DNA of 64,000 nucleotides from Amanita rubescens. Its lineage: Eukaryota; Basidiomycota; Agaricomycetes; Agaricales; Amanitaceae. Of this stretch, positions 1-64,000 are shown piece by piece (positions within the stretch are counted from its first letter, which is position 1; each line of letters starts with the position of its first letter). The position numbers were made by a program, and so were the translations under genes. The stretch is from the NCBI GenBank assembly GCA_015039365.1, contig WION01000227.1, positions 22,754-86,753 of the forward strand, read 5' to 3'. The notes below the pieces were generated by a model. It saw only the letters and a program-made list of their open reading frames with translations. It ran no database searches and was not told the origin of the DNA.

Positions 1-2763
1 TGGTATATTTTTGATATGCCAGTGATCGACGCAATAGCTTACACTCCGCCTCAGGCCCATGTAAGGGAAACGGTGACAACAGCCATGAGAGCCGCTGGAT
101 GCAAGCAACTTTGCCAATATCATTATTCGGGGCATCAAGTCATTTAATCGTCCGTGATTATGCGCTCTGTATCCCCGGCACTCTGGCTCCCCGCTATTCG
201 TTCAATCTGGTCACGATTTATCACTGTCGGGGATGTTAAGTAAGGCTTTGCGTGGTGAAACTAGTCTTCTTTCTGAGATGCACCCCACCCCGACGGCACC
301 TGCCCCGAATTCGTCGAAACCATAAGGGCCAAGGCCCTACAATAATGGTATGATTGCTGTGCATGTGTCGGAAGTCACAGCGAAACTCGGGTTGCCAGAT
401 GGGTCAAAAAGAGGAGGCGAATTGGATGGGGTGAAGATCAGGTATTTCTTGAGTGCTAAATAATGTCGTCGGATTCACGTATCATCGTTCCGAACCAACA
501 AACCAGTGGTGCCAGTGTTCTGACATTAGTAGAAACGATATGCATGAATCCATTTCAGTTTCTAGATTTTATTTTTTGTCCAGTTTTGCGCAGTCATGGA
601 ATGCAAATTAGTCGTCTGTTATTCAACATGAACCGACTGTATCTAGAACAGATTAGCCAATCATCGTACAAGAAAGAGCTCATGGAAGGCATGCCCAGTC
701 CCAGCTTGAATTTCTCTTTCGTCGTCATGCGCATGCAGGTTCCACGGGAGCGAAACGAGGTTGATGGAAATGATGTTGACTGTCATAAGAGTCTGATCAT
801 AGTAGAGGCTGACTCGGACTCGTTCTCCTGGGGTACGGTACAATGTTGTCGCAGAATGCGCTGGGCTACAAAAGGAAAAAATGGCGTGTACAATTTTTCA
901 TCCCAGCGTTGCACCTCGTACTACTATTTGGCCTCCCTTGAAGCTTGATCGATTGATTCATAGTAAGGTGTGGATGTGATCATTGCGGGGGACTTGGCAC
1001 AGCCAAATAATGCTGTTAAGGTCACGAGTCATCGTGACACGCCACCGACAGAAAATTGACAACCACTAACCCAGGTCAAGTCTAACTTGTTCAAGTGGCT
1101 GTTTTAAAGATGCACGACGGTTCTCTCATCCGTAACTTAGGTCGCCTGTCGTTCTATGGAAAAGGTAGTTTTGCACACCAATGCTTCGCCTAGTACCAGA
1201 TGATTCGTATCTGGACGCACTTTCCTCACCGATCTAGGCTTATAGTAAAGAGGCATCATGAAATATATCGATGGTAGCATTATTTACATACGTTCAAGCG
1301 TCTGATTTCTTCGTGAAATTGGAACCCAATAAAATTGTCGATATACAATGATCCGGCAGTTTCCGGACTCTAATGCAACGATTCATCTCCGAATGCGGAA
1401 GAAGACGGTAAGCAGAGTGATACGTCGCATTTGAAAATTTAAAAGCACCAGTTTAGCACATGTTCTGTTTCGAAGCTGAAAGAGGCCCTCTTCTAAACTC
1501 TTCGAAGTACCAGATGGAGTAGGTCACGAGGCAGCAGATACTACAAGGAGAAGTTAATAAGCGACCAAGGGTCGTAGCGCCAAACTCTTTCCCAATGTCA
1601 CCGACTGCGGCTTGTGGACGCAAAGTATTTGAAGTCGCCGCCTGCCCCAGCGTCTCGCGCGTGTGAGAGGTAGCGCGGAGGTTGAATTGAACTCTAAAAA
1701 TATGCAACCAACAGTACTGAAACAGGAACGATCATGCATCATGTCAACAATGTCCACCTAATGTCCTCCGTAGGGTCCTTCTAATATCCTCCGTAGGACC
1801 GTAAATGACGCAATCATTCGCTTATTTGGGCGCCCATATTGAAGTGTGGAGTACTTGGTTAGTGACAAAATATTATCCCGGGCCTTGCGGCAGTAGACCA
1901 TGCCCTCGGCGCTGATTCTCAGGCTGTAGAAATCATCCCTTCTGTGGCGTACATGGTATGATATTGATCTTCCATGATGTGGCGTTTGAAGTCAGCTGTC
2001 TGGTTCTACTTGCAAATATAGAATGACCCGACGAGTTTACCGTGGAGCAAATTACCGTTCATGAGTCCGACGCAGCGTTAGTAGGGTATGTTAGTGGTAT
2101 GTTTCAATGTCATGTTCTGCTCACTTGATCGAAATTTATCAGGGGAAGCGTATGCTTCCTTCTGTCTTTGCCAAAATTCGCCTTGCCTTCCGATGCGATC
2201 CAGCTAGGAACAAGAGCAGTTGCCCATACAGGATATGTCAACGCATTCTCACCATACTTTTTCAGGATCAATCACTAATGATGTGGTCGATCAATCGATC
2301 ATCGATCACACTTCGCAATCTTTTATAGTCAAAGTTAAGCTTAATTTTGTTTATTTATTCATGCTTTACAGTTTCTGTAACGACCAAGTGGCTCCGGTGT
2401 CCCTTAATCGTGCTCTAAGAATGTCGTCTTGTACGCTCATTCTCTAAAATCAAATGCCTTGGTCTCCGTATCCTACTACTTCCAGCACGCTGCATTGCTA
2501 GGTGGCCTCAGTTGGCAGCTGGATCTAGCTCCAGGTTTCATCATCTTGTAGATCCACGATTTTGGGCCGTTCAATTGATGGATGTGCTGTGGTTAAGTTC
2601 TACAGCTATAGTGGAATGCATTCACATTCCTTCACACGTTAACTCGATACAAAAGCCTGTATTCGCCCGATGTGAACACTCTGCCTTCTCTGCTCTGGTA
2701 TGGATCACTCATACTATTCCTGTAACATTTCGCGTTGCATACCCGCAAATAATCACCCTGACC
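1..2763. other. No supported gene
   Basis: Six-frame reading gives only short frames with no recognisable domain and no convincing chain of splice sites. The longest ATG-started frame, 463-948 on the plus strand (161 codons), has no family signature and unremarkable composition. The text is AT-rich and resembles eroded intergenic or old repeat DNA. Confidence 0.5.
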
Positions 2764-3604
2764 ATGTTTTTTCCAGATTTTCTTCAAACAGGGTGCCAAG
2801 ATATCCCGGATGAGGGAACGTCATTTATTGGTTCGGGATCCAACGACTTCTTTGGTGAGTCCCCCCTCTTTATTTATTTATTTCACGTCCCTACTGATTA
2901 GAGCTTCCGCTAATAGGCTTCAACTCATCCTTGACGACCCTCAACCCGGGTGAATCGTCAACAAAGTCACAACTTGGTACTACGATGTCGGCTGCAAGCG
3001 AGCGGCCTCCGTATGTGCTCAATTCACTTGGCAAAGAATCTGCCTTTTCTATACCCGGTGGAAATCTTGGGTCCAAGGTGTCTTACGATCATGGCTCTTG
3101 CTCCAGATATCCGGACAATGTAGCACCAACCTCCCTACCACCGCATCCGATCACTGACAACGACAACCCCGGAAATCCCTCGCCATCCCTGCATACAGCT
3201 AGCATGGATGTCGCCTTTTTCAAAAGCCCTGCTGAGCTGCATGTACCACCGCCAGTCCCCCAGCCGCCTCCGGACATGACGTATGTTTCTCCGACGAATC
3301 AGCACATTCCGAGAAATGCTATTCGCCGAGCATCGAACATGAGGCGGACAAGACCAGCTAGTCATCGCTGTTTCCTCTGCGGTGCAGACTACACGAAAGC
3401 ACACAACCTTAATTGTTTGTCGTTATTCACTGATGTATTTCCCGACTGATATTGACACATGTAGATCACCTCAACGTGCACTTCGATCGCCGACCATATG
3501 ATTGCGAGCACAAGCATGAGGGCTGCAATTTTAGTGCGGCGGCGCCCAGCACGGCGAGGCGTCACAGTAAAACTTGTAAATATAATCCCAAGTTGAATAC
3601 GTAG
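2764..3604 (+). CDS. Small C2H2-type zinc-finger protein, copy 1
   Basis: A likely nuclear DNA-binding protein of about 242 residues. Exons are 2764-2854, 2917-3414 and 3465-3604, with GT-AG introns of 62 and 50 nt that keep frame. The C-terminus carries two finger-like units. In the first, the second intron splits the finger just before its first histidine. The second has the ending pattern C..H-x3-C after the sequence SAAAPSTARR. The middle is proline-rich. A paralogue at 24275-24855 has the same two introns at the same places and the same finger text, which supports the model. The start is the weak point: the paralogue begins with an ATG whose counterpart here is altered, so the ATG at 2764 is a guess and the gene may be decaying. 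The family is recognised only as C2H2-like; the target is unknown. Confidence 0.6.
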
Positions 3605-4330
3605 TACTAGCAGATCCATTTTGACTCCTCCGTACGGCTCTACGGTGCGGGGACTTGGGGACCATAAACGTGCGGACAAGCGGTACATAACTAAGTAGCA
3701 TGATTAGCAAGTACGTAAATCGAGGAGTCGGTAGAGGGTTCTCGCGAATGGACCGCGTTCCCACCGCGCAAGCACTAGCACTCTTCACCTCGCATGGATC
3801 GATGACATTCTTTTCATTTGCATGCTTTTCATGAGCATTCAGGTACGAGTCCTAGGACAATTTACAGTCCCTTACACTGACCTCGCTGCCATATTTGATC
3901 ATGCCGCGCCCCTCACGTTGATATCCTTTTGTCACGATACGGATGGTTTTTCGAGGGGAACAAAATTCTTCCCTGCGAGTCATGCTACATTCACAGTCTG
4001 GCGGACTATATACTTCTTACTGCCACTCGCGTTGCTCGTGCTTCACGATCATGCAAGGATGGTTTAGTCATCGTGGTTCATTCAATCGAATGTCAGGGCG
4101 CCCTCGCAGCTATTCTTCTGGAGTGTAGGCAAAGGTGGAACTCCCTACTAGTCACATACGGTCAAGTCGGCTCATCGGACCTGCAGACGCATGTACATTC
4201 AATGTCTTCACCTCTTCACACCCTAGCGCGTAGGTACATGTGCGTTCCGCGTTTTTGTTCTATTATTAGCATCCCCTGCCAGGTATACGTGCACATGTCT
4301 AAGATTCTCTTATCCAAATGGTACCGGTAA
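3605..4330. other. No supported gene
   Basis: Only short overlapping frames on both strands; none continues across plausible introns and none shows a known domain. Confidence 0.5.
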
Positions 4331-5050
4331 ACGTGCATGATGGGCATGATTTTTATTAAGACGAACAGTGGATAAGGTTACAAGAATAACGTACTAAGAT
4401 CATAAAACTAATATGCAAGCGAAATGGAGATTGAGAAAAGGACATTCCAAACAATCAACCGCCGCCGTAGATAGCACATTTGCTCATGCATCCCCCTGGC
4501 GCCATAAGAAACTTAAGCGTGAGGCGATAGATGGCAGAGCAGGAGAATTACATACCCCAACTTGAACCGGCAGGCAATCCACGTCACAGGCGTTATGGAT
4601 CCGACGCACAACCCATGGTTCCCAAACACTGTTGCAAAGATCAACATGTCTTCGACCTTTGATTGTCACGATCTGCTTTTTAGCCTCATCAGTCGCAGAA
4701 GCACGGAAGGACGACTGTACGTAGAGGAAATGTCGAACTTGAAAAGCACGAGTTTTATAGATGAACCAGATCGGTACCTGCAACGGCCTCGAGGGGGATC
4801 ATAGAATTGGGTGAGTATTCGGATGCGCTATGGTTACCCACAAGCCGATACTCGGAGGTCCCCTAAGTTGGGCCGCACATCCCAGAAGCTATGATTTCTT
4901 GGCGCGCGTCAAGGGCTAATAGGTAAGATCCCGTCTCTCAGGGTTCGTATTGGCCAAGGGAAGCCGAAACCCTTGCCGCAAGGCGATCAGGACAACTGAA
5001 CGAACAGTTTGTCTGGATGTTCCCTTTCGAAGACACTTTGATAGGCGCCA
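4331..5050 (-). mobile_element. Degenerate DIRS-like retroelement remnant A
   Basis: Broken minus-strand text matches pieces of the long reverse transcriptase ORF at 26310-28301. Around 4560-4780 the frame still shows the stretch equivalent to RHVDRCNS within the polymerase palm. Around 4920-5000 it shows the equivalent of ANTNPE. The 4340-4380 stretch shares the 3' motif GGATAAGGTTAC with the other copies. Frame changes and an internal deletion between these blocks make it non-coding. It is an old fossil copy. Confidence 0.6.
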
Positions 5051-5890
5051 CGATCCGGCGATGGCGGTTGACTGTGTCATCGGTTTCTGGCCTGAATTTC
5101 TGGGGGCCCAGAGAGAGGAACGCCTCAGCCCAACTGTAGAATGGACTTGCAGCGGGTTGAAGTATCCCCGTTCGAAAACGAGAGCCTTATTGACTGTGCC
5201 GCAGGTCAACGAACCACATCGAATGATAGGGCATTCCGGACGGCGGACGCGTGTATGCCGTATTGTTTGCCATATATACGGTGGGTTCCACAAACCCGTG
5301 CAAAACTGGGCAGCTGGGCAACAGCGTGCGACATCGGGCGGAGGGACCCAAGGGGGCGGTAGAAAGACGGGGGAGCAAGAGAGGTAGTAGCAGAAGCTGT
5401 CGCAACACGTGGCAGAAAATTATAAATAGTCTGAAAACAGAGGCGCTGATCGATCTCGGCAACTCGCCGATCGTGAAAAGACGCGCCCCATCCCGACACG
5501 TCTTCTCATTCTTCTCTTCGCTCCTCCATCTTGTCATCGCTAGCCTCTACGCTTTCTCGTCCTCTTTTTCTCACCCATCCCCCTCTCCCTATAGGTCTGG
5601 GCAGAAAGCCCGTGCCGCTGCGCTTATCCTCCCGTTGGCACGGGTCCGTCCATGTCCGGCCCGACTTCTGAGCCGTTTTGGGCCTTTCCGCTTTCGGGCA
5701 TTTCCCTCCACCTCGGAGCTTCCCCAAACGGAAATGCCACGTGAACGCGCACGGCCCCGGCTCTTCAAACCAAAGCAAATGAATAAACATTGAACTTTGG
5801 AAAAGGAAAAACACACAACTCAAATAGCGAGAGATTTACCTATATAATATCAAGCTTCTTTCACTGTCAATCGAGAAAACCTACAAGGGA
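5051..5890. other. No supported gene
   Basis: Long frames exist on both strands here (for example 5251-5793 plus), but they overlap each other, are rich in Arg/Ser/Pro from GC-rich text, and show no domain. I treat them as chance frames between two retroelement remnants. Confidence 0.5.
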
Positions 5891-7020
5891 TGGTTCTCGT
5901 TATGACGCGCGGCAGATAAGGTTATATGACGGGATCACGTAAGAACCAGAAGAACGGAAAACAACCTGTGTAAGCGAAATGACTGTAAGTCAAGGAAGTC
6001 CAAATAGTACAACGTAGAAGTAATGAACGAATCGGATGCGCGTGTATACGGATGCGGTATCTTGCCCGGGATCATGAGCACGAGGCGGTTCAGGTAGGGT
6101 CACAGAAGAGCACCTCCAGTGTATTTCGTTTGTACGACGGTAACACGGGCAGAGTCTCGGTATCGACAATCGAGATGTCTGGCAGTCTCCTCCTCAAGCT
6201 ATCGATTTGCCCGCGAGACAACTCGTTGGCGACTTCATTCTCTCTTTGACTCGAATCAACCACAACTTGAATCGCAAATAAATCATTGATAAGGATATCA
6301 ACGGCCGAGAGGAGGACCGGATTGCGATCAGGAACGGACGTCTCTACCGTTTTCAAATTGTCGGTGTAGATCAGGATACGATCTTTGAGATTACGCCTGT
6401 GAGAAATGTGGATAGCCCAGCACACGGATAGTGCTTTGAGGAAGGGGCTGTCCCATTGGGCGGTGAGGCCGCTCGGAAGCCGGTAGAAGCCTCTTTGTAG
6501 TAGCAACCCAGGCCTCTCCGCGATGCATCACAGAAGAAACGGTGGTTTGCCTGGGTCGGCGTCCACGCGATGGGCTTGATGATGTGAACGCCTTTCAGCT
6601 TCACTGCATGGGCAGCGAACCAAGAAAGCTCGAATTTGATGGCGGCGTCCACATCCACCTCTTCGTCTAGTTTCTTTTGGGAATTGCCGCGTGGAGCGTC
6701 CGCAACCCTGGCTTAAGCATAGGAAAGGCAGATAATGACCTTGCAGCGTCTGGCGACGGAGCAAAAGTGTCGAATCATCGAAAGCAGTTTATCGAGCTTT
6801 TCCTGGGGTAAAGTGATTGTCATGGCATTGGGATCCACTAGAAAACCGAGAATTTCGAGGGTTTCGCCGGAGACCTGCTTCCTCTCATCGTGAGGGATTC
6901 CTAATTCTTTCCATAGTTTGAGCAATCGAGCCTGCTTCGTCGGTAACCTTTTCTTATAAGACGGATAGTACTCCTCTGACGAGGCTAGTTCAAAAGAAAA
7001 GCAGTTGTCGGTGCACAGCT
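5891..7020 (-). mobile_element. Truncated DIRS-like retroelement copy B (RNase H and thumb region)
   Basis: Closely similar to the 3' half of the element at 26111-28400, including its 3' flank (GGATAAGGTTA motif, the phrase AGTCCAAATAGTACAACGTAG). The minus-strand text carries the RNase H-like stretch (IYTDN) and the region after the polymerase active site, in three frames because of small deletions. Similarity stops sharply near 7020, inside the codons just before the LYTDD active site, where a sphingomyelinase gene fragment begins. The copy is non-functional and 5'-truncated. Confidence 0.85.
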
Positions 7021-7639
7021 GGATCTAGAAGCAAATCTGACAGATGCAAGACCTTGACTCGCTTTCCGCTGGCTCTGACGCTCTCTGGCTTTGGCTTCGG
7101 GAAGAGGTTGCTGGTGTCGAGTGGGCTCGTGACCCGCTCCGGGCAGAAGCTGCCGAAGGCATGACAGATATATTGATCCAAGCCTTGCACGTCAGCAAAA
7201 TAGAGTACGATTTTCAAAATAGTTCCAAAGTTGGTAGCGTTGAAGCTCTCTTCGCAAGACGTATTGGAAGCGAACTGGGCAGATGTGCATGGGGAAACCA
7301 TGGTCTCCGGAACCAACGACGGGGCCAACTGAGCGGCCTGTTGAGCTGCAACCAAAGCATTTTGATACCGGGTGCAGGTGCTAGAACCATCATTTGCCCC
7401 GAGCACCTTGGTCACGTTCGCGGTGCCTTCTTGAATCACGGCTTGGGCCTGCCGTTGAGTCAAATGCTCCCTGGGTTCGGGGTAGTAAATCGGATCGTGG
7501 TTCCCACCAGTCGGAATCGTATTGGGATCCGTCAGGTCGGCTGTATCCAATCGTTATTAAATATCGTATACCATGGGCGACAATACTTACGTGAAAGCGC
7601 TAGTAGGAAAGCCAGCTGGAGCCACAGCTGCGTGCCCAT
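7021..7639 (-). pseudogene. 5' fragment of an acid sphingomyelinase gene
   Basis: ATG at 7637-7639 starts a typical signal peptide (MGTQLWLQLAFLLALS). A 50-nt intron lies at 7541-7590, followed by a single frame to about 7021. The protein text matches the N-terminal half of secreted fungal acid sphingomyelin phosphodiesterases: a cysteine-containing saposin-like region (CTSAQFASNTSCEESFN), then PLDTSNLFPKPKP and the start of the metallophosphatase domain, KVLHLSD. In intact enzymes the next residues carry the D-x-H metal ligand pair. Here they read SDLLLD, so the histidine is gone, and the gene ends three residues later at the edge of retroelement copy B. The rest of the catalytic domain is absent, so only a secreted stub could be made. 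Confidence 0.85.
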
Positions 7640-7811
7640 TTCCAAATGTAGTGTTGAAATAATGTTCCTATCAGGGGAGTCAAAATTGAGAGGATGAAAG
7701 TGTAAGGGTACACACCGCCTGCCCCTCCGAATGTTTGATAAATAGTCATCCTGCCTTTGTTGGGTACGCGCTGCTGATAAATAGCACTTGGTCTCCAAAG
7801 CTAGCAGTGCC

Positions 7812-7953
7812 AAGGTCGGCTCCAGCTTCCTCGCCTTGAGGCTAAGCTTATCGATCGTTGCACAAGCAAGATCGGATAGATCAGTAGCAAGGCTCGGACA
7901 GCGGCGCCAGAGTCAGCTCCAGCTTACTTGCCTTGGGGCTAAATTTATCTGAT
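7812..7953. repeat. Imperfect direct duplication upstream of the sphingomyelinase fragment
   Basis: Two copies about 95 bp apart share the phrases CAGCTCCAGCTT or GGCTCCAGCTT and GGCTAA(G/A)(C/T)TTATC (near 7815-7855 and 7910-7953). They lie just upstream of the sphingomyelinase start on its strand. Function unknown. Confidence 0.5.
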
Positions 7954-10680
7954 CATCGCGTCAGATAGGTGGGGAGAAAAATGACAACACGCGTGGTGCA
8001 GGTGTCGAGGTGACGTGACCGTGACTCGGACGGCGCGCCAGTCGTTCGGGCCTGGAAGATTGAAGGACTCGATTCTCAGTACCAGTCCTGATAGTCGTTG
8101 TGTCTGGCTGCGGTAGGTGTTGAACTCGTTACTAAGGGGAGGGAGAGAGAGTAAGGGGAGAACTTACCTGTTTCCCCGGTATATCTCGTACCATCGTGCT
8201 ACCCACTGCAACCACCCGTCGCCCACACGTTCGCAGGCGCCCATGAGCCCACGTACAGTTGTTGATTAAGACGAGGGCTGCTTTGTCTTTGGCCAGAAAG
8301 CGCGTAACACAGTGGATACTTGGTCAGCGCTTCAGCCTTCGATGAGAGAAACATTACATACCCGATACTAATCACAATCATCTATAAATGGCCATATTCT
8401 CTTGACGATGGTCCAAGTGTGAGAGCTTCGCAGACTCGAGTTGAGAAACCACCCGTGCACGTGAACCTTCCTTTTGCAGGCGGTTGCTCGGTTGCTACGG
8501 GCGTTTGCCTTGAAACCGGCGATTTGTAGGCCGTACATAGATTGTAAATCGAGTCTGGTAGCCTAGCTTCGATTAGCCCCGGGCTACGCAGCGAAAGATG
8601 AAAAGGGAGACACCTGTAACCTACTAGGCTGCCCTCACACGACCGCGTTGCCCTTCTCTTGTTTCTCCCGGATTATTGCTGTGGAAGAAGGCGGTCGCGT
8701 CCATATCAAGGGCGATAGCTTTGCCATGGAATTCCTGAAAATACGAGAAACCGGAGTAGACTGTGAAAGGTGCACCCCGTTTTGGACAGCCGCAAGCGCA
8801 CCGGTTTGTGTCCTTAGTTCACGTAACCTAGACTATCATATTATATAAGCTGTATTTGTATTCGTAACATCCCTCATGTGATCTCAATCTCCCTCAGGAA
8901 TCCATCGTTGGAGATATTACCTTCCGTGCTTACAGCTTCGATAGGCGCGTTTTTTTGCGTAAAAGCTACTCTTGGAACACACGTAGCCTCAAAACAAAAT
9001 CAAAAGTTTTTCCTCTGCATTCACCGACAATGACAACGAGAACTACAAAACCATCGACAGCGACCTTCGCGCCATGCCCGAGAACCTGGCCAAGGAACTA
9101 GAGACAGCAACCAATCGCCGCAAGTCGCGCTACCAGACACACAACGTCGTGGCCCAATCCGACGTAGGTTCTTCCACTAACGACCTAGGTAATAAATGGG
9201 GCCACGACGGCGACGATCCTAAAAATCCGAGACAGAAGCCCAGTGGACAGGCGCGACGGGAGCCGGTACACAACTCCGGCCCGTTGAATCGACACATCGC
9301 CGACTTTTACTGCCACTGGGACTTAGGCGAGGAAGGAGAGAATCGTAGAGTGGACTGGACGGCCAGGATGATGCGTTTCTCGTGGCGTCGTTGAGTAGCC
9401 GGACCCCAGGTGTTCTTGAGCACAGTTGTAACGCAGGTGGTATCGGGGAAAGTGGTGCATGAGGAAATGTGGTTGGTGAAGTGGCGGCGACGAAGAGACG
9501 GGACACGGTGATTAGCGTGTTCTCGTCCCACACATAACCCACGCTGCGCGTTTTAGGTCATCTAGCAGCGCGGAGAGGCATAGTTGAGATGCGTGATGGT
9601 GATAATTCGTGTGCTGGTGTAGAAGTATCTGGTTGTAACTCGGTGTAACGTTACAATGACATGCATGTGGACAGTTGGGAAGGTATCTTGAGGCGCAGAG
9701 CTAGCTGTTGCTTGTCACGAGGAAAGGAGCCACGAGAGACAAGGCGCCAGCTAAATTGATCCAAGCAGAAATCCAGTCCATAGATAGCCAAATCTCGCGC
9801 TCCTGTATCATAGGTACTATCCGGCGGAGTACGGCGATTGGAGGAGCGTCGCGGCTGTTCGCTTTTTGAGTTTCCAGGTAAATCAGCGATCAAGCATTCA
9901 CGTAGATGGTAACCGGGGGAGACGTCCATTCTACAATGAGGTTCTTCAAGCTTCGTGGTGTGGGAGGGAATAGGCTGCGTCGAACCTGAGTGCGCTCTCA
10001 GAGAGTCGTCGATATCCAGGATGTATGTAGTACAGACACTGGGAGAACGTCAACGGGAGTTTCTTGGAGTCGGTTAGTGTGTTAACAGAATGGGCCGGGA
10101 GGTAAAAGGGGATGAACGATGCGGGGAAAGGGTAAGGCGACTGCAAGTCAACGCATGGCGTGGAGCGTGGGTAGGAGTGGTCTAAGGTAACGCGTAGTTT
10201 CACCGGTGAAACATTCACGTATTGGATGATATCCAGAGGCGCGTGTTTGGGTCAAGTGGCAAGTACCAGGGGCGTTTGGGGGCGGGGCGGGATGCCAACA
10301 CGAGGAGGGAGGGAGCAGCAGCTGGATAAGGTCAGCCGGAGGATGTAGGCAGAGGGCTGCATCAGCAAGGGCCACAAGAAGTGGTAGAAAAGCGTCTTGG
10401 GCAGGGAACAGTCGAAGGGTGATTCCACACAAGGCAGGAGCAGTCAGAAGGGCGGTGCATACCGTGCTACTAGGCAAAAAGCCCCTGAGCCTGTCACAGG
10501 ATCATCTTTGATAGGAAAAGTCAAGGCTTGACATTGCCCGGTTGTCCCAGGCCTGCCAGCGAGGGACCTAGTTCCAAGAGGATGGAAAGCCGATGATGTG
10601 CGCCGCAGTGCGCGGCAACCCTACAATGACGTTTGCGAATGTATTCTGCCACATCCGGTCACATATGTCACACCCTCCTT
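7954..10680. other. No supported gene
   Basis: I see no assignable gene. A frame around 9020-9200 on the plus strand (containing NYKTIDSDLRAMPENLAKELE) reads like a fragment of real coding sequence and ends near a possible donor at 9189, but I cannot extend or identify it. Frames at 9219-9542 and 9946-10477 minus are overlapping and featureless. Confidence 0.4.
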
Positions 10681-10974
10681 ATGTAGGCCATAGTTTGGTC
10701 AAATTTAAGCTAGCCGATGTGTGAAATTTAAGCACTTGATTAAATTGCCTAAATAACTTGCTTCGCCACAAACTGTGATTGAGCTGTGCAAACCCCACAT
10801 GTGCCTTGTGAACTGTCCCAGATCTCTGCCCCTGGCGCAGTGCGAAGTTGAATGATGTGCTTGTTACCGACACTTCCACCTAGTGTCTTAATTGGTCATT
10901 TGACTTGGAAATTGTATGACTCACTTGGCCTGAGAGCTCGTCGCGACTCGCCCTTCATTGTATAAGTTGTTCTA

Positions 10975-12782
10975 ATGCCTCGCACACCGAAAAAGTCCAC
11001 CACTGCCACTGTTCCTTACACAACTCCCTCACCATCACCAAAGAAGAGTCGTAGTCGCAAGTCACAAGGGACTTCTATTCAGGTTGAGCCCATACCTGCT
11101 CCCTCGGTTGCACAGCTTCTGGATCAGAGCCGAGAGACCACAGATGAGTGGTACAAGTCCAAGAGGACCAAGAATGGTTATGCTAACTATGTGAAGCATG
11201 GTAAACAGTGGCTGGGCGATTGGGCGATTGAGGACCGAACTGATTCGGACGACTCCGAATTGGTGACTTCGGAGGACCGAACAGGCAACGACCCAGAAGA
11301 AGGAAGTACCAGGGTACACCTTGCCCAAGCCTTCAATACCATCAGTGATCACACCCCTGTTGCTCTGAGGCTGCTCACTGCCTATAAATGTGAGCACCAG
11401 GGTTGCACCTTTGCGACAGCTGAGGGCTTGCGATCAGCCTTTAAGGACTATTTTGAGAGGTGAGCCTCAGCCTTTCACTTGCTTCCATCCCCCACATTGT
11501 TTTCTCTGCTGGACAGGGTTCTTGGGTGTCAAGGTGATGTTTGGCGATATAATTCTCATACAAAGGCCTGGGAAGGGAATCCAGTCTTCCAGTCCGACTT
11601 CAAGACTTATTATGAGTCACTGAAGAATCGGGATAACAGGACAGGGACTGTAACTCAGGCCCTTCCAATGTTCCCAAAAGATTTGAAGGTCATTATGGAC
11701 TATCTGGATGGGAAAGATGGTAGCGATAATGTTTCAGTCACTCGGCGACTATACTTCAAGGCCTTCGCTACAACAGCTTTTGCACTTTGGACAAGGTTAG
11801 CTTGCTTCGAGTTTTCGCTAGCTTAATTGACCTAATATACACCCAGGAATGAAGAACTCATCAACCTCCAATTCGGTAATGTTAAGCTATGCCAGCAATC
11901 GGCCACTGGGAGACTCTACCATGAATTCCAGCTTGTTTTTCGAAAAACTAATAAGGACCCAAACAAAGGTACCAGTGCCTTTGACATGTGCGAAGTGATA
12001 TCCAATCTCACATGATGGAACTTCGCCAGCCCAGACCTATTTCATCCCTCAAAGTACATCTGAGCCCGAAATCGACTGTTATACCCATCTGCTCAATTGG
12101 GTATCATACCAGCAGGGCCTCATCGCTCGGTCCTTGGGAGTGGGTGATCTTGTCTTCCCAGCCATCGCTTCAACAGGGCAAATCAAGTTTGGTGTACCAA
12201 CAAGCCGATCAGGCTTTGAGACCATCATGGATGACATCGTTAAGAAATCAGGTGTGATGCAGGGAAGAAATGGGAAATTCACAACTCATTGTTTTCGGCG
12301 AGGTGGGGCTCAGTATCGCTTCATGTATGCTCCAAAGAAATGGAGCTTGAAGGCTGTCAAATGGTGGGGGGGTTGGTCATCAGGCGATAATGTAAACCTT
12401 TGCCATCCTCTGCCTGATCGATTAGTACTCAATAATGCGACAGGTAAACACCATCATGCGATACCTCCTCGAAGAATTGACTGCATATGAAGAAGGCTTT
12501 AGTGACATCATGATGGACGACAGAGCCTCTGAGCGACATGAGTCCTTCATGGGTGTACCAGACCCTTCAGCGACACCTACAAAGAAAGACCTCTTTACCT
12601 TTGGTGAGGGCATCATTCAGAAATTTGAGGGCCTCTTCCATGTATATGCCAGTACTCCGATACTACCAAGGCATTCGCCAAGTCCCCTGGGTGTGACTCC
12701 TGTCATAGCAACACAACAGCCTCCAACTCGTATGTTTCTGAGTCGTCTACCACCACATTATACCCAGCTCAACACAGCCTAA
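10975..12782 (+). CDS. Crypton-type tyrosine recombinase
   Basis: Cuts and rejoins DNA through a covalent tyrosine link, and is probably the mobility enzyme of the surrounding element. Five exons: 10975-11459, 11517-11795, 11847-11968, 12030-12391 and 12444-12782. All introns are 50-61 nt GT-AG and frame is kept, giving 528 residues. The catalytic set is visible: R255 in TRNEELINL, a lysine candidate in VFRKTNK, H382-x-x-R385 in THCFRRGG, W411 in GGWSS, and the nucleophile Y423 in NTIMRY. The N-terminus is basic, Ser/Thr-rich and disordered; residues 50-240 fit the SAM-like core-binding region. The frame stops at TAA 12780-12782, but coding text continues in the same frame to 13208 (next entry), so the protein has probably lost its C-terminal domain. 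All catalytic residues lie before the stop, so activity may remain. Confidence 0.85.
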
Positions 12783-13208
12783 CCAGCGATATCAACCAGT
12801 TGTCATGTGCCTGGACAGTCGGATGATGAGGGCGAGGTACTCGCAACAGTCTTGTCGGCACCTGTTGAACACTCGCCTCGGCCATCTCGCATACCCCGAA
12901 CTACATCTCTTGACGATGTGCTGGCATACTGGGAAAATGGGGCTCCTGATAAGGGGCTGGTGGTACCATTGAAGCAATGGGCTGATTTGTTTGACCCATC
13001 AGACTATCAGTCGGAGGCAGTGAAATTGAGTAACATTCGATTCATTTGGGAGGAGTTTGCGATTGAGTGCCAATGTGACTTTAACCTGTTTGAGGCCAAG
13101 TTCCCAGGCATGCGACACCAGTACACCAAATTACTCAAGGCAGTCAGGGAGGCAAGAAAAGAGAGGGGGGAAGCCAAAAGTCGGAATCGGACGAGTCACA
13201 AACAATAG
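12783..13208 (+). pseudogene. Severed C-terminal domain of the recombinase
   Basis: In the same frame as the last recombinase exon, immediately after the TAA at 12780-12782, an open frame runs to a stop at 13206-13208. It contains DDVLAYWENGAPDKG, then SNIRFIWEEFAIE, then a basic tail. Cryptons often end in a GCR1_C-like DNA-binding domain, and the WENG/IRFIWEEF spacing resembles that, though I cannot test it. The simplest reading is a CAA-to-TAA change in a once longer protein. A short intron removing the stop is possible, but I see no good donor before it. Confidence 0.6.
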
Positions 13209-13299
13209 TTAGCTTAAATCATTTATTACTAGTATGTTACAACATGTTGTTATTAAACATGTCAACAGAACTTGTCTTGTGTTGGCACATGTCGCAACT

Positions 13300-13530
13300 T
13301 GTCCTTATTGTACATATGCTAGGAAAGTGCCTTGTTTGCACACATTCCACCGGAAAGTGTAATTTCCTTACACATGTCACCTTATGTCATTCATGCACAC
13401 ATTCGATTAGAAAGTGTAATTTCCTTGCACATGTCACCTTATGTCATCCATGCACACATTCGATGAGAAAGTGTAATTTCCTTACACATGTCACCTTATG
13501 TCATTCATGCACACATGCAAGAAAGTTCCT
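13300..13530. repeat. 57-bp tandem repeat between convergent genes
   Basis: About three copies of a 57-bp unit containing GAAAGTGTAATTTCCTT, ACATGTCACCTTATGTCA and TGCACACATTCGAT. It lies between the 3' ends of the recombinase (+) and dioxygenase (-) genes. The ACATGT and AAGTGT words recur in the other arrays of the element. Confidence 0.85.
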
Positions 13531-13832
13531 TGTTTGAACATGTCACAAACCTATCTTAAATCTACATGTAATATGTGATTGACTATGTCAGTTCCTGGGT
13601 TGCTATGTTACATAGTTAGTCAAGATTTAAGGCTAAATTTAAGTAATTTAGGCATGTGTTACAACCAGACACTTGCCATGACATGAGTGATTCAGACATT
13701 TGTTAAAAAGAAACACTTCCATCGATCTGCATCACATTCATCCCAGGACTTGAAACCACACACTACTAGCTGCTAATAAGACCTGTTTATGGCTAGAGCG
13801 ATATACATGGCAAAATGTAGTAATCCGAATTA

Positions 13833-15482
13833 TCAAGCCTCATCCTCGTCATCATCCCAGTTGTATTCAATTTCAGCTTCATCATCCCCTTCCTGAATAA
13901 CTTCCCACACCCTACTCTCATCGATAATCCCCTTCAAACAATCATCCCAAGCCTTCTGTAATCGGTTAGGAGTGACAAAGGCTAGACCAGCTTGGTGGAA
14001 ATAATTTGGGTCATCATCATTGTTGACAAAGCTAGGGTCAACCTTCTGAAGACCTGTGCCATGGGCATCGCGATTTCTCCAGGCAATGATGGTATTTGCA
14101 GCTGGTGCAACTTGGATACCATACTGAGCAAGGTAGAAGCAACCACCATACTCTTGACCTTTGTTCCGAGAGGTAGTCCATGAGATTGCATAATCATGGG
14201 GCTGCGACTCGCGATGTATAGCCCTGTCAATTTCATGTCTTCATCATTTGTTCAAAAAAGGTTAGGGGGCAATTACCACTCACCTTGCATAATTGCGAGC
14301 CATAACACCAGCTGGAGGGGCAAGGTGGACATCAGAGAATGTAAAGGGAATGCCATTAACTATAAGATTATATGACCCCTTGTGACTACCCAGTTGGCGA
14401 GTTGCATTCATGGCAGGTAGCCCACTTTTGGTGATCCACCGATCAATGTCAACAATGATTTGAGGAGGGAGCCAACCACGACAAAGGTTCCAGAAGAAAG
14501 CGAAGGCCGAACATGTCCTCTGGTCAAGGTCGCGCGCGTCAGTCTTAGTGGAACGAACATTTCGGACCCAGTTGAATGAAGGCTTGCTCCGAGACCCTGC
14601 AGAATAACCGATCTGGACCAGCGATCCAGGGTCCTCTAACTAAATTTGGTTAGAAAAAAGGTACAGCCTAAAGCTAATCAGCTTACTCACCCTGATCGAC
14701 TTCTTAAGCTTTGTTGCATCAGTTACTGTTGCATCAACCCACAGCACAGCCCCTTTGTCCCTGCAGGCATTGCGCATGACAACCAGAACAATCTCCTTCG
14801 TCTTCTTGTCCTTAACAATGATATTGGTGTCAGGGTCAACATAAAGGGTGATCTTGGCAGGGTCAAGCTGATGGAAGGGGTGTCGCTTCAAGCGAGGATC
14901 AGGCTGATCTCGGTTGTAGATGTAATCGAACCAGAGATCCCCAATATCCTTAGATTCGACAACCCAATGGTCTGATAAATTTTATTTCATTTAATTGCAA
15001 TTTAATTGCAGGCAATAATACTACGACTCACTCTTTGGAGGATAAGGGATCTTGAGTTTTGGGAGTTCAACAACCTTGATGCCCTCAAGGTGCAAATCCC
15101 GAGTGTATTGTTGCTTTTCTGCCTTCCAGTTGAGGCCAAGCTCAACAACAAGATGCTTGTGGGCCATATCGAGGTCATCCTTTTCCTTGCGACGATGCTC
15201 CCATGCAGCCATTATTCCATCCTCGAGAACAGGCATCTTATCGCGATTGCGATTACAGAAGGAGCCAAAGGCTCCAAGAAGATTGTGGTTGTTGGTCATG
15301 TCGGGAGGGGCACCAAAACTTTTTAGGTGAAATCGGAGATAGTCAGATGCAGCAGCAATGTTGTCATCTCGGACAGCAGATCTAATGAGATAGAGAAGCC
15401 TGGGATCGGTAGATAGGTTCGATGCAAGCATGGCCCAATAGTCGGCTTGCTTTGTTGGTTTACTATTGCTAGTGGTCGACAT
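13833..15482 (-). CDS. TET/JBP-like 2-oxoglutarate/Fe(II) dioxygenase
   Basis: Probably a nuclear enzyme of the family that oxidises methylated bases in DNA. Four exons: 15482-15032, 14971-14691, 14639-14284 and 14223-13833. Introns are about 50-60 nt and frame is kept, giving 492 residues. The last exon carries the core: IHRESQPHDYAISW (residues 365-378), then YGGCFYLAQYG, then WRNRDAHGTGL with H417. This fits an H-x-D/E...H iron site in a double-stranded beta-helix, except that the acidic ligand reads E368 rather than the usual Asp. The C-terminus is very acidic. The upstream part has a conserved-looking VDIDRWITKSG segment of unknown role. In Agaricomycetes such genes are known beside DNA transposons; here the neighbour is a tyrosine recombinase in convergent orientation. 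The family call rests on motif spacing and would need a profile search. Confidence 0.65.
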
Positions 15483-15779
15483 GATGCTAGAGGATGACAG
15501 TAGTAGTGGAGTAGTAGTGTGGAGGCAGCCTGACTCGCGTAGCTGTGGCCAAGATGGATGGCGATATCGGTTTCTTCTCCAAAAATAACTCAGACATATC
15601 TGCTACTGCACAATTCTTGCCCTAAGGTCAAAGGTGTTCACGCTACTCGTCACCGTCACTGTGGACGTCATCCTGTGAACAACTCCCACCTCCTCACTTC
15701 GTGTCACACCACGCGCCTCCAACCTGCACTGCACCACCAACATGCGCCGCATCACCAACCTTTCCCCATGCCACGTTAT

Positions 15780-17980
15780 CGAGTGTTCTTGGCACCAGCC
15801 ACTGAAATGTACCACAACGGTACGTTTTCCTTTCGTCTTTTCTTTCGTTTTTTAATCATTATCGTTTCATGCCATACCAACACCCTTCACCAGCGAGCCC
15901 ATGCCACCAACCCTGCCCGACCTCATCAACACATACCTCACCACCAACTTGAAGTTCTCCCTTTGCCACGTCATCAAACATCCCAAGCACTGGCTGTGGG
16001 AATGTACCTCAACGGTACGTTTCTCTTTTTTTCTTTTCCATCGTTTTCTCATCGTTCGCAGCTCGTATCACACCACCCTTCACCAACTTGCCCTGCGACA
16101 TCGACCCTTCCCTGCACCACCAACGGACACAAGCCTATGCCACCAACCCTGCCCGACCTCACCAACGTACGCCGCCCAACTTCCCCCCATGCCACGTCAT
16201 CAAACTTCCCCAGGGATTGGCCGCAGGGGTGTACCTCGGCGGTATGTTTTTCTTTTCTCTTTTCAATCGGTTTCTCATCATTCGCAGCTCGTACTGCGCC
16301 ACCACCCTTCGCCAACATGCCCCGCGACACCAACCCTCCCCTGCACCACCAACGGACACAAGCCCATGCCAACAACCCTGCCCGACCTCACCAACGTACG
16401 CTGCCCAACTTCCGCCCATGCCACGTCATCCAACGAATGCCTACGCCGAATGTACCACAACTGCATCACCACCCCTCACCGATGCGCGCTGTGCCACCAG
16501 CCCTTTCTCGCACCACCTCATCAAGGTATGTCGCCCATACATTTCTTTTTTTCTAACTAATGACCCTCAACCCAGCTCCTGTACTCGTCGCACCGCGCGA
16601 CTCTCATTTCCATGCTACCACGCAGCGACCTCTGCCACTTCAATGTCGAATGACAGTTGGAATCGCCGATGTCGTCGATGGATTTATGTGGCAAATTGGT
16701 ATGTTGCCCGAACTTTCTTTTCTTTTCTTTTAACTAATGGCCCTGCCCCCACATTCGCTGCACACTTTGCGATTCCCAGACCTGTGCGACAACCTCCACC
16801 ACAATTAAAAGGTATGTCGCTCGTCCCTTTGTTTTTCCCTTTAACTAACGACCCATTCGCTACGTCGCCATGCGACTCCCACACCTGCGCACTCCCACAC
16901 CTGTGCAGCAACCATCGTCAGGCATCGCAAGGTACGTCGCCTGTCCCTTTATTTTTCCTTTTTGGCTAACTAACGATCCTGCCCCTCGCTTCCACACCCG
17001 CGCAGTAACCTCCACCATCGCAACGGCAGGCACCAAAGGTATGTCGCCCGTCCCTTTATTTTTCCTTTTGTCTAACTAATGACTCTGCCCCACAACCCTG
17101 CATTCGGCGCACCGACTCGCCGCGCCTCCACGCGATCCTTCTTCATGCCTCCCCTGCACGACTTCTTCCACGTGCCAATGCCATGTCAACTGTCCCCGCG
17201 GTCGCATCGGCACCGAAGGTATGATGCCCATACCTTCGCTTTCTTTTCTTTCTTTCTAACTAACAACCCTCAACCCAGCTCCTGCATTCGCTATGCCTCT
17301 GCGACTCTCGCATCTGCACATCAACCCCCACCATCACCTCTGCTCTTTCAATCGCATGCAGCAACGGCTCTCGTCACTTGTCAGTTGGTATGTTGCCCGA
17401 ACTTTCTTTTCTTTTCCTTTAACTAATGGCCCTGCCCCCACATTTGCTGCACACTTTGTGATTCCCAGGCCTGCAAGACAACATCCACAACAATTTTGGC
17501 ATTAAAAGGTATGTCGCTCGCCCTTTGTTTTTCCCTTCAACTAATGACCCTGCCCTGCGACCCTGCCTTGCATTCGCTGCGTCGCCATGCGACTCCTGCA
17601 CCCGCGCAGCAACCTCCGCACCTCAATGATGGGCACTATTGCCCATCCTTTTGTTTTTTCTCTTTGCCTGCCCCTGCATTCGCTGAGCCACTATGCGGCT
17701 CCCACACCCGCACAGCAACCATCGTCAGGCACGGCAAGGTACGTCGCCTGTCCCTTTGTTGCTCCTTTTGGTTTAACTAACGATGACCCTACCACTACAT
17801 CTGGTGTGTGGCTCCCATGCCTCTCTGCTACTGCAATGTCGCACCCATGGTGCGGCTGTTTGTTTCCCAACTAATCCCGCGCCTGCGCAGCAACTCCCAC
17901 CACCTCAATATCGAAGGGTATGCCGCCCATACCTTGTTTTCCCTTGTTTTCCCAACTAATGACACACCCTTGCACTCGTT
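15780..17980 (+). repeat. Array of about 13 intron-like units
   Basis: A GGTATGT or GGTACGT donor-like word recurs near 15820, 16015, 16242, 16526, 16699, 16812, 16932, 17039, 17219, 17388, 17519, 17739 and 17918. Most are followed by a T-rich run and a perfect branch-site word (TTAACTAAT, CTAACTAAC or CTAACTAAT), and several by CCCAG or GCGCAG. Examples that read as complete minimal introns are 16015-16061, 16242-16287, 16526-16575 and 17219-17278. The text between units is C-rich and repetitive (CCACCAACCCTGCCCGACCTC). Long frames such as 15558-16556 run through it but give His/Pro-rich text ignoring the splice signals, so I do not call a protein. Confidence 0.7.
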
Positions 17981-18015
17981 GCGACATTTTCAGTAGTGTT
18001 TTGTCGATCTAACTG

Positions 18016-18210
18016 TGCTTAGCGAGTAACGACCCTCGCGAGAAGGCTGATAACACTGAGGAGAGTCCTGTTGCTTAGGCCTTGTTATTTCATCTCCCCA
18101 TCGCAGTGTCACTTCGCCAATCTAGAGTGTTTAGCGAGTAATGACCTTCGTGTGAAGGCTGCTAACACTGGGGAGATTCCTGTTGCTTAGGCCTTGTTAT
18201 TTCATCTCCC
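18016..18210. repeat. Two-copy direct repeat, 112-bp period
   Basis: Copies at about 18016-18098 and 18128-18210 share TTAGCGAGTAA(C/T)GACC, AAGGCTG(A/C)TAACACTG and TGTTGCTTAGGCCTTGTTA. They lie between the intron-like array and the 90-bp repeat. Confidence 0.85.
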
Positions 18211-18450
18211 ACAATCCATTGCCCACTGTCGCTACCCTTTTCCCGCATTTACCTGCAGTGATGCTCCTTTTTGTATTTCTTTTCCTTTTCTCCCTACTTG
18301 CCAGCCCACCACATCCCTCCTTCGGTAAAGGATGCCAGAGCTTCGCTACTACCTCGTTCTGGTTGCCGAGCGACTAGGGTAGCAAAGCCAGTGCTCCAAA
18401 GCCAAAGCGAGTGGATTTTTCTTGTTTCTGCAGCCGCATCTTCATTTTTA

Positions 18451-19510
18451 ATGCATAACATGTGCAAGCCTAACATACCAGTCGCGGAAGTGCCTGTATG
18501 GGACATGTTACAAGTCCATATGTGTAAATGCAACACTTCCTTCCACAACATGTGCAAGCCTAACATGCCAGTTATGGAAATGTTCAGATTTGACATTTCA
18601 TAAGTATATGTGTATAAATGCAACACTTCCTTCTACAACATGTGCAAGCCTAACATGCCAGTTATGGAAATGTTCGGATTTGACATTTCATAAGTATATG
18701 TGTATAAATGCAACACTTCCTTCCACAACATGTGCAAGTCTAACATGCCAGTTATGGAAATGTTCAGATTTGACATTTCATAAGTGTATGTGTATAAATG
18801 CAACACTTCCTTCCACAACATGTGCAAGCCTAACATGCCAATTATGGAAATGTTCAGATGTGACATTTCATAAGTATATGTGTATAATGCAACACTACTT
18901 ATGTATAATGCAACACTTCTTGGCACAACATGTGCAAGTCTAACCAGAACAACTAGGGTAGCAAGTGGGTAGGCCATCTTCCACTATGCGATGTTACATG
19001 TGTATAAATAAAACACTTTAATACATAACATGTGCAAGCCTAACATACCAGTTGTGGAAGTGCCTAGATGAGACATGATACAAGTCCATATGTGTAAATG
19101 CAACACTCCCTTCCACAACATGTGCAAGTCTAACATGCCAGTTATGGAAATGTTCAGATTTGACATTTCATAAGTATATGTGTATAAATGCAACACTTCT
19201 TGGCACAACATGTGCAAGCCTAACATGCCAGTTATGGAAATGTTCAGATTTGACATTTCATAAGTATATGTGTATAAATGCAACACTTCCTTCCACAACA
19301 TGTGCAAGCCTAACATCCCAATTATGGAAATGTTCAGATGTGACATTTCATAAGTATATGTGTATAAATGCAACACTTCTTGGCACAACATGTGCAAGTC
19401 TAACATGCCAATTATGGAAATGTTCAGATGTGACATTTCATGGGTATATGTGTATAAATGCAACACTTCCTGGCACAACATGTTCAAGTCCAACATGCCA
19501 TATACAGAAG
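18451..19510. repeat. 90-bp tandem repeat in two blocks
   Basis: Two blocks (about 18451-18940 and 19020-19510), together roughly eleven units of 90 bp, separated by about 70 bp of unrelated text. Each unit contains CAACATGTGCAAGCCTAACA, GGAAATGTTCAGATTTGACA and TGTATAAATGCAACACTTCC. Because 90 is divisible by three, reading frames stay open on both strands for hundreds of bases. Those frames are a by-product of periodicity, not evidence of a protein. The array ends about 70 bp before the stop of the minus-strand gene 19582-22557. Confidence 0.9.
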
Positions 19511-19581
19511 TGTGCCAAAAAGACATTGCACGAGCAAAGCAAATCTTATTCAAAATTATACAACTTAACAAGGCAGGAAAA

Positions 19582-22557
19582 TCATACTTGTCCTTTAACA
19601 TAAGTCTTGAATGCAGCAAGCACCTTTTCCATCTCCTCCTGGTGTGCAGGATTTTCCATGATCATCATGTCCGACAAGCGACTCAATGCCCATATTGCAG
19701 TATGTTCAAGGCGAGCCTTCTCAGTTTGAAGAAGTGACCTGACTGTGTGCCCTGAGACTGCTGCGATACCACCTTCGATGAACCTAAGGGTGGTCGGGTT
19801 GAATGCATTCTCTCTCTTTATTTTTCCATCTCCAGCTTGTCGCAGAGGGGTATCGGGGTTCTTTGCATTGATCTTCGTAAGCCAAAGCTCAAGGGCTGCA
19901 GTCTCAACTGGGCATTCGCACCCACTGAGGTAGTCGCCACCCTTGTCGATCTTGCCCTTGCCACGAGCACCATCCTTGCAGGAGAGGCACTTCTCTGATC
20001 CAATCTGCAAGTGTAAATCAGTTACTGCACAAACCAGGCAAGCTCAGGCTTTAGTCCCACTTACATGGTTGTTAAAGAGAGGTTTGATGATTCCAATCCC
20101 TGCTTCGACACATCCTGGCCACTTATCTGGCTCATCCCTCGCTTCCTTGATCATCCTTGGAGTCATTTTGACTTTCTTTCCCTTCTCATAGTCCCATATT
20201 TTAATCTTAGGGCCTGAAATTGAAAGAATGAGCCGATTAAACAGCAAGGACAGTCGAATATCACACCTGAGCTCTTCCCAGTAGTAACTTCAATCTCAAC
20301 AGGTTCATCAATCAAGTCATGCACAACTAGCCACTCGTGGATCCTCCGAATCTCATCCATACCATCAGGTCGCTCATTGGCCATGGTTGGCCACCCGATG
20401 ATCGCTGCATTCAAGTTCAAACCTTTGCAAGCCTCCAAAATTGCCCTCTGGAGGTTGCTGCAGGCATTGAATAAAGGCTGGAAGGTTGCAGGAGGAGAAG
20501 TATAGGTGTGGCTGGTGAATTCATGTCGCTTCTCTGCCCAGGTTTTTCCCCAATCTCTGATGGTAAGGAAGGAAATCTTGCCAATGACTGCTTGCACTGG
20601 AAGGATGTTATTATGGAAGGTAACTAAGAGACCTACTAATGACTCACAGGCTCGCTTCGGGTCTTGATCAGGTGAGGGAGGTTCTTCATCCATGGGGTCA
20701 TCTGGAGTTGAAGAGCGAGTGTGAGCAAGAAGACAAGATCAAGGATGTGATCAAGTTGGACAGTCGCATCTGAAGTGTTGCACTAGCACACTTCATGGGA
20801 GCAATTGCTGAAATTGCCCATGTCCAGAATCAAATGTACAAGTTGCACAAGTTCCTGGATGTGTACTAAATATACTGTCACTGCCACAAGGTGTTGCAAT
20901 AGAACATGTTTAAGCACATGTGTGCAGAGTGAACACTTCCTCGCACAACATGTGCAAGTCCAACATGTCAGACGAAGTGTTCAGATAAGACATGGCATCG
21001 GCACATGCCACTGGTGTATAAATGAAACACCTCACTGCACAACATGTGCAGGTCCAACACTTTGATTGTGGGTGTGTGCAAACTGAACACTTCCATTGGA
21101 ACTAGGACTTGAAGGCTGGTTCTCACCTTGGTCATGGCTGCCATTGTGTTCATCCTCAGCTGTCCCTTCATTCCCCTGTGGGTTCCTTCGTTCTGGATCT
21201 GGGTGGCAGTGTACCAATCAGCATGACCATACTACTAGCCAGATAATAGATTGTATAAATGTAGTAGCACAGTAATAGCACTTCGCACAAATGTGTGCAA
21301 AGTTCAAGGAAGTGTCCAAAACAAACATGACATTTGTCAATGTGTATGAATGTGGCACTTCAGTGCATGATATGTGCAAGTCAAACACCCTAACAATGGA
21401 TGTGTGCACAAGTGACACTTTCCCACATGAGGTGTCCAAAACAAACATGACATTTGTCAATGTGTATGAATGTGGCACTTCAGTGCATGATATGTACAAG
21501 TCAAACACCCTAACAATGGATGTGTGCACAAGTGACACTTTCCCACATGAGGTGTGCAAAACAAACATGACATTTGTCAATGTGTATGAATGTGGCACTT
21601 CAGTGCATGATATGTGCAAGTCAAACACCCCAACAATGGATGTGTGCACAAGTGACACTTTCCCACATGAGGTGTGCAAAACAAACACTTCCCCTTGCAT
21701 TCAGAAGTGTATCTCACCTTCATTGCCATCATGGCTATTTCCTGTCCCTCCCCCTCCATTCCCCTCAGGTGGGTCTTGTTGTTCTGGATCTGGGTGATGT
21801 GTCAGTCAGCATGACCATATTACTAGCTAGGTTGTATAAATGTAACAGCATTTCAGCACAAATATTTGGAGTGTTCAAATCAGACATGACACTTGTTAAT
21901 GTGTATAAATGGGATGCCTCAGTACACAATGTGTGCAAAAGTAACACCTTCGGACTTCCCACATGAAGTGTGCAAGGTCAACATGTGAGGTTGGGAAGTG
22001 TCCAGATCGGACATGCCACTTGTTAAATGTTAATGTGTGTAAATGTGACACTTCGGTACACAATATGTGCAAAGATGACACCTTCCCACATGAGGTGTGC
22101 AAAACAAACACTTCCCACACTTCCAGAAATGTACCAGTGACTCAGGCTGTTCTCACCTCGGTTTTCGCTGTTGTCTGCAGGGTCTGGCTCTTCCATGTCC
22201 TGATCATCTTGATGAGCCATCATTGTCGCAACTGTGGGGGTGCAAGCATGAGATCAATCAAGCTTGTAGAGTTTCAGATCTTACTTTGATCGAGATATGC
22301 AGTGTAGGCTTGAAGGGCATTAGCAACTAGCCTCTGGTGGGCTGGACAAGCGATTATAGATCAGTGCCCCAAAAATAGATGACAGCTAGCTGTCATTTTG
22401 GAATACACTCACTTTCACCACCCAAGACACCTCGCTTATCCTTGGCAGTCCTTTTGTATTTGGCGAGGAACCGAGTAGCACCATTGAGGTGTTCAGCGAC
22501 ATTCTCAGGAGTGAGCTGCGAGAGAGGGATAGGGTTATAAAGAGGTTTAGGTGGCAT
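19582..22557 (-). CDS. Unknown element-borne protein with a C-x2-C...C-x-C motif and twin exons
   Basis: Eight exons: 22557-22413, 22326-22285, 22231-22157, 21789-21718, 21198-21127, 20701-20267, 20213-20065 and 20004-19582. They join in frame to 470 residues. I do not recognise the family. The N-terminal 60 residues look helical; residues 62-140 are acidic, Gly/Asn/Asp-rich and disordered; a folded region follows from RACESLVGLL. The last exon has CLSCKDG and, 19 residues on, CEC: a possible zinc site. Exons 4 and 5 are both exactly 72 nt, begin with the same ATCCAGAAC text and end in the same way (G|GTGAG), so one is a duplicate. Introns 3, 4 and 5 (367, 519 and 425 nt) are far longer than the 50-nt norm here and are filled with repeats. 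The acceptor of exon 2 is the least certain. It is probably an accessory gene of the mobile element. Confidence 0.65.
20890..21110. repeat. Degenerate repeat in intron 5
   Basis: Contains CACAACATGTGCAAGTCCAACATG and related words (ACACTTCC, GTGTATAAATG) that match the 90-bp array, in irregular spacing. It lies within the intron between exons 5 and 6 of the minus-strand gene. Confidence 0.7.
21306..21690. repeat. 120-bp tandem repeat in intron 4
   Basis: Three near-identical 120-bp units, each with AACAAACATGACATTTGTCA, GAATGTGGCACTTCAGTGCA and AAGTGACACTTTCCCACATG. They fill the intron between the twin 72-nt exons. As with the 90-bp array, the unit length is a multiple of three and frames stay open on both strands without implying a protein. 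Confidence 0.9.
21830..22125. repeat. Degenerate copies of the 120-bp repeat in intron 3
   Basis: About two diverged units with GACATGACACTTGTTAATGT, GTACACAATGTGTGCAAA and TTCCCACATGA. They lie inside the intron between exons 3 and 4 of the minus-strand gene. Confidence 0.75.
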
Positions 22558-22755
22558 GTTTCCACAGGCTGATGTGTAGGGAAGACACAATTAGCAATGC
22601 AATAGATGGGAAGCGGCAGTTGCACGACAATTGATCAGATGATCCAATTGCTTATGTTGTCTACCAGTGATGAAGAACAAACAAACTTTAACACATAAGG
22701 ATTGAATGCGGTGGAGCGCGACATGTGGTAGACATTAAACATGATGCATGATGCA

Positions 22756-22782
22756 GCAAGCTGCCGCGGCTGGGCAGCTTGC
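22756..22782. other. Perfect hairpin near the presumed right end of the element
   Basis: GCAAGCTGCC at 22756-22765 and its exact reverse complement at 22773-22782 enclose a 7-nt loop. It lies about 200 bp upstream of the minus-strand gene's start and just inside the inferred element edge. It may be structural, a protein site or chance. Confidence 0.6.
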
Positions 22783-22900
22783 GAGCGACATGTGCGAGCC
22801 CCACACGTCGCCAACGACCTGTCGCTGTCACACGGGTCACGCGCTTGTGCTTAAATCTGGCAGTTGGCCGCCCACTGTCGGGCCTTAAATCTGCATCACT

Positions 22901-24274
22901 ATGTCCATTGAACTCCACTCACGACTTCTCAATCTGGAAAAGCCATCGGGCCTCAGATCGGGGGGAAGCGTCTCGAGACGAAGAAGCACCCTCAAATGAC
23001 ATCCAGGTCCGAGATCTGGTACCTTGAATCCACCCCCTGTGTAACTGTAATACTAATAGTGACATGCCGTGGGTATCCTCATCAAAACGAATGCTGTTTC
23101 GTCGTTGATCAGAGTGCCTGTATGTTCGCCACCGACGTACATGGAGCAGAAACCCTCGAGCTGTTCGTATGTGCGTTGCAACACGCCGTCCGGCTTGCAC
23201 TGTTTTGTGTACTCCAGTTTCTGAAATGAGGCTCAGCGAATCGTTCCAGACGATGGAGCCACGGCAAGGTAGGGAGCGGTACTTACTACTTAATGACTAA
23301 GACAAAAGACACAGTAGTGTAACGTGGGACGAACTTGCATTCTTGTTCCAAACTCAAAAAGGATTAAGCTCGGCGACCGTGTCTAATTTTTGGATCCATC
23401 CCGTATGCAGCAATACTTTTTTATATCAAACTCGCATCATCTAAATGACAAGTTACAGCCGTCTGGACATGGTGATCTTTATGAAACTTGACGTAGTGTT
23501 GTGAGGTTTTCTAGAATCCGTCATACAAGCTTTCTGCGCACCTCCAAAAAATGTCAGAAATAGCCTTTTGATGCACAACGCAGTACTTTGAAGCATATGC
23601 CAATATCGCGACTCGTTTCAGGTTAGCCGAAACATCCCAAAGCCACTCTACCGTCGATCTTGGCATTTTCTCCGGACAAAGTTTGTTGACGGACCCAGAG
23701 TGAGTTGCGTATGTTATGGAGTCGCGTTACAGAATAAACCAGGTTGGTGAGACGTTGTGAGTCGAGATTGAAATTCGGCATCGCTATTCTGTGGTTTAGT
23801 ACCGCGCCGCCAATGTGCAGCGTCGGCGGAACGGATAATTTTGGCCTCGCGGTAATGTCGCCACTCATGATCACGAACAACGTCGGCAGTTTACGGAAGA
23901 TTCTATTCCCCGACTAGAGTGCCCTGTGCGTGCTCCATTCTTTTCCAGGCTCGCCAACCGTCTCTGGTGGTGGCAGTTCCCATTCGGGGATATGCGTTGG
24001 TAATGTCATTTATCAGGGTTTCCGAAATCCACTGTATTCTGTGTTATGGGACTTATGCTACTGCCCCTTCGCACGCCTACCACAGTACTTGTACAAAAGC
24101 CTGCCTTGCGGCAAATATCCTATCCTATCTGCTCTACGCTTATCCGTCCATAATAATTGTATGGGACGCGATATGGGTGACCCATGTGAATTCTGTATTG
24201 CAGGATTTTGCATCGTGCATCTTCGAATAAGCCCTGCCGCCGAAGCTATTTTTTCATCTTTTCCTACTCTGTCT
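22901..24274. other. No supported gene
   Basis: Short frames only. I see no domain, no clear splice chain and no repeats. A possible upstream exon of the C2H2 gene at 24275 cannot be excluded. Confidence 0.5.
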
Positions 24275-24855
24275 ATGAGCCAAGATGCGGTCAATGGAAC
24301 GTCCTATTCCGAGGGATACAATAACTTCTTTGGTGAGTGTTACCCCCTTATTTTCTGCAGTTGACTCACCACTGAATCCATACAATGTAGTGCGAGCGCA
24401 GCCTCGCGATCCGATCATCGACAAGAACTTCAACTCCAGAAACCCTTTGCCATCCTCGTTTTTGGCCAACGTGGATGTCACTTTTTTTCAGAGCGAGCTG
24501 CGTCCATCGCCGCCCGGAGTCCCGCCGCCGTCTCCGGACATGTATGTTCCTCTGACGAACCGGCGCATTCCCCGGGCATCAAACATGAGGCGAACGAGAC
24601 CAGCGAAGTACCGCTGTCCTGTCGTAGGCTGTGATAAAGACTTCACAATGAAGCATAATCTTCACTGTTTGTGCTTATCCACCGGATTGTATTTCACGAC
24701 TGACATCGAAACATGTAGACCATCTCAATGCGCATAATAATCATCGACCGTATCGTTGTAAACACAAGGATCGGGGCTGCGATTTTAGTGCAGCGGCGCC
24801 CAGCACGGCGACGCGTCACAGTAGGACCTGTAAACATAAACTAAAGGATGCCTAA
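24275..24855 (+). CDS. Small C2H2-type zinc-finger protein, copy 2
   Basis: A 156-residue likely DNA-binding protein. Exons are 24275-24332, 24391-24666 and 24719-24855, with introns of 58 and 52 nt. The first finger fits C-x4-C-x12-H-x3-H once the second intron is removed (CPVVGCDKDF, then HNLHYHLNAH). The second is a C-x6-C-x12-H-x3-C variant (CKHKDRGC ... RHSRTC). The N-terminal part is proline-rich and disordered. It is the paralogue of the gene ending at 3604, with intron positions identical and the finger exon almost the same. Unlike that copy, it keeps a clear ATG. Known relatives are transcription-factor-like; the target and role cannot be read from sequence. Confidence 0.7.
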
Positions 24856-26110
24856 ATTCATTTTTGAATCGTTCTAATACGGTCGATTTCAACCCATCCA
24901 TGTGAGAATCAAAAGTATGCATCAATTGCCCTTCACATGAATCTATGAGTCGGAAAAGCAACACAGCACAGGTCTATGACATCATTTTCCGTATCTTAGG
25001 GTTTACTCATGGCTTGCGACCCTGTTCAAGCTTCAGGTCTGGTTAAAGAGCGACGTGAGAAAATAACTTGGCAAGGGACCATCACGATATCTGAAATTAT
25101 TCCGAGGCTGAATGAAGGTGAGGCCAACGCCAGCGGCGATTACCGAGCCGCGAGTTGGCAAGCTCGAACAAATAAACTCGCTACTCCTTTCACTTGGCGG
25201 CCCATCCCTGCAAAGTTTACTCAGAGGAAAGAGAGAGCTGAGAGTTAATCCCGAGGCTCAAAATCAATTTCTAGTAGTTCTACGGGCTGTATACGACGTA
25301 ATTGTAGGTAAATTGCTCGAATACGGGCCTCAAGGCCTCAAGAACCCTTGACCTTGATGACTAGTATCCCAGCTGCATTACGGTCCAAACCTTGTGTGTA
25401 ATCATCTTTAGCCAAAGTGGCGTTGCGCATCCGCTTTGGTCCCTAGAACTGTCGCACGGTTCTGCTTTTCCAAACTACCTCGCCTTAACTTTCCCCCGGG
25501 ATACCTGGTTTCCGAAAAACCTACCTCCCCGATTATCCCTGATTATCCCCGGTATAAGTATTGGCAGCAGTCCCGTTTTGTATGCTTCTGTGACGTTTTC
25601 GGCCTCGTGCGCGAGAGCTGAGTCACAGCCCTGACTTGATCCGAAATTCTCCCCGGGTATGTAGCCGAAAAACAGTTGCAATTCTAGTAGTAGTATCTCC
25701 CCAGCTCAGGGTTGCATTTGCTCACCCCGCGTGAAACGCATCTCTCGCTCCCCTTTTCATCTCCAGCGCTGACTGTCGTTATGCGAGAGCGGTTCACCGT
25801 CCACCGCAATCAATCGCCGACCTTCGCCGACCCGGTTTTTGTCCTTGAATTATCTTGTATCCTCATCAATCAATTATCACCGCTCCCGAACAGGAGGCGC
25901 CCCGCTGACCGATAGTGCTATCAGCTTGTCCTACGCGGTATCTCAATGCAGACGATCTAGGCCACATCATGCGGTGCTCACTGTCAGACCACCTCTTAAC
26001 AGCTCTTAACGCCACTCGCAGCGTTTGAGAATTGTAAAGCCATCATGACCCGTGTATAATATTATGTGGCAGATCGCATCAGAAGTTTAGCATTTGATCA
26101 GAATTAATTT
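24856..26110. other. No supported gene
   Basis: A plus-strand ATG frame at 25009-25248 (79 codons) has no recognisable family. The rest is intergenic-looking text leading into the 3' flank of the retroelement. Confidence 0.45.
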
Positions 26111-28400
26111 TCCAGAAGGTTGAGATGGTTCATATTACGATGGGCGGCGGATAAGGTTACATCGTAAGAACCAGAAGAACAGAAAACGATGTTTGTAAGC
26201 GGAATGATTTAAAGTCCAAATAGTACAACGTAGGAGTAATGAACGAATCATGTATACGGATGCGGTATTGCCCGGGATCACGGAAATTGAGCACGAGGCT
26301 GTCCAAGGCTCACAGAAGAGCTACCTCCAGCCTATTTCGTTTGTACGACGGCAACATAGGCAAAGTCTCGGTATCAACAATCGAGATCTCTGGCAGTCTC
26401 CTCCTCAAGTTATCAATTTGCCCGCGGGACAACTCGTTGGCGACTTCATTCCCTCTTTGGTTCGAGTCAACGACAACTTGGATCGCAAAGGGATCATTGA
26501 TAAGGACATCAACAGCCGAGAGGAGAATCGGATTGCGATCTGGAACGGAAGTGTGTAGGCGATCAAACGTCTCTACCGTTTTCAAATTGTCGGTGTAGAT
26601 CAGGATACGACCTTTGAGATTACGCCTGTGAGAAATGTGGATAGCCCAGCACACGGATAGTGCTTTGAGGAAGGGGCTGTCCCCGTTGGGTGGTGAGGCC
26701 GCTCGGAAGCCAGTAGAAGCCTCTTTGTAGTAGCAACCGAGGCCTCTCCGCGATGCGTCACAAAAGAAATGGTGGTTCGCCTGGGTCGGCGTCCACGCGA
26801 TGGACTTGATTATGTGAACGCCTTTCAGCTTCGCTGCGTGGGCAGCGAACCAAGAAAGCTCGAATTTGATGGCGGCGTCCACATCCACCTCTTCGTCCAG
26901 TTTCTTTTGGGAATTGGAACCGATTGCCGCGTGGAGCGCCCGCAACCCTGGCTTAAGCATAGGAAAGGCAGATAATGACCAAGCCATAAAGCCAGCGAGC
27001 TGCATGAGACCTTGCAGCGTCTGGCGACCTGATCCCGAGGAGCAAAAGTGCCGAATTATTGAAAGCAGTTTATCGAGCTTTTCCTGGGGTAAAGTGATTG
27101 TCATGGCATTGGGATCCACTAGAAAACCGAGAATTTCGAGGGTTTCGCCGGAGACCTGCTTCCTTTCATCGTGAGGAATTCCCAATTCGTTCCATAGTTT
27201 GAGTAATCGAGCCTGCTTTGTCGGTAACCTTTTCTTATAAGGCGCATAGTACTCCTCTGACGAGGCTAGTTCAAAAGAAAAGCAGTCGTCGGTGTACAGC
27301 TTCAGATGCGGCAAATTCCGGACATTTATAGCAATCCACGTCACTAGTCCCATGAACCCGACCCACAACCGTTGCGAGCCCCGGTTCCCAAAACTGTTGC
27401 AACGATCAACATGTCTTTGACCATCGACGGTCACGATCTGTCTTATCTGCCAAAGGGGGTGCATTGGAAGACGACGGTACGCGGACGAAACATCCGACTT
27501 GAAAAGCTTCAGTTTGACTGATGGACCGTTTTCACGCCTGAACTGGATCAGGGAATCGATTAAGTCTTTGATGGTGTCCTGTTGGGCACCTGCACTATCT
27601 TCCCGCGAAATCATGCTGTTCAACGGGTACTTTGACGCGCTATGATCGACTACCAGACGAAACTTGGATGGCCCTTGCTTGGGCACTGCACGTATAGGCA
27701 TGCTATACATACCCGGAAGGAGCTTTGTTCCAAACGGCTGGGAAAACCGCCTTTCCTGAATCTCTGTTTTACACTGTTCGCGAAGAAACTCGCGTTTGTT
27801 CTTATCCCTTGGCGGCGGGCACGAAGCATCGTAGGTCAATGGATATGACCCACCCTCGGGGTTCGTATTCGCAAAGGGCCAAAACCCTTCCCGCAAGCCG
27901 ATTACGACGGATTTTACAAATGCCTGATTGGGGTGAGTACGAAGCAGCCGTTCGAATGGGGAAGCTTTGATGGGAGTTACGATCTGGAAGAGGTGGGGAT
28001 ATCGCTTGATCGTGTCCTGGATGTCTGCCCGGAATTCATGGGCTCCTGGACGAGGAAGGGGAGTATCGCTATGTGTGGATAGGACTGTTGGGCTCTTGCC
28101 AACCTCCTGAAGCGTCCATAGGAGGCCACGGCGAAAACTGGGCCAACTAGGTTCATGTCCATCAGATGCAGAGATATCGGGTGGGACATCTCCCCAAAAA
28201 GTGGCCATTCCTTCGTCATCTTGTCCAGGCATGCTGGTGTTTGCACTTGCAGGGGATTGAGGCGCTCCCCCAGACCCACTTTTCGAACTCGTGAGGCCCA
28301 TTCTCTGGTGACTCGCGGGAGGAAAAGGGAGTAACTGCGGCACAGGTCAACTCACGACATTTTATCTACCCACGTATCTAAAAATAAGTCGCTTCTGGAC
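26111..28400 (-). mobile_element. DIRS-like retroelement copy C, longest in the window
   Basis: Contains one uninterrupted reverse transcriptase-RNase H frame (next entry) and a 3' flank shared with copies A and B (GGCGGATAAGGTTAC, AGTCCAAATAGTACAACGTAG). I see no recombinase frame and no long terminal repeats, so it is either 5'/3' incomplete or relies on another copy. Confidence 0.7.
26310..28301 (-). CDS. Reverse transcriptase-RNase H polyprotein fragment
   Basis: Would copy element RNA into DNA. One exon, 663 residues from the first in-frame ATG at 28301; the frame is open further upstream, so the true N-terminus may lie on a missing exon. Palm motifs in order: KLFKSDVSSAYRRLP (motif A), then FGNRGSQRLW (motif B), then LKLYTDDCFSF, the Y-x-D-D active site with Thr as x. 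An RNase H-like part follows with FFCDASRRGLG, LIYTDN and a final GNEVANELSR. This order and the weak homology to DIRS/Ngaro-type polymerases are typical of a large Agaricomycete repeat family. No in-frame stop is seen, unlike copies A and B, so this is the youngest copy. The expected tyrosine recombinase of a full DIRS element is not found nearby. Confidence 0.8.
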   Translation of the reverse strand: MGLTSSKSGSGGAPQSPASANTSMPGQDDEGMATFWGDVPPDISASDGHEPSWPSFRRGLLWTLQEVGKSPTVLSTHSDTPLPRPGAHEFRADIQDTIKRYPHLFQIVTPIKASPFERLLRTHPNQAFVKSVVIGLREGFWPFANTNPEGGSYPLTYDASCPPPRDKNKREFLREQCKTEIQERRFSQPFGTKLLPGMYSMPIRAVPKQGPSKFRLVVDHSASKYPLNSMISREDSAGAQQDTIKDLIDSLIQFRRENGPSVKLKLFKSDVSSAYRRLPMHPLWQIRQIVTVDGQRHVDRCNSFGNRGSQRLWVGFMGLVTWIAINVRNLPHLKLYTDDCFSFELASSEEYYAPYKKRLPTKQARLLKLWNELGIPHDERKQVSGETLEILGFLVDPNAMTITLPQEKLDKLLSIIRHFCSSGSGRQTLQGLMQLAGFMAWSLSAFPMLKPGLRALHAAIGSNSQKKLDEEVDVDAAIKFELSWFAAHAAKLKGVHIIKSIAWTPTQANHHFFCDASRRGLGCYYKEASTGFRAASPPNGDSPFLKALSVCWAIHISHRRNLKGRILIYTDNLKTVETFDRLHTSVPDRNPILLSAVDVLINDPFAIQVVVDSNQRGNEVANELSRGQIDNLRRRLPEISIVDTETLPMLPSYKRNRLEVALL

Positions 28401-28785
28401 ACGTATTCATGCTGCGTACGTCAGGGGGGGTGTCTACTATACTCGAGCCGTATAATGATATATATTGGTGGCTGCCGCCTACCGCGAGGATACGCAAACA
28501 AATCAAGAGAGATGCACGAAATTGAGGAGAATAGAATATGCTCGCAATTCAATTGCACAATGCTGTATAAATTGTGGATATATATGATGTAAAAAAATGA
28601 AAAAAAAAGTGAAATATGTGGGGGGTATATCTATCAATTATTACCGTAAGTAAATATATAAAGATCATGCGCGTTAGTTTGAGATTAGTAACCCAGCCAC
28701 CTTTCAACCCACGAAAAGATTAAAACGAACGAAAAAAAAAGAAAGAGGGGGAAACGTCCGAGATCGAAGGAAAGAGCCCGCGCTC
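28401..28785. other. AT-rich intergenic spacer
   Basis: A-rich text with short A runs (28595-28610, 28725-28745) and no frame of note. It contains the 3' end and probable polyadenylation region of the minus-strand gene to its right. Confidence 0.6.
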
Positions 28786-31700
28786 TCAGGCTTCCAGCGC
28801 CGCCGCCGCAGCTTGTTCTTCAAATTCAAGTTCACCCATCACCAAACTAACCGCTGAAGCTCTCGTCGACATCCTGTCCGACAACAAGCCCTCCCCATCC
28901 GCATTCAGATGAAGCGTCCCTCCAGCTTTCTCGCTCCTCATCAGCAAGTCCTTCCACCGTTCTCTTTTCTCTTTCTCCGTCAAGGAGATAGATTTTCTGT
29001 GGTGGGCGTAAGGGTGATGGTTGGAGTGGTCTTCAGCATCACCATTACGTACAGCGCCATTAGTTGGCGCTGATCCGTTACTGGTACTCTTCACGCTCGC
29101 TGTTCGCTTCAATGAAGATTTTCTAAGAACCTTCGCGCCGCCGGTGTTGTTTGTCTTGGAGTTCGAATTCTCTTCCTTTTTCACATCTCTTACGACGGTA
29201 GAGGCAGAAGGCCGTCTAGGATTCCTCGTAGGCCTCACAGGAGGCAAAGTAGACGCGCCTGACGAGAAGCTCAACTTCCTTAACAAAGTGCTCAACGTCC
29301 CAGCAGGCGTTGAGCTAAAAGTCGAAGTTGACGATGTCGATGGAGGGGGAGGTACTACCGGCTGTGATGATGACGAAAGCGGAAGAGATGGTTGCGACTG
29401 GGATGACGATGACAGAGGTGCTTCAAAACACGGCGACGGGGATGAATACGACCTCCCAACGGCGGAAGACGATTCAGACCTACCAGGCCGGGGCGACGAA
29501 GACGATACGGACAAGAAATGGGATATCGACTCGGATATCGACATCCTCCTGTTCCTCTTCTTCCAACCTATGGACGACGACGACCCCGCCACCGCGGAAC
29601 CAGAACCAGAACCGAAACTAGAGTTCACACTAGAGGCGGAGCCAGGAGTTGAAGTCGAAGCAAACGACGGTTCTTCTATTCTCTCCATTCCAAATTGTTT
29701 TCCCACGACCCTTCCAAAGGTGGACAAGGCAGGCGTAAAGTACTCTGCTGATCCTGCGCCAGAACTGGATAACGAACTTGGACTCTCGACCGCCCTAGGA
29801 GGAGATGACGTTGAGAAGACGCGTGAAGTGGGAGACGATAAGGGTGAAATAGCGCTCGTTGTGGATGACCGACCCCTGCCCAACAACAACACATTTTCAT
29901 TCCCATTGACGTCAACTCCACCACCACCACCACCAACATAAGATTCTCCGGATCCTCTCTCCGCAACACGTTTCCTAGGCGGAACAGGCAACGACGGCAG
30001 CTCATTTTCCGGAGACCGAGCCATACTCCATTCAAACCCGCCCAAACTCGCACTCCGACCAGGACTAGGCATCGGAACCGGTATCCTGATGCCTCCACTC
30101 TTGTTATCCAAATCGTTTATGTTTATCCGAGGCAGAGGCGAAGTTGCGCTTCGACTAGGAAGTTCAAGGTATAAGCCTACTTTCGAAGGCCGACCACGGG
30201 AGAAACCGCTTATATGCGGTGGTGGGTACCCTTTATCTGCAGTTCTGTGGGCGCTGGGGTTTCCGTGTGTTGGGGCCGTACTAGCGCCGGTCAAAGAACC
30301 CTCTTTGTCATTGTTCCGCGTCTCTGGTTCGATGTCTTTGTTGGCTGACGATGTCGTCGTGAGAGAGGTGGAGCTAACGTGGCCTTGCCCCTTCGAAAGT
30401 TCTGCAGGCGGAACAATATGCTTCGCCAGTATATTAGTGGGCATAGGTGGTACCAGCACCATGCCGTTATTACTATTATGTTTGTTATTAGATTGCTGTT
30501 GCTGTTGTGGTGGAGGTGAATGATTAAGTTGATTCTGTGGTGGAGGTGAGTGACCGTTGACCTCGTCCACAGAAGAAATAGAGGAACGTTTGCTACGCAT
30601 GCTTCGTGACCTGCCAATGACGCTAGTATTTAAGAAGCGAGGGTCGGGCGAAGAAGGCGCTGCATTTGCAGTGCTCGGGCGAGAGGGAATTTGAGGCCTT
30701 GCTTGGCCGGATGGCGTTGATGATCGAATTAAACCTTGTTCTGACACGCTGGCGGATGCAGAGGCAGAAAAGCCGCTTGATGTTGACGTTCGTCTTCTCA
30801 GGGCACCAACTGATGACGTGGCACGTAAGCGGTGTAACATTTTCTTCTGGTTGCCGCCGGCGGGTGACGAGGAAGAAGATGGTATTGGTATAGGTGCATG
30901 CAACGAAGCTGATCTATGGCTTTCCACAGTTCTCGTCTGGCTAATGTGGATTTGAACATCGGAACCCGTCTATAGTTGAGATGAGAATAGGAAAACCTCA
31001 AAGAGGTAGAGAAACAAACATTGGGTATACTGCTGGGACTGGGACTGTGGCCGCCGTCGCTAGATACGGAAATGGGACTTGTAGGGCTCGAGCCAACCGG
31101 AAAGAAGGATCGGAAGCCCTTGGGAAGGGCGGGAACAGGAGGAGCAGGTTCATGTGCAAATGATGATGTATGTGAGAGAGATTCTTCGCTGTAGTTGGGC
31201 AAATGCGATTTGGATGAGGAACGAGAGTGATATTTGTCTCTGAGCCCGCCAGTGCTGATACGTTTCATTAATTTCCATAATTTCGCGCTGCTTGCCTTTT
31301 CAGAAATAGGGGTAGATATAGATCTTGAAACGGATGAGGGAGTAGACTCGGATGGTGCACGCGAAGGGGAAGGATCCGCGGACGAATGAGATGGACGGGG
31401 TTTGACAAGCCGTCTGGGGACCCGAACGCTATCAATGGAGGTTGGAGTGTCTGGAGTAGGTGTAGCAGGTGACGGGGACGCGAGATTCTTCCCATCAGCC
31501 GACTTTGGGTCGACAGAAATGCTTATTGAATAGCGACTGCGCATCTTCCTAATCCGTTCCTTGCCCACTTGGAGAGGAGATTTAGTGGGCTCTTCAGGAC
31601 CAGCGCTACCTGAGCGTCTTGAAAAACCTTGGGAATCCTGTGCTGCGGGAGTTGCAGGTTCCGCGCTTTTAATACCTGAGCTGCCCAAACTGGAAGAATC

Positions 31701-31985
31701 GTCCTGGCCACGTCCCTCTGTCATAACGACACCTCCGGCTTTTCTCCACCGGTTTGAAACTTTCCTCGTCAGGGACTTTCCCAAACCCACCAACCCACCG
31801 CCGCTCTTGGGAGTCTTCGGGGCGCTAGTGCTGGCTGATGCGGTGGCGTAGGACCAATAGTAGGTTCCGGCATAGTTGGTCCAATTGTGGTCTTCTGGAC
31901 CGTCTGCAGCGACTACTCTGTCCGCCGACGAGCCTACTACCGTGTAGTAAGGCGTTGGAGTGGTTGGCGAGCTTGGAGGCGACAT
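28786..31985 (-). CDS. Large serine/proline-rich disordered protein, function unknown
   Basis: Two exons, 31985-31020 and 30969-28786, split by a 50-nt phase-0 intron (GTTTGT...CTATAG). Together they give about 1049 residues. The start is the first ATG (MSPPSSPTTPTP). Composition is dominated by Ser, Pro, Thr and Arg, with runs of Ser, Gln/Asn and Gly and many S-x-S and R-x-x-S sites. This suggests an intrinsically disordered, phosphorylated scaffold or regulator. Less repetitive islands are LGKSLTRKVSNRWRK and AKLWKLMKRISTGG in exon 1, and the C-terminal SISLTEKEKRERWKDLLMR. No enzyme or membrane domain is visible. The opposite strand has a long acidic frame (29021-29941) that is the mirror of the Ser-rich codons and should be ignored. 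I do not recognise the gene. Confidence 0.8.
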
Positions 31986-32630
31986 GGCCGTCCAGCGCTT
32001 GGAACGAGAGATTAGTAAGCAGATCAAGCGGACATTGTCTGATTATACCCGTGATATTTTCGGTTCACATACCAACGACATCCGACTCGGAACTAGGTCT
32101 GAGTCAATTCGACGGCCGAATGGGCCGAAAAACTTATATTAGAGTCGGTGAATGAATGACCGAATATGAAAGAAGTCACTTTGATCTTCTTGATCGGATC
32201 CTATCTTTTCACTTGGAACTGCATTGAATCTGGGAGATCGATCGAATGCAATAGGAGTGATGATAAAAGGAACACTCGGTGATGATCATGTCAGAGTAGT
32301 TCGTTCCTTGATTTTGCGGGTACCTAAATTCAGTTACGGAAACTACTAACTGGCGCTCGTCCCTACTAGTAGTCGTCCCTGCACCGGCGTTGAAACACCA
32401 GCGCGAAACGTGTGCGGGGATGCATCATAGGGCGTCAAGACTCAGAATGCACACATCTCCGAACGGGCGTTTTGGAAACGTGGGACAAAGCAATTCCCGT
32501 TGCCAATGCCAAATGGAATGGCTCCGATGGCGGGATTAGAGGGGAAGCGCTTTATCATTTAATCTATATGAGCGGATGATTTTGTAACTCCTTCAATTAC
32601 TTATAAACCAGGACTAACTGCGATCCCTGT
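31986..32630. other. Shared upstream region of two divergent genes
   Basis: Divergent promoter region between the Ser-rich gene (-) and TYR1 (+). From about 32390 to 32630 the text is nearly identical to 37645-37915, which precedes the truncated TYR1 copy, including GGGCGTTTTGGAAACGTGGGA. No frame of note. Confidence 0.6.
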
Positions 32631-34545
32631 ATGGCTCTGTCTGTCCCAAACCCTCATGTCTCCCCCGACGCCCACCCCGACAACCAGCCCACAATCGGCC
32701 TCATAGGCATGGGCGCTATGGGCCGCATGTACGCTCACGTTCTGAGCATTGCAGGCTGGAAAAAGTATGCAGATCTTATCGGTCCGCGTGATTGCTGATC
32801 GTTCTCAGAATCTGCGTTTGCGATCTTCCATCCAAATTTGACGACCTCAAGCGTGAATACGCAAGTGCGTTCATCCTACTCTCCTCGTTTCGGTACACTG
32901 ACGATTCCCAGACAATCCCTCAGTGACAGTCGTCCGCGACGGCTATGCCGTATCCAGAGCATCCGATTTCATCGTTTATTCCGTCGAAGCTGGAGGCATT
33001 GACTCAGTCGTAAAGGAGTACGGTCCCGGTGAGTCCAACTCTATCCCAAACACAGATCCTGCTCTAGAATCACCTAGCCACCAAACTGAACGCTGTCGTC
33101 GCTGGTCAAACTTCTGTAAAGGCACCAGAACAAGCAGCATTCGAAAAGTACCTCCCTCAAGATGTCCACATCGTATCATGCCACTCTTTGCACGGCCCTA
33201 CAGTCTCACCTGTTGGCCAGTCTCTCGTATGCCCCTTTCACCACGTCATTCACCATCATTGCCTTAAACCACCACTTCCTAGGTGCTCATCAAACATCGC
33301 GGGCCCCCAGAAGCTCTTACACTTGTCGAAAACATCCTCCGCTGTTTCGGATCAAGATACGTCTACCTCTCCTATGCAGAACATGACCTGGTCACCGCCA
33401 ACACCCAAGCCGTCACACATGCTGCCTTCCTCAGGTACGTCAATCGCTTCACCACTCGCTTTTCTTTCATACTCAAGATTCGCGTCGTAATAGCATGGGA
33501 ACTGCATGGTGCTCTGCTGAATCATACCCATGGGAGCAAGGACTTTACGTAGGTGGGCTGGAAACGGTAAAGGTCAATCTCACCCTTCGCATCTACTCGA
33601 ACCAATGGCACGTATACGCCGGCTTGGCCATTTTAAACCCTAGCGCTCGGATTCAGATCAAACAGTGAGCAACGCCATACTCGTACCAGCTCCTCGATCC
33701 AACTAACACAAAAAAGATTCGCTAAAAGCGCTACCGAACTATTCAAACTCATGCTAGCGGGCGGAAACGGGACCGAAGAAGACCGTCGCGCGTTCAAAGC
33801 CCGCGTAGAGTGGGGCCGGGAAGTCGTCTTTGGCGATCGTGACGCCTCTCCAGCATCATCACCGACTAGTACCAACGCTAACGGAGACACCCAGAAAAAG
33901 AAGAAAAAACGCCGTCCAATCTTACTTTCCGAAAGCGTCCTAGACAAATTCAGTCTAGGCAAATTGACCTACAACCCCACTTCCATACCCCTATTAAGTC
34001 CACCCATAGGCTTCACCAACCCTCCATTCGCCTCCACCGAATCCTGTGCGTCGGAAGAAACCACACCCTCTACATCTACTGATCCCAAAACGACCCGCCG
34101 AGCGTCCACCGGCGTTCCAACCCGCTACAGACCCAACTCCCACCTCGCCCTCCTCGCCATGGTCGACTCCTGGGCCCACCTCAAAATCAATCCATACACC
34201 CACCTCTCCCTCGCTGCAACCCCCCTCTTCCGTCTCTTCCTCGGCGTAGCCGAACACCTCTTCCTCAACCCCTCCCTCCTTCGCGCTTCTCTCCATTCGG
34301 CGCTGTACGATACTTGGCATAGGGCGGACGACCTCGAGTTCGTTGTTGCTGCCAGGGGGTGGAGTCAGGCTGTCGGTTTTGGTAATTTTGAGGTGTATAA
34401 GAGGAGGTTTATGCAGACTAGAGCGTTTTTGGAGAGTAGGTTTGAGGAGGGGGTGAAGGTTGGGAGTGAGATGATTAAGGCGGTGATGGAGACTGAGGTG
34501 CAGAGGGAGAAGGAAGAGGAGGAAGGGGAATGTGAGGAGGTTTAG
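32631..34545 (+). CDS. TYR1: Prephenate dehydrogenase (NADP+)
   Basis: Converts prephenate to 4-hydroxyphenylpyruvate in tyrosine synthesis, in the cytosol. Seven exons: 32631-32764, 32809-32864, 32912-33028, 33078-33226, 33283-33434, 33494-33664 and 33717-34545. Introns are 44-59 nt GT-AG and all joins keep frame, giving 535 residues. The N-terminus has the Rossmann nucleotide site GLIGMGAMGRMYA. Family-typical segments follow: SDFIVYSVEAGGID, AVVAGQTSVKAPE, VSCHSLHGPTVSP and TQAVTHAAFLSMGTAW. Yeast Tyr1 is about 450 residues; the excess here is a Ser/Thr/Lys-rich insert in the last exon (with KKKKKR) and an acidic Glu-rich tail. It appears intact and is probably the functional copy. Its promoter and first four exons have been duplicated at 37645-38433, and a more decayed version lies at 47380-47880. 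Confidence 0.93.
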
Positions 34546-34559
34546 AGTGGGATGAATAG

Positions 34560-35460
34560 TTATGGTTTTCTTGGATGCGCGCCGGTGTAAAATTGAACTC
34601 TTTGAAATTCAGACAGCTTTATAAATATGGATAACATAGAATCATAATTGGGGAAGATCATACATTTCTTTCAGTCCCTGCTCAGCATTCGAAACATGGC
34701 CGTCCATCATCCTTTATCCGCCCTCGAGAGCCGGATCCTGAGTCGGTAGTTCTGCAGTAAATATAAGCCGCCCAACCGCCCATATATCCACTTCTGCACC
34801 ATGATTGTAGCGCCAGAACCTGTTATTATTGCCCTGCAGCCCACGTTTGCGTGATCAACAAATCTCTGGCCCAAGTTTATTCCAGATGGCGCCTACATTT
34901 ATTCGGTTGCGGTGATGGTATACCTTTGGTGAATGCGAGGCACAACTCAAGTACGATTCTGCTTTCGTTGGGGCAAACGAAGCATCTTCCCAGTCGATCA
35001 AAAATCACTTGGAAGACTCTTCACGGCTTTGCATGATATTCGGCCAACGGATATCCCGATGAAATACTGGCGGATCAGCGTGGGCTACCTGACTTGAGCT
35101 ACCTTGAGCTTCGAGGATGCACACTACAGCATTTCGAACATCCGAGGGTGATTTAGGACCTTCGCTAATCCCTACTGGCTCCAGATCGACGCATCACGTA
35201 AACGGCGCAGGATTTCGGCTTTCTTAAGTCGGTCCACGTTAGGAACACCTTTCGAAACTAATGTCGCATAGATCGCCTGTAGATGTTCGACGCGCTCTTT
35301 GCCATCGACCACATGCTTGAATTCCGGAACCGCTAATCTATACCTTTTGCGCACATGTGATAAAAATATTTAATAGTCTTGCCACCCTCGCTGAGCTTAG
35401 AGTCAACATACCAGATGGAAACAGAAGAAACATGCTCACGCCGGTCTTCAAGCGTCGTTG
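34560..35460 (-). pseudogene. Kinase-domain tail of a Crinkler-kinase gene, broken copy
   Basis: Similar over its length to 44885-45735, the 3' half of the Crinkler-kinase pseudogene. The minus-strand text keeps KHVVDGKERVEHLQAIYATL, SKGVPNVDRLKKAEI and, after an intron, YFHRDIRWP and DASFAPTKAES. Those last two correspond to the HRD loop and the DFG-equivalent region. Small deletions and stops interrupt it, and the N-terminal part is missing. The missing part is replaced by the gene at 35555-37607 and a TYR1 fragment; the next matching piece reappears at 38434-38610. Confidence 0.75.
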
Positions 35461-35554
35461 AGCATCGGCTAATCAAATACCCGTATGTTTGGTTCGGTAA
35501 TCCGCGTCTCGGGTTCGTTTCGGCCTCGGAAGACAAAACTAATTTAACCGTACA

Positions 35555-37607
35555 ATGGCTTCTCTCGCCGTCGACATCCCGCCTGCCCAGGCCACCTCGC
35601 CTAACCAGAGCCATACCATCGCCGCTCGAAAAGCCTACCAGCGTGACGACTGGCGTCTCTTGCACCTCAACGACACCGTCGAAGACGCCCTCTCCAAGAT
35701 CCTCAGGTTCGGCTTCGACATTGACCGCGTTGCGGTAAAGCCTGCAACCGCCAAAGCTCTTCGCGACCAGATCCTCACCTGGGCCAAGCATATTGCCGGT
35801 GAGATCCCGGGCTACACCGACTGGCAGCAGATCTACGACTTCACCTTCGACGCGCTCTATGTCCCCGATACCGTCCCTGGTGAGGACGCTACGCCCGTCG
35901 GTACCGAGGCCGATCTCCACGCCATGCTTGAGGACATTGACCTCGAGCGTGACTACGCCTTGCAGACCAGGGACGTCGAGAAGGAGCATCTCGCTGATCA
36001 TGACCTCTCTCTCGGCAAGGCACGCACCCGCCAAGACATCCTTAACAAGATCGCTGCCCGCTACACCGCTGCCAATCCCATGCCTACCCCCCTCGCCCTG
36101 CTCTTCCGCAAGATCCGCTACACGTACAAGCTGCGTGAATGCCTTCTCGGTCAGGTCGGCTACTACAACGGCTCACTCGAGCTCGCCGCAGACATGGCCC
36201 ACGACTTCGAGTTCCATATGTACTTGATCCAGATGAAGTTGCGTCGCCCAGATCGTCTCCACAAGTTCAAGGCCCCCAAGGCGATGACCCACTACCTCAC
36301 CGACGCAACCTTCCCGGGCTCCTGGAACAACCAATTCTCCTACTCTTACGGTTATGACGAGTTCGGCCCCCAACAGATGCCGATCTTCGGTATCAACTAC
36401 ATTGAGCGCAAGCTCGTCGAAGTTCTTCGCCTCGATGTCGCCGGAAAGAAGTGGCATGGTCTTTGCACCTTGTTGGAATGGGATCCAAAGGATGCCGCTC
36501 GCGTCGTTGAGCTCAATCGTATCAAGACCGACTTCGTGTCCGCTGAAATCGCAGGTAAGCTTTCTCTTTTTTGAATCCTATTTGTTTGTAGCTGGTGCAG
36601 GTCTTCGAAGCGCCGCTGGCCACTTCCTTGGCGGCAACCTCACTCTCAGCGACTGCGGCCTCCACATCCTCACCCTTCCCCGCATCATCGCCGTCTTGAC
36701 CAACGACGAGACGAAGCGAAAGGCATTCTACACGCTCTTCCTTGGCCTCACCTGGTCGGACACGCCTCTCAGCAAGGAGGAGAACCCATTCGCCGAGGTC
36801 TACGAAGGACGGGCTAGGAAGCATCGTAACGTTGGCACCCCTATCGATTACGATCTCGCCCACCTCAAGGACAACGACGTCAAAGACCCCAGGATCGCTG
36901 CCGACCGTCCCGCTCTCCTCACTCTCAATCTCGTGCACTATTATCCTCAGGTCGTCGGTCGTAAGGCCAATTTCATCCTTACTCCCGAGACTGCCGGCGC
37001 CGATTATCGTCGCAAGCTCCAGCGCCTCAGCGAAGGCCAATTGGACGAACTCTTTGCCAACATTGAAGCCTATCCCCGCACTGCCGACCTCGCTGACAAG
37101 ATCGATGCCGTCGTCAACCAAGCCGTCGAAGCTGCCCGCGACTGGCATGCCCGCGCGATTGTAAACCATCGCCCCATTTACACCGGCACCAGCGGCCACA
37201 TGCTCAGCTATTCCCGTATCTTCCTCGACAGTGTCGCTCCGGAGGGCTGTGCCTCTGCCGACCACCCCACGCTCGAGCAGCTTCGCGTTACCTTGCTCGC
37301 CGCTTTGATCGGGTTCAACCAGCAGCATACCTACGACGAGTGCATGGTCGCCTCGCATGGACTGACCCATGACAACGAGACGCTCCAATATCAGGATCGC
37401 AGCGGCTACCGCGACATCATCGATTCCGCCGATTCGTTCGTCCGCAACAAGGTCGGCAAGCCGTTGCTCCAAGCCATGATCGCAATCGGCAAGCAGTTCA
37501 TCGCCAACTTCGAGGAGCATCAGGCCGCACTCGATCCTCCCCTTCCCCACCCCGGCGTTCTCGTTGCGCAATGGTTCAAAGACACGACCGGTCGTGCCTT
37601 CGCTTAA
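35555..37607 (+). CDS. Unknown 668-residue protein with strong codon bias
   Basis: Two exons, 35555-36554 and 36601-37607, with a 46-nt phase-1 intron. The start ATG is preceded by ACA and followed by MASLAVDIPP. I do not recognise the family and see no signal peptide or clear membrane segment. Recognisable blocks are HDFEFHMYLIQMK, TFPGSWNNQFSYSYGYDEFG, FGINYIERKLVEVLRLD, AAGHFLGGNLTLSDCG and NQQHTYDECMVASHGLTHDNE. Codon use is strikingly C-ending (GCC, CTC, AAG, ATC), unlike its neighbours, suggesting very high expression or recent arrival from another locus. It sits between debris of a Crinkler-kinase gene and a TYR1 fragment, so it probably came in with a segmental insertion. Long frames on the opposite strand are shadows of the codon bias. 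Confidence 0.8.
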
Positions 37608-37644
37608 GGAGATCGGAATGGCGGAGAGCCAGCAAGGCTTGAAT

Positions 37645-38433
37645 TTGAAACACCAGCGCGAAACGTGTGCGGGGATGCACCATAGGGCGTCAAGACTCAA
37701 AATGCACACATCTCCGAACGGGCGTTTTGGAAACGTGGGACGAAGCAATTGCCGTTGCCAATGCCAAATGGAATGGCTCCGATAGCGGGCTTTAGACTGC
37801 TTTAGAGGGGAAGCGGCTTGGTCACTTTATCATTCAATAATCTATATTTGTGCTCGCGCGGATGATTTTGTAACTCCTTCAATTACTTATAGACCGGGAC
37901 TAGCTGCGATCCCTGTATGGCTCTGTCTGTCCCAAACCCTCATGTCTTCCCCGACGCCCACCCCGACAACCAGCCCACAATCGGCCTCATAGGCATGGGC
38001 GCTATGGGCCGTATGTACGCTCACGTTCTGAGCACTGCAGGCTGGAAAAAGTATGCAGATCTTATCAGCCCGCATGATTGCTGATCGTTCTCAGAATCTG
38101 CGTTTGCGATCTTCCATCCAAATTTGACGACCTCAAGGGTGAATACGCAAGTGCGTTCACCCCACTCTCCTTGTTTCGGTACACTGACCATTCCCAGACA
38201 ATCCCTCAGTGACAGTCGTCCGCGACGGCAATGCCGTATCCAGAGCATCCGATTTCATCGTTTATTCCGTCGAAGCTGGAGGAATCGACTCAGTCGTAAA
38301 GGAGTACGGTCCCGGCGAGTCCAACTGTATCCCAAACACCGATCCCGCTCTAGAATCACCTAGCCACCAAACTGAACGCTGTCGTCGCTGGTCAAACTTC
38401 TGTAAAGGCACCAGAACAAGCAGCATTCGAAAG
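37645..38433 (+). pseudogene. Truncated duplicate of TYR1 promoter and exons 1-4
   Basis: Nearly identical to 32390-33146, with the same ATG (37916), the same first three introns and only scattered substitutions. One small insert sits in the upstream part. Similarity stops within exon 4 after the codons for APEQAAFE, where Crinkler-kinase-like text begins. The Rossmann motif is intact but the substrate domain is missing. A short dead-end transcript could still be made because the promoter region came along. Confidence 0.9.
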
Positions 38434-38610
38434 CTTCTCAAGGTATCCTTTTAGGAGCTTGAGATCCTGCTTGACCGGTGTTGTCCATAGATCGAATAAT
38501 TTTCGCGTTATGTCAACTATAGCGTGATTAGCACTTAGTTTGGGCCGCATCAGAAGAAGACTAACTCATCACGTTTTCTTTTCACTGCTGTATGAAGCAT
38601 AACCTGTGGA
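38434..38610 (-). pseudogene. Crinkler-kinase internal fragment
   Basis: Matches 46440-46610: on the minus strand both read TTAGTC(T/C)(T/C)CTTCTGATGC and then TAATCACGC(C/T)ATAGTTGACAT. The short piece still reads LFDLWTTPVK and lies directly beside the TYR1 truncation point. It marks the far side of the insertion that split this gene copy. Confidence 0.7.
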
Positions 38611-38621
38611 GAGAAGGTCGG

Positions 38622-38985
38622 TGTTGAACATTACAACGCAATGACGCCTCCTCCTTTCATACCTCGGCGCTTAGTGCGCCGAGCATTGTTCACCATCAAC
38701 GCGCTTTGCACCACAAAGCGCATCTCACCATTCATCCGCCTCACATATCCCTCTACCTAGTTACCTTTCATCTCCTACATATTTATATAGTTCCATTTTG
38801 CGTCTCTCACCTCAGTACGAATAAACGTATCTGAGGTGAGATCGTCCTTTCCACACTATCTTAATCACATACTAATACCCGTTGTTAGTTTATCTCTATC
38901 TTCTAGGTATGCTACAACTGTAGTACGAATAAACGTATCTGAGTTTATCTCTATCTTCTAGCCTCTAGCGTGTTACCGTTTAACA
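38622..38985. mobile_element. Solo LTR with 5-bp target duplication
   Basis: Starts TGTTGAAC and ends GTTTAACA (inverted 7 of 8), flanked on both sides by GTCGG (38617-38621 and 38986-38990). At 364 bp with TG...CA ends it fits a retrotransposon long terminal repeat left after recombination. Inside are hairpins at 38663-38683 and 38701-38721 (8-bp arms) and at 38806-38840 (10-bp arms CTCACCTCAG/CTGAGGTGAG). There is a TATATAG box near 38783 and an internal duplication of ACGAATAAACGTATCTGAG. No internal coding region is present. Confidence 0.85.
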
Positions 38986-38990
38986 GTCGG

Positions 38991-40025
38991 TTCTGATCGT
39001 GTTGAAAAATAAAGTAGGGAAAAGTGCGCCAGAGGCAAGGGCGGATCGTAGGAGAAGAACTTGTGAGGCACAGTGAATGAGGGTGAGAGTAACAATGTCT
39101 TACGCATATTGTCACTACTCTATTTGGCGTTGCGTAAGTTTCCGCGGTACTTGGGCATAGGGGCGTACAGCTCAAGCCTTAGAGCGGGATGTCGCCGGGG
39201 CGGCCGGCAAAAGTGGCAAGCGGCCGGAGCGGAAATGGCCGAATGCTTACTGTAGCCGCATTTGTCACCAGCCAGCGCCATGAATGCTTCTAGCTCTGGC
39301 GCTGGGGAAGGTGACTGGTGATTAATTGGAGTGCAGGCGAGCAAGCGGGGATGGATAGCGTTCAGAGCCATAGCGACGTACGCATATTGAAACGGGGGAA
39401 GAATGCTACTCAAAAGTTTAAGTAAAACATTTCAATGTGTTGTGGTGTCGGTTGCAACGAATTCAGAGTGCTTTTTCGTGGGTAAGCGTGTTTTCGATAG
39501 CAAGATCATACAACAGCGCAGTGCGAATAAGATCTTCGCTGGCGAAATATCACTCGCTGTCCGCGTACCCACCATCGAAATCACCATCGAAACCATCATC
39601 TAAACCATCATCTAAACCATCATCTAAACCATCATCTAAACCATCGTCCTCAGCATCCAAGTCTGCTTCCTCGTCTTCGTCATTAATTTCTGAATTACTT
39701 TCCTCGTCTGTCTCGTCATCATCAGTTTCTTCATCCGTGCTTTCAGTAGACCCTAGTCCTTCCGAAAGTCCCCCGACCCCGTCCAAATTTTCGTCATCTT
39801 CAACGTTCAAGTCCACATTGTCGCCGGGAAATCCGCCTTAAAGGAAATAATCGGTGACTTTTCGTTCAGATTTGTGAATAACGCCCACCACCTCGAAAGC
39901 TCATCACCACTCCAGTGTGGATGGGTCGCTGGAATATATAAGTGAAACATAATTTTAATGGCATCAATAAAAAAACGCGCACACTTGGTGGAATAAGCTA
40001 ACAGGCAATCGGAAACATTAGTAAA
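38991..40025. other. Spacer with duplicated fragment and acidic repeat frame
   Basis: About 39115-39400 resembles 47165-47370 (for example GAGCGGAAATGGCCGAA beside GAGCGGAAATTGCCGAA), so it belongs to the same segmental duplication. At 39597-39650 a 12-bp unit (ACCATCATCTAA) is repeated about five times. On the minus strand it falls in a coherent frame from about 39840 to 39550 that is extremely rich in Asp and Glu with GLDD repeats. That may be an exon of an acidic protein, but I see no gene around it. Confidence 0.4.
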
Positions 40026-42962
40026 TTATTGTTCATAGAAAAACTCGGTGCATCTCACGTTTCGAACTTCCTCGGTGGTTGGACCTTGAGATGAAACTAT
40101 CATGTTTTTCGTGACATCCTTCATTCTTGGCCGTCTCAACGCCTCCCTCTCCCAGCAGCGCTGAATCATGCTCCATGCGCTCTCGCTCAAAGGCGGGTCA
40201 TTGAGTCGAGGCGGATGTTCTCCTCGGAAGTGGAGGCCTACAATTTGTAAATCCGTTTTACCGGCAAATGGTATACTATCATAATGTATCTACAGAATTC
40301 AGATGTGTACCAATGTATCTATTGTGACTCACTTCGTAAAAAAGACATCCAAACGCATAGACGTCCGACATTTGTGTCCTTGCAGGAGTATCCGAGTCAT
40401 CGGAATCGACTTCATCAAAGTTTCCGAATAACTCGGGGGCTGCGAAGTTGAGGTGTTTTGCTCCTGTTTGCGTGGTCGTAGCGTCCGAGAGCCGCGTCAA
40501 TCCAAAGTCAGCGATTTGAACACGAATATTTGAATCCAAGAGAATATTGTCCTAAAAGATATATTTAGCATTTCTCCAGCGCGCTTCTCAGGCAAAATAC
40601 CCCGCGAAGGTCGCCGTGAATTGCGCCTACTGAATGAATATATTCAATGCCCTGGGCCACTTCCAGTATCTTTGAGAAAATTAAGTGTCAATGAAGAGCC
40701 AAAGGTAGAAAGGCCATACACGCTCTTCGATCTGGGCAACTGATGGATTTGTTTTCTTCCGCCATTGGGCCAGAGTACCGTTCGTCATATAGGGCGAGAT
40801 GAGGAAAAATTGGGTTGTTCTTCCACTGTGAAATTCATAGATTCCATGAAACGGCAGCACGAACTTGTGCTTGAGAGAGCCCCACATCAACGCCTCACGA
40901 CAAAAGGCCTGTTATGCGAACATCAAGAATGGACTCGTGACAACGGCAACGCGAACACCTACAACGTCGTTGTCAGACTTGTACAACACTTTCAGCGCAA
41001 CGGCTGCCCCCTGTAGTTCGCCAACGAAAACGCGCCCGAATCCCCCACTGCCAATGTATTCGCGCTCGGTCGCCATGCTGACCCCTGTTACAATCAAAGA
41101 CGGGGGTATAATAGGCATCTTTGAGTTAAGTTTGAACATCAATCGTCTAGCTCGCTCATTGTTGTCTAGGGTTGGATCCGAATTGGACAAGCGACGGTCG
41201 CGAAGCAGGTGAAGCAATAAGTCCAACAAGTTCTGGACGTCTGGGGCCTGGCTTAGCTGTTCCGCAACACTGAGATAGTCCTCTCTGGATAGGATTCTAC
41301 ACACGAGATCGATGATGGATGCATTGACGACGGATGTGATGCAAGAGCCGGGCTAGGAGCTCTTTAGTACTATATGGGTGCACTTTCTGATGTTGCCATA
41401 CCTTCCAATCCTTAAGAATGAAAAACAGAGATAGGAGGGGATGGCGGTCTGGATCAGACATCATCCTTTCAGCGATATCTCTTATTGCCGGTCGTTCTGA
41501 CGGCATCCTCGCCCAGCACAATCCGATCAACTCCCATGCTTCATCTTTCAAGGGCGGGTCATGCAGGCGAGGCGGACGTATGCCTTGAGAGACAAGGGCC
41601 ATGACTTTTAAGTCCTGTTTACCGGCAAAAGGCATGCTGTCATAATGGATCTGCATAATTCAGCAAGAGAATCTGCATATTAATCATAACCTACTTCGTA
41701 ATAGAGACATCCAAACGCATAGATGTCCGACATTTGGGTCCTGGCTGAATCATCAGCTGCTGAAGGGTCTTCGCCGTCCTCGAGGCGTCCAAACAACTCC
41801 GGGGCTGCAAAGCGCGTATGTTTCATTCCAGACCGCGTATTTGTCGCATCTGAGAGTCTGGTTAACCCAAAATCCGCAATTTGAACATGAAGATTGGCAT
41901 CAAGGAGGACGTTCTCCTAAAGAAAATGATCAGTATCTCAAAATAGCACGTTTCCAGGTGGAGTACCCCACGCAGGTCACCGTGAAATATGCCTTCTGAA
42001 TGAATATATTCGATGCCCAGAGCCACCTCTAGTATCTTCCGGAAGGGTGAGATCAACGGTGAGTCAGTTAAAGAAAATACATACGCGTTCTTCTATCTCG
42101 GATAGTGATGGATTTGCTTGCTTCCGCCACTGAGCTAGCGTGCCCTTCTCCATATAGGGAGAGATGAGAAAGGCAGTTCCACCTTCGTGTTCACCGATTC
42201 CCAGGAATGGCAACACGAATTTGTGCTTGAGCAATCCCCACATCAACGCCTCTCGACAAATGGCCAGCTGGAACCGAAATAAAAGGTTGCGTTATAAGAA
42301 CGACACGTTGGACTTACAGCATTATTATCAGACTTGTACAATACTTTCAACGCAACGGCTTCTCCCTTTAGTTCGCTCCTGTAAACGCGCCCAAACCCAC
42401 CACCGCCAATATAATCTTCCTCTGAAGGCTTGTTGACTCCCGTCACGATTAAGGACAATGGTATGACCGGCGTCTTTGATATGATTTTAAACATGAATCG
42501 CCGTCCTCGCCTGTGGAAGTCGACCGACTCATCCTGATAATTTGGTAGGAGACGATAGCGAAGCATGTGAAGTATGAAATCGAGCAGAATTTGGGAGTCC
42601 GAGATACGATCCAACTTGCCCGCGCCGCTGAGGTAGTCTTCCCCAGATAACAGCTTGCACATGAGATCAGTAGTGTTTGCATTTACGACAGACGTGATAG
42701 AGGATCCGGGCTACCAGGCCTTGAGCAGAGTGAACTTGCACTTAGAAATGCTAATCACCTTCTTAGCATTGAGTATAGAGAGAAGCGATGGGAGCGGATC
42801 GCTCTCAAGAATATTGTAACTGCCGCTCCAACTTTCATTTCCGTCAGTCAGTCCTTCCTTTGCTTCTTCCGAGTCCAATGCGCCCATAAATTCTCGTTCT
42901 CTTAGCACATCCCTATACGTCCCCGTAATCGCCGCAGGAGCGCCGCTGAGGGGATCATCCAT
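40026..42962 (-). CDS. Tandem protein kinase with two complete TKL-like kinase domains
   Basis: A probable signalling kinase, 816 residues, eleven exons: 42962-42759, 42710-42318, 42267-42085, 42035-41967, 41916-41695, 41650-41402, 41352-40963, 40908-40720, 40669-40601, 40551-40333 and 40289-40026. Every intron is phase 0 and about 50 nt. After a 68-residue leader, exons 2-6 encode one unit and exons 7-11 a second with matching exon lengths (393/390, 183/189, 69/69, 222/219, 249/264). Each unit begins PGS(S/C)ITSVVNA, then a helical region, then a kinase domain. Unit 1 has GGGGFGRVY, VALKVL, HGDLRGENVLL, ADFGLTRL and APELFG; unit 2 has GSGGFGRVF, VALKVL, HGDLRGDNILL, ADFGLTRL and APELFG. All catalytic residues appear intact in both. 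No signal peptide or membrane segment is seen. Substrates are unknown. Confidence 0.85.
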
Positions 42963-43389
42963 TGTCGAACTGACCAGAGTCAAACAGTGCGACGGATTCC
43001 AAGGAGAAAGCTCGAGTTATTCTCGAAGCGCGACGTGCTCGGAGAGGTTCTCGGCGCTTGATCGTGTGAATACACGGACATATAGATGGTGGTGAAGGCG
43101 ATAAACATGAACCCAATATTGTTTGGACGATCGGTTCACGGGCCGGTTCACCGATTTTGAGCCTTTCTCATTAAAGCTAATTTTTCGACACCAGCGGTAA
43201 ATCGTTGCATAATTGTGGGGGTTGACGTAGCCTGCTAATGCAACTTGGGATTAGATCCAATGGACTAGCTATATGAGCACAACTCAGCAGCCCTGCTCCC
43301 CTTTATGATTATCCCCAAGCCTCTCTCCCGACGCCCACCCCAACAATGAGCACTACCAGCCTCGTCGATAGTATGTAGTCTGAATTATG
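42963..43389. other. Intergenic spacer with a possible tiny TYR1 scrap
   Basis: No gene. Around 43318-43350 the text CCCGACGCCCACCCC(A)ACAA matches the start of TYR1 exon 1, suggesting another very short duplicate, but the match is too short to be sure. Confidence 0.35.
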
Positions 43390-44748
43390 CTAGGAATACT
43401 GCTCAGTGGTATTTCTGCGACTTTGAATCTGTATAGCACCGTGAAACAACGAGACCTTCCCTTTCCTTTGCCATCCTAATGGCTTCGCTTCGCTTTCACT
43501 CGCTTTTGCATTAATACGTTCCGCGTATGCACGCAGTCCCACCCACTCATCTCCTTCGAGCGTCAAACCTCGATGCTCCAAATAACCCAAGACCGGCCAG
43601 AGCGCACAATCCGCAACTGTAAACGCATCCCCCGCAACATATTTATGCTCCCGCGTGTAGGTCTCCCAAAACTTCAGCTCTCGCATGGTGCCCTCGAGGG
43701 ACTCCACGATCTCCCGCTCATAAGCAGAGTGATCCTCCAAGAAGAGATACTCGAGCCCTTCACAGACGTTATGCAGGTTCTCGCTTTCCTGCACACGTTG
43801 AATGCACTTTGTATACTCCATCTTGTCTTTGGCACACGGCATGAAGGGGTTGGGGTAGTACGTGTCGAGGTACTGCAGGATGGCGATGGACTCGATGACG
43901 GTGGTCCCATCCGAATCGACGAATGTGGGCGTCTTGCAGCGCGGATTGATAGCGGCGAATGCGGGGAGGCGAGTCTCTTTCGGGTCGGTCATGACGCGGA
44001 GCCGACGAGGGTTGTACGCGATGCGTTTCTCGGCTAAGAGAAGCTGGACGCGCCATGACGGAATGGAGCCGTTGACATAGTACAATGTCGGTAGAGTAGA
44101 GTCGAAGAGAACTTCATCGAGGTCGCGATGGTGAATGAGGGAGCCGTAGTGCGTTGAGATAGCGTCCAGCGCGGAATTACCTGCGGTGGAGGAGGTGGGG
44201 GCGACTGCAGACTTGATTACGTTAATGGTGTATTCGTGAAAGAAGGCGTCTGTAACTGTAGCGCGAACACAGGTCGTGGCTGTTACACCCGCAAAGAATA
44301 AGGTATCGACGTTCAGAGCTTGGAGAGTTTCGTGCAGAGCTGTATCTGTGAAGCCCGAGTAGTAGGTCTTCGTTATGACCGTATCATTTGGGCGAATAAG
44401 CCGCTGGATATCCGGATGGAACTCTGCGCCTGGAGATCCAGGGTGACAGAACCGCTTCGGGCCATGATGCGAACCAGCTAGGTGGGCGCTATTTAGAGGC
44501 ACATTGAGGTATTTATCACCATCTGGGCGCGTCAAATGCTTTGGAGGAAGAGGGTTATCCACAGCCTGGTATTCGGAACGAATCCAGACGATGGGAAGCT
44601 GTCGATGCCTGAAAGAAATGACACTTGAGTGCAGATTAGGGAAAAGGTGTGGGTGCGTAGTGGCAAAGTCTCCTCGAGTCTTTCCAAGGAGAAAGTCCGG
44701 ATGAAGAAAGTCGTTCTGTAAATCTACGAGGATCAATGCAGGCCTCAT
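43390..44748 (-). CDS. Isochorismatase-like hydrolase fused to glutathione S-transferase
   Basis: A single uninterrupted exon of 452 residues from ATG 44748 (MRPALILVDLQNDF). Residues 1-205 form an isochorismatase/nicotinamidase-type cysteine hydrolase with the D-K-C catalytic set: D9 in ILVDLQNDF, K127 in VITKTYYSGF and C160 in VTATTCVRA. These enzymes hydrolyse small amides or vinyl ethers; the exact substrate cannot be told. Residues 218-300 are a glutathione S-transferase N-terminal thioredoxin fold (LYYVNGSIPSWRVQLLLAEK, the cis-Pro region KTPTFVD, ESIAILQYL). Residues 305-420 are its helical C-domain with the capping box FTVADCALWP. No frameshift or linker debris is visible, so the fusion looks real. 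It lies alone on the minus strand between the tandem kinase and a Crinkler pseudogene. A detoxification role is a guess. Confidence 0.88.
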   Translation of the reverse strand: MRPALILVDLQNDFLHPDFLLGKTRGDFATTHPHLFPNLHSSVISFRHRQLPIVWIRSEYQAVDNPLPPKHLTRPDGDKYLNVPLNSAHLAGSHHGPKRFCHPGSPGAEFHPDIQRLIRPNDTVITKTYYSGFTDTALHETLQALNVDTLFFAGVTATTCVRATVTDAFFHEYTINVIKSAVAPTSSTAGNSALDAISTHYGSLIHHRDLDEVLFDSTLPTLYYVNGSIPSWRVQLLLAEKRIAYNPRRLRVMTDPKETRLPAFAAINPRCKTPTFVDSDGTTVIESIAILQYLDTYYPNPFMPCAKDKMEYTKCIQRVQESENLHNVCEGLEYLFLEDHSAYEREIVESLEGTMRELKFWETYTREHKYVAGDAFTVADCALWPVLGYLEHRGLTLEGDEWVGLRAYAERINAKASESEAKPLGWQRKGKVSLFHGAIQIQSRRNTTEQYS

Positions 44749-44993
44749 AATATCAAGAAATGGGAGCCTGGAGGAAGGGACGAGGTTACCGTAACGGTTG
44801 GTTGACTCGGGTGTGATCCGTTGATCACAACAAACAGATACAAACAAGGTATAAGAGGCAACTCCGGGTAAGTGACATGCAGCAGGTTTAGAGTGGGAGA
44901 ATAGTTACGGTTTTCTTGGATGCGCTGGTGTAACGTGCCATTCCATTATATGACAGCTTTATAAATACAAAATAGAATCATAATTGGGGGAGG

Positions 44994-47038
44994 TCATAGA
45001 TTTCTTTCAGTCCCTGCTCGGCATTCAAAACATGTGTCCATCATCCTCTGACCAAGGCCCTCGAGAGCCAGATCCCGAGTCGGTAGTCCCGCAGTAAATG
45101 CAGTAATTGCAGTAAATATAAGCCGCCCAACTGCCCATATATCCACTTCTGCACCATGATTATCTTCATATACCTTTGATGAATGCGAGTCACGCTCAAG
45201 TATCGTACTGCTTTCGTTGGGGCAAACGAAGCATCTTCCCAGTCGATCAGAAACCACTTGGAAGAATCTTCACGGCTTTGCATGACATTCGACCAATGGA
45301 TATCGCGGTGAAATACTGGCGGATCAGCGTGGGCTACCTAACTGGAGCTTTAGTTAATGAAGTAAAAGGAAATCGAGACTACCTTGAGAGCTTCGAGGAT
45401 GCACACTACAGCATTTCGAACATCCAAGAATGATTTAGGTTCTTCGCTAATCCCTACTGGCTCCAGGTCGACGTATGTGCCACGCATACGGTGCTGAATT
45501 TCGGCTTTCCTAAGCCGGTCCACGTTAGGAACACCCTTAGAAACCAAGGACGCATAGATCGCCTGTAGGTGTTTGACGCGCTCCTTGCGATCGACCGCAT
45601 CCCTATCTTCGACCCGAACCGCAAATCCATACGTCTTGCGCACATGTGATAAAAAATATTCAATAGTCTTGCCACCCTTACTGAGCTTAGAGTCAATATA
45701 CCAGATGGCAATAGAAGAAACATGCCCACAGGCGATTCACAAACATATCTTCATCTTTGCCTTTTCCGTTGTCTGCTGAAGCGATCGAAGAATGCCGCAC
45801 ATCTTGATCATCCTTGTGGCATTCTTGATACGTTCACGTCGTGACGAAAGATCAGCAGTTGTTAGATCCACAACCCGAAGGCTTCCACCTTGCGGCAATA
45901 TAGCCACGATGGTGACACTGACCCCAATGGCGTAATAACCTAGACCACGAAAAAGTGAATGACTAAGAACCTACTCAGGCACGAACGACTACCAACCGAG
46001 AATATAAGGGGCCGGATCATACACCCATCAGGTCTTGTCTTTGAGTTCATCTTTAGGATGCTTCCCCGTGAAGGTCCTGCTACTTTCTTCGCCACGAAAT
46101 ACGCAAACGTCGTCGAGTAGGAGACCAAAGCCAGGTCGGAACTGTCCAGGTTCTTTACCCTCGCTGTCACACCAAACATTCTCAGCAGACAAGCATGAAG
46201 AGAGGATTTGTTGGATGTTGTCAACCCAGAATCCATGTAGAGATTTATCAGTACCGTCCGGTTCTAGTGGACCATTCATAATTGCCGTCTTCAAGTCATG
46301 CTGAATCTCATTAGCAGTTTCATCTTCGGATTGCGTAAACAGCAAATCGAGATCTTGGTCGTAGCATGCATGGTCATGAACGCCTCTGAACAAGAGTTTC
46401 CTCCGCTCGACGCGGGACAACGGTATCTTCCAGTCTGGATCGAGAGGCTCCTCAAGGCTTGACCGGTATCGCCCATATATAGAATAAATTGTCCGATATG
46501 TCAACTATGGCGTGATTAGTACTTGGTTTAGGCTGCATCAGAAGAGGACTAACTAGGGTCATCGCGTTTTCTTTTCACTGCTGTTTGCTCAGTAACACTC
46601 GACCGTGGAGATTTATCAACAGTGGCTGGAGCCTTTACAATTATGTGAACGTCGTCGCTAGGAGGCTGCATTGAAAAGATACTGAAGAGACTATCCGTGG
46701 GCTCTAATTTGTCCGCAAATTTCGAAAGTCCATTTCCCAGGGATCCGATACGTTTAGCCAGAGTGTCGGCCGGCGTCGCAGCGATAGGGTTGAAGTCCTT
46801 GGGCTGAGAAAAGGAACGTCAATTCACATCGTGGGTCATCAATGGCGCTCACCTTCCACAATTCTGGAGTGTGAGGACCAACATCCTTTAAGGTATCTGG
46901 TGCACGCTTGCTTTGTATAACTTCCTTGAACTCGCCAACCACACAATCGTGCGTCAGGGTAACTGGAAAGACGATAGATTCGCCTTCGATAAGACAATTA
47001 AGCCGGCGAGAGCCGTGGACCAGTGGGGTACCAAGCAT
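44994..47038 (-). pseudogene. Crinkler-family gene with C-terminal kinase-like domain, inactivated
   Basis: ATG at 47038 opens a Crinkler-type N-terminal module: RLNCLIEGE, VVGEFKEVIQSKR, PELWK, a 50-nt intron, then PKDFNPI, DSLFSIFSMQPPSDDVHIIV. A basic KRKRDD segment follows. After another intron the text runs through a middle domain (PDWKIPLSRVERRK, HDHACYDQDLDLL) to a kinase-like part with VFHRDIHWSNV and LIDWEDASFAP. Crinklers are known as host- or competitor-directed nuclear effectors and also occur in free-living fungi. At least three lesions are visible: a frame change near 46460 between the N-terminal and middle parts, an in-frame TGA at 46028-46030 where a Trp codon is expected, and a one-base loss near 45190 in the kinase part. 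A second, more broken copy is scattered over 34560-38610. Confidence 0.75.
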
Positions 47039-47379
47039 AGCCTGCAGAGATGAGGCCAGTCCTGATTGCACCGTATTGGAAAAATGATACATAACGGAGG
47101 CAAGGCGGAGCGTAATTAAGAGGAGGCACACCGAGAGCAGCCTGGCCCCTTAATGCATAATGTCTTAGACGTATTGCGCTCTATTTGGCGCTGTGTTCTA
47201 GTAGCTACTTGGCCATGAGGTCTTCGGGCGTGCAGCCTCCAACAGTTCCAAGGCCATAACCATAACTTCGACGCGAAAGAGGTCAAAGCCGATATTACCA
47301 GGCGGGAGCGGAGCGGCCAAAGCGTTGTTTGGTAACGGAGCGGAAATTGCCGAAAACCCAGCCCTTTGTCGCTCAGTCT

Positions 47380-47880
47380 GCCCCAAGCCTCAATGTCCCT
47401 CCAGACACCCACCCGACAACTAGTCCACAACCTGCCTTATATGCACACGTTCTGAGCGCCGCGGGCTGGAAAGATTATTTAAACAAATCTTATCCGTCCA
47501 AATCTGACAATCTCAAGCGTGAATATGCCAGTGCGTTCATAACATTCCTCTTATCTCAGTATACTGACAATACCTAAACACGCGCAGTGACTGTCGCCCG
47601 TGTGCTCCGTCATGTCTGAGGGCATCGAATCTGTGGTGAAGGAACTTTGCGGTCCCCGTGAGTCCAACAACGTTTTCAATGTCACTTCCATTCTAAACTC
47701 TTCTAGTCACGAAATGCCGTCGTCGCTGATCAAACCCCGAAAAAAACGCCTGAAAGCAGCATTCGAAAAACCCTTATCACACCAAAGGTGCACTAAAAGC
47801 GCTACCGAACTATTCCAACTCATGCTAGCGGGCGGAAACGGGACGGAATAAGACCGTCGCGCGTTCAAAGCCCGCGAGCA
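47380..47880 (+). pseudogene. Decayed and internally deleted TYR1 copy
   Basis: Recognisable pieces of TYR1 in order: exon 1 (QSAPSLNVPPDTHP and HVLSAAGWK equivalents), exon 2 (LKREYAS), exon 3 (EGIESVVKEL), exon 4 start, then a jump to the start of exon 7 (SATELFQLMLAGGNGTE) followed by a stop. The Rossmann glycines are deleted. It is much more diverged than the copy at 37645 and lies next to the 5' end of the Crinkler pseudogene. Confidence 0.8.
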
Positions 47881-48987
47881 ATTTAAAGTGAAACGCCAGA
47901 AGCGAGCTTATGATAATGAAGAGGTCCATAGCTGCCAATCCATTTTATGCGTCATAATCTTGAATATATTAAGAGAGCTTGCTCTTTATTTCGTTTTTCA
48001 TGAACAAGACTCGACGTTGCGCAGTTTATCTCTACGTTCCAAATTTGTGACCTGCTAACTCGCAGAACGCCGCAGATATCCGAGTCCTCACTAGCGCTCG
48101 ACCTGCCAGAAGAGATGAAAAGCCACGAGGGTCGGTCCAAAAGCGCCTTGACGAAACCTGAAAGGATATAATGTTTGCTTCGATCTTGTCCCAGTTGGGA
48201 AAAACGAACATACATACCTCGAATTGCGGTTGCTCATTCTCTATGCGGGGAGCAAAAACGTGATTTTGAAAGCGATGGATAGTGACGTTGCGCTCACGCA
48301 CTTCGAGCCCGGAAATAGAAAGTCGTTCATAAACGTACAGCAGGGTCTGTCACCATGCTCGACAAGTTAGATGGTCACACGATGCCACAGTTTATCACGT
48401 CACTATCATTTCTCCTGTCATCCATCTTCTCCGATGAACATATCTATATATGATCTATATCATGAACGTTCTACGTCCGCATTTCTCGTATCCAACATCA
48501 CGACCCTCGAAACTTAAAAGTTACACGTCAAATTCACTCGGTACCAAGTGATGTTCGAGTTCAACGTTGGCTCTAATCGTTATCGATATATCGTTCATAC
48601 GAATGCTCTTTCACAGGGAGTGCTATTCTCTTACCAGTATATGAGAACGTCAATTCAACATATCATCGCCAACTGCAACGTTCCATTCCCGAGTCCCTGG
48701 CTAATCGACATGTGTTATAGAATGATATGGATCTATTCCATACAAAGCTAGTCTCACTGGAAATAGGGTTAGGCGCGCGTGGAGTATGTCAATTGTCATG
48801 AATTAGGTGTGGTTCTAATATACCCTATGCCCCGTTCTTTTCTCACATCACGAGTATAGATATCATGGGGTACACGCTGCAGTATCGTAATCCGGCCTCA
48901 AAGTGGTGGTACGCTTCCGCTCTCTCTACTTCCTCACGGACGCTACCCCTCTAAGCAAACGCTCGCCAGTCCGGTGGACAGTCAACC
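47881..48987. other. No supported gene
   Basis: Only short frames on both strands (for example 47952-48301 minus) without recognisable features. Upstream region of the receptor gene at 48988. Confidence 0.5.
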
Positions 48988-50427
48988 ATGGGAGGCATGA
49001 CAAGCGTTGGAATTGCCATAACCGCAGTGACCGCTGCTGCAAGTTTTTTATCCTTGATCGGTTCGGGGTTCATATTGCTCTGCTACGCCATCCTACCGCT
49101 CGACCACCATTTCCGTCATATATTGATTTTGAACCTTGCAACATCCGGTACGCGACCACTAATTCATTCCTCACATCAATACAAGGCTAAGAAAACTATA
49201 GATTTCCTAAACTCCTTGAACAACACTGTGGGCGGATTGTACATTCTAGCTCACAAGAAAGGTATAGACCCTGGACGTGCATGCGTTTTCAACGGTTTTG
49301 TTGGACAGGTTACCGTGCAGGTGAGTTAGTTCATGATGATCGATCGATTAAGTTGACCCGAGTTAATGCAAAGGCCACCGATTGTGCTATACTGGTTATT
49401 GCCATAACTACCGTGTACACGATCGCCGGGAGGCATATATCGGCAGTGCCGGAAGGGCGATGGCAACACAAACGCGCAGTGCTTCTTACTTGCGCTATTT
49501 GGGCCTTTCCCTTTTTCACAGGTGCGGTATACTGACCTCGATGCCCGTAGATAGACATTGATGCTTTCTGTCAGGGTTTCTAGCATTGGGAAAGGGATGG
49601 TATGCCCCGGCCAGCGGCGATTGGTAGGTACCTTCTAGTAGCCCGGCGGCCGCATGTTTGGTGACATTACGGTTATTTGACAGGTGCTGGTTAGAAGCCA
49701 AGCCAGTTTATATTCGTTACGTACTCACGCATGGTTGGCGATTCCTGTTTATCATCATCGAGGTATGGTTTATTTTTAGCAATCTGACTCGATACTAAAG
49801 CCAATTAGATCTCGCTTTACTTCTATCTGGTATGCTATTCTAATCAGTTGGATAGTCTTGGTGGACGTTGACCGTTATTCTAAGAATATCTACCTTCGAC
49901 GACACTATCGAGCAGTGGCTCAGGTTATATCGCCACCGGGCGGCATAGGCTCGCGTTCCACACAAACCGGACCTCGCCAAGAGTCGAGTTCGAGCCCTTC
50001 TTATGGTCAAGTCTCAGCAACGACCATCGACGCGGGAGAAAAAGGCACCGCTACGGCATCGGTATACTCCCCAAATCTGAGCCAAAAGTCCACTGCTGGG
50101 TTACTTCCACAAAACAAGCCGCGCAGCACATTCTGGTCGCGCCTTACCGGCCTTCGAGGGACGAGTCAGACGAAGGGTGCTTTCTCCGCCGATGCCCAAT
50201 ATCAAGCGATTCAACGAGCGTTACTGCTCAATGCGTATCCTTTGGCGTACATCATCCTCTGGATTCCTGGGATTGTTAATCGGTTGATAGAGGCTACTGG
50301 ACGTCAGAGCACGGTGACGCAGTTTCTGCAGGCGACAACGCAACTTGTGGGGTTGGCGAATGCGCTGACGTATGGGTGGAATGAGAAAGTGGCGACGCAA
50401 TTAAGAAAACGATTTTTAAAACGGTAA
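48988..50427 (+). CDS. Seven-transmembrane receptor, Git3/cAMP-receptor-like, paralogue 1
   Basis: A plasma-membrane GPCR, probably sensing a nutrient or small molecule. Seven exons: 48988-49147, 49202-49320, 49374-49521, 49575-49623, 49684-49762, 49809-49829 and 49885-50427. Frame is kept throughout, giving 372 residues. TM1 is VTAAASFLSLIGSGFILLCY, TM2 follows HFRHILILNLATSDF, TM3 carries CVFNGFVGQVTVQATDCAIL (with the cysteine usual for the loop disulfide), TM4 is VLLTCAIWAFPFF and TM5 is GWRFLFIIIEISLYFYL. A long Ser-rich third cytoplasmic loop follows, then TM6 ALLLNAYPLAYIILWIPG and TM7 near LVGLANALTYGWNEKV. The TM6-TM7 text fits fungal glucose/cAMP-receptor-like proteins. Exon 6 is only 21 nt. 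Two paralogues with the same intron positions lie at 57125 and 59412. The ligand is unknown. Confidence 0.85.
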
Positions 50428-50715
50428 ATGGATCATGGAATGGACGGACTTGCTGCTATGCGACGTTTTCATTGAACGATGTTCACGGACTGTATGTTAG
50501 GGATTTGACGGTTGGCATGTGTAAGGCGCGGGGATTACGGTATCTTTGTATATTTAGTTCGTATTCTGCTTATTTCATCTGAGGCCAGACTCTGACAATA
50601 ATAAGCGTAGTAATGATTCGACCATTGTCAACCGTGTATTTGAACATTATATGGGAACGACACGCCGTTGGTATACAGTAACTCTGAAAGCGACCAGTCG
50701 CATATGCTATTTGGG

Positions 50716-53193
50716 TCAAGCTTCCATCTTCATGCACACGATGCCCTTCTGAGCGTCCGGTCTCCTCTTCCACAACGCCTCGAATTTATCTGCATCTTCC
50801 TGATGAACCTCAATCTTTAACCAATCCGGCAAGCTGCAAACCCAGCCTTTACAACGGGTTGTTGTTGGGAATGTGGTTTGTCCCGGCAACTTCCACGCCC
50901 ATGTCGTGATTTGGTCGAACGCTTGGCCTGGGGGTACTGTGTTATCCGAGATAGGGCCAAGACGGTAGAGGGATAGACCATTTATCTTTCGACGCTTGAC
51001 TCGGAATTCACGATCCAATGTGGAAAGTAAATCTGTATCTTCATCGTCCGATTCGTCCCCGGATTCTGGGGCATCCAATAATGGTTTCACTTTGCTCAAG
51101 CCTACCAAATAAAGCTCCGCTTCCCCGTTAGTGCTATCCTTACTAGTTCCGACTACTATGTTTCGCTTCTTGACTTTGTCGTATTTATACCCCCTCTCGC
51201 CCACGTATTCTAAGGTCCGTTTAAGACCCGTTCTGCCGTAAGATAGTCAGTGCCACATCCTCTGTAGGCGAGCGTCCATTACTCACCGCTGAGTCGGTGA
51301 GGGTTTATCCGACAACCGATCTCCCACATATCTCTCCAGTATGACGGCGTACGGCATATCGGTGTTTGATAAATCGACGAAAAACCCATACAGGGAGGGA
51401 ATTTTACACCTTTGGGGGTCATCCATCAGAGAACGGAATATGCATGACTCGCGCTGAAGCTCCTGTACATTATCTTGGCCTTGAGCAGTCTTCACAATGA
51501 CGCAATCGGCAAAAGTCTTTCCCTTCCACTTCACGGTGCCAATAAAAATACTGCGGTCGTCGTTGATGATGGGCCTGATCTTGATTTCCAGGCCAAAGGA
51601 ATTTTGCTCCTGCGGATAGCGCTTGTACAAGTTCATACTGTACTGTGACCCGCTGCCTTTTTTCGGGCCCAAGCAAAGCTCCTGACATTCAGATAATATC
51701 TGTCCCACGTCGACAGGTCCCATGTCCGGTTCGTCGTCCTCGATGCGGTAATGCCTTTCAGTATACGTTGTCCAAGACAAAGGTAAGTTGTTTTTATCTT
51801 CGCAGGCTTTCAATCGCGCGGCACGATCTATGGCATCCCGAATGGAGGCAATAAACAGGCCGACCAACATCTGGATATAACCAGGCTTAGTAGTGAAAAT
51901 GGGATCGCCCAGATATAGCACTTTCTCAGCACGATTTCGTGCAACTATCATATCGATATTGCCGCAGCTGAGCACCAGAAATGTCGCATCGTTCTTAACC
52001 ATCTCGGACCATATCTATTTGAATTCAGCAAAGCCTGTATAAATGATAACCAATTTTCACCTGTTGGAGAATGCGCTTGGCAGACGATCTATGATCATCT
52101 TCCAGGTCGACCGCTGGCTTCGTCCAATTGGCCGCTTTGAGTTGGACAATAGGATTTGCGGCATCAAAACCAGTCCTGCTGCCTGTCACCCGAAAATTAA
52201 TCTTATCACGCTCGCAAGTCTGGCGGTCGCATTCTTCCCAGTGAACATCATCATCGCAAGTCATTTCAAGTATCGCGATCATGTGTTCGTAACTCCCGGC
52301 TAGAAGATTCTTGAACTCGTAAAGCGTGACGCAGGGGAAGTAGCGAAATACATCTTTCAGTTCATTCATTGACGGATCATCGCAGACGGGGCAGTTGAAC
52401 ATCGACATTTCACCCTGAACTGCAGTTTCCCCCAAGGGCGGTCTTCTGTTCCCCTGGTCTACAGGAGAATAGGGACAGTCGTGGTGAATGCTCCCAGGTG
52501 GCGGGAAATCGAGATCTACGCGCAATGCAGCATCCGCGATGGCCTTATCCATTGGCTGCACTGTTGACCATTGCATGTACCGCGTCCACCAAGAAGGCGT
52601 CTCGAACGCAAGTGCAGAGACTATAGGCAAGATGGTGTCCGGTATGATCTGTGCATAATGCTGGAGGATGCCATTTTCGACCTTAACCGTAGGGGCTCCA
52701 TATCGGTACAATGCATCTCGTACAGCGGCTGGATCGGTGCTGTCACATTTAGGCGGCGGTCCAAATTTCTCGATATATTTTTGGTAGTATCTGTCGGCGA
52801 TTTCTTCTATCTGCAGATTTAGGCCTGGACAGTATGCAACTTTCGCGGGTCTCAAAAGTTTGTCAAGATGTTTATCGTAATAACCTGGTTTCCGAGTTGA
52901 ACGGGATGGTGTATGATCTTTCGCAGCTTTGTACCCTGGTATACCGAGCTTGAATATCTTCCGTACATCGTCGGGGTCACCCGGTTTATACGCGCGCAAA
53001 TAAGATGGAATGATATCATTATCAACTTCCATCGCAAACAAGTGTAAGCGAATTTTCGTATTTCTCAAAAGAATGAATTACCCATTGAGACATCCGAAGC
53101 CTCGTCGTTGCTTCTGTTAGAGGTAACAGAGTCGTCTTTCTTGGCTGCAGAGCTAGCAAGCGGTTTTTTGGTGCGGCGCGACGGACGCGACAT
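50716..53193 (-). CDS. Kinase-like family member with lost kinase motifs (likely pseudokinase)
   Basis: Paralogue of the gene at 54301-56710 in architecture. Clear exons are about 53068-52072, 52020-51290 and 51241-50716. A first exon at 53193-53088 (MSRPSRRTKKPLASS, basic and Ser-rich) is plausible, but its join is uncertain, as I find no good acceptor in phase. The shared N-terminal mark is YYDKHLDKLL. The middle has a block like that of the paralogue: FLVLSCGN, RNRAEKVLYLGDPI, GYIQMLVGLFIASIRDAIDR. In the kinase-like part the glycine loop is absent, VIVK stands for the ATP lysine, the catalytic loop reads YKYDKVKKRN, and the DFG position reads VGLS. It is followed by a private C-terminal tail ending KGIVCMKMEA. 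Catalysis is unlikely; a binding or regulatory role is possible. Confidence 0.65.
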
Positions 53194-54300
53194 TTTCTTT
53201 CGATAAATTTATTGAGTTGTCGGCGGAAATACCTGTTTACTTGCAATAATCAGATCCTACGAGTTATATCGACGAATGCGAAGGCGTACAAAGATGTTGG
53301 ATTAAGTGGCGACATACAATCGCCATGCGGTGTCTTATACATCTTTGGCCTACGAACCGGGGACGGGGAACAATAACAATAACGCTAACGCAGCTTGTTC
53401 CTTTTCCGAAGCTGAAGTGAAAAGCTGGAGAAACCATGGTTACTCTGTAGATGTGTGATCCGAGAACGTCGTCGTTGCTACAAGCAAAGAACAGTCAGAA
53501 CGGCACGTATCATATCTTCTCCCGTTTTGGAAAGTGCCAGTGAAAACGGTTTCAGAAGCGTGCCTAACCTTGTGAGGAGTCGTCAAGTGAATAACACTTA
53601 GCCATACTGGGACAAACAACTAGGACAACAAAAACACCCACGGACCCACAACTGAACATTGCTGCTGGCGCAAGTACTTATGGCTGATGACGAACCATAG
53701 AAAGTGACATCTGGGCAATACCTTCTGTACTGACTTGAATCAAGCTGGTAAGACTTAGACGACTGTGTTCTAAGACTCAAAAGAAACGGAATCAACCACT
53801 GCTACATTCGGACCACAAAGGCAATTCACAGGGGAATGGTGCCTAATTCACGACATCCAGTTAACAAAGACCTGCCAGCACCCTTGTCTGAACCATCCTC
53901 CAAATGGGAAGATTAGTCGGAGCAAGAGTCACGAGTGCCGAGACGGGACAATTGGAATAGATTCCTGATTGGGGTTGTGCAGACGCTTATAGTCACTATA
54001 GTACGATTCGCCGCTGTCATAAATCAAATAATTGCGATGGCGATTCAACCGAGTCCACATGTCAAACATATATGTAGCGACCTTGGGAAAAGAGAAGCAG
54101 ATAAATTATTGTGACATTTGGCATTTACATGTCGATTGGACATCTTGCTGAAACCGTTGGAGAACATGATATAATGGAATTCCCTTGCAATAATGCCAAG
54201 AGGTTGGCGTTTTTTCGCACCAAAAGCTAAACCTAGTTAAGGGGTATACATCGGTTTATGCAGGGTATATGCGGTATACAGTTGCAAAAGCCGCGTTTAT
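53194..54300. other. No supported gene
   Basis: AT-rich spacer between two minus-strand kinase-family genes. A 65-codon frame at 53598-53795 shows nothing recognisable. Confidence 0.6.
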
Positions 54301-56710
54301 TTAAATCCTACCATCCAATGAATCATCGTCCGTTGCGAGAGATGCTGCCGAGACGGAAGTTGGGGGACTTCCCCATTGGTTGGGCGGATGGTATTTTCCA
54401 TTGAGAAGGGAGCACAGATGGGCGAATTCCCGCTGACGAGATCTTTTACCTGCCTCGACCTTCGCCATGTCGAAATCAATTATAGACGCATGTCCTTCAT
54501 CATCCATCATCAAATTCTCCGGACGAATATCATAGTGGCGGACACCAGCTTCGTGTATCTCTATCATTACTGCCTTGAATGCTTTCCTGATAGGGGCGCT
54601 TTACCAAAAGTAACATAGGAATGAGCGTGAAACTTACTTCTGTTCATCGGTCAAGCTAACTTGTCCGTGCTGTCGATAATGCGGTTGTTTGACCAAGCTC
54701 GTCCCAGCGTGACTCATAATAAGAATCAAAGCCTCGTTTGTGGCATCTTCAAAAAGGCCGTATATTTTTGCGACACCGTTTACCCCTTGGCGCTCCAGGT
54801 ATCGATAGACAACATATTCATGCCGTAGTTTCTGTCGCTTTCCTTGTTCGAGAGCGATTTTGGCGATGGCAAGACAGCCATAAACACGACCGTCGCTTGT
54901 TTGAACTTCGACCTTGGCATTGTGGACTCTGCCTGTAGCCCCTTCCGCAATGATGTCGGACGTCAACGTTATGCAAAAGTAGTCGGCAGAGATGTACTTT
55001 CGCTTTCTCTTATTCCTGGAGGAAAGCGACTCTCCAGGTACGGGATCAAATATCGTCGCCGGGTCAACGCGGTAGAGAGCTGCTGGTGATGGCGAGTTAA
55101 ATACTCCATATTCAAGTCTGAGCAAAGCTAAATCTCGAGGAGAGGTTTCACGGAGAACGATCTGATATGGCGTCAGCGCGCTTTCGAAGGGCCGAGAAAC
55201 ACACTCACAGATTGAGTATTTTCAGCCCACCTGCGCAGTGTAGAGGTTGAAGACCCGGATCTAAGTTTCTTATATGTCAAATTCGAGTCGTTATCTCCCG
55301 CACCATCTGATCGCTTCCTTTTAGCGGAGCCGTCTTTTACAAGCCGCACACGTTCAAGGGCATCTCGAAGAATGATCATGTATAGGCCAATTTGAAGCTG
55401 GCCGTAATGAGGCTTGGAACCCGTGGAGACGTCTATCAAGTCAGAAAGAAAAAGAGTCTGGCTGCCGCGGTGTCGATATCCTATGCGCTCGTAACTGCCG
55501 CAGTGAAAAACTATCAGTGTAGCGTCAGCTTCCACAGCGCGAGTCCAAGCCTGATGCAAAATGTTCATTAGGTTTCAATTCGTATTTTTTTATATTCACA
55601 TACGTGTTGGACGAACACAGCGGATCCGACTCTTGCTGCTGCTTTTTTCACAGTTACGGTGGGCCAGGGCTTGCCCATAGCACCAATTTTCGACTGTTTT
55701 TTCCTCGGGGGCTGCTCCTTAGAGAAATTCAGACGAGCGCTCCGTCGCAGTTCCGGACCCACAAGGCAGTATTTCGCAATGGAAGGTATGGATTTCAACA
55801 TAAAAAAGGAATCGGGGGAGGGCGATAACGGAATGTCATTTTGGGCGTCATAACCGAAAACCGGACATGCCAGCGAAGGTATCCCGTTCTCCCTCATCGC
55901 CGTACCCATGTTTTTGAACATGTCCTCTACTTCTGGCAAGGGAACGAGGAGCTGGAAGGCCGCTAGAGATCCTAACCGGTTGGATATTCTACGAATGTCG
56001 TCACGAAGCCCTTCATCTAGACAAGACCAGATAGACTCTAACACCTCCACCTCTCCAGTCACATCATCACGAGGTATTTTCAGGGTACAGTCATCGATCA
56101 TCAGCGGATATCGCTCGAGTTCACGTTCAGATCCGTAAAACGATAAGATAGAAAGCCACGTATCGGCATGTGGATGCAAAGCTATAGTCGACGCAACCGA
56201 GGCGCAATTAAAGTAAGAAACTTGGTCGTAGAAACCAACAACGGACTTGGCATCCGTTATCGTCGTCCGGAAAGTTTCTTTTTGCCGACGTTCCTTGGTG
56301 CTGAAACGACATCCGTCCGGGCTGTCGGACCTGTCCGGAGGAAGGGATTGATCCTTGGCTTTCAGAACTTTAAGTTCGTCATAAACCAGCTTTGCAATGT
56401 CTCTCGGGAGGGATGAGGCGATTTTGACATATTTCAGGCTGAGCCGTGGATCCAGGTGCCGGTCGTAGAACATGTTTGGGTAACAGAATGTTACTTGTGA
56501 GTCTTGTGCAACATGAACTGGAGGCGGGTTATAGTTCATCAACATGATAAGTTCCTCGTAAACTTTCCGGTATGCCATGTTGCGGCTAGGTTGAATATAG
56601 CCGTAAACAAATTGAAACAGATGACCATTATGGGACGTCACATTGTCACGCGCCTCTTGGACTCCTCTTGGACCTCTTTACCTCCCCGAACTTGTCGGAT
56701 CCAACTGCAT
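54301..56710 (-). CDS. Protein kinase-like protein with N-terminal family module, intact
   Basis: Five exons: 56710-56682, 56586-55604, 55550-55209, 55161-54638 and 54598-54301. They join in frame to about 724 residues. The 29-nt first exon (MQLDPTSSG) is inferred from a good GTAAAG...CCTAG intron; an alternative start is the ATG at 56578 (MAYRKVYEEL). The N-terminal module carries FYDRHLDPRLSLKYVK. The middle carries TLIVFHCGSYERIGYRHRG and LQIGLYMIILRDALERV, a block reminiscent of nuclease-like modules placed before kinases in Crinkler-type proteins, though this is inference. The kinase-like domain has IIAEGATGRVH (glycine loop), LAIAKIA (ATP lysine), RHEYVVYRYL (helix C Glu), VRHYDIRPENLM (catalytic loop) and SIIDFDMAK, with DFD in place of DFG. 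A basic patch KRKRKY could direct it to the nucleus. Confidence 0.8.
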
Positions 56711-57124
56711 GATTCGTAGGCTGAATTTCTATTCTCTGACACGTTTTAAATAAAAATTTTAAAATGGATCTCGAATTTACCACAGATCTTGGGTGTTCCA
56801 GCTCCTCCCAGTTCCCCAATTTAGCCTTTTCGACTCCATACGCAGTGATATGTTATGCAATTTTGTAGAATTGGACGTTAGGGTTTGCCTCCCTTGAACA
56901 TGCCACGATGCCGGTATGTGGTCCGAATCTGTCTCAATGCTACGTTACGACTAATGAAAATAGACATCAAATGCAGGAACAGTTCAAACCAAATTTATAA
57001 TGATGTAGAGCCTTGAGGAGCGGTGCGTTTCCCTCCTGTCTGATCTCTCTCTCTCTCTCTCTCAAGTTCGCTCAATATATCTTCCAGCTAACTCAACGCC
57101 CGCCATTCTGGACAACACCTGGCC
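56711..57124. other. Divergent spacer with short CT microsatellite
   Basis: Upstream of a kinase-like gene (-) and a receptor gene (+). A (CT)n run lies at about 57044-57063. No frame of note. Confidence 0.6.
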
Positions 57125-58565
57125 ATGGTACAGGCATCCAAGGTCGAGATTGCTATAGCAGCGGTGACGGCTTGTGCGGGCCTCATGTCTTTGATTGGCT
57201 CGGCACTCATTTTGGTCTGCTACGCCATTCTACCATTCGACCGTCATTTTCGTCACGTCTTGATTCTGAATCTCGCAACATCCGGTAGGCGACCGTTAAT
57301 GTATTGCCATTACTGTGCCCGGCTGATAGACGAACAGACTTTCTTCATTCCCTAAACAACGTTGTCCCCGATCTGTACATCGTTTCGCACAAGAAAGATT
57401 TGGCTCGTAGCCCTGCCTGCGTTTTCAACGGGTTCGCTACTCAGGTTACCGTTCAGGTAATTCCATGCGCCATGACCCTATCAATGAAGTTGACATAATA
57501 TAAAGGCGACGGATTGTGCTGTGTTGGCGATTACAATAACTACGGTATATGCGATTACTAAGAGGGCAACTATATCATCAATGTCAGGAGGGCGATGGGA
57601 ATGGAGATGGATAGTGCTGCTCACCTGTAGTATTTGGATTTTACCTATCTTCACGGGTGCGGTCAAAGTTTCATACCAAAAGACGCTGAAACAAATTCTT
57701 ACTCTAGGATTCCTGGGCCTGGCGATGGAATGGTACAGTCCAGTCTCGGGAAGTTGGTTAGTGCCATCTTGGTGGTTACATATTGTAGACCTGACAATTT
57801 TGCGATGGTTCAATAGGTGCTGGTTGGAAGCCAAGCCAGTTTATCTTCGTTACGTGCTAATGCACGGTTGGCGATTCTTGTTTATTTTCATCGAGGCACG
57901 TTACAGTTGGTCCTAGCCTAACTCCGACACTAACGCGAACTAGATTGGACTCTTCATCTATCTAGTTCGTATCTTCAACAATGAGAAAGCGTTGTTATCT
58001 TTGACGAGTTGTTCTAAAGGATATCCACCTTCGACGGCACTATCGAATGGTGTCGGAGAGCATTTCATCACGAAACATGGCTTCTCGTATCGCCTTTGAT
58101 GAACCAAGGCGTGAGTCAGCCATGCGACCTCCCGTCGGCGGATTCTCAATGCACGTTCTCAATGCGGGTGAAAAGCTGGGCGGGGCACATGACAGATACG
58201 CCGCCAGTCCCAGTGAGGCGTCCAACGTAGGCCTAATTGAACAAAACAAGTCCCGCCGCGTGTTTCATTGGTTTTCCCGCATATCGGGGCTACGGGGAAC
58301 AAGCCAAACAGCTAGCTCTTTCTCTTCAGATACCCAACACCAGGCAGTTCAACGGGCACTTCTACTTAATGCCTACCCTTTGGCGTACATCATACTCTGG
58401 ATTCCTGCACTTGCCAATCGGTTAATCGAGGCAACTGGAAGTTCAAGCATCCCGATGCAATTTTTGCAGGTGACTGCACAGCTAATCGGGTTAGCAAATG
58501 CGTTGACCTACGGCTGGAATGAAAAAGTTGCGGAACTGCTGAAGGAGAAATTTGCAAGCCGATAG
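57125..58565 (+). CDS. Seven-transmembrane receptor, Git3/cAMP-receptor-like, paralogue 2
   Basis: Same seven-exon plan as the receptor at 48988. Exon 1 is 57125-57284 and exon 2 is 57338-57456, each the same length as in the paralogue. The final exon carries HLRRHYRMVSESI and ends ELLKEKFASR. Conserved marks are FRHVLILNLATSDFLHSLN, CVFNGFATQVTVQATDCAVL, GGRWEWRW, CWLEAKPVYLRYVL, AYPLAYIILWIPAL and LIGLANALTYGWNEKV. One intron (57896-57943) starts GCACGT instead of GT. Both paralogues have GTATGS at this place, and using the nearby GT would shift the frame, so this is a likely GC-AG intron. The protein is about 375 residues, a membrane receptor with unknown ligand. The upstream neighbour is a kinase-like gene in divergent orientation. 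Confidence 0.83.
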
Positions 58566-59411
58566 ATCCGCTTATCACGGTCGATTACACGTCATGTCAC
58601 GACATTTTTATGTAATGTCGCCTCACATCTCTCCTTCAAACTCTAAACTTAAATGTAGAAAATATTAAAACGTGTATCAGAGCACCTCGCAAAATATACC
58701 CAGCCCTTTTTTCGGAGATGATGATACTTAGACTAATTATTCTGCTAATTTTATGTCCGACGTCATCATGTCTTGTTTCCGTTCTCCCAAGCGGTTATAA
58801 AGGATTGCTGGTCTCCTGACGTATCAAGATCCGCTGGTCAGACGGAGAGAGAAACACTGGGCCATTTCATTGCATGCTTAATGGGCTTGGCATGTCGTCG
58901 TTCACAGCAGCTGTTGCAAGTCCGGCGTTCCTACCCGGCGCTGTATCTGTTGACCGGTGTTTGTGCACGCTGATTTTGGCAACTCACCTTCAAGCGTGGG
59001 CATGTGGTTCAATTCTTCGGTGCGGTTAGCTCCTTGCCCTTAGGCCAACGTATCTAATCAATATTCTGTAGGGAGAAACTACGTGGATGGGCCCATGTCT
59101 ATATGCTACGGAAGACTACGTGACAGCATTTAGTCGATCTTGGGCTTCGCGATATTGTGCTGCATACAAAAGAAGCTCATTTTGCAGTGATTCTGGCCAT
59201 TGTCAATGGTCGAGGCGCGCCTCAATGCGGGTATACGAGGTCTGAACGTGGTTGATGTCTGGGTCTGTCAACACTTGCCACAGTTGCTGCTGTATCGAAA
59301 ACCCCGAAGATGACTGGGCTGCTGTGATTGGGTTTTCCTTTTTGCCCCTACGCTTTCTAACCAGTTTCTTTCTCAACGTTCCATTCATTTCATTGCTAAC
59401 GGCATTTATTC
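58566..59411. other. No supported gene
   Basis: Spacer between two receptor genes transcribed in the same direction; short frames only. Confidence 0.6.
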
Positions 59412-60842
59412 ATGTCCCAAGCATCAACGGTCCAGATTGCGATGGCAGCAGTGACGGCCAGTACGAACATCTTATCCGTCAGCGGCTCTGCATTCATATT
59501 GGTGTGCTACACCATCTTACCATTCGACGGCCATTTTCGCCACATCTTGATTCTCAACCTAACAGTGACCGGTAGACGTCCTCTCATACTTTGCTATATC
59601 ACGACTAGGCTGACAGAATTGTAGACTTTCTTCATGCCGTAAACAACATTGCTATCAGCTCATACGTCCTGGTACACAGGACAAATCTAGATCCAGGTTG
59701 TGCGTGCGTTTTCAATGGCTTTGTCGGCCAGGTTACCTCTCAGGTAATTCAATACATGGAAATTTGCTGGTCGAGCTGACATGACGAAAGGCTACCGATT
59801 GCTCTATCCTGGCGATTACAATAACTACAGTATATACGATCACTAGGGAGACAGTTAAATCAACGCCCTCGCCAGGAAGAAGGCTATACGAGCGAATCGT
59901 GTTACTTAGTTGTTCTATATGGGCTTTACCCCTTTTCACAGGTACGACGCACTGTACGCACCGAAAAATACTGAAACTTATTCCTTATCACAGGGTTCCT
60001 GGCCTTAGGGATGAGATGGTATGGCCCAGTCACGGGAAGCCGGTAAATGTCTTTTGTCGTTTACGTGGTACATAACTGAGGGATCTGCATGTATTGACAG
60101 GTGTTGGATAAAAGAAAATCCAAAGTATCTTCGTTACGCGCTGACTCACGGCTGGCGTTTCTTGTTTATTATTATAGAGGTATGCCTCAGTTCACCGCTG
60201 ACCTACTTCCATGCTAATACCAACTAGATTGGACTCTTCATCTATATGGTACCAATTCCATCAGTTGTCTTGCGTCACAATCTTTAATGATTCAATTTAA
60301 AGGATGTCTATCTTCGGCGGCACTATCGAATGATGGCAAAGAGTATACCACCGTGGAATCCTGATCCTCCCCCCGCTCATTGCGAATCCTACGGAGGTTC
60401 GACTCTGGGTTCCCCTATATCAGAGGCATCAATTCAGGCTGTTGACATGGGCGAACAGCGAGACAACAAGTCATCCACGTCCTCAGTTACCTTGGTCCGA
60501 CAGAATAAGCCCTGTCGCGCGCTTCATTGGTTCTCGCGCATATCAGGCCTGCGAGCAAGCCGATCTGGTAGCGATTTGTCCGCAGACACCCCATATTTGA
60601 CAGTTCACAAAGCGCTCCTCCTCAATGCGTACCCGTTGGCGTATATCATACTATGGCTTCCTGCCATTGCCAATCGGTTGATTGAGGCAACCGGGCATTC
60701 AAGCACTGTGATGCAGTTTCTGCAGTTGACTTCACAACTAGTAGGTCTAGCAAACGCGTTGACTTATGGTTGGAACGAAAGAGTGGAGAGGCAGCTAAGA
60801 GCAAAGTTTTCAAAGCGATCAATTGCCAGTAACAAGGCATGA
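59412..60842 (+). CDS. Seven-transmembrane receptor, Git3/cAMP-receptor-like, paralogue 3
   Basis: Starts MSQASTVQIAMAAVT and follows the same exon plan as the receptors at 48988 and 57125, with all introns GT-AG. Conserved marks are FRHILILNLTVTDFLHAVN, CVFNGFVGQVTSQATDCSIL, GFLALGMRWYGP, RYALTHGWRFLFIIIE, IGLFIYM, VYLRRHYRMMAKSI, AYPLAYIILWLPAIANRL and LVGLANALTYGWNERVE. The cytoplasmic loop is again Ser-rich, and phosphorylation there would be typical. It is closest to paralogue 2 in the last exon (ALHWFSRISGLRAS beside VFHWFSRISGLRGT), suggesting a recent tandem duplication of these two. Ligand unknown. Confidence 0.83.
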
Positions 60843-60939
60843 AGATGACGTTACATATTCTAATGTCGTATCACCAGATCCTAGTGTTAGCGGTGTAGTT
60901 AAAAATTGCTAGCTGGCGTGACACGTGTCACTTGATATA

Positions 60940-62440
60940 TTCGCGATGTATCGACTTACGTTCTTTGACCGGCACATTGACCCACAAATATTCTTGAAAC
61001 ACAGCCGATATCGCTCAGGTTCTTGGTTGCGCAATAAAGGACGAGGACTCCCCGTGATTTGGCTACAAGGATTACTGGCGTTATTTACGAAGAATGACGA
61101 GAACTGGGGAACGGTACTGGGGAACACAGTAACATATGACACCATGCTTGGGATACTACGTCGGAGGATGATTTCCCTTGGGAAGGTTGTTCAGACCCGC
61201 AATACTGTGCTTCTGAAGTCGGTCCAAGGCTAGGTCGCAAGCCAGTCACGGGAGACCCTCTAGGTATCGAGTACTGCCTAGTTTCAACTTCGTCCTTCTG
61301 AATGGCCCGGGGATAGGGAGAATAGAGGACAACTCAACGCGATTAAAGAAAGGCAAAGTCTAAAACGCATGCACGGGACATGCTGCAGCAGGTCTGTTTA
61401 TGCATCCTGTTATTCCCCTTTGACTTATTATTATATGCACGCCCGACAGATATGATTAAGTGCGACGCCACTTATTCCTGGGAACTATGAAGTTGTGTTC
61501 ATCCGGAACCGCCGAGACCAGACTAAGCCTCACAGTATTGGGAAAGAGATACCCGGAAGTCCAGGCTACTACCAGGTCTACATTGGACTATATATCAGCA
61601 ATCCGGGATGTGATAATTCGCGCCCGGCAGCTGAAAGAGTTTGGAGGAGCTGAAGATATACTTCCTGAGACGTGGACGAGACCATACGATCGTAGTGGTA
61701 AATGGAAACCTGTAAGTTATTTTTCCTTAATATAATGTCTGTTGCCTTACGTGCTATGTAGGCTCCAACCCCAGAGCTTTCGTTTCCCGCCGTGATGTCT
61801 GTGATATATAGATATATAGAACTTTGTTTAGCGCCCGCCAGGAATGAATCAAGAAGCTTCCACTACACCGAAGGAAGACCATGCCGCCGCTCTCCTCATG
61901 GTGCAAAAAAGAAATCCTCCCCCCTTGAAACCAGTGGTCACACTACGCGAAACGAATTGACCGGAACTCTTATCATTAACGACGACGCATATCAATTGTA
62001 TTCTGTGGTCGTTAAGGTTGCTAGCACAAAGCGCGAAAGTGAAAGATTATACCAGGAGTATTCGAAACATATGCTTTTTCGAAAGAATGGATGCGAAAGC
62101 AGAATGTCATGATCCCGAAAACCTACGGCCTAAAAGGACGGAAAATGGCAATCAAGAATCTATCCTGCTCATTGAATATGTCGGAAAGCCAGTGGCGTGC
62201 ATCAGCGATCTTATATCGTATCAAAAGTACGTTACTTTTAACTACTGCTCTTACCTTGGAAATAAATATCGTAAAGGACCGTCCTTCAGCAGACTCCAAG
62301 CTGTCCACGATAAAGGCTCAGTTCACGGGGATCTCTCTCGTCGCAAGATCGTTATGAAGGATGATCGAAAGAGAAATGGAAGTAACCTGAAGGAAGGCGT
62401 GCGCAGTGGATGACTTATAGATTTTGACCGCGTAGTAAAA
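60940..62440 (+). pseudogene. Decayed kinase-like family copy
   Basis: Plus-strand fragments match the gene at 54301-56710 in order but in different frames. They are LTFFDRHIDPQIFLKH (near 60955, N-terminal module), STLDYISAIRDVIIRARQLKE (near 61595, middle block), LTGTLIINDD with VVVKVASTKRESERLYQEYS (near 61960-62060, ATP-lysine region), and LQAVHDKGSVHGDLSRRK (near 62295, catalytic loop). After the last comes a stop and then IDFDRVV. Most of the N-terminal domain is deleted. It is the third family member in this cluster and the only one on the plus strand. Confidence 0.75.
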
Positions 62441-63002
62441 TAAGCCTGCTCACATTCTAAAGATTCGCTTCCATCGCCTCCTTCGCCCTTCTTATGTAGC
62501 TTTTCTTTACCGATATCATGTAGCATACGAAAGAGCAACAGCCGGCGTCCGGCGTCCAGCATCGTTCTCTCATCGGTTTCTAGATTCGTGACAGCTTCCC
62601 TTTCTGACTTCCAAGGCAGACGCCGGGCACCGCGACATGGATGTTTGTGGGTCCATGGGTATTTTGTTGTCCTAGTTGTTTGCCCAAGTATAAGTAGCCA
62701 AGTCATGGTATTGTTCTTGAAGTTGAAACGTTAACGTCGACATTGAACCTTATTGAGCCGATGATGTTTTGATGCCCGTTGACGTTGGTGCATTGATGCG
62801 CATCAATAACTAGAACACTGATGTGCTGTGACGTATCTGCCCAAGTTTAGGAGGCCAACTCGTTTTGAAGCGGTTGCGGGGAATGCAGCTCACTGACACA
62901 CTGTAGAGGTAGTAGAGAGCTTACAAAGACCACTGAATGATTTCACAATCTACAAATACATCATCGGCCTATTCAGTAGTCTAACAACAACACCGCGATC
63001 AA
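62441..63002. other. No supported gene
   Basis: Spacer; a minus-strand frame at 62323-62706 shows no domain and overlaps the pseudogene. Confidence 0.55.
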
Positions 63003-63673
63003 CTACACGCGCGACCAGTGTGGCTTGTCCTTCGCATATCTAATTATGGTCTCATCATCGGTCATTTCAAATACGTAAGGATCGGAGACAGTCTCGTCGA
63101 TGATGGTGTCGGTTATCAAATGCTGGTGCCAGAAGATGGAGAATTTCCTGATCGGGGTAAGCTCGCTCGTCATATCAGTCAGAATTTGGGGCGATAGGAA
63201 GAGAGCATTGTAAGTCTCGGTGATGGGGTCGAAGCTCCTGACCCCCACGCGGGCATCCTCCTTCCAATCATTTCGGACTGCGAGTGGCTTACTCTGGTCC
63301 CCCTCACCAACGGCTTTGCCGGCACCATGAATGTCAAACGTGACCTTCTGGCCTAATTCATGTCGACGAATTTGGTGCCAGACGAGACTTTGACGCCCGC
63401 CTATATATAAATGCACATCTTAGCGAGGGAATCAATGACTGAGTAGGTGCAGACTGACCTTGTATGACGTCGTTTCGAAGACTTGATACTTGTCCTGCCA
63501 CTCGAGTTCCACCTCGGGCGCGAGACTCTTGGTAGGAACCATAGAGAAGACGACATTTCCTTGAGTATTTTTGTGCCAACCTTCACGTCTCTCGTGAGGC
63601 AGAGATTGAATTCACTGTTCATGAGTGTTTGTAACGCGTCTCCGTCAACGAGAACTTTGATCTTCGTCGTCAT
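63003..63673 (-). pseudogene. Unknown cytosolic-type protein with two single-base frameshifts
   Basis: ATG at 63673 (MTTKIKVLVDGDALQTLMNS) opens a frame that reads LCLTRDVKVGTK and then loses sense. One base away, text resumes as QGNVVFSMVPTKSLAPEVE and YQVFETTSYK up to a donor. After an intron the text AGVKVSSGTKFVDM again breaks, and one base away resumes as LGQKVTFDIHGAG through DTIIDETVSDPYVFEM to a stop at 63003. The first break is at a run of five A (near 63580), the second near 63357. I recall related uncharacterised Agaricomycete proteins but no function. Either this is a young pseudogene or the two breaks are sequencing errors. If they are errors, the gene would be intact, with about 200 residues. 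Confidence 0.6.
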
Positions 63674-64000
63674 CTGGATAACATAGAAAGGGTGGTGAGC
63701 GAGTGGACAGTATCGAAGACAAGCAGCTGGCATACAATGCTTAGAGTAGAGAGTGCAAACTGTTGGGTTGGTTGTTGGTTGGTTGGATCCCTTCAGATTG
63801 AAGCAGCTTTATAGCTTTTCATTCGAACATCCGGAAATTCAGACGCCGCACAACGTCCAATCCATAAAGCTTGATACATCAAGCGTGCCAGTGAGGGTTG
63901 CATGTTGTCCCAATATCATTGTGGCCAGGTGACATATCGGACTCACACTGTGGGATTTTTTCGATGCTAAATGAACACTTTTCGATTGGCCCATTCGATT
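63674..64000. other. Upstream region of the 63673 gene
   Basis: Promoter side of the minus-strand gene; TTTATAG-like text occurs near 63810. There is a short GTTGGTTGGTTG run near 63765-63785. No gene. Confidence 0.5.

Follow-up and report, generated by a model that had tools for sequence, protein, structure and literature searches.

A probable Crypton-like tyrosine-recombinase transposon of Amanita rubescens with a predicted TET/JBP-like dioxygenase and a possibly modular build

Do a tyrosine recombinase gene and a TET/JBP-like dioxygenase gene which converge in a mushroom genome belong to one mobile element, and what may the dioxygenase do for it? The question is raised by a 64,000-nucleotide stretch (the window) on contig C143 of the Amanita rubescens assembly (75.7 Mb, 786 contigs). 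An initial annotation, read from the letters alone, had proposed a candidate mobile unit with a recombinase, a dioxygenase, a cysteine-motif gene (gene 3) and repeat arrays. We conclude that the locus is probably one unit, namely a Crypton-like transposon with a tyrosine recombinase, a PE-type TET/JBP dioxygenase and the conserved gene 3 (Table 1). More tentatively, and with some doubt, we propose a modular mushroom transposon that brings an anti-silencing enzyme of its own and in which driver and cargo were exchanged at an internal attachment-like site.

Table 1. Features of the element; coordinates are window positions unless another sequence is named.
Feature	Position	Strand	Remarks
Whole mobile element	10680..22904	+	12,225 bp; TATGT at both ends; based on copies and empty sites
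5' end	10680..10739	+	TATGT, then ATTTAAG at 10703 and 10726
Tyrosine recombinase gene	10975..13208	+	651 aa, 6 exons, intact; identical to annotated A. rubescens protein P0024
Recombinase exons	10975-11459, 11517-11795, 11847-11968, 12030-12391, 12444-12729, 12787-13208	+	
Array of 57-bp units	13337..13516	.	after recombinase
Conserved internal block	13549..13632	+	3'-end-like 13555-13576, 5'-end-like from 13604
Predicted PE-type TET/JBP-like dioxygenase gene	13833..15482	-	492 aa, 4 exons; identical to annotated A. rubescens protein P0001
Dioxygenase exons	15482-15032, 14971-14691, 14639-14284, 14223-13833	-	
Intron-like unit series	16241..17960	+	alternating splice-donor-like and branch-site-like words
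Array of 90-bp units	18453..19500	.	
Gene 3, CxxC...CxC region	22557-19582	-	410 aa, 7 exons; identical to P0020
Gene 3 exons	22557-22413, 22341-22285, 22231-22157, 20701-20648, 20596-20267, 20213-20065, 20004-19582	-	
Array of 120-bp units	21312..21687	.	within third intron of gene 3
3' end	22850..22904	+	CTTAAAT (inverted ATTTAAG) at 22850 and 22884; terminal TATGT
Helitron in the C26 copy	L015 1357-9042		Helitron_like_N and PIF1 domains, 2562-aa ORF

A search of the genome with the DNA of the recombinase gene hit 11 places. On C770 and C26 the sequence was near-identical to the window over the whole element while the flanks differed. Together with the window copy and one on C148, four copies have both ends, in flanks that are unrelated or non-homologous. 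A 3'-end pattern with up to 3 mismatches occurred genome-wide at four places, namely in these copies. A further copy on C621 has the same 5' end as the window and is truncated where the contig begins; its first 9.3 kb are present. The copies on C148, C121 and C701 make up a diverged subfamily. Because their 5' flanks resemble each other, all three may go back to a single insertion in sequence that is allelic or duplicated. The four window-type copies, including the partial one on C621, differ at 32 sites (gaps uncounted), which suggests recent transposition.

Searches with joined flanks yielded five empty sites for three of the four insertions tested, namely two for the insertion in the window (C59 and C179), one for that on C26 (C19) and two for that on C148 (C48 and C440, 94% identity). 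For the C770 insertion the same genome search returned no empty site. All five empty stretches consist of left flank, a single TATGT and right flank; at occupied sites the flanks enclose TATGT...TATGT, the 3' end of C148 reading TAAGT. The comparison of occupied and empty sites thus indicated that the element resides at TATGT without further target duplication. The empty sites may be never-used targets or precise excisions. The span proposed initially, 10681-22900, was nearly right; copies and empty sites moved the ends by a few bases. Terminal inverted repeats are absent; inward of the ends there are short ATTTAAG motifs in inverted orientation. Conservation of the true ends is clear at 3' and weaker at 5': compared with C148, identity was 98% over 22850-22899 vs 41-62% over 22700-22849, and 88% over the 60 bases of the 5' end vs 74% across aligned bases of 10740-10974.

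Individual copies have features of their own. In C26 a 9.8-kb Helitron sits within the recombinase gene, and C509 has the same Helitron 5' junction. The C148 copy is 20.3 kb long and contains a 1690-aa open frame (element positions 8236-13305) that is absent from the window copy. The half of it that was scanned (the first, L024:1-2553) had no Pfam match; the frame may be other cargo or a nested element.

The same ends enclose the recombinase and the TET/JBP gene, which bears out that both belong to one mobile unit. Ends between the two genes had been named initially as an observation that would speak against this; the empty sites put the ends outside both. Gene 3 was present on six contigs in the genome, every one element-bearing; the seventh copy, C701, extends to a contig edge. 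At all seven places with most of the recombinase a TET gene is 631-784 bp away. At the 18 remaining grouped recombinase places, which are 5' fragments or distant relatives, no TET gene lies within 10 kb; the nearest are at 12.4 kb (where the recombinase place is itself the 5' portion of the C26 copy) and at 13.7 kb on C35. Among 40 grouped TET places, seven are next to the recombinase and seven others within 10 kb of Plavaka (two also of KDZ). These counts are raw and hand-grouped (103 TET matches into 40 places, 57 recombinase matches into 25), and Plavaka (14) and KDZ (12) matches were entered only from contigs with a TET place. They suggest that the TET enzyme family is common to different transposon types here. 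In Agaricus bisporus one enzyme family likewise extends across transposon types, according to the available text of Kojima (2025; PMC12730594). The TET-like family has at least 40 grouped places in the A. rubescens genome; those within 10 kb of Plavaka transposases are on C760, C651, C321, C640, C385, C741 and C65.

Could a recombinase transposon have come to lie by chance beside, or nested with, an unrelated TET-bearing transposon? Other TET transposons are at hand, as the seven of 40 places near Plavaka indicate. Against this, the same ends surround the three genes in four copies, the empty sites hold none of them, gene order is retained in the diverged subfamily, which also has all three genes between these ends, and C143 is free of KDZ and Plavaka among the matches listed (at least 126 and at least 146 in the genome). 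We consider such a neighborhood most improbable, and copies and empty sites, provided that the latter are correctly assembled, rule out chance adjacency or nested insertion. Three other identities were discarded as well: a KDZ or Plavaka transposon, as none of the transposase matches listed is on C143; a DIRS/Ngaro-type retrotransposon, as the scanned open reading frames had no reverse transcriptase domain; and a Starship, as the recombinase lacks DUF3435.

The claim of a complete Crypton-type recombinase was upheld in that the gene is intact and Crypton-like; the product has 651 instead of 528 amino acids, and GCR1_C, the CryptonF domain, had no match at E≤0.05 in 31 recombinase members. In an alignment of 31 sequences, picked among 120 matches listed, K288, H382, R385, W408 and Y423 are invariant and R255 is conserved in at least 90%. 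R255, K288, H382, R385, W408 and Y423 are presumably the catalytic R, K, H, R, H/W and Y of tyrosine recombinases. Pfam Phage_integrase matched the window protein at E 0.012, which is sub-cut-off, and reached E≤0.05 in 10 of the 31 members. DUF3435 (PF11917) had no match at E≤10, and a profile search against solved structures gave nothing useful. Neither reverse transcriptase nor DDE transposase appeared when the three genes and 19 other ORFs of the element were scanned against Pfam; three element ORFs had sub-cut-off matches at chance level only. In C148, C121 and C701 the recombinase frames, transferred by alignment, are disrupted; nonetheless, for C121 a 622-aa recombinase protein (P0025) is annotated.

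Catalytic residues, short direct repeats, precise empty sites and the lack of reverse transcriptase and DDE domains are features of the Crypton superfamily. We call the element Crypton-like and not CryptonF because GCR1_C was undetected; the placement is by enzyme and end features. With CryptonF and CryptonS, as described in the available text of Kojima and Jurka (2011; PMC3212892), it has in common that a tyrosine recombinase is the sole mobility enzyme recognised, that the terminal direct repeats are 4-6 bp long, that terminal inverted repeats are lacking, and that movement is modelled through a circle. There, many CryptonS end with TATGG, the element here with TATGT. Unlike CryptonF and CryptonS, it measures 12-20 kb, carries TET/JBP and gene 3, and has no detected GCR1_C. 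Additional genes in Cryptons have a precedent, since the same text mentions a C48 peptidase in some oomycete Cryptons. Starships, in the available part of their description (PMC12134995), similarly have a 5'-first, inward-facing tyrosine recombinase with cargo behind it and direct repeats; the element differs by the lack of a DUF3435 captain, its basidiomycete host and its length of 12-20 kb. In a 2014 survey of Amanita transposons the library contained no Cryptons, as far as its text is available (PMC4122921). Mechanistically, the recombinase would join the two TATGT ends into a circle, with CATCACTATGTAGGCCATAG as the expected junction, and the circle would then recombine with a chromosomal TATGT. 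The facing ATTTAAG motifs at the ends are putative recombinase binding sites.

The second gene had been read as a 492-aa dioxygenase with a TET/JBP core. The length was as stated, and a predicted TET fold and an HxE iron motif agree with the reading. A Pfam profile search of the protein had no match at E≤10, and a TET profile searched by sequence against solved structures gave nothing useful. For the AlphaFold2 model (pLDDT 84) the best PDB matches in Foldseek are TET/CMD1; the top match has a TM-score of 0.39 by query and 0.53 by target. Against TET structures the rmsd is 3.7-4.5 Å in VIA at about 12% sequence identity. The iron ligands are H366 and E368 (HxE) and the distal H417; in a 15-sequence alignment both histidines are invariant and E368 is conserved in at least 90%. 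HxE is the hallmark of PE-type TET/JBP enzymes in the available text of Kojima (2025; PMC12730594). By fold and HxE the protein is predicted to be a PE-type TET/JBP enzyme. Its frame is open in C148.

The cysteine-motif gene is real as well, with seven exons and a product identical to P0020. It has no Pfam or NCBIfam match, its profile found nothing useful among solved structures, and an AlphaFold2 model built on four sequences was of poor quality (pLDDT 55, pTM 0.30). Beyond Amanita, recombinase loci are present in Mycena, Lentinula, Pleurotus and Plicaturopsis; in Mycena crocata the contig with a recombinase (P0040) and the contig with a relative of gene 3 (P0023) are equally long (376,212 bases). 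Between the subfamilies, dN/dS was 0.18 for the recombinase (exons 1-5, 495 codons), 0.21 for TET (492 codons) and 0.22 for gene 3 (last two exons, 189 codons). For the recombinase, here and in the fourfold count below, exons 1-5 of C701 were used because C148 is frame-disrupted. These ratios point to purifying selection on all three genes.

Within the element the CpG observed/expected ratio falls to 0.55 and TpG/CpA is raised; on its two sides in the window the CpG ratio is 0.99 and 1.05. Read in 2-kb steps, low CpG follows the extent of the element apart from 16001-18000 (1.0), and the element at 15.5-18.3 kb is undepleted (0.92). The 32 variable sites comprise 26 transitions, of which 17 are at CpG (6% of positions; binomial P 4e-13); 17 of 26 transitions at CpG vs 12.8% of C/G bases gives P 7e-10, all differences being counted without direction of change. 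As the host genome has three DNA_methylase domain matches, candidate C5-methyltransferases are present. Together this is consistent with the element being, or having been, a methylation target. Depletion was stronger in the C26 Helitron, which lacks a TET gene (0.15), and around 5' fragments on C13, C509 and C749 (0.13-0.36). Therefore, CpG depletion is a general repeat mark; it is uninformative on enzyme action.

What, then, does the enzyme do? With a TET/JBP-like gene aboard the element may bring its own resistance to methylation silencing. The enzyme would oxidise 5-methylcytosine on the element and keep the element genes expressed, and on balance we expect this to be its main role. That the gene is a passenger, or acts other than in demethylation, i.e. 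in base hypermodification, marking of self-DNA or steering of the recombinase, seems possible to us, though rather doubtful. PE-type enzymes are only distantly related to characterised ones, with HxE in place of HxD, and a non-TET activity is allowed for in the available text of Kojima (2025; PMC12730594). Yet a dN/dS of 0.21 between subfamilies does not fit a pure passenger, and the conserved iron ligands also speak against this rival. Furthermore, TET/JBP in a tyrosine-recombinase element suggests that its capture is independent of mobility chemistry, and for this reason we favour silencing escape over hitchhiking.

The tentative part of our proposal concerns the internal block, which is located between the stop codons of the converging genes. 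Its identity to C148 is 89% (13549-13632), that of its neighbours 41-59%; the wider span 13545-13650 has 71% (block and span with gaps counted). A stretch like the 3' end finishes with TATGT and is followed by a stretch like the 5' end which opens with TATGT (13604), an order as in a circle junction or in tandem elements. The 5'-like match surpassed 300 of 300 Markov sequences and is the best in the window besides the true end; in 2,376 sampled 150-base windows from nine loci only true 5' ends equalled its score. The 3'-like match alone is unexceptional (reached by 19 of 300 Markov sequences). All seven genome matches of the block are within element copies. A free-standing recombinase half or cargo half was not found in the genome; block, gene 3 and 3' end occur only in element copies. 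Of the fourfold sites, those that differ between the subfamilies are 34 of 208 in the recombinase (16%), 73 of 151 in TET and, in the last two exons of gene 3, 31 of 59 (48-53%; Fisher vs recombinase P 7e-11 and 7e-8, respectively; TET vs gene 3 P 0.65). Introns are 72-87% identical in the recombinase and 47-69% on the other side of the border.

Because divergence shifts sharply at the internal end-like block, modular exchange is indicated, and the block appears to divide a recombinase half from a cargo half of different history. A recombinase-only unit and a cargo unit may have been joined in tandem at TATGT, and recombinase halves may since have been exchanged between elements. The main rival to tandem joining is a regulatory site plus gene conversion: the block would be a conserved signal, for instance a terminator or enhancer shared by the two genes, and gene conversion or a local rate would keep recombinase divergence low. 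We give this nearly an even chance. The position between the stop codons at 13208 and 13833, the restriction of the seven matches to element copies and the ordinary 3'-like match are in line with a regulatory signal; however, both half-motifs have the order and orientation of joined ends, and only true 5' ends equal the 5'-like match. Gene conversion or a local rate is opposed by the recombinase introns, which are also little diverged. If the modular reading is true, the recombinase may still recognise the internal site, and driver and cargo could be recombined or mobilised separately. Whether a captain can be swapped is asked for Starships in the available part of that paper (PMC12134995); the two-rate structure bears on this question, i.e. 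on driver swapping and cargo gain in recombinase elements.

The initial annotation had noted that a Crypton partner would be a different association for a fungal TET/JBP gene. This fits the literature: the available text of Kojima (2025; PMC12730594) presents 11 lineages of TET+ transposons with DDD/E transposases or Helitron HUH/Y1 enzymes, and the words 'Crypton' and 'tyrosine recombinase' are absent from it. The PE-type (HxE) TET/JBP in Agaricales is common to those transposons and the element. Because no tyrosine recombinase is among the 11 lineages, the element extends a known association to a new mobility chemistry. Among the papers listed by searches of the open-licence literature, none connects fungal TET/JBP with a Crypton or a tyrosine recombinase in its title or abstract; a 2014 paper reportedly deals with TET/JBP and KDZ in fungi. 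By its genes, the element appears to extend the TET+ lineages by one, the first based on a tyrosine recombinase in the literature searched. It offers a convenient test system, with near-identical copies, filled and empty sites in one assembly, an intact enzyme gene and a methylation-decay signature that stops at the element ends.

The repeat arrays had been described as sharing short words and as not seen elsewhere in the window. This is right for the arrays; the short hexamers also occur outside the element. ACATGT occurs 33 and AAGTGT 39 times in the element (first-order-Markov means 6.9 and 9.4), and each 16 times in the 51.8 kb outside. The 11-mer ACATGTGCAAG is found 13 times in the element and 0 times in the rest of the window. 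C148 has related arrays at matching places: the unit that follows the recombinase measures 62 bp in place of 57 bp, and farther along there is again an array with 90-bp units. The arrays of the two subfamilies vary in how long their units are and how often these are repeated. The initial annotation had taken the arrays for cis-sites; their persistence would fit a function or simply common descent. Among non-coding stretches, conservation is highest at the 3' end and in the internal block, not in the arrays.

Scans of the window for tRNAs and Rfam families found none. The intron-like series has 10 donor-like and 11 branch-like words in the window and 10 and 8 in C148 (element positions 5607-7154), resembles a transcript of many tiny exons and, unlike the rest of the element, retains CpG (about 0.92-1.0). 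At 18020-18210 two adjacent similar copies of about 80 bases, starting with AGCGAGTAAYGACC, were seen by eye. Outside the element, a 12-bp tandem repeat, CCATCATCTAAA, is present in 6.4 copies at 39569-39645.
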